From contig JAFYOS010000017.1 of assembly GCA_017560125.1 (NCBI GenBank), positions 62,001 to 126,000 on the forward strand: a stretch of DNA of 64,000 nt. Reading direction: 5' to 3'. The DNA is from Bacteroidaceae bacterium (GTDB taxonomy: Bacteria; Bacteroidota; Bacteroidia; Bacteroidales; Bacteroidaceae). This document shows, in pieces, positions 1 through 64,000 of the stretch. A program made the position numbers and the translations under genes. Below the pieces are notes generated by a model, which did not search any database, was not told the DNA's origin, and saw only the letters and a list, made by a program, of their open reading frames with translations. Within the stretch, counting starts at the first letter, position 1; each line of letters begins with the position of its first letter.

Positions 1-858
1 GCTCCGTTCTCACGGAAAATACTGGGCGACGGCCTCGAGATGGTGAAATTCGGCATGGGCTACATATTTGCCGCTATGATGGGCTCGGGCTCCATGTGGT
101 TCGTGTGCAAAATGCTGCACGATATAGGCAACAGCATCACCGTGGGCATATACTCGACAAGCTATTTCTTGTTGATGTTGTTGCCGGGCGTGTTGTTCGC
201 GGCCATCGACTCCGATTTTTATCCGCGCCTGTCGGCGTTGGCCAAGGATAGGGCGGCTACCAACCGCCTGATAAACGAGCAGGCCGATGTGCAACTGCTC
301 ATACAGGCACCCATACTCATTGCCTATTCTGTGGCATTGCCCGTTCTGGTGCCCCTTTTCTACGATGCCGAATTTATGACGGCTGTGCCCATGACACAGA
401 TAGCCATGTTCGGTATGCTGGTGCGCACAATGACCTATCCTATGTCCTATCTGCCCCTTGCACATGGCAATTCCAAGGTGTACATGTTGCAGGAGGGTAT
501 CTACGACCTGCTTTTTGCGCTGTTCGTTATTCTTGGATATAAATATGGCGGCTTGCTCGGCGTGGGCCTGTCGATGGCGGCCGTGCTGTTGGCCGATTGG
601 TTCATTGTGTACGTTATTACCAACCGCAAATACTCTTTCTGCTTCGAAAAGAGCGTATATGTAAATTTCATTTTGCAGGCTGCTGTTTTTGTTGCCATGG
701 TTGCGACCATGCGACTGATGCCCACCGGGTTGGGTTACTGGGCAACCGGTGCTATTTATTTCCTCATGTCGGTCCTGTTGTCGTTCTATCTCCTGTCGAA
801 GAAGATGAGCTATGTGGATAGATTGTTGAACCGCATCAAACGCATTTTACGATGGTAA
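1..858 (+). CDS. Polysaccharide/oligosaccharide flippase, C-terminal part
   Basis: The reading frame is already open at base 1, so this is the 3' part (285 residues) of a gene starting outside the window. The product is strongly hydrophobic, with at least six membrane-spanning stretches, a pattern typical of the MATE/Wzx/MurJ superfamily, which moves lipid-linked sugars across the inner membrane. Its stop overlaps the start of the downstream glycosyltransferase by 7 bases, suggesting co-translation in one surface-polysaccharide operon. The substrate cannot be read from the sequence. An internal ATG at 40 exists but there is no reason to prefer it as the start, because coding sense continues upstream. 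Confidence 0.8.
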   Translation, partial: APFSRKILGDGLEMVKFGMGYIFAAMMGSGSMWFVCKMLHDIGNSITVGIYSTSYFLLMLLPGVLFAAIDSDFYPRLSALAKDRAATNRLINEQADVQLLIQAPILIAYSVALPVLVPLFYDAEFMTAVPMTQIAMFGMLVRTMTYPMSYLPLAHGNSKVYMLQEGIYDLLFALFVILGYKYGGLLGVGLSMAAVLLADWFIVYVITNRKYSFCFEKSVYVNFILQAAVFVAMVATMRLMPTGLGYWATGAIYFLMSVLLSFYLLSKKMSYVDRLLNRIKRILRW

Positions 859-1844
859 AAAAGGTATCTGTTCTTGTTGCTGTTCACAATAGCGCGCAGT
901 GGTTGCCCCGCTGTTTCGCTTCGCTCGCTTCGCAAACGTACGATAATATCGAGGTCGTTTGTGTCGATGACGCTTCCACCGACAATTCGTTGCAGGTGCT
1001 CAGCGAATATGCAGCAAAATTCGCTTTCCTGAAGGTGGCTTCGCTGCCCCGCAACAGCGGCCCCGCCGTGGCGCGCAACGAGGCATTCCGCCTCTCCACA
1101 GGTGACTATATAATGATGCTCGACAGCGATGACTGGCTGTCGTCCGACGCGATTGAAAAGGCTGTTGTCGTGCTCGATAGCTATGACGACACCGCTTCGG
1201 TGCTCTTCGATATGGTCTATCACGATGCGGAAACGGGCAACGAACGCCCATTTGCGAGCAAAAGCACGCAGGATGTCCTCGATGGACGCGATGCCATGCG
1301 CATGGCGCTCGATTGGGATATCCACGGCCTCTATCTTGCCCGCCGCCATCTGTACGAAAAATATCCTTTCGATACGGCCGCTTTTCTCTATAGCGACGAC
1401 AATACGGCAAGGCGTCACTATCTCCATTCGGGCAAGGTGCGTTTTTGCGATGGCATATACTACTATTTCCAGCGCCCGAGCAGCCTGATGCACAATCCCG
1501 GCGTGCACTATGCCGATTGGATGGAGGCCACTGCCAGCCTCAAGCGTATGCTGGTAGAGGAGGGCGAGAGCGACAAATATATCAATCATATCGAGGCGCG
1601 CCTTTGGCAGAATATAGTGGCCGTGTGCGGCTACTATTGGCGCTATGGCAAAGCCCTTTCGCCGGTGGAGCGTGCTTCGCTTCTTGGACGCATCGAGTCG
1701 CACCACGCGGCTATAGAGCTTCGTCGTCTTCCGCTTGCTCTGAAGTGCAAATTCGGCTTCATCCCCTTCAAGCGTTTCTTCGGGATTTTCATGTTGCAGG
1801 AGCGCCTCTATTTTTATCTTCGCAAATTGGTGAAAGGAATATGA
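852..1844 (+). CDS. Family 2 glycosyltransferase
   Basis: 330 residues. The N-terminus has the GT-A fold pattern of GT2 enzymes: a VSVLVAVHN first strand, then VVCVDDASTDNS and a later MLDSDDW containing the DxD-type acidic cluster that binds the metal and nucleotide sugar. GT2 enzymes transfer a sugar from a nucleotide donor at the cytoplasmic face of the membrane. The C-terminal third has no obvious membrane helix, so it is probably a peripheral enzyme extending a lipid-linked glycan. It overlaps the flippase gene upstream and its stop overlaps the M23 peptidase start (ATGA), so all three are likely one transcript. Donor and acceptor sugars are unknown. Confidence 0.88.
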   Translation: MVKKVSVLVAVHNSAQWLPRCFASLASQTYDNIEVVCVDDASTDNSLQVLSEYAAKFAFLKVASLPRNSGPAVARNEAFRLSTGDYIMMLDSDDWLSSDAIEKAVVVLDSYDDTASVLFDMVYHDAETGNERPFASKSTQDVLDGRDAMRMALDWDIHGLYLARRHLYEKYPFDTAAFLYSDDNTARRHYLHSGKVRFCDGIYYYFQRPSSLMHNPGVHYADWMEATASLKRMLVEEGESDKYINHIEARLWQNIVAVCGYYWRYGKALSPVERASLLGRIESHHAAIELRRLPLALKCKFGFIPFKRFFGIFMLQERLYFYLRKLVKGI

Positions 1845-3511
1845 AAAGCATTCGTACGATAATATCACTCTTATTTATATGTTGCTCCCTTGTGCTTCGG
1901 GCACAGGTGGCCGATTTTGGCCTGCCGTTCGATTTCCCTGTGCTTTTCAGCGGTAATTTTGCCGAGCTACGCTCCAACCATTTCCATGGCGGTGTCGATT
2001 TCAAGACGCAGGGTGTTATCAACAAGCCTATACACGCTCCCGCCGATGGATATATCTCGCGCGTGACGGTGTCGGGCGGCGGCTATGGCAACGCACTCTA
2101 TGTGACACATTACAATGGCTATACAACTGTCTATGGCCACCTCGAAAGCTTTACCGACGACATAGCGCGCGTGGTAAGGGACGAGCAGTATGCTGGCGAG
2201 AGCTTCGTGGTCGATTTGAGCTTTAATCAGAACGATTACCCGGTGCGTCGCGGCGATGTTATTGCCATGAGCGGCAATACGGGCTATTCATTCGGCCCTC
2301 ACCTCCATTTCGAGGTGCGCACCACCGAGAGCAACGAGCTTGTAAATCCTCTTATATTCTACAAACAGCATGTGAAGGACACCAAGGCACCCAAGGCATC
2401 GGCGCTGTCGGTGCATCCGCGCCCGGGCAAGGGAGTGGTCAATGGCAAACCGCAAAAATGTGTGCGCAAGATTGTGGGCGACGGCATTGGCGACACGTTG
2501 CGCGTGTGGGGCACGGTGGGCTTCGGCCTCAAGGCGCTCGACTACATGGATAACACCTCGAACAACTACGGGGTATATCGCACGGAACTGCGTGTGGACG
2601 GTGCTTTGCTCTATTCGAGCACCATGGACAGGGTGGCCTTCTCCGAGAACCGCCTGATAAATGCCTGGGTAGATTACGAGGCCTATTACAGACATGGCGA
2701 GTGGTTTATGCGTTCGCATCTGCTCGATAACAACCCCTTGCGCCTGCTGTCGGTCGATGACAACCGCGGCTGGTTGCATGTCGATGAAGAGAGGCCCTAT
2801 CGCGTTGAATATACCCTTGCCGACATGCATGGCAATGTGAGCCGCTACCGTTTTGTGGTCAAGGGGCAGCGCTGCGATGTGCCCGAGGTCGATTCGGGCG
2901 ATGCGCAATATTTCTGTTGGGACAGGGATAACGAGCTACGCGACCTGGGTATGCGTCTTAGAGTGCCCAAGGGCGAGCTGTTCGAGGACGCTGTGCTTCG
3001 CGTGGTGCGCACCGAAAAGCCTTCGGCCCTCTCGGATAGATACAATCTGAACGGCGTTACCTACCCCCTGTGGCATGGTTGCGAGCTGACCATACGCATG
3101 CACACGATACCCGAGTGTGGGGTAGAGAAGTGCTACATAAGGAATACCCGCAGTGGCTACGGCGTTGGCGGCACATACAAGGATGGTTGGATGCATGCCT
3201 CCATATCTTCGCTCGGAAGCTACGAGGTGGCAGCCGACACATTGCCGCCCGTGGTGAAGCCCTTGGGCGAGAAGCAGTGGGGCAAGAGCGGTCAGATAGT
3301 CTTCTCTCTCTCGGACAGGGAGACTGGCTTGAAAAGCTATAAGGGCTACATCGACGGTCGTTTCGTCCTGTTCAAATATACAGCGAAGAGCGCTCGCCTT
3401 GCCTGCGACCTTAGGGGCGAGGGCGTGTCTCGCGGAAGACATAACCTGCGCCTTGTGGTTACCGATGGCGCCGGCAACGAAACAGTTATTGAAAAAATAT
3501 TTACATACTAA
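1841..3511 (+). CDS. M23 family metallopeptidase (LytM type), exported
   Basis: The start at 1841 is chosen because it is followed by a clear signal peptide (MKSIRTIISLLFICC, cleavage near LRAQ) and overlaps the previous stop by 4 bases; the frame is open further upstream but that part only shadows the glycosyltransferase. 556 residues. The M23 domain occupies roughly residues 30-170, with zinc ligands H49 and D53 (HGGVD) and the HLHFE motif at residues 154-158. M23 enzymes cut peptide cross-bridges in peptidoglycan or act as regulators of other hydrolases. The long C-terminal part (about 200-556) looks beta-rich with no family that I recognise. It acts in the periplasm. Confidence 0.85.
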   Translation: MKSIRTIISLLFICCSLVLRAQVADFGLPFDFPVLFSGNFAELRSNHFHGGVDFKTQGVINKPIHAPADGYISRVTVSGGGYGNALYVTHYNGYTTVYGHLESFTDDIARVVRDEQYAGESFVVDLSFNQNDYPVRRGDVIAMSGNTGYSFGPHLHFEVRTTESNELVNPLIFYKQHVKDTKAPKASALSVHPRPGKGVVNGKPQKCVRKIVGDGIGDTLRVWGTVGFGLKALDYMDNTSNNYGVYRTELRVDGALLYSSTMDRVAFSENRLINAWVDYEAYYRHGEWFMRSHLLDNNPLRLLSVDDNRGWLHVDEERPYRVEYTLADMHGNVSRYRFVVKGQRCDVPEVDSGDAQYFCWDRDNELRDLGMRLRVPKGELFEDAVLRVVRTEKPSALSDRYNLNGVTYPLWHGCELTIRMHTIPECGVEKCYIRNTRSGYGVGGTYKDGWMHASISSLGSYEVAADTLPPVVKPLGEKQWGKSGQIVFSLSDRETGLKSYKGYIDGRFVLFKYTAKSARLACDLRGEGVSRGRHNLRLVVTDGAGNETVIEKIFTY

Positions 3512-3516
3512 ATACT

Positions 3517-5163
3517 ATGAAGAAAATCTTTTTAACCTTGATGGCAGCCCTGTTGCTCGTTCCCGCATCAGAGGCATGTACCAATTTTCTTGTCGGCAAA
3601 AAAGCATCTGCCGACGGTTCAGTGTTCATTACATACAGTTGCGATAGCTACGGAATGAATGGATTCCTCTATCATTTCCCTGCAGCCGTGCACCCCGAAG
3701 GCACCATGCGCGACCTCTACGATTGGGAGGAGCAGCGCTACCTCGGTTCAATCCCCGAAGCACGACAGACCTACAACGTCATCGGAAATATCAACGAATT
3801 TCAGGTGGCTATTGCCGAGACAACCTTCGGTGGTCGCGAGGAACTCGTCGATACAACCGGCTTGATGGACTACGGCAGCCTCATGCATGTGGCACTTCAG
3901 CGTTCGAAGACAGCTCGCGAGGCTATCAACATCATTACCACCCTCTGCAACGAGTATGGCTATTGCAGCACCGGCGAGAGCTTCTCTATTGCCGACCCCG
4001 ACGAGGCTTGGATTCTCGAGGTTATCGGTAAGGGTGCTTACGAGAAGGGTATCGTGTGGGTTGCAGTTCGCATTCCCGACGATTGCATATCGGCACACGC
4101 CAACCAGTCGCGCATACACAAGTTCGACATGAAGGACAAGGAGAATGTAATGTATGCCAAGGATGTGGTATCGTTTGCTCGCAAGCGTGGCTACTTCAGC
4201 GGCAAGGACGAGGACTTCAATTTTGCTGCAGCATACTGCCCCTTCGATTTCGGCGGCTTGCGCTACTGCGACGCTCGCGTGTGGAGCTACTTCAATATGT
4301 TCGGTAGCGAGGATATGAGTAAATATCTCGATTGGGCCAAGGGTGATGCCACAGCCGAGGCTATTCCCCTCTACATGAAGCCCAAGAAGCCTCTGTCGTT
4401 GCAGGATGTGATGAACGGCATGCGCGACCACTACGAGGGTACTCCCTTCGACCTCTCGGGTGAAATAGCCGGTGGTATGTTCGACATGCCCTACCGCTTG
4501 TCGCCCCTCAGCTTCGAGGTCGATGGCGTGAAATATTTCAACGAGCGCCCCATTTCAACCTTCCAGTCGGCGTTTGTTTTTGTGGCACAGATGCGCCGCT
4601 CGCTTCCCAACCCCGTCGGTGGTGTCCTCTGGTTCGGATGCGACGATGCCGATATGATGATTTACACCCCCGTATATTGCTGCACCGACCGAGTGCCCGA
4701 TTGCTATGCCGAGCAGTATGCCGATCCCGTTACCTTCTCGTGGAAATCGTCTTACTGGGTGTTCAACTGGGTGGCCAACATGGTTTATCCCAAGTATTCA
4801 CTCGTCATCGACGACCTGCGCCGTGTGCAGCGTGGTTTCGAGAGCCGCACAATAGAGGAGGTGAAGGAGATAGAGGCCGAGGCTGCAAGATATGTGAAGG
4901 GCTCGCCCGTATATGCTAAGCGCATGCTCACCGACTATACATGCCGTGTGGCCGAGGATGCACTTTCCGAGTGGAAGAAATTTGCCGAGTATATGATAGT
5001 GAAATACAACGATTTCGCCATCAAGCCCGAGAAGAACGGCAAGTTCGAGCGCACTCCTTCGGGAGTGGGTGTGACCGTGAAACGTCCCGGTTATCCCAAA
5101 GCTTTTATTAAGGAGCATGTGAAACAGACAGGCGACAAATATGTTATTCCTGTAAAGAAGTAG
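3517..5163 (+). CDS. C69 family dipeptidase (peptidase U34), exported
   Basis: 548 residues. The signal peptide (MKKIFLTLMAALLLVPASEA) is followed at once by Cys-Thr-Asn-Phe, the N-terminal nucleophile cysteine of the C69/PepD family, which is exposed when the leader is removed. The next stretch (LVGKKASADGS) matches the family's conserved N-terminal block. These Ntn-hydrolases cleave dipeptides; the Bacteroidales members are periplasmic or outer-membrane associated. The gene begins 5 bases after the M23 peptidase stop, so it could be co-transcribed, although the product need not act on the cell wall. The usual length of the family is 470-560 residues, so it looks complete. Confidence 0.87.
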   Translation: MKKIFLTLMAALLLVPASEACTNFLVGKKASADGSVFITYSCDSYGMNGFLYHFPAAVHPEGTMRDLYDWEEQRYLGSIPEARQTYNVIGNINEFQVAIAETTFGGREELVDTTGLMDYGSLMHVALQRSKTAREAINIITTLCNEYGYCSTGESFSIADPDEAWILEVIGKGAYEKGIVWVAVRIPDDCISAHANQSRIHKFDMKDKENVMYAKDVVSFARKRGYFSGKDEDFNFAAAYCPFDFGGLRYCDARVWSYFNMFGSEDMSKYLDWAKGDATAEAIPLYMKPKKPLSLQDVMNGMRDHYEGTPFDLSGEIAGGMFDMPYRLSPLSFEVDGVKYFNERPISTFQSAFVFVAQMRRSLPNPVGGVLWFGCDDADMMIYTPVYCCTDRVPDCYAEQYADPVTFSWKSSYWVFNWVANMVYPKYSLVIDDLRRVQRGFESRTIEEVKEIEAEAARYVKGSPVYAKRMLTDYTCRVAEDALSEWKKFAEYMIVKYNDFAIKPEKNGKFERTPSGVGVTVKRPGYPKAFIKEHVKQTGDKYVIPVKK

Positions 5164-5174
5164 AAATATTTTTG

Positions 5175-5182
5175 TACTTTTG
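5175..5182 (+). promoter_or_regulatory. Candidate Bacteroidetes -7 box for the phosphohexomutase gene
   Basis: TACTTTTG matches the TAnnTTTG -7 element and lies about 40 bases before the start codon. No good TTTG is present 19-21 bases upstream, so the call rests on the -7 box alone. Confidence 0.4.
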
Positions 5183-5224
5183 CAAGGAATTTACAAATCG
5201 GAAACGAATTAAAATATAAATATC

Positions 5225-6964
5225 ATGGATAACGAATTGATTAAAATGGTGACAGCCAAGGCTAACGAGTGGCTTTCACCCGCTTACGACGAGGAAACAC
5301 GTAAAGAGGTACAGGCTATGCTCGATAACGAGGATAAGACCGCCCTCATCGATGCTTTCTACAAGGAGCTCGAGTTTGGTACAGGTGGCTTGCGCGGTAT
5401 CATGGGCGCAGGTAGCAACCGTATGAATATCTACACAGTGGGTAAGGCTACACAGGGCCTTGCCAACTACTTGAATATCTGTTTTAAGGATATGGAGCAG
5501 ATTTCAGTGGTTGTAGGCCACGACTGCCGTAACAACAGCCGCCTGTTTGCAGAAATTTCGGCAAACATATTCTCGGCTAACGGCATCAAGGTATATCTTT
5601 TCGAGGACCTTCGTCCTACACCCGAAATTTCATTTGCAATCCGTCACCTCGGCTGCCAGAGTGGTGTGAATATCACAGCCAGCCACAACCCCAAGGAGTA
5701 CAACGGTTACAAGGCTTATTGGGATGATGGTGCACAGATGCTTGCTCCCCACGATGTAAATACTATCAAGCACGTTGAGAGCGTGAAGGTAGAGGACATC
5801 AAGTTCCAGGGTAACCCCGAGCTCATTCAGGTTATTGGCGAGGATGTAGATAATGTATTCCTCGATAAAATCCGCACCCTCATCATCGACCCCGAGGTTA
5901 TCGAGCGCCAGAAAGACCTTAAAATCGTTTATACACCCATCCACGGTTGCGGCCGCACCCTCATTCCCGCTTCGCTGAATCGTTGGGGCTTCCAGAACGT
6001 ATATTGCGTAGAGGAGCAGATGGTTAAGGACGGTAATTTCCCCACTGTTATCTCGCCCAACCCCGAGAACCCCGAGGCACTTACATTGGCTATGAAGCTT
6101 GCTCGCGAGATTGATGCCGACATCGTGATGGCTTCCGACCCCGACGCCGACCGTTTGGGTATCGCCTGCAAGGACGACAAGGGTGAATGGGTGCTCCTCA
6201 ATGGTAACCAGACATGTATGATATTCCTCTATTACATTATCACACAATACACCAAGCTCGGCAAGATGACCGGCAAGGAGTTCGTAGTGAAGACTATTGT
6301 AACAACAGAGGTAATCAAGAATATCGCCGACAAGAACAACCTCAAGATGTACGACTGCTACACCGGTTTCAAGTGGATTGCCAAGGTTATCCGCGACAAC
6401 GAGGGTATCATGAACTACATCGGTGGTGGCGAAGAGAGCTTTGGCTTCCTCGCCGAGGATTTCTGCCGCGACAAGGATGCTGTTTCTGCTTGCAGCCTCA
6501 TCTGCGAGGTAGCTGCATGGGCCAAGGACAATGGCAAGACCCTCTACGAGATGTTGCTCGACATCTACATGGAGTATGGCTTCTCTAAGGAGATTACCGT
6601 AAACGTGGTTAAGCCCGGTAAGAGCGGTGCCGACGAGATTCGCCAGATGATGGAGAATTTCCGTGCCAACCCCTTGAAGACAATGGCCGGCGAGCCCGTT
6701 GTGGCATACAAGGATTTCAAAGCCCTCAAGCAGATTGACGAGAACGGCAATGTAACCGACATCGACATGCCCGAGCCCTCTAACGTATTGCAGTATTTCA
6801 CTGCATCGGGTCACAAGGTATCTGTACGTCCTTCGGGAACAGAGCCCAAGATTAAGTTCTACATGGAGGCCAAGGGTAAGCTGAACAACCGTGGCGACTA
6901 TGCACAGGCGCTTCTCGATGCCGACAAGATAATCGAGGCGATGAAGGAGTCTATGGGTATCTAA
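5225..6964 (+). CDS. Phospho-sugar mutase (phosphoglucomutase/phosphomannomutase)
   Basis: 579 residues, the usual length for the alpha-D-phosphohexomutase type 2 subgroup found in Bacteroidales. The phosphoserine loop TASHNPKEYNG places the catalytic serine at residue 153; the Mg2+-binding loop is D305-P-D307-A-D309; the sugar-binding GEES-type loop (GGGEESFGF) is near residue 400; the C-terminal phosphate-binding RPSGTEPK motif is present near residue 540. The enzyme interconverts hexose 1- and 6-phosphates (glucose and probably mannose) in the cytoplasm, feeding nucleotide-sugar synthesis. It is monocistronic: its own -7 box upstream and a strong hairpin terminator right after the stop. 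Confidence 0.92.
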   Translation: MDNELIKMVTAKANEWLSPAYDEETRKEVQAMLDNEDKTALIDAFYKELEFGTGGLRGIMGAGSNRMNIYTVGKATQGLANYLNICFKDMEQISVVVGHDCRNNSRLFAEISANIFSANGIKVYLFEDLRPTPEISFAIRHLGCQSGVNITASHNPKEYNGYKAYWDDGAQMLAPHDVNTIKHVESVKVEDIKFQGNPELIQVIGEDVDNVFLDKIRTLIIDPEVIERQKDLKIVYTPIHGCGRTLIPASLNRWGFQNVYCVEEQMVKDGNFPTVISPNPENPEALTLAMKLAREIDADIVMASDPDADRLGIACKDDKGEWVLLNGNQTCMIFLYYIITQYTKLGKMTGKEFVVKTIVTTEVIKNIADKNNLKMYDCYTGFKWIAKVIRDNEGIMNYIGGGEESFGFLAEDFCRDKDAVSACSLICEVAAWAKDNGKTLYEMLLDIYMEYGFSKEITVNVVKPGKSGADEIRQMMENFRANPLKTMAGEPVVAYKDFKALKQIDENGNVTDIDMPEPSNVLQYFTASGHKVSVRPSGTEPKIKFYMEAKGKLNNRGDYAQALLDADKIIEAMKESMGI

Positions 6965-6984
6965 TAATCAGGCTATCTATAAAA

Positions 6985-7021
6985 ATGAAATCCGCGTGGC
7001 AGTCTGCCATGCGGATTTTTT
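6985..7021 (+). terminator. Intrinsic terminator after phosphohexomutase
   Basis: A hairpin with arms AAATCCGC-TGGCAG and its complement is followed by a run of six T. It lies 20 bases after the stop. Confidence 0.85.
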
Positions 7022-7048
7022 ATGTAATTGCGGTACTTCTGCAACCTG

Positions 7049-7573
7049 TTATTCGCGGTGGAGATATTCAGCCTTTATCGCCTCTTCGTATGGCGGGTAC
7101 ATTTTCATTCCGCGCATTTTGGGCGTGGGCGGATAGGTTAGCTTATAGTCGAGATACTTCATATCATCTTTGCTGAGGTCGTAACGCAGCTTTACCAAAT
7201 AGTACAACTGCACATTGAAAAAGCCATTTTCTCTATACACATTTTCGTCTATGATATAAAATGAAACTGTATCGTTATAAAGTCCATAACACGCATTAAG
7301 TGGGGTGTTTTGTGAATAGTTGAAGTACATACTGTCTTTTGTGCTATGTGGAGCAACGTATCTACCATAGAACCATTCCTGGTCGGTCATGTCGGCTTCT
7401 TCGAAATGTGGAATTGTGTCCGGGTAATTGTACGAGAATGCTATAATAATGCCGTTGTCGCTGTTGTTGATAAATCCATGTTTATAATACCAATCTTCGT
7501 GATTGCATGTCATAAATGAGAATGTAAATACGACAAGAAGCGCCGTAACAATTCTTATAATAATTTTTTTCAT
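7049..7573 (-). CDS. Hypothetical lipoprotein, paralogue of the neighbouring gene
   Basis: 174 residues. An N-terminal hydrophobic segment ends in SFMTCN, a plausible lipobox with Cys23. The rest has no family that I recognise. It shares with the next gene (7583-8050) the arrangement N-N-S-[DN]-[DN]-x3 near the N-terminus, and near the C-terminus an [LA]-R-Y-D-L-S block followed by a YPPT-x2-M-x2-M-K motif, so the two are tandem paralogues. The base composition is clearly more AT-rich than the flanking phosphohexomutase and fabG genes, which suggests acquisition. Probably an exported, membrane-anchored protein; function unknown. Confidence 0.7.
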   Translation of the reverse strand: MKKIIIRIVTALLVVFTFSFMTCNHEDWYYKHGFINNSDNGIIIAFSYNYPDTIPHFEEADMTDQEWFYGRYVAPHSTKDSMYFNYSQNTPLNACYGLYNDTVSFYIIDENVYRENGFFNVQLYYLVKLRYDLSKDDMKYLDYKLTYPPTPKMRGMKMYPPYEEAIKAEYLHRE

Positions 7574-7582
7574 GGTGTAAAA

Positions 7583-8050
7583 TTATTTATTTGGAATGTA
7601 GATTTTCATTTCGCTCATTTCTTCGGTGGGAGGATAGGGTATTTTGTGGTCGAGTGTAATAAAATCTTCCAGGCTTAGATCATATCTTGCCAATACAATG
7701 TGATTTTTGTATATATCAAGTAGCGAGTGATTATCGAAAATGGTGTCGCAATATACATATATCATTACTGTATCACTATCTTCTAAATCGTAGGTGTTTA
7801 TTGCATATGTCGCGTGTCTCTTCTTTGGAGCCACTCTCTGATATATATCGTCTAATTTTCTGGGCTCATGAGCATTGAACATATACGTCGCCGTGTCTGG
7901 ATATGTCGTCTTGTTTACATGTACATATAGTGTGTCGTTACTGTTGTTTACGAAATCAGGGAAACGTGTTTTATATCCGTCTCCATAATCTACACAACCG
8001 TTCAAAAGGAATGTAAGAAGAGCTGTTGTAATTAAAATTATCTTTTTCAT
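7583..8050 (-). CDS. Hypothetical lipoprotein, paralogue of the neighbouring gene
   Basis: 155 residues. Signal sequence MKKIILITTALLTFLLNGC with lipobox LNGC (Cys19). It lies 9 bases upstream of its paralogue at 7049-7573 on the same strand and is probably co-transcribed with it. Shared features are the NNSNDT segment, a central aspartate-rich beta-like region, the ARYDLSLEDF block and the C-terminal YPPTEEMSEMK. AT-rich like its neighbour. No function can be assigned; a surface or periplasmic lipoprotein is likely. Confidence 0.7.
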   Translation of the reverse strand: MKKIILITTALLTFLLNGCVDYGDGYKTRFPDFVNNSNDTLYVHVNKTTYPDTATYMFNAHEPRKLDDIYQRVAPKKRHATYAINTYDLEDSDTVMIYVYCDTIFDNHSLLDIYKNHIVLARYDLSLEDFITLDHKIPYPPTEEMSEMKIYIPNK

Positions 8051-8423
8051 ATCTAGAAAAATTTAAAAGCTATAAGCATTTCGTACCAATTGTAATGATA
8101 TCCAGCGTAGTAGCGTGTGCTATTTTACCGCATTTACTGCAAAGGAATCAATAAAATTTATAAAAAGCAAGTTTTTTGTGCTTTGTGTATATACGAAAAT
8201 TGATTACGTCTTATCGTTGCCTATCTATCTATCTATCAGTATGTTATGTTGTATGCTTTCTCTTGCGTTGCATGATTGGTTCAGCTTTTAGTATTTATTT
8301 GAATGCTCGATGTCATTATTTGCCTGTTGTTTTTCCGTTGTCTGCAAAAAATGGATTATCTTCGCACAAGAAAATATTTCCACCGCCATTGGCGGCATTC
8401 AGTAACAAATATATCAAACTATT
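8051..8423. other. Intergenic region, AT-rich, no gene seen
   Basis: 373 bases between the lipoprotein pair and fabG, which diverge. It contains a short CTAT microsatellite (about 8218-8237) and a TATCTTCG (8357-8364) that could be the fabG -7 box, but no matching -33 box at the right distance. An 83-codon open frame at 8176-8427 has no recognisable features and overlaps fabG's start. Confidence 0.5.
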
Positions 8424-9170
8424 ATGAAACTATTGGAAGGAAAAGTGGCTCTTGTTACCGGCGGTACACGCGGCATCGGTAAGGCCATTGCATTGAAATA
8501 TGCGAGCGAGGGTGCCAATGTGGCATTTACATATGTGAGCAACAGCGCAGTAGCCCAGGAGGTAGAGGCCGAATTGTCGGCGTTGGGCGTAAAATGCAAG
8601 GGATATATTTCCAATGCGGCCGATTTTGCTGCAGCCGACGAGGTAGTGAAACAGGTGATGGCCGATTTTGGCCGCATAGATATTCTTGTGAACAACGCAG
8701 GCATCACCAAGGACGGTCTGATGCTTCGCATGAGCGAGGAGCAGTGGGATAGCGTCATTGCTGTAAACCTTAAATCGGCCTTCAATTTCATACATGCCGT
8801 TGCTCCCATCATGGCCAAGCAGCGCGGTGGCAGCATCGTGAATATGACCTCGGTGGTGGGTGTGAACGGAAATGCCGGTCAGGCCAACTATGCAGCATCG
8901 AAGGCGGGCCTTATTGGTCTTGCCAAATCGGTTGCCAAGGAGTTCGGTCCTCGCGGCATACGTTCCAACTGCATTGCCCCCGGCTTCATCGAGACAGATA
9001 TGACATCGAAACTGCCCGAGGATATGCGCGAGCAGTGGAGCAAGACCATCCCCTTGCGCCGTGCAGGTCAGGGCGAGGATGTTGCCAACGTGGCACTGTT
9101 CCTTGCATCGGATCTCTCGGCCTATGTTACCGGTCAGGTTATTAACTGCTGCGGTGGCATGAGCTGTTAA
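8424..9170 (+). CDS. fabG: 3-oxoacyl-[acyl-carrier-protein] reductase
   Basis: 248 residues, typical FabG length. Short-chain dehydrogenase features in order: cofactor loop TGGTRGIGKA near residue 12, NNAG near residue 90, catalytic Ser in MTSVVG, catalytic Tyr and Lys in YAASKAG, and the IAPGFIETDMT segment typical of FabG. The enzyme uses NADPH to reduce beta-ketoacyl-ACP in type II fatty acid synthesis in the cytoplasm. It is followed by a strong terminator, so it appears to be a single-gene transcript here rather than part of a fab cluster. Other SDRs share these motifs, but the C-terminal pattern (YVTGQVINCCGGM) favours FabG. Confidence 0.9.
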   Translation: MKLLEGKVALVTGGTRGIGKAIALKYASEGANVAFTYVSNSAVAQEVEAELSALGVKCKGYISNAADFAAADEVVKQVMADFGRIDILVNNAGITKDGLMLRMSEEQWDSVIAVNLKSAFNFIHAVAPIMAKQRGGSIVNMTSVVGVNGNAGQANYAASKAGLIGLAKSVAKEFGPRGIRSNCIAPGFIETDMTSKLPEDMREQWSKTIPLRRAGQGEDVANVALFLASDLSAYVTGQVINCCGGMSC

Positions 9171-9192
9171 CCGTTTTTTGTTTAATCGATAT

Positions 9193-9232
9193 CGACAGCC
9201 TCTTGTGATTACCATGCGAGGCTGTCGTTTTT
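9193..9232 (+). terminator. Intrinsic terminator after fabG
   Basis: Inverted repeat CGACAGCCTC / GAGGCTGTCG separated by 15 bases and followed by TTTTT. Confidence 0.85.
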
Positions 9233-9245
9233 AAGCTATTCCATT

Positions 9246-10256
9246 ATGAAAAGATTTTTAGTTATCGTGCTATGCCTTGTTGCAACAATGTCGGTTGCGA
9301 CAGTGGAAGCAAAAAAGAAAAAGATTACTCCCGAGCAGACCGGTGTTGCCACCATTAACCGTGCAACAGCCGAGGCGCATGTGGAATTCCTTGCGTCGGA
9401 CGCCCTCATGGGCCGCGAATCGGGTACAGAGCATGGACGCATTGCCGGCGAATATCTTATATCGGTGCTCAAGCAGATGGGTGCCACCCCGTTGTTCGAT
9501 GGCGGCTTTGCACAGCCCTTCGAGGCCTATTCCGTTGAGCGCAAGAATGCCGGCTTCACTGTGTGGCCCGACAAAATAGAGGAGATAAAGAAGAAGCCCC
9601 ATCGCATTGCCCCCATGCGTAATATCATCGCAAAAATAGATGGCAAGAACCCCGACGAGGTGGTTGTTGTGGGTGCTCACTACGACCACTTGGGCTACGA
9701 TCCCATGCTGGTGGGCGACAAGATTTTCAATGGCGCCGACGACAATGCGTCGGGTGTGCAGGCGGTGCTTCAGATACTGCGTGCTTTCATCGCCACAGGC
9801 GTGCAGCCCGAGCGTACGGTTGTTTTTGCGTTGTGGGACGGCGAGGAGCGCGGTCTTCTCGGTTCCACCTATTTCGTGAACAATTTTGCCGATATGAAAA
9901 AGGTCAAGGGCTATATGAACTTCGATATGATAGGTCGCAACAACATGGAGCATCGTCCCAAGCATTTCAATCTGATGTTCATGCCCCAGGATTCCATATA
10001 TAAGGAGTGGCTCTTGAGCGACATAGAGAAGCATGTCCTGCAGTTGGACCCCGATTTCAAGACCTCGGAGGATTTCAGTGGCGGTAGCGACCAGGTGCCT
10101 TTCTACAAGGCGGGTGCTTCCATCGTGTGGTATCAGACCGGCGCACAGCCCGATTTCCATATGCCCACCGACGAGTGCAACCGCGTGAACTGGGACAAGA
10201 TGGTAGAGATAACCAAGGCGGCTTTCCTCTGCCTGTGGAAAATGGCCAATAACTAA
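9246..10256 (+). CDS. M28 family metallopeptidase, exported
   Basis: 336 residues with a signal peptide (MKRFLVIVLCLVATMSVATVEA). The M28 zinc ligands can be followed in order: His and Asp in GAHYDHLG and FNGADDNASG, the Glu-Glu pair in WDGEERGLLGS, Asp in NFDMIGR and a terminal His in DFHMPTDE. M28 enzymes are co-catalytic di-zinc aminopeptidases; related Bacteroidales proteins include glutaminyl-peptide cyclotransferase-like ones, so either peptide trimming or cyclisation is possible. Likely periplasmic. The permease gene starts 19 bases downstream on the same strand, so peptide breakdown and amino acid uptake may be co-expressed. Confidence 0.85.
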   Translation: MKRFLVIVLCLVATMSVATVEAKKKKITPEQTGVATINRATAEAHVEFLASDALMGRESGTEHGRIAGEYLISVLKQMGATPLFDGGFAQPFEAYSVERKNAGFTVWPDKIEEIKKKPHRIAPMRNIIAKIDGKNPDEVVVVGAHYDHLGYDPMLVGDKIFNGADDNASGVQAVLQILRAFIATGVQPERTVVFALWDGEERGLLGSTYFVNNFADMKKVKGYMNFDMIGRNNMEHRPKHFNLMFMPQDSIYKEWLLSDIEKHVLQLDPDFKTSEDFSGGSDQVPFYKAGASIVWYQTGAQPDFHMPTDECNRVNWDKMVEITKAAFLCLWKMANN

Positions 10257-10275
10257 CCTGTCGATTGTTGAATAA

Positions 10276-11931
10276 ATGGGACTATTTATAAGAAAAAGCA
10301 TAGAGGCGCTGCAAGCCGAGGCTAATGCCACGGGTAGCAAGACGCTGAAGCGCGTGCTGGGCCCGTGGAGCCTTGTGGCTTTGGGCGTTGGTGTCATCAT
10401 CGGTGCAGGGCTCTTCTCTATCACCGGTACGGTGGCGGGTGAATATACCGGCCCTGCTATTACACTCAGTTTTGCCATTGCAGCCATCGGTTGCTGCTTC
10501 GCGGGATTGTGCTACGCGGAATTTGCCTCGATGATACCCGTTGCCGGAAGCGCATATACCTATTCCTATGCAACCATGGGCGAGCTTGTTGCGTGGATTA
10601 TAGGCTGGGACCTAGTGCTCGAATATACGGTGGCGGCTACTACCGTCAGCATCAGCTGGAGCCGCTATCTTGTCGTCTTTTTGCAAAGCATAGGCATTGA
10701 ACTGCCGCACGCCCTCTCGGCTTGCCCTTGGGACGGCGGAATAATAAATATACCGGCTATGCTCATTGTGGTGATGATGAGCATAATACTGATGCGCGGA
10801 ACGCAAGAGAGCTCGTTTGTGAACGGCCTCATCGTGTTCCTGAAAATAGGCGTCATTCTGGTATTTGTTGTGCTCGGTTGGAAATTCATCAACAGCGATA
10901 ATTTTGTTCCCTACATCCCGCAGAATACCGGCGTCATAGGCGAGTATGGCTTCTCGGGTGTGTTGCGTGGTGCGGCTATAGTCTTTTTTGCCTTCCTGGG
11001 CTTCGATGCCGTCAGCACCGCTGCACAGGAGACCAAGAACCCCAAGCGCAACATGCCCATCGGCATTCTTGTTTCGCTGCTTGTGTGTACGGTGCTCTAC
11101 ATGCTCTTTGCCCATGTGATGACGGGTGTTGCCCACTACACCGAATTCCAGGGGCAGGTGGGTATTGCTCCTGTGGCTGTGGCTATCGAGAATATGGGTG
11201 TGCCCGATGCTTCGGGGGTGATTGTGCCCGCATATCCGTGGCTCAATAAGGCTATCATTCTTGCCATACTGTTCGGTTACTGCTCGGTGATAATGGTAAC
11301 GTTGCTGGGACAGAGCCGCGTCTTCCTGAGCATGAGCCACGATGGCTTGCTGCCGCCTTTCTTCTCGCGCATCAACGAGAAATATCGTACCCCCATGCAT
11401 AGTAATCTGCTTTTTATGGTGGTTGTGAGCCTGCTTGCCGGATTTATCCCCGCGCGTGTGGCCGGCGAAATGACAAGCATTGGTACGCTCTTTGCCTTCA
11501 CCCTTGTGTGTGCGGGAGTGCTCGTCGTGCGCAAGACTATGCCCGGCGTTCACCGCGGCTTCCAGTGCCCGTTCGTACCCGTCGTGCCCATCCTTGGAAT
11601 ACTCACCTGTGTGGCTATGATGTGCTTCCTGCCGGCCGATACATGGATTCGATTGGTGTTGTGGATGCTCATAGGCCTCGATGTATATGCAATGTACGGT
11701 ATAAAACACAGCAAGCTCGAAGCGGACAAGCCTATACGCAAGGGCGATATGTCGTTCAATATGCTTGGAATAGCGCTGTCGGCATTGAGCTTTGTAACCG
11801 GTTTCTGGCATCAACAGAGCGCCGGATGGGATACCGATAAGACCATGCTGATAATATCAATCGTCTTCGGCTCGGTTCATTTTGTATATTACGTGTTGCG
11901 CATATGGCGCAATGCCGGTAAAAAGGCCTAA
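10276..11931 (+). CDS. APC-superfamily amino acid permease (cationic amino acid transporter type)
   Basis: 551 residues with about 13-14 membrane helices. The GVGVIIGAGLFSITG motif in the first helix is the conserved glycine-rich unwound segment of APC transporters, and GLCYAEFASMIPVAGSAYTY with FFAFLGFDAVSTAAQETKNP are signatures of the cationic amino acid transporter (CAT) branch. It imports amino acids across the inner membrane by secondary transport; exact substrate unknown. Follows the M28 peptidase gene by 19 bases and is closed by a strong terminator, so the two form a likely two-gene operon. Confidence 0.88.
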   Translation: MGLFIRKSIEALQAEANATGSKTLKRVLGPWSLVALGVGVIIGAGLFSITGTVAGEYTGPAITLSFAIAAIGCCFAGLCYAEFASMIPVAGSAYTYSYATMGELVAWIIGWDLVLEYTVAATTVSISWSRYLVVFLQSIGIELPHALSACPWDGGIINIPAMLIVVMMSIILMRGTQESSFVNGLIVFLKIGVILVFVVLGWKFINSDNFVPYIPQNTGVIGEYGFSGVLRGAAIVFFAFLGFDAVSTAAQETKNPKRNMPIGILVSLLVCTVLYMLFAHVMTGVAHYTEFQGQVGIAPVAVAIENMGVPDASGVIVPAYPWLNKAIILAILFGYCSVIMVTLLGQSRVFLSMSHDGLLPPFFSRINEKYRTPMHSNLLFMVVVSLLAGFIPARVAGEMTSIGTLFAFTLVCAGVLVVRKTMPGVHRGFQCPFVPVVPILGILTCVAMMCFLPADTWIRLVLWMLIGLDVYAMYGIKHSKLEADKPIRKGDMSFNMLGIALSALSFVTGFWHQQSAGWDTDKTMLIISIVFGSVHFVYYVLRIWRNAGKKA

Positions 11932-11948
11932 GCCCGTGTAATATAAAA

Positions 11949-11985
11949 ATCAGCCATCCCCGTTGGAGGATGGCTGATCTTTTTT
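11949..11985 (+). terminator. Intrinsic terminator after permease gene
   Basis: ATCAGCCATCC / GGATGGCTGAT hairpin followed by CTTTTTT. It also faces the 3' end of the convergent gene at 12013. Confidence 0.85.
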
Positions 11986-12012
11986 GCTTGTAAATGGTGC
12001 GGGGCGACGCTT

Positions 12013-12954
12013 TTACAAATCAATCTCGTAAACGTCATATACTATTCCACGGCCGCCGAAACCCTCCTTCTGGAACAACAGTCCTTCGTTTAGGTGGTTG
12101 CCGCCATCCTCGGTGGATATACCGAAATCGATGTATTTTCTATCCTTATATACGTTCTCGAACAGATGGGCAAAGAGCCCGTCGAGTGCGCCCATAGCCT
12201 TGCCCTCGGGCGAGGCGGCAATATATTGCAGATGGGCAACCCTACCTGTGTCATAGACCACGCAGCCGGCCACCATTGCGCCCTGCTTGTGTGCGGTGTG
12301 CAGTTTTATATTCTCGGGGAAACGCGAATGTAGCAGCTCTATCTCCTCCAATGTGTGTACGGGCTTGCAACCATGCGACGAGGTCAGCACGCCGCTAAGT
12401 ATTTCCCAATATCCGCCCCAGTCGTCGCACTCGCTGTAGGTGATACCCTCCTTTACTGCTTTTTTTATCTTGCGACGGCGCAGTTCGCTGTATTCCACGG
12501 GTACGTGGTTGTCGATGGTGGATGAGAGCGAACGGGCTGCTATCCGTGCGTTCAATCTGAAAAGGGCATACAAATCCTCCTGCGAGGGGTGCGATGAATA
12601 GATGTGTGGCAGCGGCTTGTAAATGAATTTTTCGGCGCCACACTTGTTTTTCATATATTCGATGGCTGCTTTGAGCATGGCTAGCACTTCGTCGCCACGG
12701 TTGTCGGTCGATAGTATCAGGCCGCCATAGGTGAGCCCGCCGTGCGATGTAGCTGTTCTGCGCTCCGCGTCGTAGTTCGCCGGCAGCAGTGCGCGCAACT
12801 CGCCATCGTTGTAGAACATCAATGAGCAGTCGAAAAACCTGTCGGCATGGTAGTCTATGTAATCGCGCATGAACAGGAATGTGGAATTTTTTGCCTTTTT
12901 TACAAAAGAATCCCACTCGGTCCGAAGCTCGTTTTTATAGCGCACTATGTTCAT
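12013..12954 (-). CDS. GNAT/FemAB-like acyltransferase
   Basis: 313 residues from the ATG at 12954; a GTG three codons upstream is possible but less likely. The arrangement (aromatic N-terminal block with FLFMRDYIDYH, a middle segment beginning RRRKIKKAVKEG, and a C-terminal GNAT-like core with ending ...DFGISTEDGGNHLNEGLLFQKEGFGGRG) resembles the FemAB/GNAT acetyltransferase family common in Bacteroidetes. Members transfer acyl or aminoacyl groups to envelope components. No signal peptide, so cytoplasmic. It stands alone, convergent to the permease and divergent from the tRNA pair. Substrate unknown. Confidence 0.65.
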   Translation of the reverse strand: MNIVRYKNELRTEWDSFVKKAKNSTFLFMRDYIDYHADRFFDCSLMFYNDGELRALLPANYDAERRTATSHGGLTYGGLILSTDNRGDEVLAMLKAAIEYMKNKCGAEKFIYKPLPHIYSSHPSQEDLYALFRLNARIAARSLSSTIDNHVPVEYSELRRRKIKKAVKEGITYSECDDWGGYWEILSGVLTSSHGCKPVHTLEEIELLHSRFPENIKLHTAHKQGAMVAGCVVYDTGRVAHLQYIAASPEGKAMGALDGLFAHLFENVYKDRKYIDFGISTEDGGNHLNEGLLFQKEGFGGRGIVYDVYEIDL

Positions 12955-13033
12955 GCCTACCACATTAGATTATTGTGCGAATATAGTACAATTGGACGGT
13001 TGAAACAAATTTTTGAAAATATTCGTCGTCAAA

Positions 13034-13065
13034 TTTGCATAAGAAGAAAATTAGCACTACCTTTG
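13034..13065 (+). promoter_or_regulatory. Promoter of the tRNA-Ser/tRNA-Glu unit
   Basis: TTTG at 13034-13037 and TACCTTTG at 13058-13065, spaced by 20 bases: a full Bacteroidetes TTTG / TAnnTTTG promoter located 35 bases before the tRNA. Confidence 0.8.
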
Positions 13066-13099
13066 CAACGCAAAACAGGTTTGAGACCGTTTGACCAAT

Positions 13100-13186
13100 G
13101 GAAGTTTGGGTGAGTGGCTGAAACCAGCAGTTTGCTAAACTGCCGTACGGGTTACCGTACCGGGGGTTCGAATCCCCCAGCTTCCG
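13100..13186 (+). tRNA. tRNA-Ser(GCT)
   Basis: 87 bases with a seven-pair acceptor stem (GGAAGTT / AGCTTCC), discriminator G, a long variable arm as expected for serine, the GGTTCGAATCC T-loop and an anticodon loop TTGCTAA giving GCT. CCA is not encoded. Confidence 0.93.
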
Positions 13187-13205
13187 CTCAACTGTTTTTG
13201 CGAAT

Positions 13206-13277
13206 GGCGCTTTCGTCTAGTGGCTAGGACACATGCCTCTCACGCATGGAACACGGGTTCGATTCCCGTAGGCGCTA
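13206..13277 (+). tRNA. tRNA-Glu(CTC)
   Basis: 72 bases. Acceptor stem GGCGCTT / AGGCGCT with a G-U first pair, D-arm GTCTAGTGGCTAGGAC typical of glutamate tRNA, anticodon stem CATGC / GCATG around loop CTCTCAC (anticodon CTC), and T-arm ACGGG-TTCGATT-CCCGT. It starts 20 bases after tRNA-Ser and shares its promoter. CCA is not encoded. Confidence 0.93.
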
Positions 13278-13281
13278 CTCG

Positions 13282-13312
13282 GCGAGGAAAGATTTCTTTC
13301 CTCGCTTTTTTT
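13282..13312 (+). terminator. Intrinsic terminator of the tRNA pair
   Basis: GCGAGGAAAG / CTTTCCTCGC hairpin followed by seven T immediately after the tRNA-Glu gene. Confidence 0.88.
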
Positions 13313-13408
13313 ATTTCCTGCATCATTACCTTATAAAGTAGGTATAATATAAAATGGTGTATCGATATAATATTCGATACACCATTTTTGTGTTCTATAT
13401 ATTGGTTG

Positions 13409-14731
13409 CTATTCCAGATATACCATTATGTCGCCGCTTAGCTGCAGCAGTGATATTTCGCATAGCTTGGTGTTGTACTCCACAACCAATATGCGTTCCT
13501 CGGCGTCGAGGAGGCTCTTTTGTGCCTCGCGCATTTCGATACCCGAAAGGTCGCCAAGCAGATAGCGCTCGTGTGCTATTGCGTAGTTTTCGCGTGCGGC
13601 GAATACGTTCTGCCTTTCGAGTGCAAGCAGACGGCTGTTGTTTTCGTATGCCTGCCACAGGTCGGAGAGGTCGGCATAGAGCGACAGCTCAAGATCCTGC
13701 TGTTCGAGCTCGGCGTTCTTTATGGCGAGCTTTGCATTGCGGCGTTCGCGGCTTCTGTTGCCGTCGAACAGCTTGAATCCCAATGTCAATCCGAAATCGG
13801 CGCCCCAATCCTTGCGCTTGTCTATGGTGCCCACCTCGTATTTATTGTGGGTGTATCCATAACCGGCGTTCAGGTTCAGGTAGGGGTAGTCGCGCGAGCG
13901 TATTTTCTTGAGCTCTATCTCGGCCAGTTTTTTGTCCTGCGCGGCAAGCAGCAGCGACGCGTTGTTCTTCTGGGTAGATTCCCACAGCTTGTCGAAATTG
14001 AGCGGGCGGCTCACATCTACAAGTGTGTCGGCCACGGCGAACAGCTTGTCCATGTTGCGCTCGGCCATAAGTTCCTGAAGGCGTATGCGCGAGGTGGATA
14101 GGCGCTCGTTCTGCTTTACGCTTTCGGCGCTGTCGGCATTGAAATCGACACGCGCCTGCAATAGGTCGAGACGCGAATTATTACCTATGAGGTATCGTGC
14201 GTGCACTATACGCAGGCGCTCGCGCGATAGCTTCACCGCGTGGTTCAGGTTGCGCATGCGAGCACGTTGCTGCACAAAATTGTAATATTCGGCAGTGAAT
14301 TTCGCAATGAAATCCTCCACCGCAAGGCGTGTCTCGGTTTCGCTTTGCAGTTTGAGCTCCTTCAGTCGGTTGTAGTCGGCCTGCATCTTGAAGCCGTTGA
14401 ACAGTGTCCATTGGAAATCGAGGCCTGCGCGCAGCGTGTGGTCGGTTATATTGCGCTGCTTGGCTACGCTTCCGTCCTCGCGTGCAGTGGCGTCGCTGTT
14501 GTCGAGCGTACCGCTGTAACCGCCCGACAGGTTGGCTGTGGGCAGCATGCCGGCATTGGCCCATGTGGCGTTGTTGTCGGCGATGGCCTCCTTGTTGCGT
14601 ATGATGCGCAACGAATAGTTGTTCTTCAGTCCCTGTTCAAGGCAGGCCTTCAGCGTATTGCTTTCCTGGGCCTGCAATGTGCATGCGGTTAGCGCTATTG
14701 CAGTGGCTGCTATGATGTTTCTTATTTTCAT
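13409..14731 (-). CDS. Outer-membrane efflux protein (TolC family)
   Basis: 440 residues from the ATG at 14731, which overlaps the stop of the RND pump gene by 4 bases (ATGA) and opens a signal peptide MKIRNIIAATAIALTACTLQAQ. The frame is open further upstream but only shadows the pump gene. Long alpha-helical, glutamine- and alanine-rich repeats, with the two similar halves of the OEP fold, match TolC proteins: a trimeric channel through the outer membrane that joins a periplasmic adaptor and an inner-membrane RND pump. Third gene of the efflux operon 18853-13409. Confidence 0.87.
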   Translation of the reverse strand: MKIRNIIAATAIALTACTLQAQESNTLKACLEQGLKNNYSLRIIRNKEAIADNNATWANAGMLPTANLSGGYSGTLDNSDATAREDGSVAKQRNITDHTLRAGLDFQWTLFNGFKMQADYNRLKELKLQSETETRLAVEDFIAKFTAEYYNFVQQRARMRNLNHAVKLSRERLRIVHARYLIGNNSRLDLLQARVDFNADSAESVKQNERLSTSRIRLQELMAERNMDKLFAVADTLVDVSRPLNFDKLWESTQKNNASLLLAAQDKKLAEIELKKIRSRDYPYLNLNAGYGYTHNKYEVGTIDKRKDWGADFGLTLGFKLFDGNRSRERRNAKLAIKNAELEQQDLELSLYADLSDLWQAYENNSRLLALERQNVFAARENYAIAHERYLLGDLSGIEMREAQKSLLDAEERILVVEYNTKLCEISLLQLSGDIMVYLE

Positions 14732-17700
14732 TGTTTCTTGTTTGCAAGGTTGGTCGATACGAATGAATAGATTGTGGGCACAATGTACATTGTGAGCATG
14801 GTTGATATGAGCATACCGCCCACCACGGCTGTTCCCATGGCGATGCGTCCGTTGCATCCCTCGCCTGTTGCGAACATCAGCGGCAGCAGACCTAGTATGG
14901 TCGATGCACTTGTCATGAGAATGGGGCGCAGACGCAGTACCGATGCATCGCGTATGGCCATCATCTTATCAACGCCGGCCTTCTGCTTCTGGTTGGCAAA
15001 TTCCACAATGAGGATACCGTTCTTGGCCACCAGTCCAATGAGCATGATGATACCAATCTGGCTGAAAATGTTCATCGTCTGTCCGCCTACAACCATGAAG
15101 ATGAGCGCTCCGCAGATGGCGAGGGGCACGGTGAGCATTATGATGAACGGGTCCTTAAAGCTCTCGAACTGCGCTGCCAATATCAGGTAGATGAGTACAA
15201 GCGCCAGTGCGAAGGCGAACATAAGGCTCGACGAGCTCTCGCGGAATTCCTTCGAATCGCCGGCAAGGGCGGTGCGGAAGGTGTCGTCGAGTGTGTTTGC
15301 TGCAATCTTGTCCATCTCGTCGAGTCCGTCGCCAATGGTTTTACCCTCGGCAAGGCCGGCCGAAATGGTTGCCGATACGAAACGGTTGTAGCGATAGAGC
15401 TTCGGGGGGGCGATGCCTTCGATGAGCTCCACAAGGTTCTCCATCTGCATCATTTCGCCCTTGCTGCTTCGCATGTAAATAGATTTCAGGTTCGAAGGAC
15501 TGTTGCGCTGCTGGCGGTTAATCTCGCCCACAATCTCATACTGCTTGCCATTGAGATAGAGATATCCAAGGCGCTGTCCGCTGAGGCCATATTGCAGTGT
15601 CTGTGCAATGTCCTTTGTGTTGACGCCCATGAGGTTGGCCTTTTCGCGGTTAATTTCGATGCGTAGCTCGGGCTTGCTGAATTTGAGGTCAACGTCGGCC
15701 ATCTGGAACACGGGGCTGTCATATACCTTTGCCATGAACTTGGGCAATATCTCCTGTAGCTTCTCGATGCTGGTTGCCTGAAGCACATACTGCACGGGCA
15801 TGCCGCCGCGTCGTCCACCGAAGGTAGAGCGCTGCTGTACAAATGCGCGTGCATCGGTCTTTCCGCGAACGGCCTTCGATAGCTTTTCGGCAACCTCCAT
15901 CTGTGTGTAGGTGCGCTCGCTCAGGTCTTTCAGCGTTATCTGCACGTTACCGCCACCATCCATCACACGGGCGGTGATGAACTCGGCGTCGGGCATTATC
16001 GAGTCGGCCATGCGGCTGATATCCTCGGTGTAGTCGCGCATGTATTCATAGGTTACACCCTCGGCACCCATGGTGCGTATGGTGATGCTCGAACGGTCTT
16101 CGAGCGGTGCCATTTCCGATGGTATGGTGCTCCACATCCAACCGATGCCCACGAACGATATAATCATGATGACGATTGACACGTAACGACGGCGCAGGAA
16201 CCAGTTAAGGCTGCGGGCGTAGTAGCGGTTCAAGCCTTCGAAGAAGGGCTCGGTCTTGCGGTAGAACCATCCCTGCTGTTCGCGGCGTACGAGCAGCTTG
16301 GTTGCAAGCATGGGGGTGAATGTGAGCGCCGCGAACGACGATATTATCACCGAACCGGCAACCACGAAACTGAATTCGCGGAACAGGCGGCCTGTTGTTC
16401 CCTCCATGAAGACGATGGGGAAGAACACGGCAAGCAGGGTGATGGTGGTAGAGATTACGGCGAAGAAAATCTCTTTTGCACCCTCGATGCCGGCAGCCTT
16501 CGGGCGCATGCCGCGCTCTATTCGTATGTATATATTCTCGGTCATCACAATGGCGTCGTCCACCACCAGTCCCACCGATAGCACCACGGCCAGCATAGAG
16601 AGCACGTTGATAGAGAAACCGCATAGGTACATGATGAAAAATGCACCTACAAGCGACACGGGGATAACGATACAGGGCACAAGCGTTACGCGCCAGTCGC
16701 GCAGGAACAGGAATATGATGATGATTACAAGGATGAACGCTTCGTAAACAGTGCTCTTCACCTCGTTGATTGATGCGCGGATGAAGCGTGTGTTGTCGAA
16801 ACCGTAGTTGTATGTGACATCCTCGGGAAGATCCTTTTTCATCTTCTCCATACGGTCATATACCGCCTCGGCGATGTTTATGTGGTTGGCGCCGGGCTGC
16901 GGAATGACAACCACGCCCACCATAGGCACGCCGTTCATCTTCATGTAGCTCTTTAGGTCGCGTGCGCTCAGTTCGGCACGGCCAATGTCGCTGAATCGTA
17001 TGATGCGGCCCTCGTCCTCTCTGATTACCAGGTTGTTGAATTCCTCGGTGGTGTGCATGAGGCCCAGGGTACGTATGGCAAGCTCGGTGTTGTCGCCCTC
17101 GATGCTTCCCGACGGCAGCTCCACGTTCTCCTTGTCGAGCGCGTTTTTCACATCCATGGGGGTGATGCCATATCCCGACATCTTTATCGGGTCGAGCCAC
17201 AGGCGCATGCAGTATCGTTTTTCACCCCAAATGGATACGCTGCTCACCTCGGGGATTGTCTGCAACTGCTCCTTGACCGTAAGGTCGGCTATTTCGCTTA
17301 TCTCGAGCAACGAACGCTTCTCGCTCTGTATGGCAACCATCAGGATGGGGGTTGCGTCGGCATCGGCCTTCGATACGGTGGGCGGGTCGCAGTCGCGGGG
17401 CAGCCATCGCTGGGCGCGCGACACCTTGTCGCGCACGTCGTTTGCGGCGGTCTCGAGGTCAACCGACAGCTCAAATTCCACGGTGATGCGGCTCTGTCCC
17501 TGCTGGCTCACGCTGGTGAGCGAACGTATGCCGGGGATACCGTTGATGTTCTGCTCGAGCGGCTCTGTAATCTGGTTTTCTATTACGTCGGCATTGGCGC
17601 CCGGGTAGGAGCACGATACCGATATTATGGGGTTATCGACCGACGGGTATTCGCGCACGCCAAGGCTTACGTAGCCTATAAGACCGAACAGCACTATTAT

Positions 17701-17757
17701 AAGTGTAAGTACGGTGGCGAGTACCGGACGGCGGATACTTAGTTCTGAAATATTCAT
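14728..17757 (-). CDS. RND efflux pump permease (HAE1/AcrB-like)
   Basis: 1009 residues, twelve predicted membrane helices in the RND arrangement (one N-terminal, large periplasmic loop, a cluster near residues 330-520, a second loop, a final cluster). The N-terminus (FGLIGYVSLGVREYPSVDNP) and VSVGLVVDDAIVMTENI, which carries the paired Asp residues of the proton relay in helix 4, are diagnostic of the hydrophobe/amphiphile efflux branch. Proton-driven trimeric pump exporting drugs, bile salts or similar compounds. It lies between the adaptor gene (16 bases upstream) and the TolC gene (4-base overlap). No regulator is adjacent. Confidence 0.92.
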   Translation of the reverse strand: MNISELSIRRPVLATVLTLIIVLFGLIGYVSLGVREYPSVDNPIISVSCSYPGANADVIENQITEPLEQNINGIPGIRSLTSVSQQGQSRITVEFELSVDLETAANDVRDKVSRAQRWLPRDCDPPTVSKADADATPILMVAIQSEKRSLLEISEIADLTVKEQLQTIPEVSSVSIWGEKRYCMRLWLDPIKMSGYGITPMDVKNALDKENVELPSGSIEGDNTELAIRTLGLMHTTEEFNNLVIREDEGRIIRFSDIGRAELSARDLKSYMKMNGVPMVGVVVIPQPGANHINIAEAVYDRMEKMKKDLPEDVTYNYGFDNTRFIRASINEVKSTVYEAFILVIIIIFLFLRDWRVTLVPCIVIPVSLVGAFFIMYLCGFSINVLSMLAVVLSVGLVVDDAIVMTENIYIRIERGMRPKAAGIEGAKEIFFAVISTTITLLAVFFPIVFMEGTTGRLFREFSFVVAGSVIISSFAALTFTPMLATKLLVRREQQGWFYRKTEPFFEGLNRYYARSLNWFLRRRYVSIVIMIISFVGIGWMWSTIPSEMAPLEDRSSITIRTMGAEGVTYEYMRDYTEDISRMADSIMPDAEFITARVMDGGGNVQITLKDLSERTYTQMEVAEKLSKAVRGKTDARAFVQQRSTFGGRRGGMPVQYVLQATSIEKLQEILPKFMAKVYDSPVFQMADVDLKFSKPELRIEINREKANLMGVNTKDIAQTLQYGLSGQRLGYLYLNGKQYEIVGEINRQQRNSPSNLKSIYMRSSKGEMMQMENLVELIEGIAPPKLYRYNRFVSATISAGLAEGKTIGDGLDEMDKIAANTLDDTFRTALAGDSKEFRESSSSLMFAFALALVLIYLILAAQFESFKDPFIIMLTVPLAICGALIFMVVGGQTMNIFSQIGIIMLIGLVAKNGILIVEFANQKQKAGVDKMMAIRDASVLRLRPILMTSASTILGLLPLMFATGEGCNGRIAMGTAVVGGMLISTMLTMYIVPTIYSFVSTNLANKKQ

Positions 17758-17773
17758 ACCGATGTTCCTCCCG

Positions 17774-18853
17774 CTATTCGTTTACACTGTCGAGTATCAC
17801 TCTCTGGCCGGTGCGCAACTGCATGGTACCGGTGGTTATAAGGGTGTCGCCAGCGCTCAGGCCTTCGAGTACCTGTACCATCGATTCGGTGCGTACTCCT
17901 TTCTTAATCTCGGCAGGGATGGCCTTGCCGCTCTTGTAGAGGAATACCTTGTCGATGCCCATTTCGGAAACGATGGCCTGACTGGGTATTGCAATGGTGT
18001 TCTCGAATGTCTGTGTGGTGAGTGCCACGCTCACGTAGCGTCCGGGGTAGAGGCGCCCGTCCGAATTGTCGTAGAGCGCACGCACGCTGAAGGTTCGTGT
18101 GTCGCTGTTTACGTGTGAATCGAGGGCATATATCTTCGCGCTTTTCTCTTTGAGGTCGCCCTCGACGGTGAATGTAAGCGGAGTGCCGTTCTTCAGTGTG
18201 CCGGCATATCTCTCGGGCACGGCGAAATCTATCTTTAAGGGGTTGGTCTTTGTGAGCTTGGCAATGGTTGTCGTGGGCGATGCGTATGTACCCTGGCTCA
18301 CCTGTCGCAAACCGATGATGCCGTCGAAGGGGGCGCGCAGCTCGGTCTGTGCTATGTTGGCTACCACCTTGTCAATCTCGGCTTGCAGGGTGGCGAGGTT
18401 GGTCTGTGCCTCCTGGAATGCCTCCTGGCTGACAGCCTCTTTCTCGAGCAGTGCATTTTGGCGATAAAGACGGTCGGTGTATAGCTTCAATTGCGATTCG
18501 AGCTTTTTGAGCTCGGCCTGCAAGGGGGCGTCGTTTATTTTGGCAAGAAGGTCGCCCTTCGATACCTGAGTGCCCTCTTTGAAGAATATGTCGGTGATTT
18601 TTCCCGAGGTTTCGAATGACAGGTTTACCTCCTCGTCGGGGATGATGCTGCCGCTCACGAAGAACTCGTCTGAAATGGATGTTGCCGACAATACTACGGC
18701 TTTCACATTGAGGTCGCGGCTCTGCTTGCCCTTTGTTTCCACTGGTTTCTCCTTAATCTCGTCATTTACTTTTGGGGTGAATGTGCGTATGCCAAGCACC
18801 GCAAGAACGGCAACGATAATTGCCACAATTCCCCATTTAATGTACTTGTTCAT
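17774..18853 (-). CDS. RND efflux periplasmic adaptor subunit (membrane fusion protein)
   Basis: 359 residues from the ATG at 18853, which directly precedes a membrane anchor (MNKYIKWGIVAIIVAVLAVLG); another in-frame ATG at 18898 would add a hydrophilic 15-residue head and seems less likely. The order is membrane anchor, first half of a lipoyl/barrel domain (SGSIIPDEEVNLSF), helical hairpin (about 95-160), second lipoyl half (ELRAPFDGIIGL), beta-barrel and membrane-proximal domains, as in AcrA/MexA. Joins the RND pump to the TolC channel. First gene of the operon. A TAACTTTG box (minus strand, 18983-18976) about 120 bases upstream could be its -7 element, without a good -33. Confidence 0.88.
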   Translation of the reverse strand: MNKYIKWGIVAIIVAVLAVLGIRTFTPKVNDEIKEKPVETKGKQSRDLNVKAVVLSATSISDEFFVSGSIIPDEEVNLSFETSGKITDIFFKEGTQVSKGDLLAKINDAPLQAELKKLESQLKLYTDRLYRQNALLEKEAVSQEAFQEAQTNLATLQAEIDKVVANIAQTELRAPFDGIIGLRQVSQGTYASPTTTIAKLTKTNPLKIDFAVPERYAGTLKNGTPLTFTVEGDLKEKSAKIYALDSHVNSDTRTFSVRALYDNSDGRLYPGRYVSVALTTQTFENTIAIPSQAIVSEMGIDKVFLYKSGKAIPAEIKKGVRTESMVQVLEGLSAGDTLITTGTMQLRTGQRVILDSVNE

Positions 18854-19077
18854 GTTATGATGGTTATTTTTACTTTTTCGTTCACTGTTATTTGACAAAA
18901 TTTCTTTATCAAGGATTAAAACTGCTCGTCCTAAACGGCTGTTTTTTCATAATCCATCTAAAGAATGCCAACGAACAAAGTTAGTAAAATAGGATTTAAT
19001 ATCGCCATAGGATTGAATATTTTTTTCGTGTCCTATAAATATAGGAGAAAAACCACTCGCGGAAGGCTGCCACAGAA

Positions 19078-19119
19078 ACGATTATAGCCTGCGACCAATT
19101 GGTCGCAGGCTATAATCGT
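19078..19119 (-). terminator. 42-base perfect palindrome, probable GH97 terminator
   Basis: A 19-base arm, centre AATT, and exact complement. It sits 24 bases beyond the GH97 stop. No long T-run follows on the minus strand (only CGTTTCTG), so a terminator is the likely but not certain reading; it is symmetric and could also work for transcripts from the other side. Confidence 0.6.
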
Positions 19120-19142
19120 CTTGGCTTGGTTTGCCCGGGGGG

Positions 19143-21095
19143 TTATTCTATAACCGCTGCAAAACCACCGTTCTTCACCATCTTTATTTCGATGGTGCTG
19201 TTCTTGTTCACCTTCTTCTCTATCTTGTTGTAGTGCATTGCCTGGATATCGGCGTTTATACCATCCTTGAATGCGGTGAGGTTGAATTCGCCCTCGCCCA
19301 AGAAATCGAGCTTCACGTTGAAGGTGCGCTCTCTCTGCTCGCCCTCGCAGATGCCACCGATGAACCATTTGTTTCCTTTGCGTTTTGCTACAATTATATA
19401 TTTACCAACCTCGGTTTCCAATGCGCGGGTTTCGTCCCATGTGGTGGGAACAGAGGCTATGTAGCGTGCACAATCATCGTTCTTGTAGTACTCGGCAGGG
19501 TTGTCGGCAAGCATCTGAATACCGCTCTCGAGCACAACGTATAGAGCCATTTGGAAGGCGCGTGTACCCGCAGCACCCGAATTGGGACGGCTACCGGTGT
19601 AGTTGTCGGGCTGGCGGTTGTTCATGCCACCGGGGGTGAAGTCGGCTGCACCTACGGCGTTGCGTATGAAGGGGAGGTAAAGGGTGTTTTCGGGACGGCA
19701 ACCACCCATCTGCTCAAGGCCAAGGACGCCCTCGTATGAAAGCAGGTTGGGATATTCATACTCCAAGCCCATGGGGGTGAACGATCCGTGCATATCTACA
19801 AGCAGCTTGTGCTTAGCGGCTTCTTCTACAACGCGTTTGTAGAAATTGACCATCCACTGGTCCGAGTGCTCCATGAAATCGATCTTCACACCGGCAACGC
19901 CCCATTCGGCATATTTCTTGAACAGACTGAAGTCCTTCTCTACGGTGAGCCAGGGCAACCAAATGATGATGCCTACGCCCTTCGATTTACCATACTCGAT
20001 GAGCTTGTCGAGCTGCATGTCGGGTTTCGCTGTGTAGGGGTCGCGTGTGTCGTTGGCCCATCCTTCGTCCAACAGGATATATTCAATTCCATATTTTGCG
20101 GCGAAATCCACAAAGTAGGCATAGGTGTCGTAGTTGTTACCGGCGCGGAATGTAACCTCGGGACCATAGGGGATAGCACCGTTCCACCACTCCCAGCTCA
20201 CTTGTCCGGGCTTAATCCATTCGGTGTCCTTAATCGCGGGACGGCGTGCCAACTGCACGGGAACGGTCTGCTCGATGATACCCTTCGAATCGGTGATGAC
20301 AACGAAACGCCAAGGGAATGTGCGCTTGCCCTGTGTCTTGGCAATGTAGTAGCCCTCTTCGGTAATAATCTCGCCACGGTCGCCCCAAGGCTCCCAGCTG
20401 ATGGGTGAGCGGGGGAGTGCAGCCGAGATGCCCTTGCGGTTGCCTTTAAGGAAAAGGCGGGGATAGTCATCCACATCGCTCTCGCCTATGAGCAACTGGG
20501 TGTCCTGCTCGCCCGAGAGGAGCATGGGCAATGTAGCCAAACGGTTGTCGTTTATCCAGTTAGCGGCCTCTTTGTGCTGGTAGCGCTCCTCGTATGCGCT
20601 GTTGAATGAGTGGCACTGCTGATAGTGGGCAGTAAAACCGCTCTCGGGTACGATGGTGAAGTTCTCGTTATCTACAATTATCTCGCCCTTGGTGTTTGTG
20701 ACGAAGCGATAGGCCACGGCATTGTCCATCACTCTGAGCTCAACCTTGTACGAACCGAAATCGAGTGTGGCCTCGGTGTAATTGCTCTCGATGGTAGAGA
20801 ATTTCAAGGGCACAACGGGCTTGATGGTTTCGCTGACGTTCTTCTGCTTTACGCTCTTTACGGCTGCATTGCCACCAAGGGTTTTTCCGTTCACGCCAAG
20901 GCGAATGTCGCCAATGGTATATACCTTTTTGCCCTCCTTGCTTACGCTCCAGCCGAATTTGCCTTTGGCTGTCTGCAAATCTACAGTGATTTTTTTACCG
21001 GGCGAGGTTATTGTTACCTGGTCGGCAGCTGTGGCCGCCATGGGGATCAATGCAACAAGCATCAGAATCCTCATTACGTTGAAAAACTTTCTCAT
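19143..21095 (-). CDS. Glycoside hydrolase family 97, exported
   Basis: 650 residues from the ATG at 21095, which starts a signal peptide ending near MAATAADQ; the frame is open to 21143 without coding sense. Layout matches GH97: N-terminal beta-super-sandwich (about 25-275), TIM barrel (about 290-555) with VSWEWWNG, YILLDEGW, VKIDFMEHSDQW and VDMHGSFTPMG, then a small C-terminal beta domain. GH97 includes inverting alpha-glucosidases (SusB type) and retaining alpha-galactosidases. The Asp in VKIDF sits where the retaining subgroup carries its nucleophile, so alpha-galactosidase or a related retaining activity is my inference. Periplasmic. No SusC/SusD genes are adjacent. Confidence 0.88.
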   Translation of the reverse strand: MRKFFNVMRILMLVALIPMAATAADQVTITSPGKKITVDLQTAKGKFGWSVSKEGKKVYTIGDIRLGVNGKTLGGNAAVKSVKQKNVSETIKPVVPLKFSTIESNYTEATLDFGSYKVELRVMDNAVAYRFVTNTKGEIIVDNENFTIVPESGFTAHYQQCHSFNSAYEERYQHKEAANWINDNRLATLPMLLSGEQDTQLLIGESDVDDYPRLFLKGNRKGISAALPRSPISWEPWGDRGEIITEEGYYIAKTQGKRTFPWRFVVITDSKGIIEQTVPVQLARRPAIKDTEWIKPGQVSWEWWNGAIPYGPEVTFRAGNNYDTYAYFVDFAAKYGIEYILLDEGWANDTRDPYTAKPDMQLDKLIEYGKSKGVGIIIWLPWLTVEKDFSLFKKYAEWGVAGVKIDFMEHSDQWMVNFYKRVVEEAAKHKLLVDMHGSFTPMGLEYEYPNLLSYEGVLGLEQMGGCRPENTLYLPFIRNAVGAADFTPGGMNNRQPDNYTGSRPNSGAAGTRAFQMALYVVLESGIQMLADNPAEYYKNDDCARYIASVPTTWDETRALETEVGKYIIVAKRKGNKWFIGGICEGEQRERTFNVKLDFLGEGEFNLTAFKDGINADIQAMHYNKIEKKVNKNSTIEIKMVKNGGFAAVIE

Positions 21096-21265
21096 AGTAT
21101 AAATTATTTGTAGTAGTTCGTATAATTTCTGTAAAAGTAACATATTAAAACTTCAAAACAGCATAATAGTAAAAAAATATATGGATATTTTCGAAATATG
21201 TGAATTTTGATAGCTCCAACGAGGAATATTTTGCCTAAATGAAACCAATGTATAATAATTATTAC

Positions 21266-21273
21266 TACATTTG
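21266..21273 (+). promoter_or_regulatory. Candidate -7 box for the rhodanese/nan operon
   Basis: TACATTTG matches TAnnTTTG and lies 55 bases before the rhodanese start. No clear -33 box at the expected distance. Confidence 0.4.
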
Positions 21274-21327
21274 GAAAATTAACAGCACGGGATAATTTTA
21301 TTATTTAACCAAATTATAGGATAACAG

Positions 21328-21726
21328 ATGAAAAAGATATTCACACGAATAGCCATGTTCTTCGCTTGCATTGTATTTGCCGGCTGTGGCGCGGCCAACG
21401 GCGACCGCTCTGTCACCGACAAGATACTCGAAGTGGGCGAGTATGTTCAGGCATTGCAGGCTGACGAGAACGCTTTTTTGCTCGATGTGCGCCGCGCCGA
21501 CGAGTATGCCCAGGGATATATCCCCGGTGCCACGCTGCTCGATGTCACCGATGCGGAATCGTTTGCACAGGGCATCGAAAAACTGGATAAGGAAAAGACC
21601 ATATACATATATTGCCGCAGCGGACGTCGCAGTCGCATGGCAGCCCAGCAACTGACCGCCAAGGGCTTCAATGTGGTCGATCTGAAGGGTGGCTATAATG
21701 CATGGAAAGAATATACAAATAAATAA
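21328..21726 (+). CDS. Rhodanese-like domain lipoprotein
   Basis: 132 residues. Lipoprotein signal with lipobox VFAGC (Cys20). A single rhodanese domain follows: LLDVRRADEYAQGYIPGA near the N-terminal side and active-site loop YCRSGRRS, in which the Cys would carry the persulfide. Single-domain rhodaneses move sulfane sulfur between thiols, here outside the cytoplasm. It ends 16 bases before the sialate lyase gene and has the only promoter-like box upstream of that operon, so it may be its first gene. A link between sulfur transfer and sialic acid use is not established. Confidence 0.82.
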   Translation: MKKIFTRIAMFFACIVFAGCGAANGDRSVTDKILEVGEYVQALQADENAFLLDVRRADEYAQGYIPGATLLDVTDAESFAQGIEKLDKEKTIYIYCRSGRRSRMAAQQLTAKGFNVVDLKGGYNAWKEYTNK

Positions 21727-21742
21727 TAAACATATATATACT

Positions 21743-22660
21743 ATGGAAAAGATTATCGGTTTGATTAACGCACCATTTACACCGTTCAAAGAGGACGGCG
21801 AGGTTAACTATGAGCCCATTCCCGCATATGCACAGATGTTGGCCAAGAATGGCCTGAAAGGAGTATTTATAAACGGTTCGTCGGGCGAGGGCTACATGCT
21901 CACCGAAGAGGAGCGTATTAAGCTCACCGAGGCATGGATGGCGGCTGCGCCCGAAGGCTTCAAGGTGATTGTACACGTGGGAAGCACCTGCGTGAAGTCG
22001 AGCCGTCGCATGGCTGCGCATGCACAGCAGGTGGGAGCGTGGGGTATAGGAGCAATGGCGCCTCCCTTCCCCAAGGTGAACCGCGTAGAGGAACTTGTGA
22101 AATATTGCGAGGAGATAGCATCGGCGGCCCCCGAATTGCCCTTCTATTTCTATCACATACCCGCGTTCAACGGCGCATTCCTGTCGATGGTCGAGTTCTT
22201 GAAAGCCGTTGATGGCCGCATTCCCAATTTCGCCGGTATAAAATATACATTCGAGAGCATGTACGAATATAACCAGTGTCGTCTTTACAAGGATGGCAAA
22301 TTTGATATGCTTCACGGACAGGACGAAACAATCCTTCCCTGTCTGGCTATGGGTGGCGCGCAGGGCGGCATTGGCGGCACCACCAACTACAACGGTTGCA
22401 ACCTTGTGGGGATTATCGATGCATGGAACAGTGGCGATATTGAAAAGGCACGCGAATTGCAGAATTTCTCGCAGGATGTAATCAATGTCATCTGCCATTT
22501 CCGTGGTAACATCGTAGGTGGCAAGCGCATCATGAAGCTCATCGGCCTCGACCTTGGCAAGAACCGCACCCCCTTCCAGAATATGACCGACGACGAGGAG
22601 GCACGCATGAAGGCCGAGCTCGAAGCAATAGATTTCTTCAACCGTTGTAATAAATTCTAA
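21743..22660 (+). CDS. nanL: N-acetylneuraminate lyase
   Basis: 305 residues from the ATG at 21743. The frame is open back to 21689, but that part overlaps the rhodanese gene and lacks family similarity. DapA/NanA aldolase family: LINAPFTPFKEDGEVN at the N-terminus, GSSGEGYMLTEEER for the carboxylate-binding loop, YHIPAF with the catalytic Tyr, and GIKYTF with the Schiff-base Lys. It splits N-acetylneuraminate into N-acetylmannosamine and pyruvate in the cytoplasm. The following epimerase, MFS transporter and mutarotase-like genes fix the pathway, matching the nanLET arrangement of Bacteroides fragilis, so sialate lyase is preferred over dihydrodipicolinate synthase. Confidence 0.9.
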   Translation: MEKIIGLINAPFTPFKEDGEVNYEPIPAYAQMLAKNGLKGVFINGSSGEGYMLTEEERIKLTEAWMAAAPEGFKVIVHVGSTCVKSSRRMAAHAQQVGAWGIGAMAPPFPKVNRVEELVKYCEEIASAAPELPFYFYHIPAFNGAFLSMVEFLKAVDGRIPNFAGIKYTFESMYEYNQCRLYKDGKFDMLHGQDETILPCLAMGGAQGGIGGTTNYNGCNLVGIIDAWNSGDIEKARELQNFSQDVINVICHFRGNIVGGKRIMKLIGLDLGKNRTPFQNMTDDEEARMKAELEAIDFFNRCNKF

Positions 22661-22670
22661 TTGAACAGCT

Positions 22671-23846
22671 ATGGATTGGAAAAAATATCTTACCGAGTGG
22701 CGCGATTCGTATCGCAACGACCTTGTAAACAACATAATGCCCTTCTGGCTGCGTTACGGTCTCGATAGGGTGAACGGCGGTATATACACCTGTCTCGACC
22801 GCGACGGTTCGCTCATCGACGGCACAAAATCGGTGTGGTTCCAAGGACGCTTCGCCTTTGTGTGCAGTTTTGCCTACAACCACGTCGATAAAAACCCCGA
22901 ATGGCTTGCAGCGGCAAAAAGTACAATAGATTTCATCGAGCGCTACTGCTTCGACACCGACGGCAGAATGTATTTCGAGGTGACAGCCGATGGCAAACCC
23001 CTGCGCAAACGCCGTTATGTATTCTCGGAAACCTTTGCGGCAATAGCAATGGCCGAGTACTCCAAGGCATCGGGTGACAAGAGCTATGCCGAAAAGGCGT
23101 TGCAGCTGTTCAAGAATATACGCCACTTCATCAGCACTCCCGGCTACATGGAGCCCAAGTACCTTGATACCCTTCAGGCCAAGGGACACTCGATAGTGAT
23201 GATATTGATAAACACCGCATCGCGCATACGCGAGGTTATCGACGACCCCGAGCTCGATGCACAGATAAGCGAATCGATTGAGTCGCTCAAGGACTTCATG
23301 AAAGAGGAATTCAAGGCATTGCTCGAGATGGTGGGTCCCAATGGCGAGTTCATCGACACCTGCAACGGTCGCATCATCAACCCCGGCCACTGCATCGAAA
23401 CAGCGTGGTTCCTGCTCGAAGAGGCCAAGCACAGGGGATGGGATAAAGAACTCACCGAACGTGCTCTGCGCATCCTCGACTGGTCGTGGGAGTGGGGTTG
23501 GGACAAGCAGTATGGCGGCATCATAAATTTCCGCGACTGCCGTGGCCTGCCTCCTCAGGACTACTCGCAGGATATGAAGTTCTGGTGGCCGCAGACCGAG
23601 GCAATCATTGCCACACTTTATGCCTACGAGGCTACCAAGGATGATAAATACCTCATCATGCACAAGCAGATAAGCGAATGGACCTATGCCCACTTCCCCG
23701 ACAACGAGTATGGCGAGTGGTACGGCTATCTCCATCGCGACGGCACAGTGGCCCAGCCTGCAAAGGGCAATATATTCAAAGGCCCCTTCCACATTCCGCG
23801 CATGATGATAAAATCCTATCAATTGTGTAATCTGTTAATAGAATAG
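22671..23846 (+). CDS. nanE: N-acylglucosamine 2-epimerase family protein (ManNAc to GlcNAc)
   Basis: 391 residues, one AGE-family (alpha/alpha)6 barrel covering the whole protein: NGGIYTCLDRDG near residue 33, SVWFQGRFAFVCSFAYN near 60, ETFAAIAMAEYSKA near 125, GHCIETAWFLLEEAKHRGWD near 238 and FWWPQTEAI near 304, including the histidines and acidic residues used for the C2 proton shuttle. In B. fragilis the AGE-type NanE turns ManNAc into GlcNAc without kinase steps; the same role is inferred here because the gene lies 10 bases after the lyase and 3 bases before the transporter. Confidence 0.9.
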   Translation: MDWKKYLTEWRDSYRNDLVNNIMPFWLRYGLDRVNGGIYTCLDRDGSLIDGTKSVWFQGRFAFVCSFAYNHVDKNPEWLAAAKSTIDFIERYCFDTDGRMYFEVTADGKPLRKRRYVFSETFAAIAMAEYSKASGDKSYAEKALQLFKNIRHFISTPGYMEPKYLDTLQAKGHSIVMILINTASRIREVIDDPELDAQISESIESLKDFMKEEFKALLEMVGPNGEFIDTCNGRIINPGHCIETAWFLLEEAKHRGWDKELTERALRILDWSWEWGWDKQYGGIINFRDCRGLPPQDYSQDMKFWWPQTEAIIATLYAYEATKDDKYLIMHKQISEWTYAHFPDNEYGEWYGYLHRDGTVAQPAKGNIFKGPFHIPRMMIKSYQLCNLLIE

Positions 23847-23849
23847 GCT

Positions 23850-25079
23850 ATGAAAAATTCGAAAATATACCCCTGGGTAGTGGTTGCGCTGCTGTGGGTG
23901 GTGGCGTTGCTCAACTACATGGATCGCCAGATGCTGAGCACCATGAAAGAGGCTATGCAGATAGATATCGTCGAACTCCAGAACGCCGAGAACTTCGGTA
24001 TCCTGATGGCGGTCTTTCTGTGGATATATGGTTTCATGAGCCCCGTGTCGGGCATGGTGGCCGACCGACTGAGTCGCAAATGGCTCATCGTGGGCAGCTT
24101 GCTCGTGTGGTCGAGCGTAACCTATCTGATGGGCGTCGCCGACAATTTCGACCAGCTTATATGGCTGCGTGCTCTGATGGGAATAAGCGAGGCGCTCTAC
24201 ATTCCCGCCGGCTTGTCGCTCATAGCCGATTACCATAGCGACAAAACCCGTTCGCTGGCTGTCGGCATACACATGACCGGTCTTTATATGGGACAGGCCA
24301 TCGGAGGCTTCGGTGCAACGGTTGCTGCCGCCTTCACATGGCACACCGCTTTCCATTGGTTCGGTATAATAGGTATTGCCTATGCCATTGTATTGGCCAT
24401 ATTCCTAAAGGATATCAAGCGCGAGCCTACCACGCCCAAAATGGGGCCTGCTGCCAACAGCTACAAGGTTACCAAGGGGCTTGTGATGCTTTTCAGCAAC
24501 ATCGCCTTCTGGGTGATTCTCTTTTTCTTTGCATCGTCGAGCCTTCCCGGCTGGGCCACAAAGAACTGGTTGCCCACGCTCTATGCCGAAAGCCTCGATA
24601 TACCCATGTCCGAGGCTGGCCCTATATCCACTATAACCATTGCGGCATCGTCGTTCGTGGGTGTGATATTCGGCGGTATGCTGTCCGACCGTTGGGTGCA
24701 GAGCAATTTGCGCGGACGCATATATACAAGTGCCATCGGCATGGGGCTCACTATCCCCTCGCTTGTGCTCATTGGCATTGGTGATAGCTTTGCGGCGGTG
24801 GTGTGTGCGGGCGTTCTGTTCGGTATAGGATATGGTATGTTCGATGCCAATAATATGCCTATCCTCTGCCAGTTCGTGTCGTCGAAGCAGCGTGCAACCG
24901 CATACGGCGTAATGAACATGGTGGGCGTCTTTTCGGGTGCTGCCATCACTCAGGTGCTTGGCAAATGGACCGACGGCGGACAGCTGGGCTTCGGTTTTGC
25001 GGTGCTCGGAGGCGTTGTCTTCGTGGCAATGATGGCACAGCTCATTCTGCTCAAGCCCAAGGTGGCAAACATGGAATAA
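23850..25079 (+). CDS. nanT: MFS transporter, probable sialic acid permease
   Basis: 409 residues with 12 predicted membrane helices. The loop 2-3 motif of the major facilitator superfamily is visible as GMVADRLSRKW, and its repeat in the C-terminal half as GGMLSDRWVQSN. N-terminal LNYMDRQMLS resembles anion:cation and sugar-acid symporters. Placement between the epimerase (3 bases) and the mutarotase-like gene (11 bases) makes N-acetylneuraminate the likely substrate, as for NanT of B. fragilis. It would act at the inner membrane; the outer-membrane step is not encoded here. Confidence 0.87.
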   Translation: MKNSKIYPWVVVALLWVVALLNYMDRQMLSTMKEAMQIDIVELQNAENFGILMAVFLWIYGFMSPVSGMVADRLSRKWLIVGSLLVWSSVTYLMGVADNFDQLIWLRALMGISEALYIPAGLSLIADYHSDKTRSLAVGIHMTGLYMGQAIGGFGATVAAAFTWHTAFHWFGIIGIAYAIVLAIFLKDIKREPTTPKMGPAANSYKVTKGLVMLFSNIAFWVILFFFASSSLPGWATKNWLPTLYAESLDIPMSEAGPISTITIAASSFVGVIFGGMLSDRWVQSNLRGRIYTSAIGMGLTIPSLVLIGIGDSFAAVVCAGVLFGIGYGMFDANNMPILCQFVSSKQRATAYGVMNMVGVFSGAAITQVLGKWTDGGQLGFGFAVLGGVVFVAMMAQLILLKPKVANME

Positions 25080-25090
25080 TAAAATGACGG

Positions 25091-26209
25091 ATGAAAAATA
25101 TTTTTAGAAAAATATTCTATATAGCATTGGCGCCATTGTTCGTTGCTTGCAGCGGCGGTGGCGGCAACGCTTATATAATAGGTACCATGCCCAATGTGGA
25201 GGATGGCTATGCTTTGGGGGTGTCGGCGTGCTATGCGGCCACATACGATGGTAGGATAATGCTTGCCGGTGGATGTAATTTCCCCGAAACGCCGGCTGCC
25301 GAAGGTGGCGCCAAGCGCTACTACAAAGGCATCTATTTGAGCAATGGAACCGATAATCTGCAGTGGGAGCAGATAGGCGAACTGCCGCAGCCTTCGGCCT
25401 ATGGCGTGTCGTTGCAGTGTGGCAACCGTCTTATAATTGCTGGCGGAATGAACAGCGATGGGGCACACAGCGCCGTGTATATGCTTTCGGATGAGGACGG
25501 GGTGTGCAGCGTGAAAGAGCTCACCCCCTTGCCTTGCACCATAGACAACGCCGCCGGTGCCATTGTGGGCAGCCGCATATACATTGTCGGTGGTAACGCC
25601 GATGGTTGTGCCTCGTCCAGGGTATTTACGCTCGATATATCGGCGCCCGAATCGGGATGGCTCGAAATGGCGCCTTTCCCCGGAAGGGGCAGAGTGCAGC
25701 CCGTGTGTGCCGCCACCGAAAACGCATTGTATGTGTGGGGCGGTTTCACGCCCAACGATTCCACCGGTAGCGCCAAGGTTCATTGCGACGGCGCGAAATT
25801 CGAATTTGCCAATGGCATGTGGAAGCCCTTGCCTACCATGTACGACGAGGGTGGCGACCCCTTTACCCTATCGGGCGGAACGGCTGTGCTTTACACCCCG
25901 TGCCACATAGTGATTACAGGCGGAGTAAATCGCGCCATTTTCGAGGATGCCATTTCGGGTACATACTATTACATCCCGCAAAAAGAGTACATGCTTCAGT
26001 CCGAGGGGTGGTACAGGTTTAATGATAGGCTGCTAGTCTTCGATACACGTAGCGAACAGTGGGAAATTGTGGCCCGCAACAGCCTGTTTGCACGCGCCGG
26101 AGCATTGCTCGCAACCGATGGGGAAAACCTCCTCTATATAGGCGGTGAACTAAAACCGGGAATAAGAACGCCCGAAATTGTATCTATCGAAGATGTTGTA
26201 TCGTATTGA
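25091..26209 (+). CDS. Kelch-repeat mutarotase-like lipoprotein (NanM type)
   Basis: 372 residues. Lipoprotein signal ending PLFVAC (Cys20) followed by a Ser/Gly linker, so membrane-anchored. Six or so kelch blades can be followed, each with a Gly-Gly turn and a spaced Trp or Phe (MLAGGCNFP, IIAGGMNS, YIVGGNADG, YVWGGFTPND, VITGGVNRA, LYIGGELKP). This is the cyclically permuted mutarotase arrangement common in Bacteroidetes nan operons; NanM speeds conversion of alpha- to beta-N-acetylneuraminate in the periplasm. Last gene of the operon (11 bases after nanT). No terminator is evident before the next promoter. Confidence 0.83.
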   Translation: MKNIFRKIFYIALAPLFVACSGGGGNAYIIGTMPNVEDGYALGVSACYAATYDGRIMLAGGCNFPETPAAEGGAKRYYKGIYLSNGTDNLQWEQIGELPQPSAYGVSLQCGNRLIIAGGMNSDGAHSAVYMLSDEDGVCSVKELTPLPCTIDNAAGAIVGSRIYIVGGNADGCASSRVFTLDISAPESGWLEMAPFPGRGRVQPVCAATENALYVWGGFTPNDSTGSAKVHCDGAKFEFANGMWKPLPTMYDEGGDPFTLSGGTAVLYTPCHIVITGGVNRAIFEDAISGTYYYIPQKEYMLQSEGWYRFNDRLLVFDTRSEQWEIVARNSLFARAGALLATDGENLLYIGGELKPGIRTPEIVSIEDVVSY

Positions 26210-26276
26210 TTATTAACCTTGTCGGGTTTTATGGCATCAACTATAGGGAAATTCCCCAAACAAATAGGGATTTACC

Positions 26277-26308
26277 TTTGCAAGGGGGAAAACCCCGTAA
26301 TATATTTG
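26277..26308 (+). promoter_or_regulatory. Promoter with internal GGGG/CCCC repeat, for the His-rich protein
   Basis: TTTG at 26277-26280 and TATATTTG at 26301-26308, spaced by exactly 20 bases. The spacer contains GGGGAAAACCCC (26285-26296), and GGGAAATTCCCC lies at 26246-26257; both are candidate operator sequences for a repressor. Confidence 0.78.
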
Positions 26309-26337
26309 CACCAGACAAGAACACAACAGGTGTTCGA

Positions 26338-26772
26338 ATGAATAACCTTAAAAAAGCAAGTATTATGAAAAAGTTGATGATTATCGCAGTGATTATAAGC
26401 GGAATGCTTATGCCTGCACAGGGTTTTGCAAAGAACGACAGAAACGATAGAAGAGCAAATAGCAGTGTACAGGTTGATCACAACCGTGGCAAAAAGAGCA
26501 ACGATGTTGTGAAGCATGTGAACAAATCGAACCACAAGGCGGCTCCCGTTGTGAAGCACAATCCCGCTCCCGCGGCCCACCACAAGCATGTGGCAGTACA
26601 TCACAAGCCCGCAGTGGTACACCACCATTGCAACCCCGCCCCCGTGGTAGTGAGCCATCATTGTCCTCCTCCCGCGCCCGTGGTTCATCACCACTGCGGA
26701 AGCAACGGAGTGGCACAGGCTGCAGCCGTAGCTATAGGCATAGCAGGCTTGGTTTCCATACTGGCCAATTAG
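26338..26772 (+). CDS. Histidine-rich small exported protein
   Basis: 144 residues from the ATG at 26338, 30 bases after the -7 box; a second ATG at 26365 (MKKLMIIAVIISGM) is equally possible and sits right at the signal peptide. The mature part is basic and dominated by His, Pro, Ala and Val, with 17 His residues and three repeats ending HHC (VHHHC, SHHC, HHHC), then a hydrophobic tail (AVAIGIAGLVSIL). This composition suggests binding of a transition metal in the periplasm or at the membrane; no family is recognised. It has its own promoter and terminator and lies directly upstream of feoAB. Confidence 0.7.
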   Translation: MNNLKKASIMKKLMIIAVIISGMLMPAQGFAKNDRNDRRANSSVQVDHNRGKKSNDVVKHVNKSNHKAAPVVKHNPAPAAHHKHVAVHHKPAVVHHHCNPAPVVVSHHCPPPAPVVHHHCGSNGVAQAAAVAIGIAGLVSILAN

Positions 26773-26807
26773 GTTGCTGATTAAAAAGACACTTTGAATA
26801 TTCCGAT

Positions 26808-26840
26808 GAGGCTGCGCCGTGGCGCAGCCTCTTTTTTTTT
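26808..26840 (+). terminator. Intrinsic terminator after the His-rich protein gene
   Basis: GAGGCTGCGCC-GT-GGCGCAGCCTC followed by nine T; a very stable hairpin. Confidence 0.9.
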
Positions 26841-26913
26841 GTGCTGTTGCGGCTTTTTGGGGCCATATAGTCATTTATGACTACTCGAATATGATATTTT
26901 CAAAAAATAATTA

Positions 26914-26944
26914 TTGTCTATTCCCCGAAAGTGGAGTATTTTTG
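26914..26944 (+). promoter_or_regulatory. Promoter of feoAB
   Basis: TTG at 26914-26916, spacer of 20 bases, TATTTTTG at 26937-26944, leaving about 21 bases to the start codon. Confidence 0.7.
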
Positions 26945-26965
26945 CAAAGATAAAGAATATTGGGG

Positions 26966-29326
26966 ATGAAATTATCTGAACTGAAGAATGGCGAAACTGC
27001 GGTAATTATACGTTTGTCGGGACATGGAGGTTTCCGCAAGCGCATAATGGAGATGGGTTTTGTGCGTGGCGAGAAGGTGACATCTGTTCTCGATTCGCCA
27101 CTGAACGATCCCGTCAAATACCACGTCATGGGCTACGACATATCTTTGCGCCGCAACGAGGCCTCCATGATAGAGGTTCTTCCCGAGGAGGAAGCGAAGA
27201 GCATACTCACTCCCGCGCTTTCGTTCGGATGTACAGCCATCTGCGACAGTTGCTCATCGTGCAGTTGTAACCATCGCAAGGCCAATGCAGTGCGCAAGAA
27301 CGTCATTAACGTGGCACTCATAGGCAACCCCAACAGTGGCAAGACATCGCTCTTCAATATTCTCTCGGGCAGCAGCGAGCATGTAGGCAACTACAGCGGC
27401 GTGACGGTCGATGCCAAGAGCGGCAGTTTCAACTACAAAGGTTATCGCATAAACCTCACCGACCTTCCCGGTACATATTCAATCTCGGCCTATACGCCCG
27501 AGGAGATATATGTGCGCCGTCATCTGTTCAACGAGGAGCCCGATGTGATAATAAATGCTGTGGTTGCTTCGAACGTCGAGCGCAATCTCTATCTGACCAC
27601 CGAGCTCATCGACCTGAACCTGCGTACGGTGGTCGCACTCAATATGTACGACGAGCTTGAAGCAAGCGGCGCCGCCATCGACTATGAACACCTTGGTGCC
27701 ATGATGGGTGTGCCCATGATTCCCACCGTTGCCCGCAACGGCATGGGGCTCAATCGTCTGCTCGATACGGTGATAGAGATGTTCGAGGGCACGAATAAGA
27801 CTGCCCGTCACATACATATAAACTATGGCAATGCCATGGAAGAGGCTATTGCGGCCCTTGCGCGCCCCATGCACAAGGCGACCGACCTTCCGCAGCAGTT
27901 CCCCGTAAGGTATTGGGTGACCAAACTGATTGAGAAGGATAGAGAAGCTATGCAGCAGTTGCGCGGATGCAAGGATATAGATGAATGGATGGCTATGGCC
28001 GACAAACTGGCGCTCAAGGTTGAGCATGAAACAGAGGTCGATGTGGAAACCGCCATCAGCGATGCCAAATATGGTTTCATCGCCGGTGCCTTGCAAGAGA
28101 CATTCACCCCCGGAAACGAAAACGCCAATAAGAAGACAAGGCGCATAGATCGTCTTGTTGCCAATAAATGGCTGGGCTTCCCGCTCTTCATCGCCAATAT
28201 GCTGCTGATGTTCACAGCCGTATATGTGCTTGGTGCCTACCCTCAACAGTGGATTCAATCGGCATTCTCGTGGCTGGGCGAATGGTTGGGTGCTACGTTG
28301 CCCGACGGCGCCATACAGGATTTGCTTATAAACGGTATTATAGGCGGTGTGGGTAGTGTGGCGGTGTTCCTGCCCAATATTCTCATACTGTTTATGTTCA
28401 TATCGCTCATGGAGGACTCGGGCTACATGGCTCGTGCCGCCTTCATCATGGATAGATTGATGCATAAGATGGGGCTTCACGGTAAATCGTTCATCCCCAT
28501 GGTGATGGGCTTTGGATGTAACGTGCCGGCAATAACAGCCACACGCACCATCGAGAGTCGCAGCAGCCGTCTGATAACCATACTCATCACCCCGTTCATG
28601 TCGTGCAGTGCGCGACTGCCGGTCTTCATTCTGCTTGCCGGCACATTCTTCCCGCGCTATGCTCCGTTTGTGATAATAGCCCTTTATCTGTTCGGCATAT
28701 TGGTTGCGGCGTTGACTGCAAGGCTGTTGCGTGTGGTGAAATTCAAGAGCGACGAAACCCCGTTTGTGATGGAACTGCCTCCGTACAGATGGCCCTCTAT
28801 GCGTTCGACCATGCGCCACATGTGGGAGAAGTGCGAGCAGTTTATAAAGAAAATCGGTACCATCGTCTTCTCGGCGGCCATCATCATATGGTTCCTGAGC
28901 TATTTCCCCCGTCCCGAGGCTGCCATGGATAACGTTCACCACGATGTCTATGCCGAATCGTACATAGGCATGATAGGAAAAGCCATCGAGCCGGTGGTCG
29001 AGCCATTGGGCCTCAATTGGCGTTCAAGCATAGCGCTCATAGCAAGCATCCCCGCAAAGGAGCTTGTAGTCAGTACATTGGGCGTCTTCTACAGCACCGA
29101 GGGCGAGAGCCTCTCGCAGTCGCTGGTCAATTCCGACGATTTCACCAAGAGCTCGGCAATGGCATTCATGGTCTTCATATTGCTGTTCTTCCCATGTATA
29201 GCAACCATCGTATCCATAGCCGACGAGACAGGAAACAAAAAATATGCCCTATTTGCAATTGTGTATAATACCGCGGTGGCGTGGATTATCTCGTTTGCAA
29301 TATACCAGATAGGCTCATTGCTTTAA
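26966..29326 (+). CDS. feoB: Ferrous iron transporter, FeoA-FeoB fusion
   Basis: 786 residues from the ATG at 26966. Residues 1-75 are a FeoA (SH3-like) domain; a cysteine-rich linker follows with Cys at 89, 93, 96, 99 and 101; then the FeoB G domain with P-loop GNPNSGKT (120-127), VTVD, DLPG and NMYD motifs for GTP; then the polytopic membrane region with two gate modules (FIPMVMGFGCNVPAI and a later SIPAKELVVSTLG). It imports Fe2+ across the inner membrane with nucleotide hydrolysis. The hemerythrin gene begins 17 bases downstream, suggesting one transcript. The fusion is normal for Bacteroidales. Confidence 0.93.
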   Translation: MKLSELKNGETAVIIRLSGHGGFRKRIMEMGFVRGEKVTSVLDSPLNDPVKYHVMGYDISLRRNEASMIEVLPEEEAKSILTPALSFGCTAICDSCSSCSCNHRKANAVRKNVINVALIGNPNSGKTSLFNILSGSSEHVGNYSGVTVDAKSGSFNYKGYRINLTDLPGTYSISAYTPEEIYVRRHLFNEEPDVIINAVVASNVERNLYLTTELIDLNLRTVVALNMYDELEASGAAIDYEHLGAMMGVPMIPTVARNGMGLNRLLDTVIEMFEGTNKTARHIHINYGNAMEEAIAALARPMHKATDLPQQFPVRYWVTKLIEKDREAMQQLRGCKDIDEWMAMADKLALKVEHETEVDVETAISDAKYGFIAGALQETFTPGNENANKKTRRIDRLVANKWLGFPLFIANMLLMFTAVYVLGAYPQQWIQSAFSWLGEWLGATLPDGAIQDLLINGIIGGVGSVAVFLPNILILFMFISLMEDSGYMARAAFIMDRLMHKMGLHGKSFIPMVMGFGCNVPAITATRTIESRSSRLITILITPFMSCSARLPVFILLAGTFFPRYAPFVIIALYLFGILVAALTARLLRVVKFKSDETPFVMELPPYRWPSMRSTMRHMWEKCEQFIKKIGTIVFSAAIIIWFLSYFPRPEAAMDNVHHDVYAESYIGMIGKAIEPVVEPLGLNWRSSIALIASIPAKELVVSTLGVFYSTEGESLSQSLVNSDDFTKSSAMAFMVFILLFFPCIATIVSIADETGNKKYALFAIVYNTAVAWIISFAIYQIGSLL

Positions 29327-29343
29327 CCAATAAAAAACCTAAG

Positions 29344-30048
29344 ATGACAAATAGCCACACTCCGTATTCGGGCAGGATGAAAGCAGCCGACCTTATTGCG
29401 GCCGACCGTCACCTGCTATCCATATTCGAGCGTTTCAATATAAAATTGGGCTTCGGCGAAGCAACCGTTGCTGAGCTGTGCGAGCGATACAGCCTATCGT
29501 CCGAGCTATTCCTTATTATATGCAGCATATGCTCGTTCGGCAATTACCGTCCGAAGGCCGATGCGCTGAAAAAAGAGGATTTGCACCACATTATATCCTA
29601 TCTGCGTGCATCGCACAGGTATTACATTGGAAACTGTTTCCCTGCTCTGCACAACGACATCCACACCATGATGGACGAGTACGACGAGACATCGCGCAAC
29701 CTTCTGAACAGATTTTACGATGACTACGACAGCGAAATAAAGAAGCATTTCCTCTACGAAGAGGAGTCGGTCTTTCCATATGTAGAGGGTCTGCTTACAG
29801 GTTCTCCCATAGGTAATACCCTCTGCTGTATATCGAAATTCGAAGAGAATCACACGAATGTGGGCGAGAAACTGAACGACCTTAAAAACATAATAATTAA
29901 ATATCTTCCCGATAATTATACTTCGAATATCAAAATAACTGTTCTGAACAAGATATTCAGCATAGAGGAAGATTTGAAGAAGCATGCAATGGTCGAGAAC
30001 AAGCTGCTCATTCCGTTGGTGGCTAAAATAGAGAAGAACAATGGCTAA
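29344..30048 (+). CDS. Hemerythrin-domain protein, Ric/ScdA-like
   Basis: 234 residues from the ATG at 29344. The N-terminal part (SIFERFNIKLGFGEATVAELCERY) resembles the DUF542 domain of ScdA/RIC iron-sulfur repair proteins, though the Cys-Cys pair of that domain is missing. The remainder is a four-helix hemerythrin-like domain with His/Glu ligands in order: RASHRYY, LHNDIHTMMDEYDE, FLYEEESVFPYVE, ENHTNVGEK and KKHAMVENKLLIP. Such di-iron proteins bind O2 or NO or repair damaged iron centres in the cytoplasm. It sits between feoAB (17 bases upstream) and a LuxR-type regulator (8-base overlap), so an iron, oxygen or NO sensing role is inferred. Confidence 0.78.
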   Translation: MTNSHTPYSGRMKAADLIAADRHLLSIFERFNIKLGFGEATVAELCERYSLSSELFLIICSICSFGNYRPKADALKKEDLHHIISYLRASHRYYIGNCFPALHNDIHTMMDEYDETSRNLLNRFYDDYDSEIKKHFLYEEESVFPYVEGLLTGSPIGNTLCCISKFEENHTNVGEKLNDLKNIIIKYLPDNYTSNIKITVLNKIFSIEEDLKKHAMVENKLLIPLVAKIEKNNG

Positions 30049-30634
30049 GAAGGAGTATAGGGTGTTGCTCGTCGAACCATCGGAGATTGTTGCGTCGGGC
30101 ATGGCTGCTATTCTGAACAAAAACAAGGAGTTCAGATTGGTGGCTACTATGTCGAACCTCAGTTTCTACAAGAACAGCCGTACGGCATACGATGTAATCA
30201 TTGTAAACCCGGCGGTGATAGACTACAACGAGCGCTTCGATATACGCTCCATGCTTTCGCCCGGCGAGGGTACCACCACGGTGATGGCGCTCACCTACAC
30301 AAGCTACGACGAAAACGAATTGCGTCAGTACGATGGTTGCATAGGCATTTACGACACCCCCTCGCGCATTTTTCAGAAGCTGCACGCTGCCATTAAAGAG
30401 GCCAGTGGTAGCAAGAACGACCTGTACGAGCTCTCTTCAAGGGAACGCGACATACTTGTGGCTATAGCCAAGGGTAAGACCAATAAAGAGATTGCCGACG
30501 AATTCTGCATTTCCATCTATACGGTTATATCGCACAGACGCAATATCTCGCGCAAATTGGGCATCAACAGTATTTCGGGCCTGACCGTCTATGCCATCAT
30601 GAACAAACTGATAGATATGTCGGCTATACAATAG
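30041..30634 (+). CDS. LuxR-type regulator with degenerate receiver domain
   Basis: 197 residues. Residues 1-120 have the fold pattern of a response-regulator receiver but lack its chemistry: the acidic pair after strand 1 is VEPSE, the phospho-acceptor Asp is replaced by Asn56 (DVIIVNP), and the strand-5 Lys is not visible. Residues 130-195 form a clear LuxR/FixJ helix-turn-helix (LSSRERDILVAIAKGKTNKE then SIYTVISHRRNISRKLG). It therefore likely binds DNA but is not controlled by phosphorylation. It overlaps the hemerythrin gene by 8 bases, suggesting that the hemerythrin protein is its sensor partner. Confidence 0.85.
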   Translation: MAKKEYRVLLVEPSEIVASGMAAILNKNKEFRLVATMSNLSFYKNSRTAYDVIIVNPAVIDYNERFDIRSMLSPGEGTTTVMALTYTSYDENELRQYDGCIGIYDTPSRIFQKLHAAIKEASGSKNDLYELSSRERDILVAIAKGKTNKEIADEFCISIYTVISHRRNISRKLGINSISGLTVYAIMNKLIDMSAIQ

Positions 30635-30637
30635 CTT

Positions 30638-30664
30638 CGCTCCGGCTGTGGCCGGCGCTTTCTT
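30638..30664. terminator. Possible bidirectional terminator
   Basis: GCTCCGGC-TGTG-GCCGGCGC inverted repeat between two convergent genes, followed by CTTTCTTT on the plus strand. Confidence 0.4.
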
Positions 30665-30666
30665 TC

Positions 30667-32325
30667 CTATTTCTTTTTAGGTGATAGTACCTCTCGGTAT
30701 TTTTCGATGTTGTTAAGCAACTTGCAGCCCTCGGCAATGTCGTTGTCGTCGCGCATAGCGTGTACTATGCAGCCCTTCTGGCTGTAGTAGCGCTTGATAA
30801 TCTCGTCGTTTATGAAACGTTTCACATCCTTTGCAAAGAAGGTGAGGTCGTGGTCGAGATTGTGCTGCAATGCCTTTTCCAGTTTTTCTATTTCGGGCTT
30901 GGTGGCCTCGGTGTATCCTTCGAGCTCGAGCATCTTTTTCAGCTGCTTCAGGGCCTTGTAGCTCTCTTTGTCGTAGCTGAAGCCGCTCGCCTTCAGGTAG
31001 CTTTTGAATGCCTCGTAGTCGGCGTCGCTTATGCAGAATGTCTCGGCAGGTGCGATGGTGGCGTTCTTCAGCTTATATTCGGTGGCGTAGTCGAATATGA
31101 CCATGTCCTGTGCAAGGTGATAGAGTAGGGTGGTGAGCTTCTCACTCTTGGGCTCTATGTCGGGCTGTATGCCACCGCCATCTCTGACCTCTCTGCCAGC
31201 CACTGTGTGGAATACGTTGGTCAGGCTGTCGGGTATGCGGGCTACGCTGCCATCGGGGTTCTTGTGGCTGTAGTCGATTGCCTGCACGCATCGTCCGCTG
31301 GGGATGTAATATTTCGATGTGGTCACCTTCAAGTAGCTGTTGTAGGGGAGCTCGCGTGTGGTCTGCACAAGGCCTTTGCCGTATGTGCGGCTACCTACGA
31401 TTACAGCCCTGTCGAGATCCTGCAGGGCGCCCGATACAATTTCGGCAGCCGAGGCTGTCTGCCCGTCAACCAATACGACGATGGGCGACACGGTGTCTAT
31501 GGGCTCGCGAGTGGTCTTGTATGTCTCGTTCGAACGCTTTGTCTTGCCTTTCGTCTCCAGTATTTTCACTCCTTTGGGCACGAACATGTTTACAATCTCT
31601 ATGGCCTCGCCCATGGAACCACCGCCGTTGCTGCGCAAATCTATAATGTACGATTGTGCTCCCTTGCTCTTCATGTCGATGAATGCACGGCGCATATCCT
31701 TTGAGCAACCGTCGGTGAAGCTTTCGAGCTGCAGATAACCTATGCTGTCGCCAAGCATGCCATAGTAAGGGATGCTCGGAAGGGCTATGCTCTCGCGTTC
31801 CAGCTTTATTGTCACGGGCTTCTTCTCGCCTGGACGCTCGACAACAATGGTAAGCTTGGTACCTGCCTCGCCGCGGAGCATGTTGCTCACGCTGTCGCTG
31901 CTCATTCCAATGACGCTAACGCCGTTTATTGATTGTATAAGGTCGCCTATCTTCAGGCCCGCTTTCGCCGCCGGCATGTCGTCATAGGGCTCAGCTATCA
32001 CAGTGGTGTTCTTCTTCTCGTGGAAACGGATGAGCGAACCAATGCCTGCATACTTGCCGGTAATCATCATCTTGAGCTCCTGGCTGCCCTCCTCGGTGTA
32101 GTAGGTGGTGTAGGGGTCCAGCTTTTCGAGCATTGCGTCTATGCCGTTTTTAATCATCTGCTCGGGTGCGATGGTATCTACATAGAACAGGTCAATCTCC
32201 TTTATCAATGTATTGAAGATGTTGAGCTGCTTTGATAACTGAAAATTGTGGTTGTCCTTTTTGAATGCAGTGAAGCAGAGCAAAACGAATATTGCTATGG
32301 GCAGTATGAGTGATTTTCTTTTCAT
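30667..32325 (-). CDS. S41 family carboxy-terminal processing protease
   Basis: 552 residues with an N-terminal membrane anchor or signal (ILPIAIFVLLCFTAF). Order: N-terminal helical region, PDZ domain (about 85-165: GIGSLIRF, AKAGLKIGDLIQSING), protease core with LRSNGGG (231-237), catalytic Ser292 in GQTASAAEI and catalytic Lys317 in GSRTYGKGL, then a C-terminal helical extension of about 170 residues. C-terminal processing proteases degrade or trim periplasmic proteins. Single gene, convergent with the LuxR-type regulator; a CAAAGATA (TATCTTTG on the minus strand, 32426-32419) about 95 bases upstream may be its -7 box. Confidence 0.9.
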   Translation of the reverse strand: MKRKSLILPIAIFVLLCFTAFKKDNHNFQLSKQLNIFNTLIKEIDLFYVDTIAPEQMIKNGIDAMLEKLDPYTTYYTEEGSQELKMMITGKYAGIGSLIRFHEKKNTTVIAEPYDDMPAAKAGLKIGDLIQSINGVSVIGMSSDSVSNMLRGEAGTKLTIVVERPGEKKPVTIKLERESIALPSIPYYGMLGDSIGYLQLESFTDGCSKDMRRAFIDMKSKGAQSYIIDLRSNGGGSMGEAIEIVNMFVPKGVKILETKGKTKRSNETYKTTREPIDTVSPIVVLVDGQTASAAEIVSGALQDLDRAVIVGSRTYGKGLVQTTRELPYNSYLKVTTSKYYIPSGRCVQAIDYSHKNPDGSVARIPDSLTNVFHTVAGREVRDGGGIQPDIEPKSEKLTTLLYHLAQDMVIFDYATEYKLKNATIAPAETFCISDADYEAFKSYLKASGFSYDKESYKALKQLKKMLELEGYTEATKPEIEKLEKALQHNLDHDLTFFAKDVKRFINDEIIKRYYSQKGCIVHAMRDDNDIAEGCKLLNNIEKYREVLSPKKK

Positions 32326-32537
32326 GGCTGTATGTTGTTTGCAGGCGTGCCGTCTTTTTGTAAACGCGCCGGAAATCCTCCCGTTGCGCAGTGTGGCGGC
32401 TATCTCCTATATGGCCGACAAAGATAGTGCATTTTGCCCTTAAATCTTCTTTTTGTATGATAATTTAATTTAATTGGCTCGTATAAGGCCGTTTGATAAG
32501 AAAATGTGCGTTATTTCGTAAAAAAAATGAGTAAAAT

Positions 32538-32569
32538 GTTGTGTGGTTAAAAATAAAGCACTACTTTTG
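32538..32569 (+). promoter_or_regulatory. Promoter of the tRNA-Asn pair
   Basis: GTTG at 32538-32541, 20-base spacer, TACTTTTG at 32562-32569; 38 bases before the first tRNA. Confidence 0.7.
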
Positions 32570-32607
32570 CATCGTCAAACGAGAAAGGTTGGCTTTTTCG
32601 AGTAAAT

Positions 32608-32681
32608 TCTTCCTTAGCTCAGTCGGTTAGAGCATCTGACTGTTAATCAGAGGGTCCTTGGTTCAAGTCCAAGAGGAAGAG
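32608..32681 (+). tRNA. tRNA-Asn(GTT), copy 1
   Basis: 74 bases. Acceptor stem TCTTCCT / AGGAAGA, discriminator G, D-arm GCTCAGTCGGTTAGAGC, anticodon loop CTGTTAA (GTT), T-arm CTTGG-TTCAAGT-CCAAG. CCA is not encoded. Identical to copy 2, 29 bases downstream. Confidence 0.95.
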
Positions 32682-32710
32682 CTTTTCTAGTTTGAATATT
32701 AAATAATTAT

Positions 32711-32784
32711 TCTTCCTTAGCTCAGTCGGTTAGAGCATCTGACTGTTAATCAGAGGGTCCTTGGTTCAAGTCCAAGAGGAAGAG
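32711..32784 (+). tRNA. tRNA-Asn(GTT), copy 2
   Basis: 74 bases, the same sequence as copy 1, followed directly by a strong terminator. Its 3' end and terminator are partly repeated at 34344-34397. Confidence 0.95.
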
Positions 32785-32785
32785 C

Positions 32786-32820
32786 AAAAAGTCAGCAGAA
32801 ATGCTGACTTTTTTGTTTTT
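32786..32820 (+). terminator. Intrinsic terminator of the tRNA-Asn unit
   Basis: GTCAGCA-GAAA-TGCTGAC (32791-32808) followed by TTTTTTG. A near copy is found at 34364-34397. Confidence 0.88.
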
Positions 32821-32986
32821 ATGCTATGTGATTTCTTAGGAGAGAATGATGTATTAGATATCCCTTCGTTCGCTTCTATGGTTCGAAAACTATTTTCTAA
32901 AAATTGCGCAAGAGTGGATTAGCTACAACTGCGGTAAATTATTGATGTTTATCGAGATACGCGCCCCGGCCTTTATCTATTGAATT

Positions 32987-33017
32987 TTTGCAATATCTAA
33001 AAATACATTTATATTTG
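32987..33017 (+). promoter_or_regulatory. Promoter of the 404-residue hypothetical gene
   Basis: TTTG at 32987-32990, 19-base spacer, TATATTTG at 33010-33017, 28 bases before the start codon. Confidence 0.78.
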
Positions 33018-33045
33018 CATAAACAATGAATTGTTGTAAAATCAG

Positions 33046-34260
33046 ATGGTTATGAATATTGCAATTATATGTGGAGCAATGCTCGCAGATTTCACATACG
33101 GGCGATACGGGCGGTTTGGTAGTGATGGCACTCTTATAATTGCCTTTGTTTTTTTAGCTTACTCATTCTTTGTGTGGTATTTTGATAGAAAAATGCGAAA
33201 GGGGAGTATAAAAGAAACTACGAAGCAAGATGTTGTTAAAGAAAATATATATACAGCTTCTGGCGTTGAAATTGATTATTCATCCCTTTATAAAGAATTG
33301 ACCGAAAAATGTAATCCTTCAAATTTGTTGCATCCTTATAATGCAAATAAGGTTGAGGCATCTATTGCTATTTATTTTCAATTGGAAAAGAATAAGGATA
33401 ATATTAGTGAGTTAATAAAGTTAAGGGATAGGGCTATAAAAGAATTGGGTGTTAAGTTTTCTACGCAGGAATTGTTCGAAAAGCTTTCACGGGTATTTAA
33501 TCCAAGCAATTTTATGGATGAAAATTATGATGCTGTAAAATTGTGTGCTGCCAATAGGATTTACTCTCAGATTCAAGCGCATAAAGATGATATTATTGAA
33601 TTGGAAAAAATAGCATTCAAATATAATGCTGATACATCATCTGCGTGTAATGAAGAAAATGACGATGAGGCAAATCTGCAATCAACTGACAGTAGTGATG
33701 AGGTAATTCGTTATTTCTTTTTAGGAGTGTTTTGCCTTATGTTTGGTTTAGCAGGAAAAATGTCAAATCAAGAAAATGCGGAGCAAGTAAATGACACTTA
33801 TATAAATCAATATTCAACAGAAGTATTCTGTATATCATACCCTTCTGCTTGGGAAAAGGCGCAGCAGAATATTGATTCGGTGGATACAGAGATAGCAGTA
33901 CGAATAATGGAAAAACCTAAATACGATTATAGCTTTTCTCCAAGTATCGATATTGTGGTTTTAAAAGAAAAACGGATGGAGTCAATAGATAGTTTAGCGA
34001 AAATATCTCATAAACAACTAGTTGATGTGAACAGCGAGTGTGATTTAATGGGCGTTTCAGAAAGTTCTTTAGGCGGTTACGACGGCAGTCTGTTAAAACA
34101 GACAATTGTTTCGAATGGATGCAAGATTCTTCAATATCGATACATTGTAAAGAAAGAAGATAACACTACATTTATAATAACAGCTTCTGTGGATTATGAT
34201 AACAATAGAAGTCAAAAAGCAGAAATAGATAAAATTTTATCTTCTTTTGTTATCAAATAG
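33046..34260 (+). CDS. Hypothetical membrane protein with internal repeat and PsbP-like C-terminus
   Basis: 404 residues, clearly AT-rich. One hydrophobic helix near residues 27-46 and another near 224-242. Between them are two copies of a helical repeat of about 45 residues: copy 1 with NPSNLLHPYNANKVEAS then IYFQLEKNKDNISEL, copy 2 with NPSNFMDENYDAVKLCA then IYSQIQAHKDDIIEL. After the second helix, residues 255-404 (FCISYPSAWEKA at the start, RYIVKKEDNTTFIITASVDY towards the end) look like the PsbP/Mog1 fold of lipoprotein-type proteins. Not recognised as a named family. It sits between two tRNA-Asn genes and a repeated terminator, so it may be foreign. Confidence 0.72.
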   Translation: MVMNIAIICGAMLADFTYGRYGRFGSDGTLIIAFVFLAYSFFVWYFDRKMRKGSIKETTKQDVVKENIYTASGVEIDYSSLYKELTEKCNPSNLLHPYNANKVEASIAIYFQLEKNKDNISELIKLRDRAIKELGVKFSTQELFEKLSRVFNPSNFMDENYDAVKLCAANRIYSQIQAHKDDIIELEKIAFKYNADTSSACNEENDDEANLQSTDSSDEVIRYFFLGVFCLMFGLAGKMSNQENAEQVNDTYINQYSTEVFCISYPSAWEKAQQNIDSVDTEIAVRIMEKPKYDYSFSPSIDIVVLKEKRMESIDSLAKISHKQLVDVNSECDLMGVSESSLGGYDGSLLKQTIVSNGCKILQYRYIVKKEDNTTFIITASVDYDNNRSQKAEIDKILSSFVIK

Positions 34261-34343
34261 ATGTTTATTAGGTTTCTTGAATATGCTCGGTTTTGTTTAT
34301 TTTGTATTTAATGTTTTAATAATGTCCGAGTATTGAGAAATAG

Positions 34344-34397
34344 TCCTAATCGGAGAGCAAAAAGGTCAGCAGAAATGCTGACCTTTTTTTGTTTTTT
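34344..34397 (+). repeat. Duplicate of tRNA-Asn 3'-flank and terminator
   Basis: GAGAGCAAAAAGGTCAGCAG and the remaining hairpin plus T-run repeat, with small changes, the sequence 32779-32820 (GAAGAGCAAAAAGTCAGCAG onwards). The preceding GTCCTAATCGG loosely matches GTCCAAGAGGA of the tRNA 3' end. It is a functional-looking terminator (GGTCAGCA-GAAA-TGCTGACC, then T7) for the 404-residue gene. Confidence 0.75.
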
Positions 34398-34432
34398 TGG
34401 CGCTTCGCAGTTTGTGGCGAGTGTGTATTCAC

Positions 34433-34467
34433 AAAAAAAGGTGTAGGCTTTTGCCTACACCTTTTTT
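34433..34467 (-). terminator. Bidirectional terminator downstream of ilvC
   Basis: GGTGTAGGC-TTTT-GCCTACACC with A7 on one side and T6 on the other, so it can stop ilvC transcription on the minus strand and anything from the left. Confidence 0.88.
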
Positions 34468-34485
34468 ATATATATACCTTTCAAA

Positions 34486-35541
34486 TTACTTCTGGGGTAC
34501 ATCGTTCTCGGGACGGAGCTGACGAACGACAACAGCTGTACGCCACATCTCGCTCTCGCGGAGAGCCTTCAACTCCTCGTTGAGCTTCTCGCGGTAGTCG
34601 GGCTGTGAGTTTGAGTCGATTGAACGCTGAGCCTCTTTACCTGTCTTCACTGAATCGTAGAGCTGGTACATAACGGGCTTGATAGCATCGTGGAAAGGAG
34701 TCATCCAGTCCAAAGCACCACGCTGAGCTGTTGTAGAGCAGTTAGCGTACATCCAGTCCATACCGTTCTTTGCGAAGAGGGGCATCAATGACTGTGTGAG
34801 CTCCTCTACTGTCTCGTTGAATGCCTCTGAAGGTGTGTGGCCGTTCTCGCGCAATACCTCGTACTGTGCAAGCAAAAGACCCTGGATAGCACCCATCAAT
34901 GAACCACGCTCACCGGTGAGGTCAGAAACTGCCTCGCGCTGGAATGTAGTCTCGAACATGTAACCTGAACCGATACCGATACCGAATGCGAGAACGCGCT
35001 CCATGGCACGACCTGTTGCATCCTGGTAGATAGCGTATGATGAGTTCAAACCGCGACCCTCGAGGAACATTGTACGCAATGATGTACCTGAACCCTTGGG
35101 AGCAACCATGATTACGTCGATGTCAGCGGGAGGAACGATACCTGTTCTGTCGCTCCAGTTGATACCGAAACCGTGTGAGAAGTAGAGAGCCTTACCTGCT
35201 GTGAGGTAGGGTTTTACGCTGGGCCAAATTGCAATCTGAGCAGCGTCAGAGAGCAACATACATACGATTGTACCCTTCTCGGCAGCCTCCTCGATAGAGA
35301 AGAGTGTTTCGCCGGGAACCCAACCGTCGCTAACAGCTTTGTCGTATGTTTTACCCTCGCGCTGGCCTACGATTACGTTGAAGCCGTTGTCGCGCAAGTT
35401 GCATGCCTGGCCGGGGCCCTGTACGCCGTAGCCGAGCACTGCGATTGTTTCGTTTTTCAATACCTCACGAGCTTTCTCGAGTGAAAACTCTTTCGAAGTC
35501 ATCACGTTTTCGATGACTCCGCCAAAATTCAATTCTGCCAT
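34486..35541 (-). CDS. ilvC: Ketol-acid reductoisomerase
   Basis: 351 residues, close to other Bacteroidales enzymes (about 347) and slightly longer than class I proteins of other phyla. Rossmann motif VLGYGVQGPGQACNLRDNG near residue 35, with KARI core motifs APKGSGTSLR, EAVSDLTGERGSLMGAIQG and the metal-binding aspartate and glutamates (DLTGE; later E-rich C-terminal helices). It converts acetolactate or acetohydroxybutyrate to dihydroxy acids using NADPH and Mg2+. Last gene of ilvD-ilvB-ilvN-ilvC, 33 bases after the small subunit gene. Its codon choice is strongly biased compared with neighbours, as expected for high expression. Confidence 0.95.
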   Translation of the reverse strand: MAELNFGGVIENVMTSKEFSLEKAREVLKNETIAVLGYGVQGPGQACNLRDNGFNVIVGQREGKTYDKAVSDGWVPGETLFSIEEAAEKGTIVCMLLSDAAQIAIWPSVKPYLTAGKALYFSHGFGINWSDRTGIVPPADIDVIMVAPKGSGTSLRTMFLEGRGLNSSYAIYQDATGRAMERVLAFGIGIGSGYMFETTFQREAVSDLTGERGSLMGAIQGLLLAQYEVLRENGHTPSEAFNETVEELTQSLMPLFAKNGMDWMYANCSTTAQRGALDWMTPFHDAIKPVMYQLYDSVKTGKEAQRSIDSNSQPDYREKLNEELKALRESEMWRTAVVVRQLRPENDVPQK

Positions 35542-35574
35542 AATTTTCTTTTTTTTATTATGTTAAAAATTTCT

Positions 35575-36126
35575 TTATTTGTTAATGCCCTTGCGTTTTG
35601 CATCTTCGTTGAAGAGCTGTTCGCTCAGGTCTTCGTTAAAATCTCTTGTAATTGCCACGCGGCCCGATTTTACATACTGCAACAGGCACTGCTCGGCAAC
35701 GAACTCCTTATATAGAGCTATAATGTCCTCTGTCTTGCCTGTTTTCTCTACAAGTACGTATGCCGAGTTCATTTCGAGTACTCGTGCGTTGCTGTGACGG
35801 ATGATTCTAGATACCTGTCTGTTGCTCAGCATTTTTGTTGTTGAAATCTTGTAGAGTGCAACCTCCTGCATGAATATCTCCTGGTCGGTGTAGTAGTCTG
35901 CCTTCACGACGTCGATTTTCTTTTCTATGCGCTTGGTTACTTTCTGTATGGTCTCCTCGTCCGAGAATACGGTGATGGTGTATCGGTGTACGTTTTCTAT
36001 TGACGACGACGATACGTTCAGCGTCTCGATGTTCATCTGGCGACGTGTGAACTCAGCGGTAACCTGGTTCAAGAGACCCGCTATATTCTCGGAATAAACA
36101 ATCAGTGTGAATAATTTCTTTTCCAT
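35575..36126 (-). CDS. ilvN: Acetolactate synthase small (regulatory) subunit
   Basis: 183 residues. N-terminal ACT domain (FTLIVYSENIAGLLNQVTAEFTRR) of the IlvN/IlvH family, in which the Asn and Gly of the turn contact valine for feedback inhibition, and a C-terminal ALS_ss_C domain (about 85-165). It activates the large subunit and confers valine sensitivity. Starts 21 bases after ilvB. Could equally be labelled ilvH. Confidence 0.92.
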   Translation of the reverse strand: MEKKLFTLIVYSENIAGLLNQVTAEFTRRQMNIETLNVSSSSIENVHRYTITVFSDEETIQKVTKRIEKKIDVVKADYYTDQEIFMQEVALYKISTTKMLSNRQVSRIIRHSNARVLEMNSAYVLVEKTGKTEDIIALYKEFVAEQCLLQYVKSGRVAITRDFNEDLSEQLFNEDAKRKGINK

Positions 36127-36147
36127 AGTAGTCTTACTTAAATCGGG

Positions 36148-37845
36148 TTAGCACTCCAATACCATTTCGTCAACCGCTGCTCCCGGAGGTGTCATCGGCA
36201 ATATGTTCTCCTCTTCCATTACAGCCACGTGCAGGATGAATGCTCCCTCTGTTTCGAGCATCTCCTTTATTGCACTGTCGAGCTCGGCTCTGTCTGTAAC
36301 AAAGCGCGAGGGTATTTTGTATGCTGTGGCTATCATGTTGTAGTCGGGGTTCTTCATGGGTGTCCACGAGTAGCGTTTTTCGAGGAACATCTCTTGCCAC
36401 TGGCGCACGTTGCCCAGGTAGTTGTTGTTCAAGATGATAATCTTCACAGGTGCTTTCTGCTCCATGATGGTTCCGAGCTCCTGCATGTTCATCTGGAAGC
36501 CGCCGTCGCCACAGAACATACATACGGTTCTGTCGGGGGCACCGAATGTGGCACCGATGGCTGCGGGCAATCCGAATCCCATTGTTCCAAGTCCGCCCGA
36601 TGTCAGTATGCTATGGGGCTTGGTGTACTTGAAGTAACGGGCCGACATCATCTGGTTCTGACCAACGTCGGTAACAAGGATGGCGCTGTTGTTTGTTGCT
36701 TCGCTGACGCGACGAGCAACCTCGCCCATTCTGATGGGGCCGCTTTCGGGGTTGAGTGCGGGGCGTATAACCTTCTCCTCTTCCAAAGCGCGATATTCGT
36801 TGAAGCTGTCGATCCACTCCTTGTGGTTGCCCTCCTTAAGGAGTGCCGTGATAAGGGGAAGTGTCTCTTTGCAATCGCCAATTACGGGGATGTCGGCAGT
36901 GACGTTCTTGCTTATCTCCGAGGGGTCGATGTCCAGGTGTATTACCTTGGCCTGCTTTGCGTATTTCGATACAAGGCCGGTTACGCGGTCGCTGAATCGC
37001 ATACCGATGGCTATGAGCACATCGCAGTTATTGGTATTTACGTTGGGGCCCAGGTTACCGTGCATTCCGAGCATACCCATGTTCAGCGGGTGGTCGGTGG
37101 GGAATGATGAAAGGCCGAGCAGGGTTCTTCCGACCGGAAGGTTACCTTTCTCTGCAAATGCCTTCAGCTCCTCGTGGGCGTTACCAAGCTCCACGCCCTG
37201 GCCTACTACAACCAAGGGGCGTGCGGCTCTGTTGATGAGCTCAGCAGCCTCGGCGATGGCCTTTTCGTTGGGCTTATGATAAGGAACGTAGCTTCTGATG
37301 TAATCTACTTTCTTGGGTTCGTATGCCACGCTTGTTGTCTGGGCGTTCTTTGTGAAGTCGAGCACTACGGGGCCGGGGCGTCCGGTGCTCGCAATGTAGA
37401 ATGCGCGTGATACTGCCCATGCAATATCCTCGGCGCTTCTTATCTGATAGCTCCATTTTGAAATGGGCTGTGTAACGCCTACAAGGTCAACCTCTTGGAA
37501 GAAATCTGTTCCAAGAACCGATGACATTACCTGTCCTGCGATAACGACAACAGGTGTGCTGTCGAGCATTGCATCGGCTATACCTGTGAGGGTATTGGTG
37601 ACGCCGGGGCCGCTCGTTACTATACAAACACCAACCTTGCCTGATGAACGTGCGTAGCCCTGCGCTGCGTGTGTCGCAGCCTGCTCGTGACGGACGAGAA
37701 CCTGTTTGAAGTCCTCTTTGTGGTCGTACAGTGCATCGAACACCGGCATTATTGAACCGCCGGGATAGCCAAAGATGGTGTCAACCTTCTCGTTCAAGAG
37801 TGAGCGCATCAAGGCTTCGGCACCTTTGATAATTTCTTTTTCCAT
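36148..37845 (-). CDS. ilvB: Acetolactate synthase large subunit
   Basis: 565 residues, the usual length. Thiamine diphosphate enzyme: N-terminal Pyr domain with FGYPGGSIMPVFDAL and the catalytic Glu in VRHEQAATHAAQGYAR, a central FAD/Rossmann domain, and the PP domain with GDGGFQMNMQELGT followed by NNYLGNVRQWQ (the Mg-ThDP binding motif). Condenses pyruvate with pyruvate or 2-oxobutyrate as the first committed step of valine/leucine and isoleucine synthesis. Second gene of the ilv operon, 22 bases after ilvD. Confidence 0.95.
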   Translation of the reverse strand: MEKEIIKGAEALMRSLLNEKVDTIFGYPGGSIMPVFDALYDHKEDFKQVLVRHEQAATHAAQGYARSSGKVGVCIVTSGPGVTNTLTGIADAMLDSTPVVVIAGQVMSSVLGTDFFQEVDLVGVTQPISKWSYQIRSAEDIAWAVSRAFYIASTGRPGPVVLDFTKNAQTTSVAYEPKKVDYIRSYVPYHKPNEKAIAEAAELINRAARPLVVVGQGVELGNAHEELKAFAEKGNLPVGRTLLGLSSFPTDHPLNMGMLGMHGNLGPNVNTNNCDVLIAIGMRFSDRVTGLVSKYAKQAKVIHLDIDPSEISKNVTADIPVIGDCKETLPLITALLKEGNHKEWIDSFNEYRALEEEKVIRPALNPESGPIRMGEVARRVSEATNNSAILVTDVGQNQMMSARYFKYTKPHSILTSGGLGTMGFGLPAAIGATFGAPDRTVCMFCGDGGFQMNMQELGTIMEQKAPVKIIILNNNYLGNVRQWQEMFLEKRYSWTPMKNPDYNMIATAYKIPSRFVTDRAELDSAIKEMLETEGAFILHVAVMEEENILPMTPPGAAVDEMVLEC

Positions 37846-37867
37846 GGTTTCCGGTTTTTGTTTATAA

Positions 37868-39670
37868 TTAGTCTATGATTCTTACACCGCCTTTGTCGGC
37901 TGAGCTTACCATGTTGGCATACGCCTTGAGGCTCTTGGGGATTACTCGGTCGCGTGTCATGGGGAACATTTCACGTGCGGCGAGCTCCTCGTCGGTAAGC
38001 TTCACGTTTATTGTGCGGTTGGGTATATCTATTTCTATGATATCGCCGTCGCGCAGTTTGCCTACGTTGCCGCCGGCTGCTGCCTCGGGTGATATGTGAC
38101 CGATGCTCAGACCCGATGTACCGCCACTGAAACGGCCGTCTGTTATCAGCGCACACTCCTTGCCCAGGTGACGCGATTTGATGTACGATGTGGGGTAGAG
38201 CATCTCCTGCATACCGGGGCCGCCCTTGGGGCCTTCGTAGATGATTACCACTACGTCGCCGGCCTGTACTTTGCCACCGAGAATGCCTTCAACGGCTGCG
38301 TCCTGCGAATCGAATACTTTTGCAGTGCCGCTGAACTTCCAAATGCTTTCATCTACTCCGGCTGTCTTCACCACGCAACCGTCCTTGGCGATGTTACCGA
38401 AGAGTATTGCAAGGCCGCCGTCCTTTGAGTAGGCGTGCTCGAGGTCGCGTATGCAACCGTTCTCGCGGTCCTTGTCGAGCGACTCCCATGTGGTGCTCTG
38501 CGAGCCCATCACGTTGCTGAATACGTTGGCGGGTGCTGTGCCGTAGATGCGTGCAGCCTCCTCGTCTATATTTTCGTTCAGTATGCTGTATTTAGCGATG
38601 TCCTCGCCCAATGTGGCGCCATCGACGCGCTTAACGTCGGTGTAGAGCAGGCCGCCCTTTGCCAATTCGCCAAGGATGCCCAAGATACCTCCGGCGCGTC
38701 CGCAGTCTTCGATGCTGTACTTGGCTGTATTGGGTGCGAGCTTGCACAGACAGGGTACCGCGCGGCTCAGCTTGTCGATGTCCTCCATTTTGAAATCGAC
38801 GCCGGCCTCCTGGGCTACTGCCAACAGGTGAAGGATGGTGTTTGTAGAGCCACCCATTGCAATGTCCAGTGTCATTGCGTTGAGGAATGCCTCGCGTGTG
38901 GCTATGCTCTTGGGAAGTACGCTCTCGTCGCCCTCCTCGTAGTATTTGTATGCGTTCTTGACGATGAGCTTTGCTGCGTCCTTCATCAACTGCTCGCGGT
39001 TGGTGTGTGTAGCGAGTATGGTTCCGTTTCCGGGCAATGAAAGACCGATAGCTTCGGTGAGCGAGTTCATCGAGTTCGCGGTGAACATACCCGAGCAGCT
39101 GCCGCAGCCGGGACATGAACGCTTCTCGACCTCGGCAAGCTCTTCGTCTGATACCGATGTGTCGGCGCCCTTAATCATAGCCGAGATAAGGTCGAGCTTC
39201 TGGCCTTTGTATTTTCCGGCCTCCATGGGGCCACCCGAAACGAATACGGTGGGGATGTTCAAGCGCATCGACGCCATGAGCATACCCGGAGTGATTTTGT
39301 CGCAGTTCGAAATGCAGACAAGTGCATCTACCTTGTGGGCATTGCACATATATTCAACGCTGTCGGCAATGATGTCGCGCGAGGGAAGTGAGTACAACAT
39401 TCCGTCGTGTCCCATTGCGATACCGTCGTCTATTGCTATTGTGTTGAACTCCGCCGCGTAGCAACCGAGCTTTTCAATCTCTCTCTTTACAAGCTGTCCC
39501 GCCTCGTGAAGATGAGTGTGTCCGGGAACGAGCTGGGTGAATGAGTTTGCGATGGCTATAATGGGTTTGCCGAACATCTCGCGTTTCATTCCATTGGCAA
39601 TCCACAGGGCTCTAGCACCTGCCATTCTTCTGCCCTCGGTACATTGTGTACTGCGTAATTTGTTCTTCAT
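37868..39670 (-). CDS. ilvD: Dihydroxy-acid dehydratase
   Basis: 600 residues. Iron-sulfur ligands are visible in [12 protein letters not shown] and [17 protein letters not shown], and the carbamylated-lysine and substrate loops in the [13 protein letters not shown] and [17 protein letters not shown] segments, all typical of IlvD/Edd proteins; length and operon favour IlvD. It dehydrates dihydroxy acids to 2-oxo acids in the common branched-chain pathway. First gene of the operon; transcription starts about 170 bases upstream and passes through a leader peptide and an attenuator hairpin (see separate entries). Confidence 0.95.
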
Positions 39671-39683
39671 ACTTTTTTATACC

Positions 39684-39711
39684 AAAAAACCTTTCTCAAT
39701 TATGAGAAAGG
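39684..39711 (-). terminator. Attenuator terminator of the ilv operon
   Basis: On the minus strand CCTTTCTCA-TAAT-TGAGAAAGG followed by six T, only 14 bases before the ilvD start and downstream of the leader peptide. This is the position of a Rho-independent attenuator. The upstream GAGAGAATGG just after the leader stop could pair with the first arm as an antiterminator. Confidence 0.82.
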
Positions 39712-39753
39712 CCTGTAATTTATTATTTATAAATGCACAGCCATTCTCTCCCA

Positions 39754-39813
39754 TTAGTCAGATAGGATCACCACCACGCTAATTCGAAGATATGAAGAGC
39801 TGCCTGTTATCAT
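39754..39813 (-). CDS. ilv operon leader peptide
   Basis: A 19-residue open frame, MITGSSSYLRISVVVILSD, read from the ATG at 39813 to the TAA at 39756-39754. It lies between the promoter and the attenuator hairpin. Eight of its residues are Ile, Val or Leu, seven of them in the run of positions 9-17 (LRISVVVIL). This is the arrangement of ribosome-mediated attenuation: scarcity of branched-chain aminoacyl-tRNA stalls the ribosome in the Ile/Val/Leu run and allows read-through into ilvD. Too short for ordinary gene prediction. The peptide itself is not expected to have a function. Confidence 0.82.
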   Translation of the reverse strand: MITGSSSYLRISVVVILSD

Positions 39814-39841
39814 AATTCAATTTGTTCCTAAAAAATTTACG

Positions 39842-39872
39842 CAAATATACTCTCTTTTTTTAGTATGACAAA
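39842..39872 (-). promoter_or_regulatory. Promoter of the ilv operon
   Basis: On the minus strand TTTG at 39872-39869, 19-base spacer, TATATTTG at 39849-39842. The transcript would start about 20 bases before the leader peptide ATG. Confidence 0.8.
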
Positions 39873-39904
39873 AGAATAAGGACAAAAATCGGTGTTAAAG
39901 CACA

Positions 39905-39943
39905 AAAAAGCAATGCGCCGATTGAAAAACGGCGCATTTTGCT
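39905..39943 (-). terminator. Terminator after the PspC-domain gene
   Basis: AATGCGCCG / CGGCGCATT hairpin with T-rich sequence on both strands (TTTT on plus, CTTTTTTG on minus), 57 bases past the PspC-gene stop. Confidence 0.72.
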
Positions 39944-39994
39944 GTAGGCTGGGTGTGTGTCACCGAATGATGGTTTATCCGCAGGGCGGTTTGC

Positions 39995-41719
39995 TCATTT
40001 TGTTTCGCGTGTGCGGTGTAGCGTGTGCCTTATTTCGCTGGGGATTATTGCACCGTTTTTGCTCTCGTGAAGGGTCATTTTGGGCAGTGCTCCTTTCAGC
40101 AGCGAGCCCATGCGATAGATTTTAAGCGACAGTGCGAAGCATTCGGGGTGCAATTCCAAGGGGTATCCCTCTTTCACTATCTCGGCCTGCCAGCCGGGGA
40201 TTGAGTTCGTCTCTATTTGTATGTTGCCCATATCGGTGCATCGGCTTTTGTCTATCCATAGCTGTTTGTTTGTGGTGTCGATGACGCAGTAGAGCTCGGC
40301 GGTTTCTGCGCTGCGTCCTACGATTTCTATCTTGGATACCGCTTCGATGTTGTTCAGGCACTCTTTCCACTCGTCGCGGGGCATGATGCTCCAAACGGCC
40401 TTGTCGTCAAGCTGTGTGCATTCGCTCACGAAGGGGATTGTGCCCTCGCTGTCCGACGCTGCTATGTGGTACCATAACAGGCGTTTACACTGCTTGCTGT
40501 ATGTGTAATTGTCGGCCATCATGAAGTAGTTGCATAGTATCTTCTTCAGTTCGGTTGAATTGTCGTTTATCTGCTCAAGGTATTCCTCTATCTCCTCAAG
40601 GTATTCCTCTATCTCCTTCTCTGTGGTCATGTTGTATTTTATGTGGGTGTGAATATTTCCCCCGATGCCGCTTATGTCGTCGATGTTACATGTATGGGTG
40701 GTGTATGCAAGCGCTCCCACCATCAGCAACCACACTGTTACAAGGGTTGTTGTCAGCCAACGCTTCAGCGGTTTTACCTTGTTCTTTTTTCTAAGTGTAT
40801 AATGCACAATGAAATAGAGCGGAATGATTATCACCGCCGGCAGCAGTAGAGCGTTCAGTATGTTGCCCCACATGGAAGAGAGCAGTCCGAAGAAAATGGC
40901 CTTGTCGTCGCCATATCCGTCGGGCATTGATGCTATACCCATGTCGTGCATCATAAATGGGATTACAAAATCGAAGAATGAGAAAAGCAGAATAAATGGA
41001 ATGATGAATAGTGCCACAAGCGCCACAATGCAACCACCCAAGCAGCCCTTGTTATCGCGTTTTACGCCCGCCATTATTTCGGCTGTGGCGCGTTCATGTT
41101 CGCGCTGCCATGCATCCTCCAATCGCTCGCCGGGCAGGGGCTTCACATCGCGCATGCGCAGCAAATCTATGAGCGAGGTTGCGGCGGGCAGTGCAATCCA
41201 TGCTATCAGGTAAACGATGGCTGTCAGCAGGCCTATTATGTAGAATGTGATGATGCTGATGACGCGCAGCAGCCACACATTCAGGCCGGTGTAGGCGGCT
41301 ATTCCGCTGCACACTCCACCGAATATGCCGTTGCTTGTGTCGCGGTAGAGCCTTTTGCCCAGCAACATGGCATTGCGCCACGCTTCGTGGTTGTCGCTGT
41401 GTGTCGTCTTGGGCTCGTCGCAGTCGTTCTTGGGTGTTTCTTCGTCGCTCAATCCCTCGGTCATCGATTCGGGGCGCCCCATGCGGGTGATGAACTCGTC
41501 TATCATTTCGAAATCGACGATGCGTGCACAGCCTTCGCGCATGCGGGTTTCGCACAGTTCGCCCAGGCGTATCTCTATGTCGTTAATAATCTCGTCGCCA
41601 CCCTCCTTGCCGGAAAATGTATTGCGCAGCTGCTCTATGTATTCATTCAGAAGCTCATATGCATCCTCGTTCATGTTGAATAGTCTGCCTCCGAGGTTTA
41701 CTTCAAATGATTTTTTCAT
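39995..41719 (-). CDS. PspC-domain membrane protein
   Basis: 574 residues. N-terminal 100 residues are soluble and acidic; a PspC domain follows near residues 117-176 (LYRDTSNGIFGGVCSGIAAYTGLN then a double hydrophobic helix), then more membrane helices near 228-255, 280-300 and 320-340, and a long C-terminal soluble part that probably faces the periplasm. PspC proteins help the phage-shock response sense membrane stress. The PadR regulator gene lies 22 bases upstream on the same strand; PadR-PspC pairs are common in Bacteroidetes, so PadR probably represses its own operon. The C-terminal domain is not recognised. Confidence 0.82.
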   Translation of the reverse strand: MKKSFEVNLGGRLFNMNEDAYELLNEYIEQLRNTFSGKEGGDEIINDIEIRLGELCETRMREGCARIVDFEMIDEFITRMGRPESMTEGLSDEETPKNDCDEPKTTHSDNHEAWRNAMLLGKRLYRDTSNGIFGGVCSGIAAYTGLNVWLLRVISIITFYIIGLLTAIVYLIAWIALPAATSLIDLLRMRDVKPLPGERLEDAWQREHERATAEIMAGVKRDNKGCLGGCIVALVALFIIPFILLFSFFDFVIPFMMHDMGIASMPDGYGDDKAIFFGLLSSMWGNILNALLLPAVIIIPLYFIVHYTLRKKNKVKPLKRWLTTTLVTVWLLMVGALAYTTHTCNIDDISGIGGNIHTHIKYNMTTEKEIEEYLEEIEEYLEQINDNSTELKKILCNYFMMADNYTYSKQCKRLLWYHIAASDSEGTIPFVSECTQLDDKAVWSIMPRDEWKECLNNIEAVSKIEIVGRSAETAELYCVIDTTNKQLWIDKSRCTDMGNIQIETNSIPGWQAEIVKEGYPLELHPECFALSLKIYRMGSLLKGALPKMTLHESKNGAIIPSEIRHTLHRTRETK

Positions 41720-41741
41720 GATATTGTCTGTTTTTTTTATG

Positions 41742-42077
41742 TTACTCTTCGTTATTCTCTCTTATGCGCGAAACGGTCTGTGCAAGGGTGTTCCAGTTCT
41801 CTTCGAGCAGGGCGAGCACCCTTTTTCCGTTCTCGGTCAGCTTGTAGTATTTTCGAGGTGGTCCCACTGCGCTCTCCTGCCATTCGTGATCGACCAGTTC
41901 CTCTTTTTTCAGGCGGTTGAGCAGCGGGTATAGTGTACCTTCGACTACAATCAGATTGGCGCGTTCGAGCTCGTCTATTATGTCGGAGCTGTAGTGGGGC
42001 TTGCTCTTCAGTAGCAGCATTACGCAATATTCGAGCATACCCTTACGCATTTGCGATTTTACATTTTCTACATACAT
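41742..42077 (-). CDS. PadR family transcriptional regulator
   Basis: 111 residues from the ATG at 42077; the frame is open to 42146 but the extra 23 residues are not typical of the family. Winged helix-turn-helix pattern: MRKGMLEYCVMLLLKSKPHYSSDIIDELERANL, then VEGTLYPLLNRLKKEELVDHEWQES, then GPPRKYYKLTENGKRVL, which is the core PadR signature. It likely represses the PspC operon in response to an unknown small molecule or stress. Located 22 bases before the PspC gene. Confidence 0.9.
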   Translation of the reverse strand: MYVENVKSQMRKGMLEYCVMLLLKSKPHYSSDIIDELERANLIVVEGTLYPLLNRLKKEELVDHEWQESAVGPPRKYYKLTENGKRVLALLEENWNTLAQTVSRIRENNEE

Positions 42078-42190
42078 TTTCCAATTGTTTTCGTGGTTCT
42101 TTGTCTTGTTTTGTTGCAAAGGTATATAAAACATAGTACCTTGCAATACATAGTAGTGAATTTAACGAATTTTAATAGAGTGCGATTGTG

Positions 42191-42231
42191 TAAAAAAATG
42201 GGCACGCCTTGTTCCAAGCGTGCCCATTTTA
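42191..42231 (-). terminator. Terminator after the M60 peptidase gene
   Basis: AAAATGGGCACGC / GCGTGCCCATTTT hairpin with A7 on the left, which reads as T7 on the minus strand. Located 22 bases beyond the M60 stop. Confidence 0.85.
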
Positions 42232-42252
42232 TGGATAGTGGTTTGTTGTGTA

Positions 42253-45200
42253 CTATTTTACATAGATTTTATTACCGTCCGATGTGATGTATATGCGGCC
42301 GCTCTTCAATTTACGAGCCTCGGTTCCATCGAGGTTGTAGTATCGCTTTTCAGTGGTTTTCTCGTCGGCTTCGATGTTCTCAATGCCGGTGAGACTGCTT
42401 CGTACGGCCAAATAGAGCTCGGTGGCGTTGCCCACATCCTCTTTCATCAGGTAGCTCTTGTTGGCAGATACCTGTGTCGATGATGACACCATCTTGATGA
42501 TACCTGTGGTGCCGGCCTTGCTTGTCTCGCTCAAAGTTGCAAGGAATGACTCCTTGGCGTGAGCACGCTTAACTGTAGCGCCCTTGAGCAGGTTGGTCGT
42601 CTCGATGGTTGTGTTGTCGTCGGCGATGATGTTCATGGTGTATGTAGCCTTGGCGCCGTGGAGTATGACGGGCATGTTGGCGGGTACTATGTTGCCCTCG
42701 ATGCTGTCGAGCACGGCATATTCGTATGTCTCGCCATCGTATGTGCTTGTGGCTGTTTCGCTCACCACGTATGCTTTCACACCTTCGGGCAGTTCAAGGG
42801 CGAAGGGGTAGCATGCTGCAAAATAGAGGCTGCTGGGGATGCTTATTTTTGTTGATGTAACCTCCTGCACCTTCCATATGTTGTTGTTGTCCGATGCACC
42901 GCCTGTCCATAGTCCGGTATTTACGTCGGAGTACGAGTTCATGTAGTTGCCCGAACCCTTGATATTGAAAATGTAATACTCCTTGGTCTCGTCGATGCAG
43001 ACAGCTTCCCATGCGGGAGCCTTGGCCTTGGCATAGAGCTCGCTTGTCTGGTTATTGGCTGTGCCACCGAAGTAGTAACCGCTCTGGGGATTATACAGAT
43101 AGTATTTGCCGCCCTCTTCCTTCCACTGCCATACGTGCTCGGGTTTTACGCCCGATTTTGTGGCACTGCGCTGAAGACTCCACGATATCTTGCCGTTGCT
43201 GTCAATCAAGGTCGATGCACCGCAGCTCAGCGCGTTGCCTTTGCCCACCGATGTGATGCAATAGTATTTGTTCGCTTCGAGTGTCTTCTGTATGTTCACC
43301 TTCTCGTAAATCTTGGTGCGTGTGCCGTCGAAGCCCACTGCCATGATGTATGCCGATGCAAGTGCCTCGTCGCTGTTTCCGGGGTAGAGCACCTGGGTGT
43401 ATGAGTGTGCGTCGTTGCTGCCCAAACCGTACATGGTGATGCGGATGAGCTCGCCGGTGCTGTTGTATGTCTCGAATGCCACTGCGTTCTTCACATCGCT
43501 GTGCTGCACGGTCACCTTGCCGTTGCTGTATGAGCAGCCAGTGCCGAGTGTGGCGGGTACTTCGAGCGCAAGGTTGTCGCGGTAGATGTTGTAGTTGTGC
43601 GCGTTGATGTAATTTATCTCCTCGGTGAATGCGGGGTAACCCTTCTCTTTCACATAGGCCTTGAGGTTGTTTATCATCTCCTCGTTGATGATGTTCCAGC
43701 CTTTAGTGTAGTCATCGACATATGCATTGATGGGGCGCAGCATACCCGCCTTCTCGAAGAAGGGCAGAAGGTCTATTTTTGCGCTGTCGCAGGCAATCTT
43801 CATCCAGTTTACCTGCTGCTTGCCGTTTGTGTTGTATTTGGTGCCGTAGTTCGCGTCGCTACGGATGGCTTCGATGACCATGGGGATGATGTCGGGGCAT
43901 TTGCCGGCGAGGGTTCCCCACAGGTTGAGCTGCCAGAAAGGAACGAGCTTTACGAAGTGGTCGTAGTGGCGCCATGTGGTGTTCACTATTCCAATGCTCT
44001 TTCCGTTGGCATCCTCTCCTGTAATGGTCACGGCTGTAGGTGTTTCGCCATTGTAGTCGGGGCCGTCCTGCAACTGCCAGGGGTTGCCCTTGCGTATGCC
44101 CTCTTCGAAATAGGTTTGCATGCGGCCTCCGCGCATACCCGAATATTCGCCTACGCCCGACACCTCGTCCTCGAGGCGCAACGAGTGGCGTTTGCCGGTG
44201 AAGTGGAGCTGTGCCCACGAAGCATAGATGTTGTTGGTGGTCTCGCCGCAGCCTGTCCACTTAAATCCGGGGACAATCTGGTTGTTGTGTCCCCATTCGT
44301 GGCCCACTCCCCAGAAATCGAAGCTCGATGCATCGGGCTTGGTGATGCCGCCGAGGCTGTTCACGTGGCAGTATGAACCATCGCCGCCGGCTGCCATAAA
44401 TCCGTATGTGGTGCCGAAGAACAGCTGACGGTTCTTCACCTGTCGGCCATATTTCTCGAGACCCATGATGTCGCGCTCGGCCCACTGTACCTGCTGATAG
44501 AGTGTCATGGTCGAGTCGATGTTCGTGGGGCAGTTCTGCAACCATATGAATACGGGGTAGGCGAGCTGTGCGTGCTTCGAACGGGTGATAAGGATGGTCG
44601 AATCCTTCTCCGAACGACCTTTGAGCATCTCTTCCCAGTCGCTGTTGGTCATTGTTTCCTGATCCCAATAGCCCTGTACATTGGCATTTACAAAGTGCAG
44701 CTTCACGTTGGGAGCGTTTTCGTATTCGTCGGTGTAGTAGTGTACAAATACGTTGCCCTCGGTGGTTGCTGTTATGTAGTTGAAGCCGTTACGCAGTGAA
44801 TACGAGCTTGAATTCTCGTTCTTCACCCAGTTTTTCACTGTGAGGCCTACGGGGTATTCGCCTATGCCGCTAGCCATCACAATGCACGATTCGCCGGGCT
44901 TCAGATATACGCCGGTGGGGTTCTCGTAGTTGTTGTATTGGCTGCTTGTCTTCAAGCGGTCGCGCAGGGTGGCGGTGGTGAGGTAGGCCTCGTATTCGCC
45001 CACGCGGAATTTTTTGTATGCTTCGCCATTGGTCAGCATATTCTCTACAAGGGCCTTGGCGTCGGCGTCCTCTATGCCTTCGCTGCTTGTAACCTCGGGC
45101 TTGAGCTCAGTGAACATGTCGTCGGCAAAATATTTTGCAATGGCGTCGCGTTTGCTGTAGTCGTATGCGAATGCCTCTACTTCGGCTGCCGATGCAAATC

Positions 45201-45639
45201 CGTTTCTACCGCTTTGGATGGTGAAGCGAATCTTGCCACAGTCTGCTCCGCCCTCGGGAAGGGTGAAATCGTAGGCTGCACCCGAACCGCCAAGGTTGTA
45301 GTTGCCTATCGACACAAAACTGTTGCCGCCGGTGGTGGCGCAGTATTCCACTGTTACGCTTTCCCAGTTACCGTTCACGTTGCCGTCCTGGCGGGGTGTG
45401 TAGCGCAGATAGTCGATGTGTGCCTCCTCGCTCAGTGTGACAGTGAGTGTGACGGGGAAGCTTGTGGCGCCCCACGAACTATGCCATATTGTTCCGGGTT
45501 TTCCGTCGATGGCTTTAGATACTTCCTCGCCCGACTGATAGCTCGATGCGGTTGCGCTCTTGAAGGCTATTTTCTTGTCCTGGGCATAGAGGCCTATTGT
45601 GGCGATAAGGCACAATAGTAGAAATGCTGCTTTTTTCAT
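42253..45639 (-). CDS. M60-like zinc metallopeptidase (mucinase type), exported
   Basis: 1128 residues. Signal peptide MKKAAFLLLCLIATIGLYAQ. Residues about 25-160 look like an F5/8C/CBM32 galactose-binding sandwich (SYQSGEEVSKAIDGKPGTIWHSSW). The M60 (enhancin) catalytic region covers about 240-560 with the HEWGH zinc motif at 447-451 and a downstream Glu in GETTNN. Beta-rich C-terminal modules follow, one of them resembling a ricin-type lectin (about 790-930), ending in YYNLDGT...GRIYITSDGNKIYVK, a short tail common to secreted Bacteroidetes proteins. M60-like enzymes cut O-glycosylated mucins. Single gene with its own terminator. Confidence 0.87.
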   Translation of the reverse strand: MKKAAFLLLCLIATIGLYAQDKKIAFKSATASSYQSGEEVSKAIDGKPGTIWHSSWGATSFPVTLTVTLSEEAHIDYLRYTPRQDGNVNGNWESVTVEYCATTGGNSFVSIGNYNLGGSGAAYDFTLPEGGADCGKIRFTIQSGRNGFASAAEVEAFAYDYSKRDAIAKYFADDMFTELKPEVTSSEGIEDADAKALVENMLTNGEAYKKFRVGEYEAYLTTATLRDRLKTSSQYNNYENPTGVYLKPGESCIVMASGIGEYPVGLTVKNWVKNENSSSYSLRNGFNYITATTEGNVFVHYYTDEYENAPNVKLHFVNANVQGYWDQETMTNSDWEEMLKGRSEKDSTILITRSKHAQLAYPVFIWLQNCPTNIDSTMTLYQQVQWAERDIMGLEKYGRQVKNRQLFFGTTYGFMAAGGDGSYCHVNSLGGITKPDASSFDFWGVGHEWGHNNQIVPGFKWTGCGETTNNIYASWAQLHFTGKRHSLRLEDEVSGVGEYSGMRGGRMQTYFEEGIRKGNPWQLQDGPDYNGETPTAVTITGEDANGKSIGIVNTTWRHYDHFVKLVPFWQLNLWGTLAGKCPDIIPMVIEAIRSDANYGTKYNTNGKQQVNWMKIACDSAKIDLLPFFEKAGMLRPINAYVDDYTKGWNIINEEMINNLKAYVKEKGYPAFTEEINYINAHNYNIYRDNLALEVPATLGTGCSYSNGKVTVQHSDVKNAVAFETYNSTGELIRITMYGLGSNDAHSYTQVLYPGNSDEALASAYIMAVGFDGTRTKIYEKVNIQKTLEANKYYCITSVGKGNALSCGASTLIDSNGKISWSLQRSATKSGVKPEHVWQWKEEGGKYYLYNPQSGYYFGGTANNQTSELYAKAKAPAWEAVCIDETKEYYIFNIKGSGNYMNSYSDVNTGLWTGGASDNNNIWKVQEVTSTKISIPSSLYFAACYPFALELPEGVKAYVVSETATSTYDGETYEYAVLDSIEGNIVPANMPVILHGAKATYTMNIIADDNTTIETTNLLKGATVKRAHAKESFLATLSETSKAGTTGIIKMVSSSTQVSANKSYLMKEDVGNATELYLAVRSSLTGIENIEADEKTTEKRYYNLDGTEARKLKSGRIYITSDGNKIYVK

Positions 45640-45694
45640 ATATCTGTATGGTTTTTGTTATATGTTTTCTTAGTGTGAATGGTGTGTGGCGCTG

Positions 45695-45958
45695 TTATTC
45701 GTTGGCCTCTTCCTGCATCAATACTTCGATGGCGCGGCATAGCTGGTCGGGGCACGAGGTGGGCTTGCCGTTGCAGCTGATGTGGTTCAGTCGCTCAATT
45801 ACCTCTTCGTATTTCATGCCGCGCACCAATTTGCTTATGCCCTGAAGGTTGCCGTTGCATCCTCCATAGAATGTTACATCGGTTACACATCCGTTCTCTC
45901 CTGCTACTTCTATCAGTTGCGAGCAGGTTCCTGTTGTTCTGTATGCTATTCTTTTCAT
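45695..45958 (-). CDS. TSCPD-domain protein (TIGR03905 type)
   Basis: 87 residues: Cys13 in TTGTCSQ, the central GGCNGNLQGISKLVRGM block and Cys residues near the end (ISCNGKPTSCPDQL) match the small TSCPD proteins, which share a domain with the C-terminus of vitamin B12-dependent ribonucleotide reductase. Biochemical role unknown. It starts 10 bases after the stop of the glucosaminidase gene, so it is probably the second gene of that transcript. Confidence 0.82.
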   Translation of the reverse strand: MKRIAYRTTGTCSQLIEVAGENGCVTDVTFYGGCNGNLQGISKLVRGMKYEEVIERLNHISCNGKPTSCPDQLCRAIEVLMQEEANE

Positions 45959-45968
45959 ATGTAATGTA

Positions 45969-46916
45969 TTATCTTACGTTTATCACATCCCCTACCTTCA
46001 GCGTGGTGTAGTTCTCGTATTCGGGGTTCATTTTGTATAGGCTTTTCAGTTTGACGCCATATTTTTGCGAAATGGAGTAGAGGCTTTCGCCGTTGGCTGT
46101 CGTGTGGAAGCGATATTCCTTGGTTGCTTTGTTGCGCTTTTTCTCCAAATAGATGATGTCGCCCGCCTTTATGTTGTACTCCTTGTAGAGGTCGTTGTAT
46201 TTTATCAGTTTGCGACGCGAAATGCCAAATTCGTCCGAGAGCGAACGGAAGGTGTCGCCGTTGTTTGCCACCACATAGAGCAGTCCGCTCGAACGGAATA
46301 TGGGACGGTTGCCGGCGAAGCTGTTGCCTATGTGGCTGTTGATAACCGGTGCCACATCCTTTTTCGAATATTTGTCATATTCGTACAGACTGTATCGCTC
46401 TATCAGGTTTATCAGTTTCTGCGGATATGCGGGGTCTTCGGCATATCCGGCTTTTTTCAAGCCGCGCGCCCAGCTTTTGTAGTCGGTTGTGCTCAGTTCG
46501 AAAAGGCTTGCGTATCGTGGTTTCATCAGGAACTGCGAATGGTCTTCGTATGATTCCCTTGCGCTGTTATATACACGGAATTGGCACATGCGGCCGTTGT
46601 CCATTGTCGATGTAGTGGGGCCTGTCCATCCGTTGTGTGCTTTTATGCCGAAGTGGTTGTTCGATTTCCTTGTAAGCTCGCTCTTGCCGGCACCCGATTC
46701 AAGCAGTCCCTGTGCCAGGGTGATGCTTGCCGGTATCTTGTGGCGGTGCATCTGCTCTACGGCAATGGGGTAGTAGGTTAGTATGTATGCCTCGTAGGCG
46801 TTGTTTGCCTGTGACACTGATGTGCTGCTGCTTGTCTGCACCGCCTGCTGCTGTGTGGAACAGCCGGCGAGGGTTAGTGCGAAGAGCGTTGTGGCTAAAT
46901 ATATGATTTTTTTCAT
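45969..46916 (-). CDS. Glucosaminidase-domain lipoprotein with two LysM domains
   Basis: 315 residues. Lipoprotein signal ending LTLAGC (Cys19). A GH73-type glucosaminidase (FlgJ/LytG fold) covers about 45-190: PASITLAQGLLESGAGKSEL with the catalytic Glu, and NNHFGIKAHNGWTGP. Two LysM modules follow, near 208-255 (YVVANNGDTFRSLSDEFGI) and 267-315 (HTTANGESLYSISQKYGV), binding peptidoglycan. It hydrolyses the N-acetylglucosaminyl bond in the periplasm during wall growth or turnover. Upstream of the TSCPD gene. Confidence 0.9.
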   Translation of the reverse strand: MKKIIYLATTLFALTLAGCSTQQQAVQTSSSTSVSQANNAYEAYILTYYPIAVEQMHRHKIPASITLAQGLLESGAGKSELTRKSNNHFGIKAHNGWTGPTTSTMDNGRMCQFRVYNSARESYEDHSQFLMKPRYASLFELSTTDYKSWARGLKKAGYAEDPAYPQKLINLIERYSLYEYDKYSKKDVAPVINSHIGNSFAGNRPIFRSSGLLYVVANNGDTFRSLSDEFGISRRKLIKYNDLYKEYNIKAGDIIYLEKKRNKATKEYRFHTTANGESLYSISQKYGVKLKSLYKMNPEYENYTTLKVGDVINVR

Positions 46917-47114
46917 CTGTTTTGTGATTTTGTGCTATTCTGTAAATTGGCAGCGCGACGGCTTGTTGCTTGTTTTGTTTATTTCTTTGTGATAGAATGC
47001 GTTACAAAAACAGCGTCGTTAAGCCCGCTAAAACCGTGGCAAGTTATAAAAAATATTGTAGAATAGCAAAAATGCGACAGAAAACATTCATTTATAGCGC
47101 CTTTATGCCTCGGC

Positions 47115-47918
47115 TCAGCCCTGTCGGTGCTTATGGTAAGCAGCCTCCAGTTTTCTTGCATAATTGTTCTTTGCATATGCCTTGCCGTTGTACCTTCGGG
47201 CAAATTCGTTCCACTCCTTTCTCTTTAGAAATTTGTCGAGCTTGTTGTGCCGTATGAACGAAATGAACAAGTCGAGCTGCCGCCCTTCGCTCTCTTGCAT
47301 TTTCTCTACGAATTCCTCTATGGTGTGGCAGTCGCATGCTGCATGGTTGAACCCCATTATCTGGAATAGTCCCCAACTGGTGGCCATCATTGCCGCTCGC
47401 TTGTCGATGGCGCTCGCCCTCCTTAGGCGGTCGTATTCCCTGATGTCGCCTTTGTAATGCTTTTTGTTCCATTCGGGGAACAGGATATCCTCGTTGCCGT
47501 TGATGTATTCCAAGGGATTTTTGTCCGCTTTTTTTAGTTGGTTCCAAAATATGTGCCCTTCGAAAAGTATGACGGCCTTGCCGTTTGCAAAGAAGCCGCC
47601 GCGACCGCCCGTTTCTACCTCTTTTACCGCTTTAATGGTCGCCACATCCACGTCGATGGCTGCGGCGCACCGTTCGAAATCTTCTTCGCTCAGTTTGCGC
47701 TTGTCGGGTGCTATGTTGTTCTTTTTAAGGGCTTCCCATGTGATACGGCCCACGATGCCATCGACCACAAGGCCGGCCGCCTGCTGAAATGCGCGCACTG
47801 TGCTCTGCGTCTGCTGTCCGAAGATGCCATTCTCGTCTGTTGGGTAACCATTTTGCCTTAATAGCTGTTGTAGATATATTACCTCGCTGCCTGTGCTGTT
47901 TAGTTTTATTGTTTGCAT
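47115..47918 (-). CDS. N-acetylmuramidase, phage endolysin type
   Basis: 267 residues. N-terminal PG_binding_1 domain (about 5-60: LQQLLRQNGYPTDENGIFGQQTQSTVRAFQ), then a DUF3380/N-acetylmuramidase domain (about 78-262) with KAVKEVETGGRGGFFANGKAVILFEGH, where the Glu in VETGG is the likely catalytic acid, and ATSWGLFQIMGFN. No signal peptide is visible. Proteins of this type are endolysins in phage lysis cassettes or bacterial copies of them; no holin or other phage genes are near, so it may be a domesticated or remnant gene. Confidence 0.83.
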   Translation of the reverse strand: MQTIKLNSTGSEVIYLQQLLRQNGYPTDENGIFGQQTQSTVRAFQQAAGLVVDGIVGRITWEALKKNNIAPDKRKLSEEDFERCAAAIDVDVATIKAVKEVETGGRGGFFANGKAVILFEGHIFWNQLKKADKNPLEYINGNEDILFPEWNKKHYKGDIREYDRLRRASAIDKRAAMMATSWGLFQIMGFNHAACDCHTIEEFVEKMQESEGRQLDLFISFIRHNKLDKFLKRKEWNEFARRYNGKAYAKNNYARKLEAAYHKHRQG

Positions 47919-48090
47919 GTGATTGTATTTTTTATGGTTGTTGCAATATACAAAAAGCAGCGGGCGGCAGGTGTGCGGTTTTATGAATACGGTGTATATA
48001 AGTGACTGATTTACAAAATGTATAGTAATATGGCGCTTGCTTGTCGTGTGCGAACGGTGACAGCCTTTTTATTTTGGAAATATGACAGTG

Positions 48091-48122
48091 CTTGTTTTTG
48101 TGCAATACTATTTGTATCTTCG
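48091..48122 (+). promoter_or_regulatory. Promoter of cdd
   Basis: TTG at 48092-48094, 20-base spacer, TATCTTCG at 48115-48122 (variant TAnnTTnG), 26 bases before the start. Confidence 0.68.
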
Positions 48123-48148
48123 CTTTTACAATTTAATATATATCGACG

Positions 48149-48631
48149 ATGAAAGAGGTAGTGCTTGAAACGCGTGTGAAAATATGCGCCTACGAGGAGC
48201 TGTGCGAATCGGACCGTCTGTTGGTCGATGAGGCTCGAAACGCCACCATGAGCAGCTATGCCCCCTATTCGGGCTTTAGTGTGGGGGCGGCGTTGCGCCT
48301 TGTCGGTGGCGAGGTTGTCACGGGTAGTAACCAAGAGAATGTGGCCTATCCTTCGGGCTTGTGTGCCGAGCGCACTGCGCTGTTTTGGGCCGGTGCCAAT
48401 TTCCCCGACAGGGCGGTAGAGGCTATTGCCGTTGCGGCGCGTAATGCCGATGGCGAGCTGTCGCGCCCCATTTCGCCCTGCGGTGCTTGTCGTCAGGTGA
48501 TGCTCGAGGTGGAGAGCCGCTTCGCTGCCCCCATGCGTATAATCCTCTATGGAACAGAAGATTGCTATATTATAGAGGGTGGCGCCGGTGAGCTGTTGCC
48601 TATTTCGTTCGATACCGATTTTTTGAAATGA
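48149..48631 (+). CDS. cdd: Cytidine deaminase
   Basis: 160 residues, the length of homotetrameric cytidine deaminases. Zinc ligands and proton shuttle are in LCAERTALF (Cys, Glu) and PCGACRQ (two Cys). YSGFSVGAALRL is the conserved N-terminal block and NQENVAYPSG precedes the active site. Turns cytidine and deoxycytidine into uridine forms for pyrimidine salvage. Its stop is 4 bases before an ATG that opens the remnant of a phosphatase gene, so the two were originally coupled. Confidence 0.92.
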   Translation: MKEVVLETRVKICAYEELCESDRLLVDEARNATMSSYAPYSGFSVGAALRLVGGEVVTGSNQENVAYPSGLCAERTALFWAGANFPDRAVEAIAVAARNADGELSRPISPCGACRQVMLEVESRFAAPMRIILYGTEDCYIIEGGAGELLPISFDTDFLK

Positions 48632-48635
48632 TGCT

Positions 48636-48674
48636 ATGAAGAAGATTATGTTTGTGTGCCACGGCAACAAATAG
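48636..48674 (+). pseudogene. 5' stub of the tyrosine phosphatase gene, cut by the integrative element
   Basis: A 12-codon frame, MKKIMFVCHGNK then TAG, matches the N-terminus of the low-molecular-weight protein tyrosine phosphatase located 4.7 kb downstream (MFVCHGNICRSP). It begins 4 bases after the cdd stop. The match ends after the TGCCACGG core at 48657-48664, where the element starts. Joining this stub to the sequence after the same core at 53344-53351 gives MKKIMFVCHGNICRSP, a normal phosphatase start. Confidence 0.85.
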
Positions 48675-48741
48675 AAACTTTATATCATCTTTTATTTTAT
48701 TTATATTCAGTTAAATAAAAATAATCATTATCTTTGTCCTT

Positions 48742-48791
48742 GTAAACCAAAAAGCGGTTTTGTACTGTCAAATGTAAACCGTAGTGTAAAC
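48742..48791 (+). repeat. GTAAAC repeats at the left element end (candidate integrase arm sites)
   Basis: GTAAAC at 48742-48747, 48774-48779 and 48786-48791. The last two are spaced GTAAAC-N6-GTAAAC, exactly the spacing seen at the right end (53263-53280). The 48742 copy extends to GTAAACCAAA, also present at the right end. Located between the core site and the integrase start. Confidence 0.65.
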
Positions 48792-48802
48792 TGATTACGA
48801 GA

Positions 48803-50386
48803 ATGAAGCGTTCCTTACCGACGGTATCCGTCATCCTGTATAAGTCCAAGACGTTGGCTAATGGTGAACATCCCATTATGCTGAGGCTATGTTATAACGG
48901 ACAGAGGAAGTATAAGAGTTTCGGTTTGTCCTGCTCAGAGAAGATGTGGAATGAGAAGAAGGAGGAAGTACGCTCTACTCATCCCTATGCTATGAGTATG
49001 AATACTCTTATTCGTGCTGAGGTGGATAAGGCGAATAAGAAGATAATGGAACTCGAACGTGACAAGGCTGATTATTCCGTTACTACTCTTGTGAAGGACT
49101 TGTCTAAGTCTGCTCCGACGACTACATCTCTGTTCGATATGTTCGAGGAACGCATCTCCTATTTCAAGAGTACTCACTCTCATAATACCGCAACGGGGTA
49201 TCGTACCCTGCTTAATACGATAAAGCGTTACACCGAAGATACAGACTACGAGTTGTTTGAGATTGATTCCGAATGGATACGCTGTTTTGAGATATATCTA
49301 CGTGAAAACTACAAGGATACAAGCATTAAGAAGTTCTTTGACTGCTTTAAGGCAGTTATGAATCGTGCTGTCGAGTTGGGGTATATCAAGGCATCTCCAT
49401 TCGATGATTATAGACTGATACGTCCTCTTGATACGAAGACACCTAAACGAGCATTGAGTGTTGATGAGATGATGACATTGATGCGTTATTATATGAAGAC
49501 GTATGGGTTTGGTAATAAGCCGCAACCTAATCTTGAAAAGACCAAGAAACGTTATTGGAATGCAAAGTTTCGCAGACGTGGTCAGAGTAAACTTACTCCC
49601 ATCGATGCAGAGCAGTTGTCGTTGTCTCTTTTTATTTGTTCGTATATGTTTCAGGGGTTAGCTCTTGTGGATTTAGCTAATTTGAAATGGAGAGACATTC
49701 GTGATATAGAGGTTCTTGACAAGGAACAATATGCGAAAGATGTCGGTGAGTTCGGAATTGACTACGCTAATAAGCATAAGGTTGTTAAGGACTATTATGA
49801 GATTAACATTGCACGTTCTAAGACGAATAAGCCAGTACGTATTCTTATTGAGGAAATGACTGTAATTCCGTACTTACTCCCGTTTACTGCGTCTATCAAA
49901 AATATTCCTGATGATGAGGCAGACGATATGTATGTATTTCCTATATATTCAAAAGAGGATGATACTCCTGAAAAGAAGTTTGGGCGTATGACGTATGCCA
50001 ACTACCTCGTTAATGTTAATCTAAAACGTATTGCAGAACGTTTGGGCTTAAAGCCAATAACGTTCTACTCTGCAAGGCATACTTATGCTTCGACATTGTA
50101 TCACGCAAATGTTCCTATGGGATTGATTGCTCAAAATATGGGTAGAAATCCCGCCGAAATTGAAACTTATTTAAAAGATTTTGATAGAGATAGAGTCATT
50201 GATGCTAATCAGCATCTTTATATAACTTCAACCGCCGCCTATAAAAAGGCACGAGAGGAAAGACATGAGAAAACACGAGAGGAACGTGTTGCGGCTTGGG
50301 CTGAGTTTGAAGCTAAGAGAGAGGAACGCCTCAAGGTGTTTCTTGAAAAAATAGAAGATGCCTCGGGTAATTCAACAGAAAAGTAA
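48803..50386 (+). CDS. Tyrosine recombinase/integrase of the element
   Basis: 527 residues. N-terminal arm-binding domain (VSVILYKSKTLANGEHPI, about 1-95), SAM-like core-binding domain (about 110-215) and a catalytic domain (about 230-490). Catalytic residues visible are Lys in RSKTNKP, R425-H426 in SARHTYAS and the nucleophile Tyr456 in ETYLKDF. The first Arg of the usual pentad, expected in the FQGLALVDLANLKW region, is not Arg; the same loss is known for IntDOT-type Bacteroides recombinases. A charged tail (475-527) is predicted to be helical. It is read inward from the left end and should integrate and excise the element at TGCCACGG. Confidence 0.88.
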   Translation: MKRSLPTVSVILYKSKTLANGEHPIMLRLCYNGQRKYKSFGLSCSEKMWNEKKEEVRSTHPYAMSMNTLIRAEVDKANKKIMELERDKADYSVTTLVKDLSKSAPTTTSLFDMFEERISYFKSTHSHNTATGYRTLLNTIKRYTEDTDYELFEIDSEWIRCFEIYLRENYKDTSIKKFFDCFKAVMNRAVELGYIKASPFDDYRLIRPLDTKTPKRALSVDEMMTLMRYYMKTYGFGNKPQPNLEKTKKRYWNAKFRRRGQSKLTPIDAEQLSLSLFICSYMFQGLALVDLANLKWRDIRDIEVLDKEQYAKDVGEFGIDYANKHKVVKDYYEINIARSKTNKPVRILIEEMTVIPYLLPFTASIKNIPDDEADDMYVFPIYSKEDDTPEKKFGRMTYANYLVNVNLKRIAERLGLKPITFYSARHTYASTLYHANVPMGLIAQNMGRNPAEIETYLKDFDRDRVIDANQHLYITSTAAYKKAREERHEKTREERVAAWAEFEAKREERLKVFLEKIEDASGNSTEK

Positions 50387-50422
50387 TATGAAAGACACTG
50401 CCGATTGGTAGTGTCTTTCATA
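50387..50422. terminator. Bidirectional terminator between integrase and serine recombinase
   Basis: TATGAAAGACACT / AGTGTCTTTCATA inverted repeat around GCCGATTGGT, between two convergent stops. Confidence 0.7.
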
Positions 50423-50430
50423 TTTGTCTT

Positions 50431-51057
50431 TTACAATCCAAAATCTTTTTTAACTCTCTGAACTGAGCTCACAGACACCTCGCAGAGTTTTGCTGTATTA
50501 CGTATAGATTGCCCCTTTTTAAGATGTTTTATAACATTGGCGTATTCCTCTGCCTTTTGCTCCTTAGACTTAATAGAGCCAACTTTACGCCCCATTCTGA
50601 CACCCTTTACCTTTGCAAGTTCTCTACCGCTGTTGAGGCGGTATTTTATATTGTCTCGCTCTATCTCAGCAAAAGATGATAGTACCGCAGTAATCATCTT
50701 TGCAATCGGATTCGGCTGTCCATCCTCGTTAAGTGTGCAAAGCGGTAGGTTTTGAATGTAGACATTCACGCCGGCCTTTGTCAGTTCGTCTAGTGTGTTT
50801 ACGACAATCTTGGTAGAACGTCCAAGACGACTGATTCCCGAAACACAGAGGGTATGTACCTTGTTGGTAATACAGTATTCGACACACTGCGTCAGAACGG
50901 GGCGGTTCTCCTTTGCTCCGCTCATCTTCTCCTCGAATACCGACACTAATTCCATCTCGTTTATGGATATGTACTTCTTTAAGTCGGCCACCTGTCTTTC
51001 GGTTGTTTGTCTATCTCCCATTGAGGATACTCGGGCATATATAACTGCTGTATTCAT
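50431..51057 (-). CDS. Serine recombinase (resolvase/invertase family)
   Basis: 208 residues from the ATG at 51057 (MNTAVIYARVSS); the frame is open to 51117 but the promoter lies inside that part. Catalytic domain: nucleophile Ser11 in YARVSS, with conserved SRLGRST and the E-helix IERDNIKYRLNSGREL. The C-terminal part (ANVIKHLKKGQSIRNTAKLCEVSVSSVQRVKK) is the Hin-type helix-turn-helix. It could resolve multimers, invert a segment or regulate itself. A cluster of TATTCAAA-like motifs lies directly upstream (51111-51206). Confidence 0.9.
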   Translation of the reverse strand: MNTAVIYARVSSMGDRQTTERQVADLKKYISINEMELVSVFEEKMSGAKENRPVLTQCVEYCITNKVHTLCVSGISRLGRSTKIVVNTLDELTKAGVNVYIQNLPLCTLNEDGQPNPIAKMITAVLSSFAEIERDNIKYRLNSGRELAKVKGVRMGRKVGSIKSKEQKAEEYANVIKHLKKGQSIRNTAKLCEVSVSSVQRVKKDFGL

Positions 51058-51086
51058 ACTAAAAATGTCTATGATTAACTTCTTTG

Positions 51087-51118
51087 CAAAGATAGTAATT
51101 TTATCTGATGTATTCAAA
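51087..51118 (-). promoter_or_regulatory. Promoter of the serine recombinase gene
   Basis: On the minus strand TTTG at 51118-51115, 20-base spacer, TATCTTTG at 51094-51087. The -33 overlaps the first TATTCAAA motif, which suggests autoregulation. Confidence 0.78.
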
Positions 51119-51206
51119 TATATCTTTGTTTATTTTGAACACATTAACCTATAAAAAAAGTGTATTCAAATTGATTTTTCTGAATACACTTTATTTTTGA
51201 ATACGT
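51111..51206. repeat. Cluster of TATTCAAA/TTTGAATA motifs (candidate recombination or operator site)
   Basis: TATTCAAATA at 51111-51120, TTTTGAAC near 51133, TGTATTCAAA at 51161-51170, TGAATACA at 51181-51188 and TTGAATAC at 51197-51204: five related motifs in both orientations within 96 bases upstream of the serine recombinase. Confidence 0.5.
51158..51192 (-). terminator. Terminator after the PH-like protein gene
   Basis: AAAGTGTATTCA / TGAATACACTTT hairpin with a T-run (TTTTTTT) on the minus strand. It overlaps the motif cluster 51111-51206. Confidence 0.65.
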
Positions 51207-51221
51207 TAGTTAAATTCGAAT

Positions 51222-51593
51222 TTATTTGTTTATGGAAACTCCGTCAACTAGGTATTTACTACCGTTAATTTCAAAATAAGTTCTATGACCTTTTCCTGTA
51301 AGATAAAACTGATACTTGACCTTTGTCTTGGTATTCATAAAGTTACCTGAATGCTTCTTTCCAACACTTGTACCGCCAACACGAATTATGTTATGGTTGA
51401 CATCTTCAGGTATAGGCAAAACTACAGCGTCGGATATATCAATCGTCTTCTTTCCAATAACGAACTTTACAACAAGGTTATTTCCTTTAATGTTATTCTC
51501 TACAGGAACTGTGCCGAGTACAAGTAACACAACTCCAACAATAATTAAAATAGGTGCAATTACTGAAATCAATATAATCTTTTTGGTGTTCAT
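51222..51593 (-). CDS. Small membrane protein with bacterial PH-like domain
   Basis: 123 residues. One N-terminal membrane helix (ILISVIAPILIIVGVVLLVLG). The rest follows the pattern of a small bacterial PH domain (PLPIPEDV, RVGGTSVGKKHSGNF, KYQFYLTGKGHRTYFEI), which typically binds no known ligand with certainty. Element cargo of unknown role, possibly surface or immunity related. It has its own promoter and a hairpin terminator. Confidence 0.6.
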   Translation of the reverse strand: MNTKKIILISVIAPILIIVGVVLLVLGTVPVENNIKGNNLVVKFVIGKKTIDISDAVVLPIPEDVNHNIIRVGGTSVGKKHSGNFMNTKTKVKYQFYLTGKGHRTYFEINGSKYLVDGVSINK

Positions 51594-51960
51594 ATTTAAT
51601 GTATTAGTCTTATGTTATAGATGCTACAACCAAATCATTTGTGACGCATAAATCCCGATTTATGGATGCAAAGATATATAATCCGATTGTAAAAAAACAA
51701 TATCTCAGTATTTTCTCCACCTTGGTAATAGAGTGATTTCGTGAATTGTTTTAGTGAATTTGCCGAATAAGACTATCAATGTCAGCGACTTGATTAACCT
51801 TAAACGTGGTAGTTTCTGTGTCAGAACATAGGCGTAGAACAGTTCGTCGTGAAAATTTTACCTATTACCTTGACTTTTTCTATGTTAAACTATATTTATT
51901 ATATGGACTACATTGAGTATTCCTCATTGATAGCACATAATAACTTACTAATAACTGATA
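51594..51960. other. Intergenic region inside the element
   Basis: 367 bases between divergent genes. It holds the promoter of the PH-like gene (51669-51701) and AT-rich sequence before the NUMOD3-like gene. No open frame or RNA gene is supported. It could contain the replication or transfer origin, but no inverted repeat stands out. Confidence 0.5.
51669..51701 (-). promoter_or_regulatory. Promoter of the PH-like protein gene
   Basis: On the minus strand ATTG at 51701-51698, 21-base spacer, TATCTTTG at 51676-51669. Confidence 0.65.
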
Positions 51961-52182
51961 ATGAATATGATACAACCGAAAAAAAGACTTTACAGAAATG
52001 ACGTGTCGGTAGAGACACGTGAGAAACAGAGCATCGCCCACCAAGGACGTAGGCACAGTGCCGAGACCAAAAGATTAATCAGTCAGCAACTGCAAAAATA
52101 TTGGAGCAGTTTGCCATCAAAACCTACCAATAATAATACAGCCTCAACAATCGGAACAACTTATGGAAAAAAAGGGTATTGA
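51961..52182 (+). CDS. Small NUMOD3-like DNA-binding protein
   Basis: 73 residues, basic. The centre, QGRRHSAETKRLISQQLQKYW, matches the NUMOD3 motif (HSxETxxKIS) found as a DNA-contacting module in homing endonucleases and in small mobile-element proteins. No nuclease domain is present. Its last 20 bases overlap the start of the Rep-like gene in another frame, suggesting translational coupling. A role in origin recognition together with the Rep-like protein is inferred. Confidence 0.6.
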   Translation: MNMIQPKKRLYRNDVSVETREKQSIAHQGRRHSAETKRLISQQLQKYWSSLPSKPTNNNTASTIGTTYGKKGY

Positions 52183-53104
52183 TTGGGCTGTTAGTGTAGA
52201 CAAATTGAAGGTGTGCTTGAATATGCCCGAGCACTTATTTGAATATCTTAAAGAATATCATACACGATATAAAGGCGATGTACGAATACTTGAAGAAGAT
52301 GACTTTTTTCTTGTTTTTACAAAGAAAAAAGATGAAGAGGATGAAACTAACAAGATATCCGCAATACTGAATGTTAGAGATATTGATGGCTATTTTAGAC
52401 TTGGCACCTTTGATTTCTTTAATACCAAACGATATAAGAACCAAGCGTTTTTTACATTTGAAAATAGCGCCTTATACCGCATTTATTCGCTTAATTACGA
52501 TGGAACGCCTAATAATTGTATTTGCTGTTTATTATATGTTATGGAGTATTATGGTATTCGTTTTAACAACTCAACAGAAACTGAAATTGCATTTGATTGC
52601 ACTTATGACTTCGTCAAGAAAGTAACTAATGCCATCAAGAATGTAGATAAGTATCAATTGTATATAAACGGAAAACTTGTTGAAGAAGATGAAACCCTAG
52701 ATGGCTATGGAGAATACTACACCCGTAAACGAATTAAACTAAACAAGACTCCAACACTATATTTTCATCATAAAAAGACTACGGACATGCAAATGAAGAT
52801 TTATGACAAAGCAAAGGAACTCCAAGAAGAAAGTCTGCATAAGTCCAAATATATACACGAATGGTTGAATTGGGATGACACAAGCAAAATATTTCGGATT
52901 GAAGTCACATGGCACAACAATAATGTAAGAGAAGCAATGAAAGAAATCTGCAAGGAGAGAGAAGAGTGGAGTGAACATGAAAACTTTCTAAACTTGATTG
53001 GTTTAAGGGATTTTTTAATCGCCATGCTTATTGATGGAACTAGGCGACTAATATATTTCAAAGATATAAAGACACAAAAAGAAGTAAGTATATTCGAGCT
53101 TTGA
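52163..53104 (+). CDS. Rep_trans/MOBT-like replication initiator or relaxase
   Basis: 313 residues. The order of motifs is that of Rep_trans initiators: an N-terminal DWAVSVDKLKV segment, ETEIAFDCTYDF (acidic metal-binding strand), PTLYFHHKKTTDMQMKIYDKAKEL with the candidate nucleophile Tyr in KIYDKAKE, and FRIEVTWHNNN. These proteins start rolling-circle replication, and their MOBT relatives nick oriT of integrative elements. Identity is by motif arrangement only. Inverted repeats (53104-53124 and 53176-53190) follow the gene and could be origin structures. Confidence 0.62.
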   Translation: MEKKGIDWAVSVDKLKVCLNMPEHLFEYLKEYHTRYKGDVRILEEDDFFLVFTKKKDEEDETNKISAILNVRDIDGYFRLGTFDFFNTKRYKNQAFFTFENSALYRIYSLNYDGTPNNCICCLLYVMEYYGIRFNNSTETEIAFDCTYDFVKKVTNAIKNVDKYQLYINGKLVEEDETLDGYGEYYTRKRIKLNKTPTLYFHHKKTTDMQMKIYDKAKELQEESLHKSKYIHEWLNWDDTSKIFRIEVTWHNNNVREAMKEICKEREEWSEHENFLNLIGLRDFLIAMLIDGTRRLIYFKDIKTQKEVSIFEL

Positions 53105-53190
53105 GGTATATAACCCATATACCTAGGCGAACTATTGTGAGCTAAAAAAGAGGGGGTAGCCAATACCGTTTGGCGAGGGGTGCAACCCCT
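53104..53190 (+). other. Inverted repeats downstream of the Rep-like gene (candidate origin)
   Basis: AGGTATAT-AACCC-ATATACCT at 53104-53124 and AGGGGT-GCA-ACCCCT at 53176-53190. Neither is followed by a T-run, so they are better candidates for origin or oriT hairpins than for terminators. A G-run (AGAGGGGGTAG) lies between them. Confidence 0.45.
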
Positions 53191-53222
53191 TGAAATCGGC
53201 ATGCAAATATAAAAACTTTAAT

Positions 53223-53230
53223 TATCTTTG
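53223..53230 (+). promoter_or_regulatory. -7 box supplied by the element to the phosphatase gene
   Basis: TATCTTTG, 60 bases before the new phosphatase start. No good -33 is present. It lies inside the element, so it would replace read-through from cdd. Confidence 0.5.
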
Positions 53231-53262
53231 CGGGAGTATATAAATAGGTATGAAAAGCATTT

Positions 53263-53284
53263 GTAAACTACCACGTAAACCAAA
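53263..53284 (+). repeat. GTAAAC-N6-GTAAAC at the right element end
   Basis: GTAAAC at 53263-53268 and 53275-53280, the same spacing as the pair at 48774-48791; the second extends to GTAAACCAAA like the 48742 copy. Orientation is the same at both ends. Confidence 0.65.
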
Positions 53285-53289
53285 CAAGA

Positions 53290-53802
53290 ATGGAAAATCA
53301 TAATGAATTGAATAGCAATATTAAACATAAAGTAATGTTCGTCTGCCACGGTAATATATGCCGTTCGCCTATGGCCGAGTTCGTGTTCAAAAGTATGGTC
53401 GATAAATATGGTGCGGCCGATGATTTTTATATCTGTTCGGCTGCTACCAGCAGCGAGGAGATTGGCAACCCTGTCTATCCCCCTGCACTCTATGAGCTTG
53501 GACGCAACGGCATTGCGGTGGACAAGGACAAGCGTGCCATGCGCGTTACCCGAGACGATTATCAGGAGTATGACATGATAATAGTGATGGAGCAATATAA
53601 TATAAGGAATCTTAGTGGCGTGGCCGGCTTCGACCCGCTGAACAAAATATGGAAACTACTCGATTTTGTAAATCCCGATGCGGTGGAGCAGTGCGCTGGC
53701 GACGATATATCCGATCCGTGGTATCACGGTAATTTTTCCAAGACCTATAAAGAGATTGCAAGTGGCTGTGCCGGCTTGCTTAAATATTTGGGCTACAGAT
53801 AA
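53290..53802 (+). CDS. Low-molecular-weight protein tyrosine phosphatase, with element-derived N-terminus
   Basis: 170 residues. Active-site loop CHGNICRS gives C19 and R25 (CX5R), and DPWYHGNF towards the C-terminus holds the general-acid Asp. LMW phosphatases remove phosphate from tyrosine, for example on capsule-regulating kinases, in the cytoplasm. The first 15 residues (MENHNELNSNIKHKV) have no counterpart in the family and are encoded by the integrative element; the family part begins at Met16. The original start survives as a stub at 48636. The protein should still fold and work, but it is no longer coupled to cdd. Confidence 0.9.
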   Translation: MENHNELNSNIKHKVMFVCHGNICRSPMAEFVFKSMVDKYGAADDFYICSAATSSEEIGNPVYPPALYELGRNGIAVDKDKRAMRVTRDDYQEYDMIIVMEQYNIRNLSGVAGFDPLNKIWKLLDFVNPDAVEQCAGDDISDPWYHGNFSKTYKEIASGCAGLLKYLGYR

Positions 53803-53824
53803 CTAATGCGGGTGGCCGAAAAAC

Positions 53825-53860
53825 AACAGAGCGTTTCAAGATGTCTTGAAACGCTCTGTT
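53825..53860 (-). terminator. Terminator downstream of tRNA-Ala
   Basis: AACAGAGCGTTTCAAGA and its complement with a 2-base loop; on the minus strand it is followed by GTTTTT. It also lies after the phosphatase stop on the plus strand. Confidence 0.72.
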
Positions 53861-53864
53861 GTTG

Positions 53865-53938
53865 TGGAGCATACGAGAGTCGAACTCGTCACCTTTTGAC
53901 TGCCAGTCAAACGCTCTAGCCAGATGAGCTAATGCCCC
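53865..53938 (-). tRNA. tRNA-Ala(GGC)
   Basis: 74 bases on the minus strand. Acceptor stem GGGGCAT / ATGCTCC with one G-U pair, D-arm GCTCATCTGGCTAGAGC, anticodon stem TTGA / TCAA with loop CTGGCAG (anticodon GGC) and T-loop GTTCGACTC. CCA is not encoded. A TATCTTCG (53988-53981 on the minus strand) is the likely -7 box. Confidence 0.92.
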
Positions 53939-54036
53939 TTGTTCTCTTGTGTGATTGTAACCCGAACGGTTAAATCGTTGCGAAGATAGTATATATTTTT
54001 TGTTTTTTCATTACCTTAGCGGAGATTTTTTAAGGT

Positions 54037-54606
54037 ATGGATAATTCGCAGCTTGAAGAGAGGGTGATAATGGGTATCGATCCGGGTACAAATATCATGG
54101 GGTATGCCTTCATTGGCGTGCGCGGTAATCGCGCGCGTCTCATTGCTATGGGCATTATCGACCTTCGCAAATTTGGCGATTCATACCTGAAACTGGGCGA
54201 GATTTTTTCGCGCGTACAGGGGCTCATAAAATCGTTCCTTCCCGATGAATTGGCCATTGAGGCGCCCTTCTTTGGCAAGAATGTGCAGAGCATGCTCAAG
54301 CTGGGGCGTGCACAGGGGGTGGCGATAGCTGCCGCCATCAGTCGCGATGTGCCCATTCACGAGTATGCTCCGCTGAAGATAAAAATGGCTATCACCGGAA
54401 ACGGTGGCGCTTCTAAGGAACAGGTGGCTGATATGTTGCGCCGCATGCTCAATATAGATGAGAAGGAGATGCCGCGTTTTATGGATGCCACCGATGCGCT
54501 CGGTGCCGCCTATTGCCATTTTTTGCAAAAGGGCTTGCCGGTTGTGAAGGCGGGCTATTCGAGTTGGAAGGATTTTGTGGCCAAGAACCCCGACAAGGTA
54601 AAATAG
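54037..54606 (+). CDS. ruvC: Holliday junction resolvase RuvC
   Basis: 189 residues. Acidic catalytic residues of the RNase H-like fold: Asp in MGIDPGTN, Glu in [12 protein letters not shown], and the Asp pair in [29 protein letters not shown] is the conserved DNA-binding segment. It cuts four-way junctions after RuvAB branch migration. The RuvA and RuvB genes are not adjacent. The start is 46 bases after a region with a divergent tRNA-Ala promoter. Confidence 0.93.
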
Positions 54607-54640
54607 TCCTTGTCTATTACCTATATATAATAGTAGAAAA

Positions 54641-54680
54641 CAGGCTCCGCGCCCAATGTGGGTGTGGAGCCTGAATTTTA
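54641..54680. terminator. Bidirectional terminator between ruvC and the GH36 gene
   Basis: CAGGCTCC / GGAGCCTG hairpin with an inner GCCC / GGGT pairing, followed by AATTTTA on plus and TTTTCTA on minus. Confidence 0.7.
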
Positions 54681-54699
54681 TAATCGGTGGACGGCGGTT

Positions 54700-56760
54700 T
54701 TATTCCTTGCCCTCCTTATAGAACAGCAATTTTGAGCCGGGGGCCTTGTCGAAGGTGATTTCGAAGCCCTGCATCATTTCGTCGCCGCTTTTCTCTATTG
54801 CGGTGCCTGTGTCCTCGTCGGTTATTGTGTATGTGGCCATTTTATCGAGCCCTCGTGCTTTGATAACAAGCTTGTCGGGGGCTTCGGGACCTCTACGGAA
54901 TGCAAATATATATCCGCTCTTGTCGCTTGTCTTGTTCAACTGGTAGGCGATGCAAAGGTTGTCACCTGTGAGGTCGCCGTCGCCACAGAGGGGGTAGTAG
55001 TCCTCGAGGAAATAGAACTTCAATATTCTACACTTGTTTGTAACGTTCTGCATGTCCTTGATGCTACCTGCTCTGGGGCTGGTGTTCTCCCAGTTGAGAG
55101 CTGTGGCGCTGCTTATGCTTGAACGCCAGTGGTAGGGATCGCTGCTGTAAAGGCCTGTACCGTTCAAGGGCAGGAACATGCTCAGGTTGTATGTCTGGTT
55201 CTGGTAGCCGTTGGGCTCGCCGTAGTTGTAATCGGTTCTCCACAAGGGGATTGAGCGCGATGTGGTTTCAAGGTCGAGGCGTCGGCCACCGCTGGCGCAG
55301 TTGTCAATCTGCATTTCGGGGAATCGCTCGAGCAAGTAGTCCCAGTAGCGATACAAACCCTCGATGTGGCGTATCTCGCTTATACCCTTGCGGCCTTCAA
55401 TCTTGTCCTTGGCGTCCCAATAGGCGTTGATGGGGGTGTTGAAGTCCTGGCGGTAGTAGTCGATGCCGTTTGCTTCTATGAAATCGCCAATGTATTTGCA
55501 CAGGAAATCGCATGCCTCTCTATTACCAAGGTCGAACACGGCGTTGTTGCTGTTTGGTAATTTCAGCATCCACTGCGGATATTGGTTGTATAGGTATGTA
55601 CCTTTATATACTCGCTCGGGCTCGAACCACACCATGAATTTTGCGCCAAGCTCGTGCACGGTCTGCGATACTCTTTTCAGGCCGTTGGGGAAACGCTCCT
55701 TATCGACGCTCCAGCTACCAACGGTGTTGTACCAGTTGCGACCCTCGAAATTGGGACCTCCCGAACCTTCGTACCATCCCGCATCCAACCAAAATACGTC
55801 GGGCATGACGCCGAACTGCTTGTAGCGCTTGGCCATAGCTACCGCCATATCCTCGGTCAGGCAGGTGTATTCGTTGCAGGGTGCAGGATCGCCCCATTCG
55901 AAACCGCCGCATATGGGTGCCTCGGCGTTCTTGCCGTTTATCTTGCGTGTGTGGTGGGCAAGTATGAATTTGCGGAAGCAGTTTTGTCCGTCTATGCGGT
56001 CACTGCCATTCCAAAACATGTACGATATAAGAGGAGTGCGGATGCTCTCGTCGGGGTACAGGAATAGGTCGGTGTTTTTCATGCCCGATTTGCTCTGCAA
56101 TTTGCCGTCAACCAATGCGAAATCGGCATACCATGTGCCGGTCCATCCAATCGATAGCATGGCTCCGCGTCCTGCGGTTGCTATATTGAAGAAGGGGAAT
56201 GCGCTGGTGTCCGACGAACGTCCGTGCATAGGCGAGAAGGTGTATGTGGTGTCGCTCTCGGTCTCTACCACCACCGGGGCAAAATCGTGGCGTGAGCCGT
56301 TGCTGCCCATGGCTGTGTATATGGTGTAGTCGCTGTTCTTTGCCGCAAAGGAAATGTCGCAGGCCGCCACGTTCTTTATGTTCTGCGATTTCTCTTTGCC
56401 CTTATTGGTAAAATGGAGTGTCCACTCGACAGCTTCGAAATCGGTGTATCCCGTTACATCGCATCTGACCTCCATACCTCCGTTGGGATCGCTGTATGTT
56501 ATCTCATATTTTATGGTGTTCTCGTTGTCGCATGCGATTTTGCTCTTCTTGAAATTCCATTTGCGGATGAACTCGCTCGACGGTGTGTCGCCGTATGTGA
56601 ACGAGAAGGGCGGTGTCTTGCCCTTGACAAACATGCTCTCAATCCATTTTTGCGAAGTGGTACTTCGCTTCAGTGAGGCTGAATATTGCGCGTATCCATT
56701 GATGTTCAGCACAAAAAACAGAAGCAATAAGATGGTTCTGATAGTGGTTGTACGTTTCAT
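54700..56760 (-). CDS. Alpha-galactosidase, GH36 (Melibiase)
   Basis: 686 residues. Signal peptide MKRTTTIRTILLLLFFVLNINGYAQ. N-terminal beta-sandwich (about 30-290), then a TIM barrel with PDVFWLDAGWYEG, catalytic nucleophile Asp439 in YYRQDFN and acid/base Asp510 in PLWRTDY, and the CASGGRRLD sugar-binding loop. C-terminal beta domain. Releases alpha-1,6 or alpha-1,3 galactose from oligosaccharides in the periplasm. The neighbouring GH2 gene diverges from it, so the pair could act on the same galactosylated glycans. Confidence 0.9.
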   Translation of the reverse strand: MKRTTTIRTILLLLFFVLNINGYAQYSASLKRSTTSQKWIESMFVKGKTPPFSFTYGDTPSSEFIRKWNFKKSKIACDNENTIKYEITYSDPNGGMEVRCDVTGYTDFEAVEWTLHFTNKGKEKSQNIKNVAACDISFAAKNSDYTIYTAMGSNGSRHDFAPVVVETESDTTYTFSPMHGRSSDTSAFPFFNIATAGRGAMLSIGWTGTWYADFALVDGKLQSKSGMKNTDLFLYPDESIRTPLISYMFWNGSDRIDGQNCFRKFILAHHTRKINGKNAEAPICGGFEWGDPAPCNEYTCLTEDMAVAMAKRYKQFGVMPDVFWLDAGWYEGSGGPNFEGRNWYNTVGSWSVDKERFPNGLKRVSQTVHELGAKFMVWFEPERVYKGTYLYNQYPQWMLKLPNSNNAVFDLGNREACDFLCKYIGDFIEANGIDYYRQDFNTPINAYWDAKDKIEGRKGISEIRHIEGLYRYWDYLLERFPEMQIDNCASGGRRLDLETTSRSIPLWRTDYNYGEPNGYQNQTYNLSMFLPLNGTGLYSSDPYHWRSSISSATALNWENTSPRAGSIKDMQNVTNKCRILKFYFLEDYYPLCGDGDLTGDNLCIAYQLNKTSDKSGYIFAFRRGPEAPDKLVIKARGLDKMATYTITDEDTGTAIEKSGDEMMQGFEITFDKAPGSKLLFYKEGKE

Positions 56761-56866
56761 ATTTATGTGCGTTTGTTATATACGCCCCTAAATTACATCG
56801 AAATTGAATATGGTGAAAGCGCTTTCGGGAAAAAACTTCTTTTTCTCTATTAAACCCCATGGTTCG

Positions 56867-56897
56867 ATTGTATTTACAATTTTTTATTATATCTTTG
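56867..56897 (+). promoter_or_regulatory. Promoter of the GH2 gene
   Basis: ATTG at 56867-56870, 19-base spacer, TATCTTTG at 56890-56897, 57 bases before the start. Confidence 0.72.
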
Positions 56898-56954
56898 CAT
56901 TTTGAAGAGAAATAGCGTTTGAAAATTCTTTAATATTAACTTAAATAATAATCT

Positions 56955-58793
56955 ATGAGACTCATTAGTGCTTTATTTGCATTTGTGATTGCGGCAACAA
57001 TGTTTGCCCAGACATCAATCCCCCGTCCCGAGCATCCGCGTCCTCAGTTCGTACGCGAAAATTGGGTGAACCTTAACGGTACATGGAGCTATGTTTTCGA
57101 TTTTGGTGAATCGGGCCTCACACGCGGCTTGCAGAGATCAAAGGGCTTCGAGAACAACATCACAGTTCCCTTCTGTCCCGAGAGTAAGCTTTCAGGCGTT
57201 GAGTACAAAGACTTTATCAACTCAATGTGGTATCATCGTGCAGTTGAAATTCCTGCTGCATGGGATGGCAAGAAAATCCTTCTTAACTTCGGTGGTGTTG
57301 ACTACTTCAGCGCTATCTATGTAAACGGTTCACTTGCAGGTCGTCACTGGGGTGGTTCATCATCGTTCAGCGTTGATATCACACGCTATGTGAAAGCCGG
57401 TGAGACTGCAAACGTTGTTGTTTGGGTTAAGGATGACCTTCGTTCAGGTGAGCAGACCGGTGGTAAGCAGTGCACAAGCTTCTACTCAGGTGGTTGCCAC
57501 TACACACGCGTAACAGGTATCTGGCAGACTGTATGGATGGAGGCTGTAGCTCCCACAGGTTTGCAGGAGGTATATGTTAAGCCCGACCTCGATAACAGCA
57601 GCTTCATTCTCGAGCCCAAATTTTATGCTTTGGAGAATGGTCTCAAGCTCAACGTAAAGGTTAAGGATGGTAACAAGGTTGTTGCTAAGGCAAGCGCTAA
57701 GGCAACTTCACCCATGACTGTTATCGTTCCCGTTAAGAAGGCTAAGACATGGTCACCCGAGTCACCCTTCCTTTATGACCTCGAGTACGAGGTAGTAGAT
57801 GCTGCCGGTAACGTAGTTGACCAGGTTGTTGCTTATGCAGGTATGCGTAAGATCCACATCGAGGGCAACCGCATCTTCCTCAACAACGAGCCCCTCTTCC
57901 TCCGCATGGTTCTCGACCAGGGTTACTATCCCGACGGTGTATGGACAGCTCCCACAGATGCTGCTCTCAAGAAAGATATCGAGCTCAGTATGGCTGTAGG
58001 TTTCAATAGTGCACGTCTCCACCAGAAGGTATTCGAGGAGCGTTTCCACTACTGGGCTGACAAGCTTGGTTACCTCACATGGGGTGAGGCTGGTAGCTGG
58101 GGTGTTGATGTTAACAGCGAGGTAGCTGCACGTAACTTCATCACAGAGTGGAAAGAGGTTGTTATCCGCGACCGTAACCACCCCTCTATCATCACATGGA
58201 CTCCCTTCAACGAGACATGGGGTCGTCCCGGCAACGCCGAGGCTGCACGTTTCCACGACAGACTCCTCAGCGATGTTTACTACATGACAAAGAACCTCGA
58301 CTATCGTCCTTGCCACGACACCAGTGGTGGTTACCACGTTGTAACTGATATCTGGTCATACCACAACTATGAGCAGGATGCTACTAAGCTCAAGGAGCGT
58401 CTTATCTTGAAGAAAGAGGGTGAGGTTCCCACATTGAGCGCAGATCGCGAGGCTAAGTACTCAGGTCAGCCCTACTTGCTCGACGAGTACGGTGGTATCA
58501 AATGGGTGGTTGGTGAGCAGTATGCAGCCAATACATGGGGTTATGGTACAGGTCCCAAGACTGTAGAGGAACTCTACACACGTCTTGGTGCTTTGACCGA
58601 CACACTTCTCAGCTTCGACTACATGAGCGGTTACACATATACACAGCTCACAGACGTTGAGCAGGAGCAGAACGGTATCTACAACTACGACCGTACAGCT
58701 AAGTTCGACGCAGAGAAGCTCAAATCAATCTTCGGTAAAGAGCCCGCTTGGTTCGTGAAGATGAAGGCTGAGTACAAAAAAGGTAAGAAGTAA
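56955..58793 (+). CDS. Glycoside hydrolase family 2 enzyme, exported
   Basis: 612 residues. Signal peptide MRLISALFAFVIAATMFAQ. Order: jelly-roll sugar-binding domain (about 30-205, LNGTWSYVFDFG and SMWYHRAVEIP), immunoglobulin-like sandwich (about 210-300) and TIM barrel (about 305-600). Acid/base Glu420 is in WTPFNETWG and the nucleophile Glu511 in LLDEYGG. GH2 covers beta-galactosidases, beta-mannosidases and beta-glucuronidases; short exported forms like this are often called beta-galactosidase but the activity cannot be read from sequence. Codon use (many GGT, GTT, GCT) differs from the neighbouring genes and suggests high expression. Confidence 0.88.
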   Translation: MRLISALFAFVIAATMFAQTSIPRPEHPRPQFVRENWVNLNGTWSYVFDFGESGLTRGLQRSKGFENNITVPFCPESKLSGVEYKDFINSMWYHRAVEIPAAWDGKKILLNFGGVDYFSAIYVNGSLAGRHWGGSSSFSVDITRYVKAGETANVVVWVKDDLRSGEQTGGKQCTSFYSGGCHYTRVTGIWQTVWMEAVAPTGLQEVYVKPDLDNSSFILEPKFYALENGLKLNVKVKDGNKVVAKASAKATSPMTVIVPVKKAKTWSPESPFLYDLEYEVVDAAGNVVDQVVAYAGMRKIHIEGNRIFLNNEPLFLRMVLDQGYYPDGVWTAPTDAALKKDIELSMAVGFNSARLHQKVFEERFHYWADKLGYLTWGEAGSWGVDVNSEVAARNFITEWKEVVIRDRNHPSIITWTPFNETWGRPGNAEAARFHDRLLSDVYYMTKNLDYRPCHDTSGGYHVVTDIWSYHNYEQDATKLKERLILKKEGEVPTLSADREAKYSGQPYLLDEYGGIKWVVGEQYAANTWGYGTGPKTVEELYTRLGALTDTLLSFDYMSGYTYTQLTDVEQEQNGIYNYDRTAKFDAEKLKSIFGKEPAWFVKMKAEYKKGKK

Positions 58794-58814
58794 TTCTTTT
58801 TAACCATACTCTAC

Positions 58815-58852
58815 GAGAGGCACTCCTTTTTGGGGTGCCTCTCTCTGTTTTT
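58815..58852 (+). terminator. Intrinsic terminator after GH2
   Basis: GAGAGGCACTCC / GGGGTGCCTCTC hairpin followed by TCTGTTTTT. Confidence 0.85.
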
Positions 58853-58936
58853 GGTCATTGCTGTGGCTGCTTTTTTTTCGTTGCTGTGGGGTGATGTTCT
58901 CTTTTTCTTCGCGTGGTATCAAGTTTTTCTGTTTTT

Positions 58937-58968
58937 CTTGTGTAAAGTGTGGAAAAATTGTATTTTTG
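58937..58968 (+). promoter_or_regulatory. Promoter of the gtrA-epimerase-oxidoreductase-rsh operon
   Basis: CTTG at 58937-58940, 20-base spacer, TATTTTTG at 58961-58968, 65 bases before the gtrA start. Confidence 0.72.
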
Positions 58969-59032
58969 TAATTCTTTAATTCATTGTCTTTTGCTGTGAA
59001 TTAGTTTAGTGTAAAGGTTAGGCGCTCCGGCG

Positions 59033-59452
59033 ATGATGTTAGATAAAACGGATAATACATTGGTGCAACTGTTCCGCTACTGCTTTGTGGCGGTGGGTGC
59101 TTTTGTGGTCGATTACGGCTTCTATTTCCTGCTCTCCTATCTGATGGGGGTGCAGTATCTTGTTGCTGCTTTTGTTGGTTTTGTCATGGGTACATCCACC
59201 AATTATTTGATATCCAAATATATGGTGTTTCAGGGTGAGCCCAAATCGCGCACGTCGGAGGTGATGCTTGTGTTCCTTATAAGCGGAGTAGGGCTTTTGT
59301 GGCTCGAGTTAGGCCTCTATCTGCTTACCGATATTTACGGTGTACACTATTTGGCGTCGAAATTGGTGATGACCGCTGTGGTCTTCCTGTGGAATTTTTT
59401 CGCCCGCAAGTTTTTTATGTATTCAAAATTCTTCAACATATTGAAGGAATAA
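59033..59452 (+). CDS. GtrA family membrane protein
   Basis: 139 residues with four membrane helices and the GtrA signature: FRYCFVGA-like start (FRYCFVAVGAFVVDYGFYFL), FVGFVMGTSTNYLISKYMVF, and a C-terminal FLWNFFARKFFMY. GtrA proteins are thought to flip polyprenyl-linked sugars, or to hold them for transfer, in surface polysaccharide or O-antigen modification. First gene of a tight operon with an epimerase (13 bases downstream) and an FAD oxidoreductase. A second ATG 3 bases in is equally good as start. Confidence 0.88.
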   Translation: MMLDKTDNTLVQLFRYCFVAVGAFVVDYGFYFLLSYLMGVQYLVAAFVGFVMGTSTNYLISKYMVFQGEPKSRTSEVMLVFLISGVGLLWLELGLYLLTDIYGVHYLASKLVMTAVVFLWNFFARKFFMYSKFFNILKE

Positions 59453-59465
59453 TATTTGTTCGACC

Positions 59466-60500
59466 ATGAAATGTTATTTGGTTACCGGCGGTGCCGGATT
59501 TTTCGGCTCCATAATGAAGAGAATCCTTCTGAACGGAGGTCACAGGGTTGTCAGCATTGACCTACAGAGCGACGACCTTGTCTATGACAATTTTATAGCC
59601 TATAAGGGCGATATTAACGACGATTCTCTGATGACGCGCATATTCGAGGAGTATGAATTCGATGCCATATACCATTTTGCGGCGTTGTTGGCCCATGTGA
59701 AGAGCGAACTGAAAAATCTGTGGCGTGCCAACGTCGATGGTACAGCCAACGTGGCTAAATATGCCGCTAAATATGGTGTTCAGCGCGTTGTCTTTACATC
59801 GTCCAACTGCTTGTGGGCCGAGGATTTCTTGCATAAGATAACCGAGGACGAAGTGCCTTGCCCCATTGAGATTTACGGTAAATCGAAGCTCGAAGGCGAG
59901 AAGATTCTTCTCTCTCACGACGAGTTCGTGTCAATCATATTCCGTTGCCCCACTATCATGGACGAAGGCCGCCTGGGCCTTTTGGGCATCCTTTACCAGT
60001 TTATCGACGAGGGACGCCGTCTGCCCATGGTTGGAAAGGGCGACAACCTTTACCAGTTTATATATGCCAAGGATTTGGCCAATGCCTGCCTGTTGGCAAG
60101 GGATTACAACCGTTCCGAGGTGTTCAATATAGGTTCCGACGATGTGAAGGATTTCCGTACGGTCTATCGCTACGTTATCGAGAAGGCTGGCTCCAAATCG
60201 AAGCTGATGTTCCTGCCCAAGGGACTGATGATTGCGGGTATGAAGATATGCTTCGCTCTTGGAATATCGCCGTTGGGCCCGTATCAGTATAAAATGATAG
60301 CATCCAATTTCGTTTTCGACACCACGAAAATAAAGCGCGAGCTTGGATGGATGCCCACAAAGACCAACGAAGAGATGTTGCTTACCGCATATAATTATTA
60401 CCACAACAATCGCGAGGAGATATTGTCGCGCAAGGATGTGTCGGCTCACTCCTCTGTTGCTAAAATGGGAATAATCAGGGTTATTAAATGGTTCTGCTAA
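59466..60500 (+). CDS. NAD-dependent epimerase/dehydratase (extended SDR)
   Basis: 344 residues. Rossmann loop VTGGAGFFGS (residues 6-15), Ser in FTSSNCLW, catalytic Tyr and Lys in YGKSKLEGE, typical of extended SDRs that modify nucleotide sugars or lipid-linked sugars. It sits between GtrA and the FAD-dependent oxidoreductase with 13- and 9-base gaps, so all three probably act on one glycolipid substrate. Exact sugar unknown. Confidence 0.87.
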   Translation: MKCYLVTGGAGFFGSIMKRILLNGGHRVVSIDLQSDDLVYDNFIAYKGDINDDSLMTRIFEEYEFDAIYHFAALLAHVKSELKNLWRANVDGTANVAKYAAKYGVQRVVFTSSNCLWAEDFLHKITEDEVPCPIEIYGKSKLEGEKILLSHDEFVSIIFRCPTIMDEGRLGLLGILYQFIDEGRRLPMVGKGDNLYQFIYAKDLANACLLARDYNRSEVFNIGSDDVKDFRTVYRYVIEKAGSKSKLMFLPKGLMIAGMKICFALGISPLGPYQYKMIASNFVFDTTKIKRELGWMPTKTNEEMLLTAYNYYHNNREEILSRKDVSAHSSVAKMGIIRVIKWFC

Positions 60501-60509
60501 TATTGTATT

Positions 60510-62087
60510 ATGTCCGAAGAAATTAAGAAAAAAGCATTACTCGTGGGTGCCGGCCCGGCCGGACTGACAGCAGCCTATGAGCTGTTGAAAAAGAGCGATG
60601 TAGCTCCTATAGTGGTCGAGGCAACCGATGTGATAGGCGGTATTTCGCAGACCGTGAAGTACAAGGGCAACCGCATGGATATAGGTGGTCACCGCTTCTT
60701 TTCGAAGAGTAGCGCCATCATGCAGTGGTGGAACAACGTGATGCCCGTGCAAGGTGCTCGTTCCAAGGACGATATACTGCTTGGCAGCGACGAGAAACCG
60801 TTGCAGAAGGGTGGTCCCGACCCCGAAAAGGACGACAGGGTGATGCTCTATCGCAACCGCGTGTCGCGCATCTTCTTCCTGCGTAAATTTTTCGATTATC
60901 CTATATCGCTCAAGTTCTCCACATTTGCCAATATGGGCTTGTGGCGCACGCTGAAATCGGGCTTCGGATATATCTATTCGCAGATATTCAAGCGCAAGGA
61001 AGATTCGCTCGAAAATTTCTATGTAAACCGTTTCGGTAAGCCGCTTTACAGCCTTTTCTTCGAAGGATATACCGAGAAGGTGTGGGGCGTTCATCCCTCT
61101 AAGCTCGGTGCCGACTGGGGCAGCCAGCGTGTAAAGGGCCTCTCGGTGTATGCTATCCTGAAGGATGCCATCGTGAAGCCTTTCATGAAAGATGACATAG
61201 CCCAGAAGAAGGTCGAAACATCGCTCATAGAGCAGTTTATATACCCGAAGTTCGGCCCCGGACAGCTGTGGGAGATTGTAGCCGACGATGTGCGTGCCAT
61301 GGGTGGTGAGGTGAAAATGAACCACGAGGTGGTGCGCATAAATGTCGAGTCGGGCAGAGTGGTGTCGGCCGATTGCCGTCAGCCCGATGGCTCCATTGTG
61401 AATATGCCTTGCGACTACCTGCTTTCGACCATGCCTATAAAGGATTTGGTGGCTGCTATCAGCGGTGTCGATGTGCCAGAGGATGTGAAACGCATTGCGG
61501 CGGAATTGCCCTACCGCGATTTCATGACGGTGGGCCTGTTGCTCGATCGCATGAAGATTAAGAATGAAACAAAAATGAAGACATACGCCGACCGTGTGCC
61601 CGATACATGGATATATATCCAGGAGCGCGATGTGAAGGTGGGACGTCTTCAGGTGTTCAATAACTGGTCGCCCTATTTGGTTGATGATTACGAGAATACG
61701 ATGTTTGTGGGCCTTGAATATTTCTGTAACGAAGGGGATGAATTGTGGGCGATGGACGACGAAAAATTCAAATTCATGGCTATCGACGAGCTTGTGAAAA
61801 TCGATGTCATAGAGCGCGACGCAGTGCTCGATGCCACATTGGTAAGGATAAAAAAAGCCTATCCCGCCTATTTCGGCAGTTACTACGAGCTTGACAAGGT
61901 GCGCCAGTTCCTCGACGGCATCGAAAACCTGTATTGCCTTGGCCGCAATGGTCAGCACCGATACAATAATATGGATCACTCGATGATGACAGCTATGGTG
62001 GCGGTCGATAATATAGTGTCGGGTGGTGGCGACAAGAGCGCGGTGTGGAACGTAAATACCGAAACAGAATATCACGAACAGCGATAG
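60510..62087 (+). CDS. NAD(P)/FAD-dependent oxidoreductase, amine-oxidase/UDP-galactopyranose-mutase-like
   Basis: 525 residues. Dinucleotide-binding motif [17 protein letters not shown] near residue 9, [10 protein letters not shown] for the ribose-binding Glu and [12 protein letters not shown] for the FAD loop, as in the amine oxidase/protoporphyrinogen oxidase and UDP-galactopyranose mutase superfamily. The C-terminal [19 protein letters not shown] closes the FAD site. Neighbouring GtrA and epimerase genes suggest a sugar or polyprenol-sugar substrate, but this is inferred. The gene is followed 46 bases later by the RelA/SpoT homologue on the same strand. Confidence 0.82.
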
Positions 62088-62133
62088 AAAATATCCGGAT
62101 AAAATATCTATAAATAGCATAAAATACGAAGCT

Positions 62134-64000
62134 ATGGATACAGATATACGCAATCACTATGAAGCACTGATAGAAGACCGTATAACGGAATTCTTCTACA
62201 TGGTTCGCGACCGCATGAGCGACGAAGAGATACAGCGTCTCGACGAGGCTTTTCGCTTTGCCCGCATGGCCCACGGCGATCAGAAACGCAAGACAGGCGA
62301 ACCCTACATACTGCACCCGATAGCGGTGGCGCGCATTCTTGCGGTGGAGCTCGAAATAGGGCTCAACCCCATTATTGCTGCCTTCCTTCACGATGTGGTA
62401 GAGGATACATCATATACCATAGAGGATGTGCGCGAGCGTTTCGGCGACGACGTGGCATTCTTGGTGGGTGCGGTGACCAAGCAGAAGAAAGATCAGTACG
62501 AAACATCGAAGCAGGTAGATAATTTCAAGCAGATGCTCGATTCGGTGCATTACGACATTCGCGCCATGCTGCTCAAGCTTGCCGACCGCCTTCATAACAT
62601 GCGTACGCTCAGCAGTATGCGCCCCGACAAGCAGATGAAGATAGCCGGTGAAACCGATTACTTCTATGCGCCGCTTGCCAACCGCTTGGGATTGCACAAG
62701 ATAAAGACCGAGCTCGAGAACCTTTCGTTCCGCTTCCGCTGCCCGCGCGAATTTGCTGCCCTCGACGAGGCATTGCGTCGCGAGCGTATAGAGCGCGAGA
62801 AGTACATCAATGTCTTCATGGATAATATCACGCGCCTCATAGCCTCTCGTGGTTTGAAGGTGCGCACCCAGTTGCGCTATCGCGCTCCCTACAAGGTGTG
62901 GCGCAAAATGCATACTTCGGGATGCGATTTCCAGCATATTGACGATAAATACTATGTTCGAATTGTATATGGCGATGTTCCCGGGATGTCCGAGAAAGAG
63001 GTCTGTCTGAAAATATACTCCATCCTCACCGATGTATATAAAGAGCGCCCCCATAGCGTCAATAACTATATAGATTCGCCCAAAGAGAACGGCTATCAGA
63101 GCTTCCATCTTAAATTGCTGGGCGACAAGGGTTTTTGGGAAGAAATTCACATTTCGTCGGAGCGCATGGTGCGTAAATCGCAGTTCGGATGTATTGCCGA
63201 GCGTTCCGAGGGTAGCATTGTGAAGTGGATCGAGAAATTTAAATCGGTGCTTCAGGATGTGGCTTGCCACGGCAAGGAGGTCGAGTACATGGAGGGTGTC
63301 ACCATGTCGTTCTACAACGATGACATCATGGTATATACCCCCAAGGGTATGTATGTGGTGCTGCCGAAGAATGCGACAGCTCTCGATTTCGCTTTCGAAA
63401 TTCATACAAACATAGGCAAGCATGCTCAATATGCCAAGATAAACGGCCGCCTCTGCTCGGTGAAGACCGTGCTGCAGCGTGGCGATTGCGTGGAGATAGG
63501 TACCAACGAAAATATTGAGCCTCACCCCGATTGGATAGACCATGTGGTTACCTACAAGGCGAAGCGCTTGTTGCGTACCATGCTCAATCGTCAGCGCAAG
63601 ATCTCCTACATACGTTGCCCCAATTGTCGCCCCCTTCCCGGTGACGAGGTGATTGGCTTCAAGGATCGCTTCGACAAGATTACCCTTCATCGCAGGGATT
63701 GTCGCTCGGCGATACGCCAGGCTTCTCATGACGGCGACGCCATTGTGGCGGTCAATTTCGAGGAGGATTGCGAATTTCTCTATCCGGCTTGTATCAGCAT
63801 ATTTGCCATCGATCGCTATCATCTGTTGATAGACCTTATCGATTGCATTACCAACAAGTTGAAGCTGTCGATGATATCGCTGACCTCGAAATGCGAGGAC
63901 GAAATTGTGAATTGCGTCATCGAATTCAATGTGCATTCGTCGCGCGAGCTTCACGAGGTGATAGGTCACATTGCGGCCATCAAGGGTGTCGATGAGGTTA
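62134..64000 (+). CDS. RelA/SpoT family (p)ppGpp synthetase/hydrolase, 3' end outside window
   Basis: At least 622 residues; the frame is still open at the last base. Start at the ATG 62134 (MDTDIRNHYEALIEDR). The hydrolase HD domain looks complete: His in RMAHGDQKR and ILHPIAVA, the HD pair in FLHDVVEDT, and Asp-His in LADRLHNMRT. The synthetase region follows (YYVRIVYG and NYIDSPKENGYQSFHLKLLG) but the usual EVQIRT motif is EIHISS and the Lys of the KxxxSIxxKM block is not where expected (RAPYKVWRKM), so synthesis may be weak or lost. A TGS domain (DIMVYTPKGMYVVLPKNATALDFAF region) and start of a zinc-finger/ACT region follow. Confidence 0.9.
   Translation, partial: MDTDIRNHYEALIEDRITEFFYMVRDRMSDEEIQRLDEAFRFARMAHGDQKRKTGEPYILHPIAVARILAVELEIGLNPIIAAFLHDVVEDTSYTIEDVRERFGDDVAFLVGAVTKQKKDQYETSKQVDNFKQMLDSVHYDIRAMLLKLADRLHNMRTLSSMRPDKQMKIAGETDYFYAPLANRLGLHKIKTELENLSFRFRCPREFAALDEALRRERIEREKYINVFMDNITRLIASRGLKVRTQLRYRAPYKVWRKMHTSGCDFQHIDDKYYVRIVYGDVPGMSEKEVCLKIYSILTDVYKERPHSVNNYIDSPKENGYQSFHLKLLGDKGFWEEIHISSERMVRKSQFGCIAERSEGSIVKWIEKFKSVLQDVACHGKEVEYMEGVTMSFYNDDIMVYTPKGMYVVLPKNATALDFAFEIHTNIGKHAQYAKINGRLCSVKTVLQRGDCVEIGTNENIEPHPDWIDHVVTYKAKRLLRTMLNRQRKISYIRCPNCRPLPGDEVIGFKDRFDKITLHRRDCRSAIRQASHDGDAIVAVNFEEDCEFLYPACISIFAIDRYHLLIDLIDCITNKLKLSMISLTSKCEDEIVNCVIEFNVHSSRELHEVIGHIAAIKGVDEV

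Follow-up and report, generated by a model that had tools for sequence, protein, structure and literature searches.

A small integrative, probably mobilizable element with a Rep_trans/MOBT-like protein lies in an LMW-PTP gene of a Bacteroidaceae bacterium and appears to resupply the start of that gene

The window, that is, the whole stretch of 64,000 nt that was analysed (positions 62,001-126,000 of the forward strand of contig JAFYOS010000017.1, assembly GCA_017560125.1, Bacteroidaceae bacterium), carries an AT-rich element inserted into the gene for a low-molecular-weight protein tyrosine phosphatase (LMW-PTP). The parts of the locus are listed below in window coordinates; L numbers denote related loci.

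48636..48674, + strand: left stub of the host LMW-PTP, MKKIMFVCHGNK* (attL), which has the host's own start and ends within element DNA
48657-48664, + strand: left core repeat, TGCCACGG
48742..48791, + strand: putative left arm-type sites, GTAAAC at 48742, 48774 and 48786 (spacing 32 and 12, the same in L005, L006 and L007)
48803..50386, + strand: tyrosine integrase, 527 aa (PF17293, PF13102), with relatives of 59-91% identity at the same site
50431..51057, - strand: small serine recombinase of the resolvase/invertase type, 208 aa (PF00239, E 1.4e-32)
51110..51204, no strand assigned: putative res-like region with five GTATTCAAA half-sites, each with at most 1 mismatch
51222..51593, - strand: predicted membrane protein, 123 aa, with weak bPH_5 similarity below the cutoff; no match in L007
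51767..51822, no strand assigned: 56-bp block identical in L007, a candidate oriT/dso or leader
51961..52182, + strand: NUMOD3-like mini-protein, 73 aa, its frame overlapping the start of the Rep-like gene
52163..53104, + strand: Rep_trans/MOBT-like protein, 313 aa, with D13, D145, Y214, K216, E219 and E247 invariant in its family
53220..53289, + strand: right end with promoter-like TATCTTTG and arm-type GTAAAC at 53263 and 53275, common to L007 and L008
53290..53343, + strand: start codon and N-terminal extension MENHNELNSNIKHKVMFV encoded by the element, in frame up to the core, with equivalents in L007 and L008
53344-53351, + strand: right core repeat, TGCCACGG
53290..53802, + strand: restored LMW-PTP, 170 aa, CHGNICRS loop intact (PF01451, E 2.1e-27)

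The initial annotation had placed an element of about 4.69 kb at 48657..53351, between direct core repeats, with an integrase near one end, a serine recombinase and a Rep-like gene, and all of these were found at the places described, the cores being 4,687 bp apart (the element size used here). The 8-bp repeat alone was rejected as evidence, as TGCCACGG occurs six times in the window (4 on the + strand, 2 on the - strand); the pair is significant because both copies represent the same LMW-PTP codons (C-H-G of the active site) and the joined flanks give an uninterrupted LMW-PTP. The proposed AT-rich composition with a drop at the boundaries is borne out, as the GC content is 36.7% in the element against 50.4% in the left and 48.8% in the right 10 kb, and the GC minimum among 594 element-sized segments taken in 100-bp steps starts at 48601. 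Between 48000 and 54100, a tRNA was the sole Rfam match at the gathering threshold.

Empty sites within the genus, together with insertions of related elements into identical codons elsewhere, lend strong support to site-specific integration with fixed boundaries, as also proposed previously. All five element proteins are missing from each of the 29 same-genus LMW-PTP loci examined, which were drawn from 43 matching genomes, the window's own included; in 27 of these empty loci a cytidine deaminase gene lies upstream of LMW-PTP, as it does in the window, and their LMW-PTP starts read MKKIMFVCHGN or close variants. Searches with the integrase and the Rep-like protein, of the kind that had been suggested, gave nine Rep-like loci and five loci carrying this integrase (at least 59% identity; one is a fragment), and the latter are all at LMW-PTP. 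They have an LMW-PTP stub at 4/4 readable left ends and a restored LMW-PTP at 3/3 readable right ends. Judged from these sequences, the integrase lineage inserts where LMW-PTP encodes its active-site loop, and the host start is left at attL as a dead stub.

At attR, as read from the DNA, the element provides LMW-PTP with a start codon and, in frame, a new N-terminus, behind a promoter-like box, so that the gene remains readable. Locus L008 is a decayed copy in which the element-derived 5' end of LMW-PTP has been kept, suggesting that a host can retain the start supplied by an element. Streptococcal ICEs in the 5' ends of ftsK, rbgA and ebfC are comparable in that the target gene survives the insertion, sometimes under a new promoter, but in the relevant part of PMC4701971 the N-terminus is reported to be unchanged, whereas here it is replaced and extended. 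The replacement offers a clean and testable case of a host phosphatase placed under the upstream sequence of an element, with its N-terminus changed. Neither the active-site loop as target nor the resupply of the 5' end had appeared in the initial annotation.

The integrase has Arm-DNA-bind_5 and Phage_int_SAM_5 domains above the cutoff, and its Phage_integrase match scores 21.7 bits, below the cutoff of 27.1. The spacing of the left arm sites is the same in 4/4 cases, including L005, whose integrase is 59% identical, and that of the right arm sites is 12 in 3/3, the last arm being 69 bp before the core; since these comparisons of ends are mostly among close relatives (integrases 88-91%), a common spacing is expected. 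Both ends and their arm sites are present, and the frames of the integrase, recombinase, NUMOD3-like and Rep-like proteins are open, which argues against a decayed and immobile remnant of a larger element, as do the other hosts with a related integrase at this site and the example of actual decay provided by L008. Such a remnant would fit the single copy of the element in its own genome (Rep-like and integrase searches) and the variable content of the relatives, neither the serine recombinase nor the bPH gene being matched in L007, yet we consider it highly improbable.

The relationship of the Rep-like protein to Rep_trans/MOBT proteins, as initially proposed, finds support in its catalytic residues and in comparisons of profiles, but the Pfam Rep_trans cutoff is not reached. 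In all seven family members aligned, counterparts of six residues relevant to nicking by the MOBT relaxase RelSt3 (residue roles as given in parts of PMC6499999) are invariant: three acidic residues and the catalytic Tyr, the Lys and the Glu of motif III are present in 7/7. Motifs I, III and IV were placed by hhalign and motif N' (D13) by eye. Against pT181 RepC, hhalign gave a local alignment with a probability of 78.9 (P 1.6e-5). The probability fell to 55.7 (P 1.1e-4) when RepC alone was replaced by five proteins of Rep_trans plasmids, and two controls gave 0.1 and 0.2 (P 0.44 and 0.28). With pT181-type plasmids, motifs I, III and IV thus align in register, but the similarity is local and remote, and the present element is chromosomally integrated and has its own integrase.

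The Pfam results mark the distance. Rep_trans is matched by the related proteins of L007 (E 5.5e-4) and L003 (E 2.6e-3), but among six Rep-like relatives scanned the best PF02486 score is 20.0 bits against a cutoff of 29.6; the window's own protein has no PF02486/Rep_trans match in Pfam, and a PF02486 search of its whole genome gave nothing at E 0.001. A strict MOBT protein has an N-terminal HTH and PF02486 and resides on ICEs, with NicK-type proteins lacking the HTH also counted, according to passages of PMC6499999; Pfam finds no N-terminal HTH here, so the protein falls outside the strict definition. The Rep_trans fold was taken to be the one of the pSTK1 Rep structure (4CIJ), which has a 2 x 5-stranded sheet at its centre. 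Among solved structures, neither the protein nor its family profile hit a Rep_trans entry, the matches being unrelated and insignificant, and an AlphaFold model from a two-sequence input (window and L007) was unusable (mean pLDDT 36.3).

The partners of the Rep-like protein vary. Of nine Rep-like loci, seven have a NUMOD3-like mini-protein, five have a small serine recombinase, and one lies on a plasmid that has a separate initiator of the Rep_3 type. In the window, the NUMOD3-like protein of the initial annotation is an open frame where it had been placed, but its assignment is weak, as the score of 18.7 bits stays under the cutoff of 20.4. As had been noted before, no T4SS and no usual Mob relaxase (MobP/MobV) families are matched by the five element proteins in Pfam up to E 1, nor is a coupling protein found among them by Pfam. 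The element also appears to encode its own recombinase for integration and excision, so that it agrees with the definition of an IME on both counts.

We therefore favour, with a probability of roughly 0.68, an integrative and probably mobilizable element that is nicked by a Rep_trans/MOBT-type enzyme and sits in LMW-PTP with a resupplied gene start. With the help of the conserved GTAAAC arm sites, the integrase would recombine the two cores and so release a circle; no excisionase gene was recognised in the element. The Rep_trans/MOBT-type protein would then nick the circle, perhaps with the NUMOD3-like protein as a DNA-binding partner, and nicking would drive rolling-circle replication and probably single-strand transfer via the conjugation machinery of a resident element. 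A possible helper is indicated by a TraG (PF12696) in the same genome, with neighbours that look Bacteroidetes Tra-like by eye. No oriT or nick site was identified: the candidate 56-bp block is kept only in the close relative L007, is not recognisable in L009, L014 or L015, and in single-strand folding does no better than shuffled sequences (z 0.03 and -1.44).

The small serine recombinase is more likely to be a resolvase and may resolve multimers at the res-like sites before its gene. A role as a second integrase was rejected on account of its small size, the adjoining half-sites and a relative on a plasmid. Its PF00239 resolvase domain is above the cutoff and the C-terminal HTH_7 is just under it (21.3 against 23.8 bits); its relatives (32-93%) adjoin a Rep-like gene or a related integrase. 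Within the res-like region, 51154-51204 is identical in L007 at 50 of 51 positions. Upstream of the recombinase, the window has five half-sites, L018 two and L016 one, with none in L003, L009 or L014.

A resolvase with res-like sites would also fit a replicating circle, and hence an integrative plasmid, where the Rep-like protein is only the rolling-circle initiator of the excised circle and spread occurs without conjugative mobilization. On Firmicutes plasmids, Rep_trans proteins serve as initiators (sections of PMC5704250), and the HTH missing from the Rep-like protein is a typical feature of MOBT relaxases in the part of PMC6499999 concerned. This explanation is unlikely in our view. The same sections of PMC5704250 describe MobT of Tn916 and ICEBs1 as doing both jobs, so that the plasmid and mobilizable-element readings overlap. 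A further argument against it comes from the uncultured-bacterium plasmid with the separate initiator, pRGF00029, which has a relative of the Rep-like protein (29%) and a related serine recombinase (40%). It differs from the element in being a free plasmid with a Rep_3 initiator (PF01051, E 3.3e-17), with neither an integrase among its ORFs nor a NUMOD3-like match, and because of this initiator the Rep-like protein there need not be one. We take pRGF00029 to be of rat-gut origin.

Phage replication proteins provided weak matches, phrog_702 (E 0.0084) and, in 2/7 members of the Rep-like family, the filamentous-phage initiator family Phage_CRI (best E 0.006, in a relative). Together with the small size, the integrase at one end and the restored target gene, they would be consistent with a phage satellite or relic moved by transduction. 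However, no capsid or packaging family is matched by the five element proteins, the Rep-like protein has no relative in INPHARED, and neither it nor the integrase has one in IMG/VR in a pattern-based search. The arm pattern occurred in 20 IMG/VR stretches, none of which encoded the proteins searched. We regard transduction as a very unlikely route.

Returning to the probably mobilizable element that we favour, it resembles Tn5520, NBU1/NBU2, Tn4555 and Tn4399 in being integrated, of probable mobilizable type, without a T4SS and with its own putative DNA-nicking protein, but here this protein resembles Rep_trans and insertion is in LMW-PTP. The few known Bacteroidetes IMEs all have canonical relaxases, MobP in Tn4399, Tn4555, NBU1 and NBU2 and MobV in Tn5520, and integration of Tn5520, Tn4399 and Tn4555 is of low specificity, in the sections of the 2017 review concerned (PMC5704250), with which the distinctness from known Bacteroides mobilizable elements claimed in the initial annotation agrees. 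The acidic residues, the Y-x-K-x-x-E motif and a further Glu beyond it follow one another as in the Firmicutes MOBT elements (ICESt3, ICEBs1, Tn916 and streptococcal IMEs), from which the element differs in the missing N-terminal HTH, the separate NUMOD3-like protein, a score below the PF02486 cutoff, the lack of a coupling protein among its five proteins and the phylum. MOBT in ICEs came from Firmicutes only in the portion of a gut survey concerned (PMC6907783), and table rows of PMC11104534 place MOBT on Proteobacteria, Actinobacteria or unassigned elements, the one Bacteroidetes element being MOBP1. In open-licence PMC articles, at the level of titles and the beginnings of abstracts, we found neither insertion in LMW-PTP nor a NUMOD3 partner of a relaxase.

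More broadly, and here we are evenly divided, the loci may represent an undescribed family of Bacteroidota mobilization/replication modules, consisting of an HTH-less Rep_trans-like nicking protein and a NUMOD3-like mini-protein that binds DNA as its partner, often joined by a small resolvase. The module would swap among integrases of the tyrosine and large serine types and a free plasmid, and in one lineage the attachment-site arm would double as LMW-PTP promoter, start codon and N-terminal leader. If the Rep-like protein does mobilize DNA, a class of mobile elements in Bacteroidota would escape relaxase surveys at the standard PF02486 cutoff. The arm pattern itself matched 3 of 301 genomes, in one of them (G1064) twice, 21 kb apart; by eye these sites belong to an unrelated element with a tRNA-like site and a distant integrase (27%), and the arm motif is thus not unique to the LMW-PTP integrase family.

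The AT-rich stretch of the window flanked by copies of TGCCACGG at 48657 and 53344 has a GC content of 36.7% vs 50.4% and 48.8% in the adjoining 10 kb on either side. The lowest-GC of 594 equal segments, taken in 100-bp steps, starts at 48601, and the AT-rich composition seen in the initial annotation is confirmed. Between the core repeats are encoded a tyrosine integrase, a small serine recombinase, a small, weakly bPH_5-like membrane protein (bPH), a NUMOD3-like protein of 73 aa and a Rep-like protein of 313 aa; apart from bPH, these are the genes attributed to the element from the start. An 8-bp repeat is no proof on its own, as the core 8-mer is present six times in the window, both strands counted.

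The position of the repeats is more telling, as both represent the codons C-H-G of the active-site loop, which has the catalytic role, in a low-molecular-weight protein tyrosine phosphatase (LMW-PTP). At the left end the host frame reads MKKIMFVCHGN and then continues with K and a stop within the element, while at the right end a frame starts in the element, MENHNELNSNIKHKVMFVCHGN, and runs on into ICRSPMAEF and the remaining phosphatase. Joining the flanks at the core yields an unbroken LMW-PTP starting MKKIMFVCHGNICRSPMAEF. A search of 44 genomes of the genus, that of the window among them, located LMW-PTP in 43, and its locus was compared in 30 of these over about 3.5 kb or less each. The 29 loci other than the window's all lack genes for the five element proteins. 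As in the window, a cytidine deaminase gene lies upstream in 27 of the 29, without a deaminase match in L022 and L023; the gap to LMW-PTP, roughly estimated, is within 46 bp in 26 loci and about 245 bp in L029. The LMW-PTP starts displayed for these empty sites are MKKIMFVCHGN or a close variant.

Integrase matches were obtained at three loci in genome contigs and in one further genome (G083) among 201 of the family (E 1e-60), and an order-level search of 393 genomes (E 1e-70) matched the window's own genome only. Three integrase loci with a preserved left end are:

L006, Alistipes MAG: integrase 91% identical, starts in an LMW-PTP stub ending ...CLGNK and a stop
L007, Bacteroidales SIG152: integrase 88%, starts in an LMW-PTP stub ending ...CLGNK and a stop
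L005, G083: integrase 59%, starts in an LMW-PTP stub ending ...CLGNK and a stop

L007 also has the NUMOD3-like gene (73%) and the Rep-like gene (54%); its LMW-PTP is restored, and the serine recombinase and bPH genes are unmatched there. The pair of integrase and Rep-like protein sought at other loci recurs in L007, likewise at LMW-PTP. A decayed copy, L008, retains an integrase fragment of 85 residues, with Rep-like unmatched. The predicted boundaries recur elsewhere: LMW-PTP is the insertion locus in 5/5 cases (window, L005, L006, L007, L008), with a stub at all four left ends (window, L005, L006, L007) and a restored gene at all three right ends (window, L007, L008), the available sequence of L005 and L006 stopping short of theirs. 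These comparisons show a site-specific insertion that leaves a host stub and restores the LMW-PTP frame. In L008 (7990-9240), an element-derived promoter-like box and LMW-PTP N-terminus outlast the loss of most of the element.

Candidate attachment arms and two conserved internal blocks are located as follows:

48742, 48774, 48786: GTAAAC arm motifs, left end
53263, 53275: GTAAAC arm motifs, right end, all five in one orientation
51154-51204: 51-bp block, 50/51 identical in L007 (near 10061-10111)
51767-51822: 56-bp block, identical in L007

The left triple has a constant spacing of 32/12 in the window, L005, L006 and L007, and the right pair one of 12 in the window, L007 and L008, with the core 69 bp beyond the last right arm at 3/3 right ends. 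Since L006, L007 and L008 are closely related to the window's element, the 59% relative L005 provides the informative comparison. Arm spacing is conserved across these loci. Four further GTAAAC copies, two on each strand, lie within the element outside the arms. A promoter-like TATCTTTG, which we liken to the Bacteroidetes -7 box, precedes the right arms in the window, L007 and L008. A search of 301 family genomes located the arm pattern in three, namely that of the window, G083 and G1064. The integrase in G1064 is 27% identical, and we therefore assign the motif to a wider integrase group. In G1064 (C12:102318-123360), two copies of the pattern bound an element of ~21 kb at a site that by eye is tRNA-like. 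The window's integrase (48803-50386) has a Phage_integrase Pfam score under the cutoff; compared by eye with the motifs of tyrosine recombinases, its FQGLALVDL seems to have a glutamine where these enzymes usually carry their first catalytic arginine.

The Rep-like protein had been described as Rep_trans/MOBT-like, which holds in part. Pfam gave no Rep_trans match for it, a PF02486 (Rep_trans) search of the window's genome at E 0.001 found nothing, its relatives in L007 (E 5.5e-4) and L003 (E 2.6e-3) score under the cutoff, and those of L014, L015, L016 and L017 have no match up to E 0.1. Two of seven family members match Phage_CRI weakly. Solved structures searched with sequence and profile gave no support. 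On the other hand, D13, D145, Y214, K216, E219 and E247 are among the residues invariant in a seven-sequence alignment; for the MOBT relaxase RelSt3, nicking is described as requiring D72, D177, Y252, K254 and E280, with E257 important (PMC6499999), and the Y-x-K-x-x-E spacing is identical. In hhalign comparisons, motifs I, III and IV are in register with Rep_trans proteins (pT181 RepC, probability 78.9, P 1.6e-5; a set of five from plasmids, probability 55.7, P 1.1e-4), the two controls giving P 0.44 and 0.28. If RepC is taken as 314 aa long, its aligned tyrosine computes to position 191, and Tyr191 is a residue with a known role in this protein. We read the protein as a remote Rep_trans/MOBT relative.

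Such a relaxase type would differ from those of Bacteroidetes IMEs as described in a 2017 review, where few are known, all with canonical relaxases (PMC5704250), and to the extent of these descriptions the proposed distinctness from Bacteroides elements is upheld. The same review describes MobT-type IMEs from streptococci and states that 3' ends are targeted more often than 5' ends; in Tn916 and ICEBs1, it adds, replication of the excised circle is a further task of the MobT proteins. According to a gut survey of 2019, ICEs with MOBT come from Firmicutes only, a statement covering ICEs and not its MOBT-carrying IMEs (PMC6907783), and a 2024 review links MOBT with Firmicutes elements (PMC11389934). 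Unlike streptococcal 5'-end insertions, described in a 2016 survey as leaving the N-terminus unaltered (PMC4701971), the window's element replaces that of LMW-PTP.

Relatives of the Rep-like protein occur in 2/201 family, 5/393 order and 3/395 phylum genomes (the window's own in each count), in one of 72,556 plasmid records and in L007; with so few occurrences, the module is rare in these samples. Nine loci were counted (window, L007, L003, L009, L014, L015, L016, L017, L055), L019 being a borderline Rep_trans match outside this count. The NUMOD3-like gene is found in seven (absent: L003, L055) and a serine recombinase in five (absent: L007, L015, L017, L055). About 2 kb separate the NUMOD3-like and Rep-like genes in L016, and in L015 the contig ends just upstream of this pair. 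Tyrosine integrases, labelled by eye, are present in L009, L014 and L017. L016 (1999-6999) has a large serine integrase in place of the tyrosine integrase, alongside genes for a small serine recombinase and for the NUMOD3-like and Rep-like proteins. Restriction-modification-like genes (labels by eye) adjoin the Rep-like gene at L015:944-14000 and L055:2615-10329, which suggests that relatives of the module are located in defence islands. In L002/L009 the Rep-like gene is split across two overlapping frames, and on plasmid pRGF00029 the Rep-like gene is accompanied by genes for a serine recombinase and a Rep_3 initiator.

We envisage that the element would be excised to a circle, that the Rep-like protein would nick DNA and so start rolling-circle replication and, probably, mobilization, that multimers would be resolved, and that LMW-PTP may be expressed from the element. 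The 56-bp block is unrecognisable in L009, L014 and L015, and folding gave it no support. The 51-bp block holds inverted GTATTCAAA half-sites. Such half-sites number five within the 230 bp that precede the recombinase gene in the window, whereas L018 has two ahead of this gene, L016 has one, and L003, L009 and L014 have none; the block may be part of a res-like region limited to the lineage of the window's element. Lying beside the serine recombinase gene, this block is nearly unchanged in L007 despite the unmatched recombinase there. A PF03432 relaxase search of the window's genome at E 0.001 found none, and, as a possible helper, TraG is encoded in that genome, in a block (C26:128000-147500) whose neighbours by eye resemble Bacteroidetes Tra proteins.
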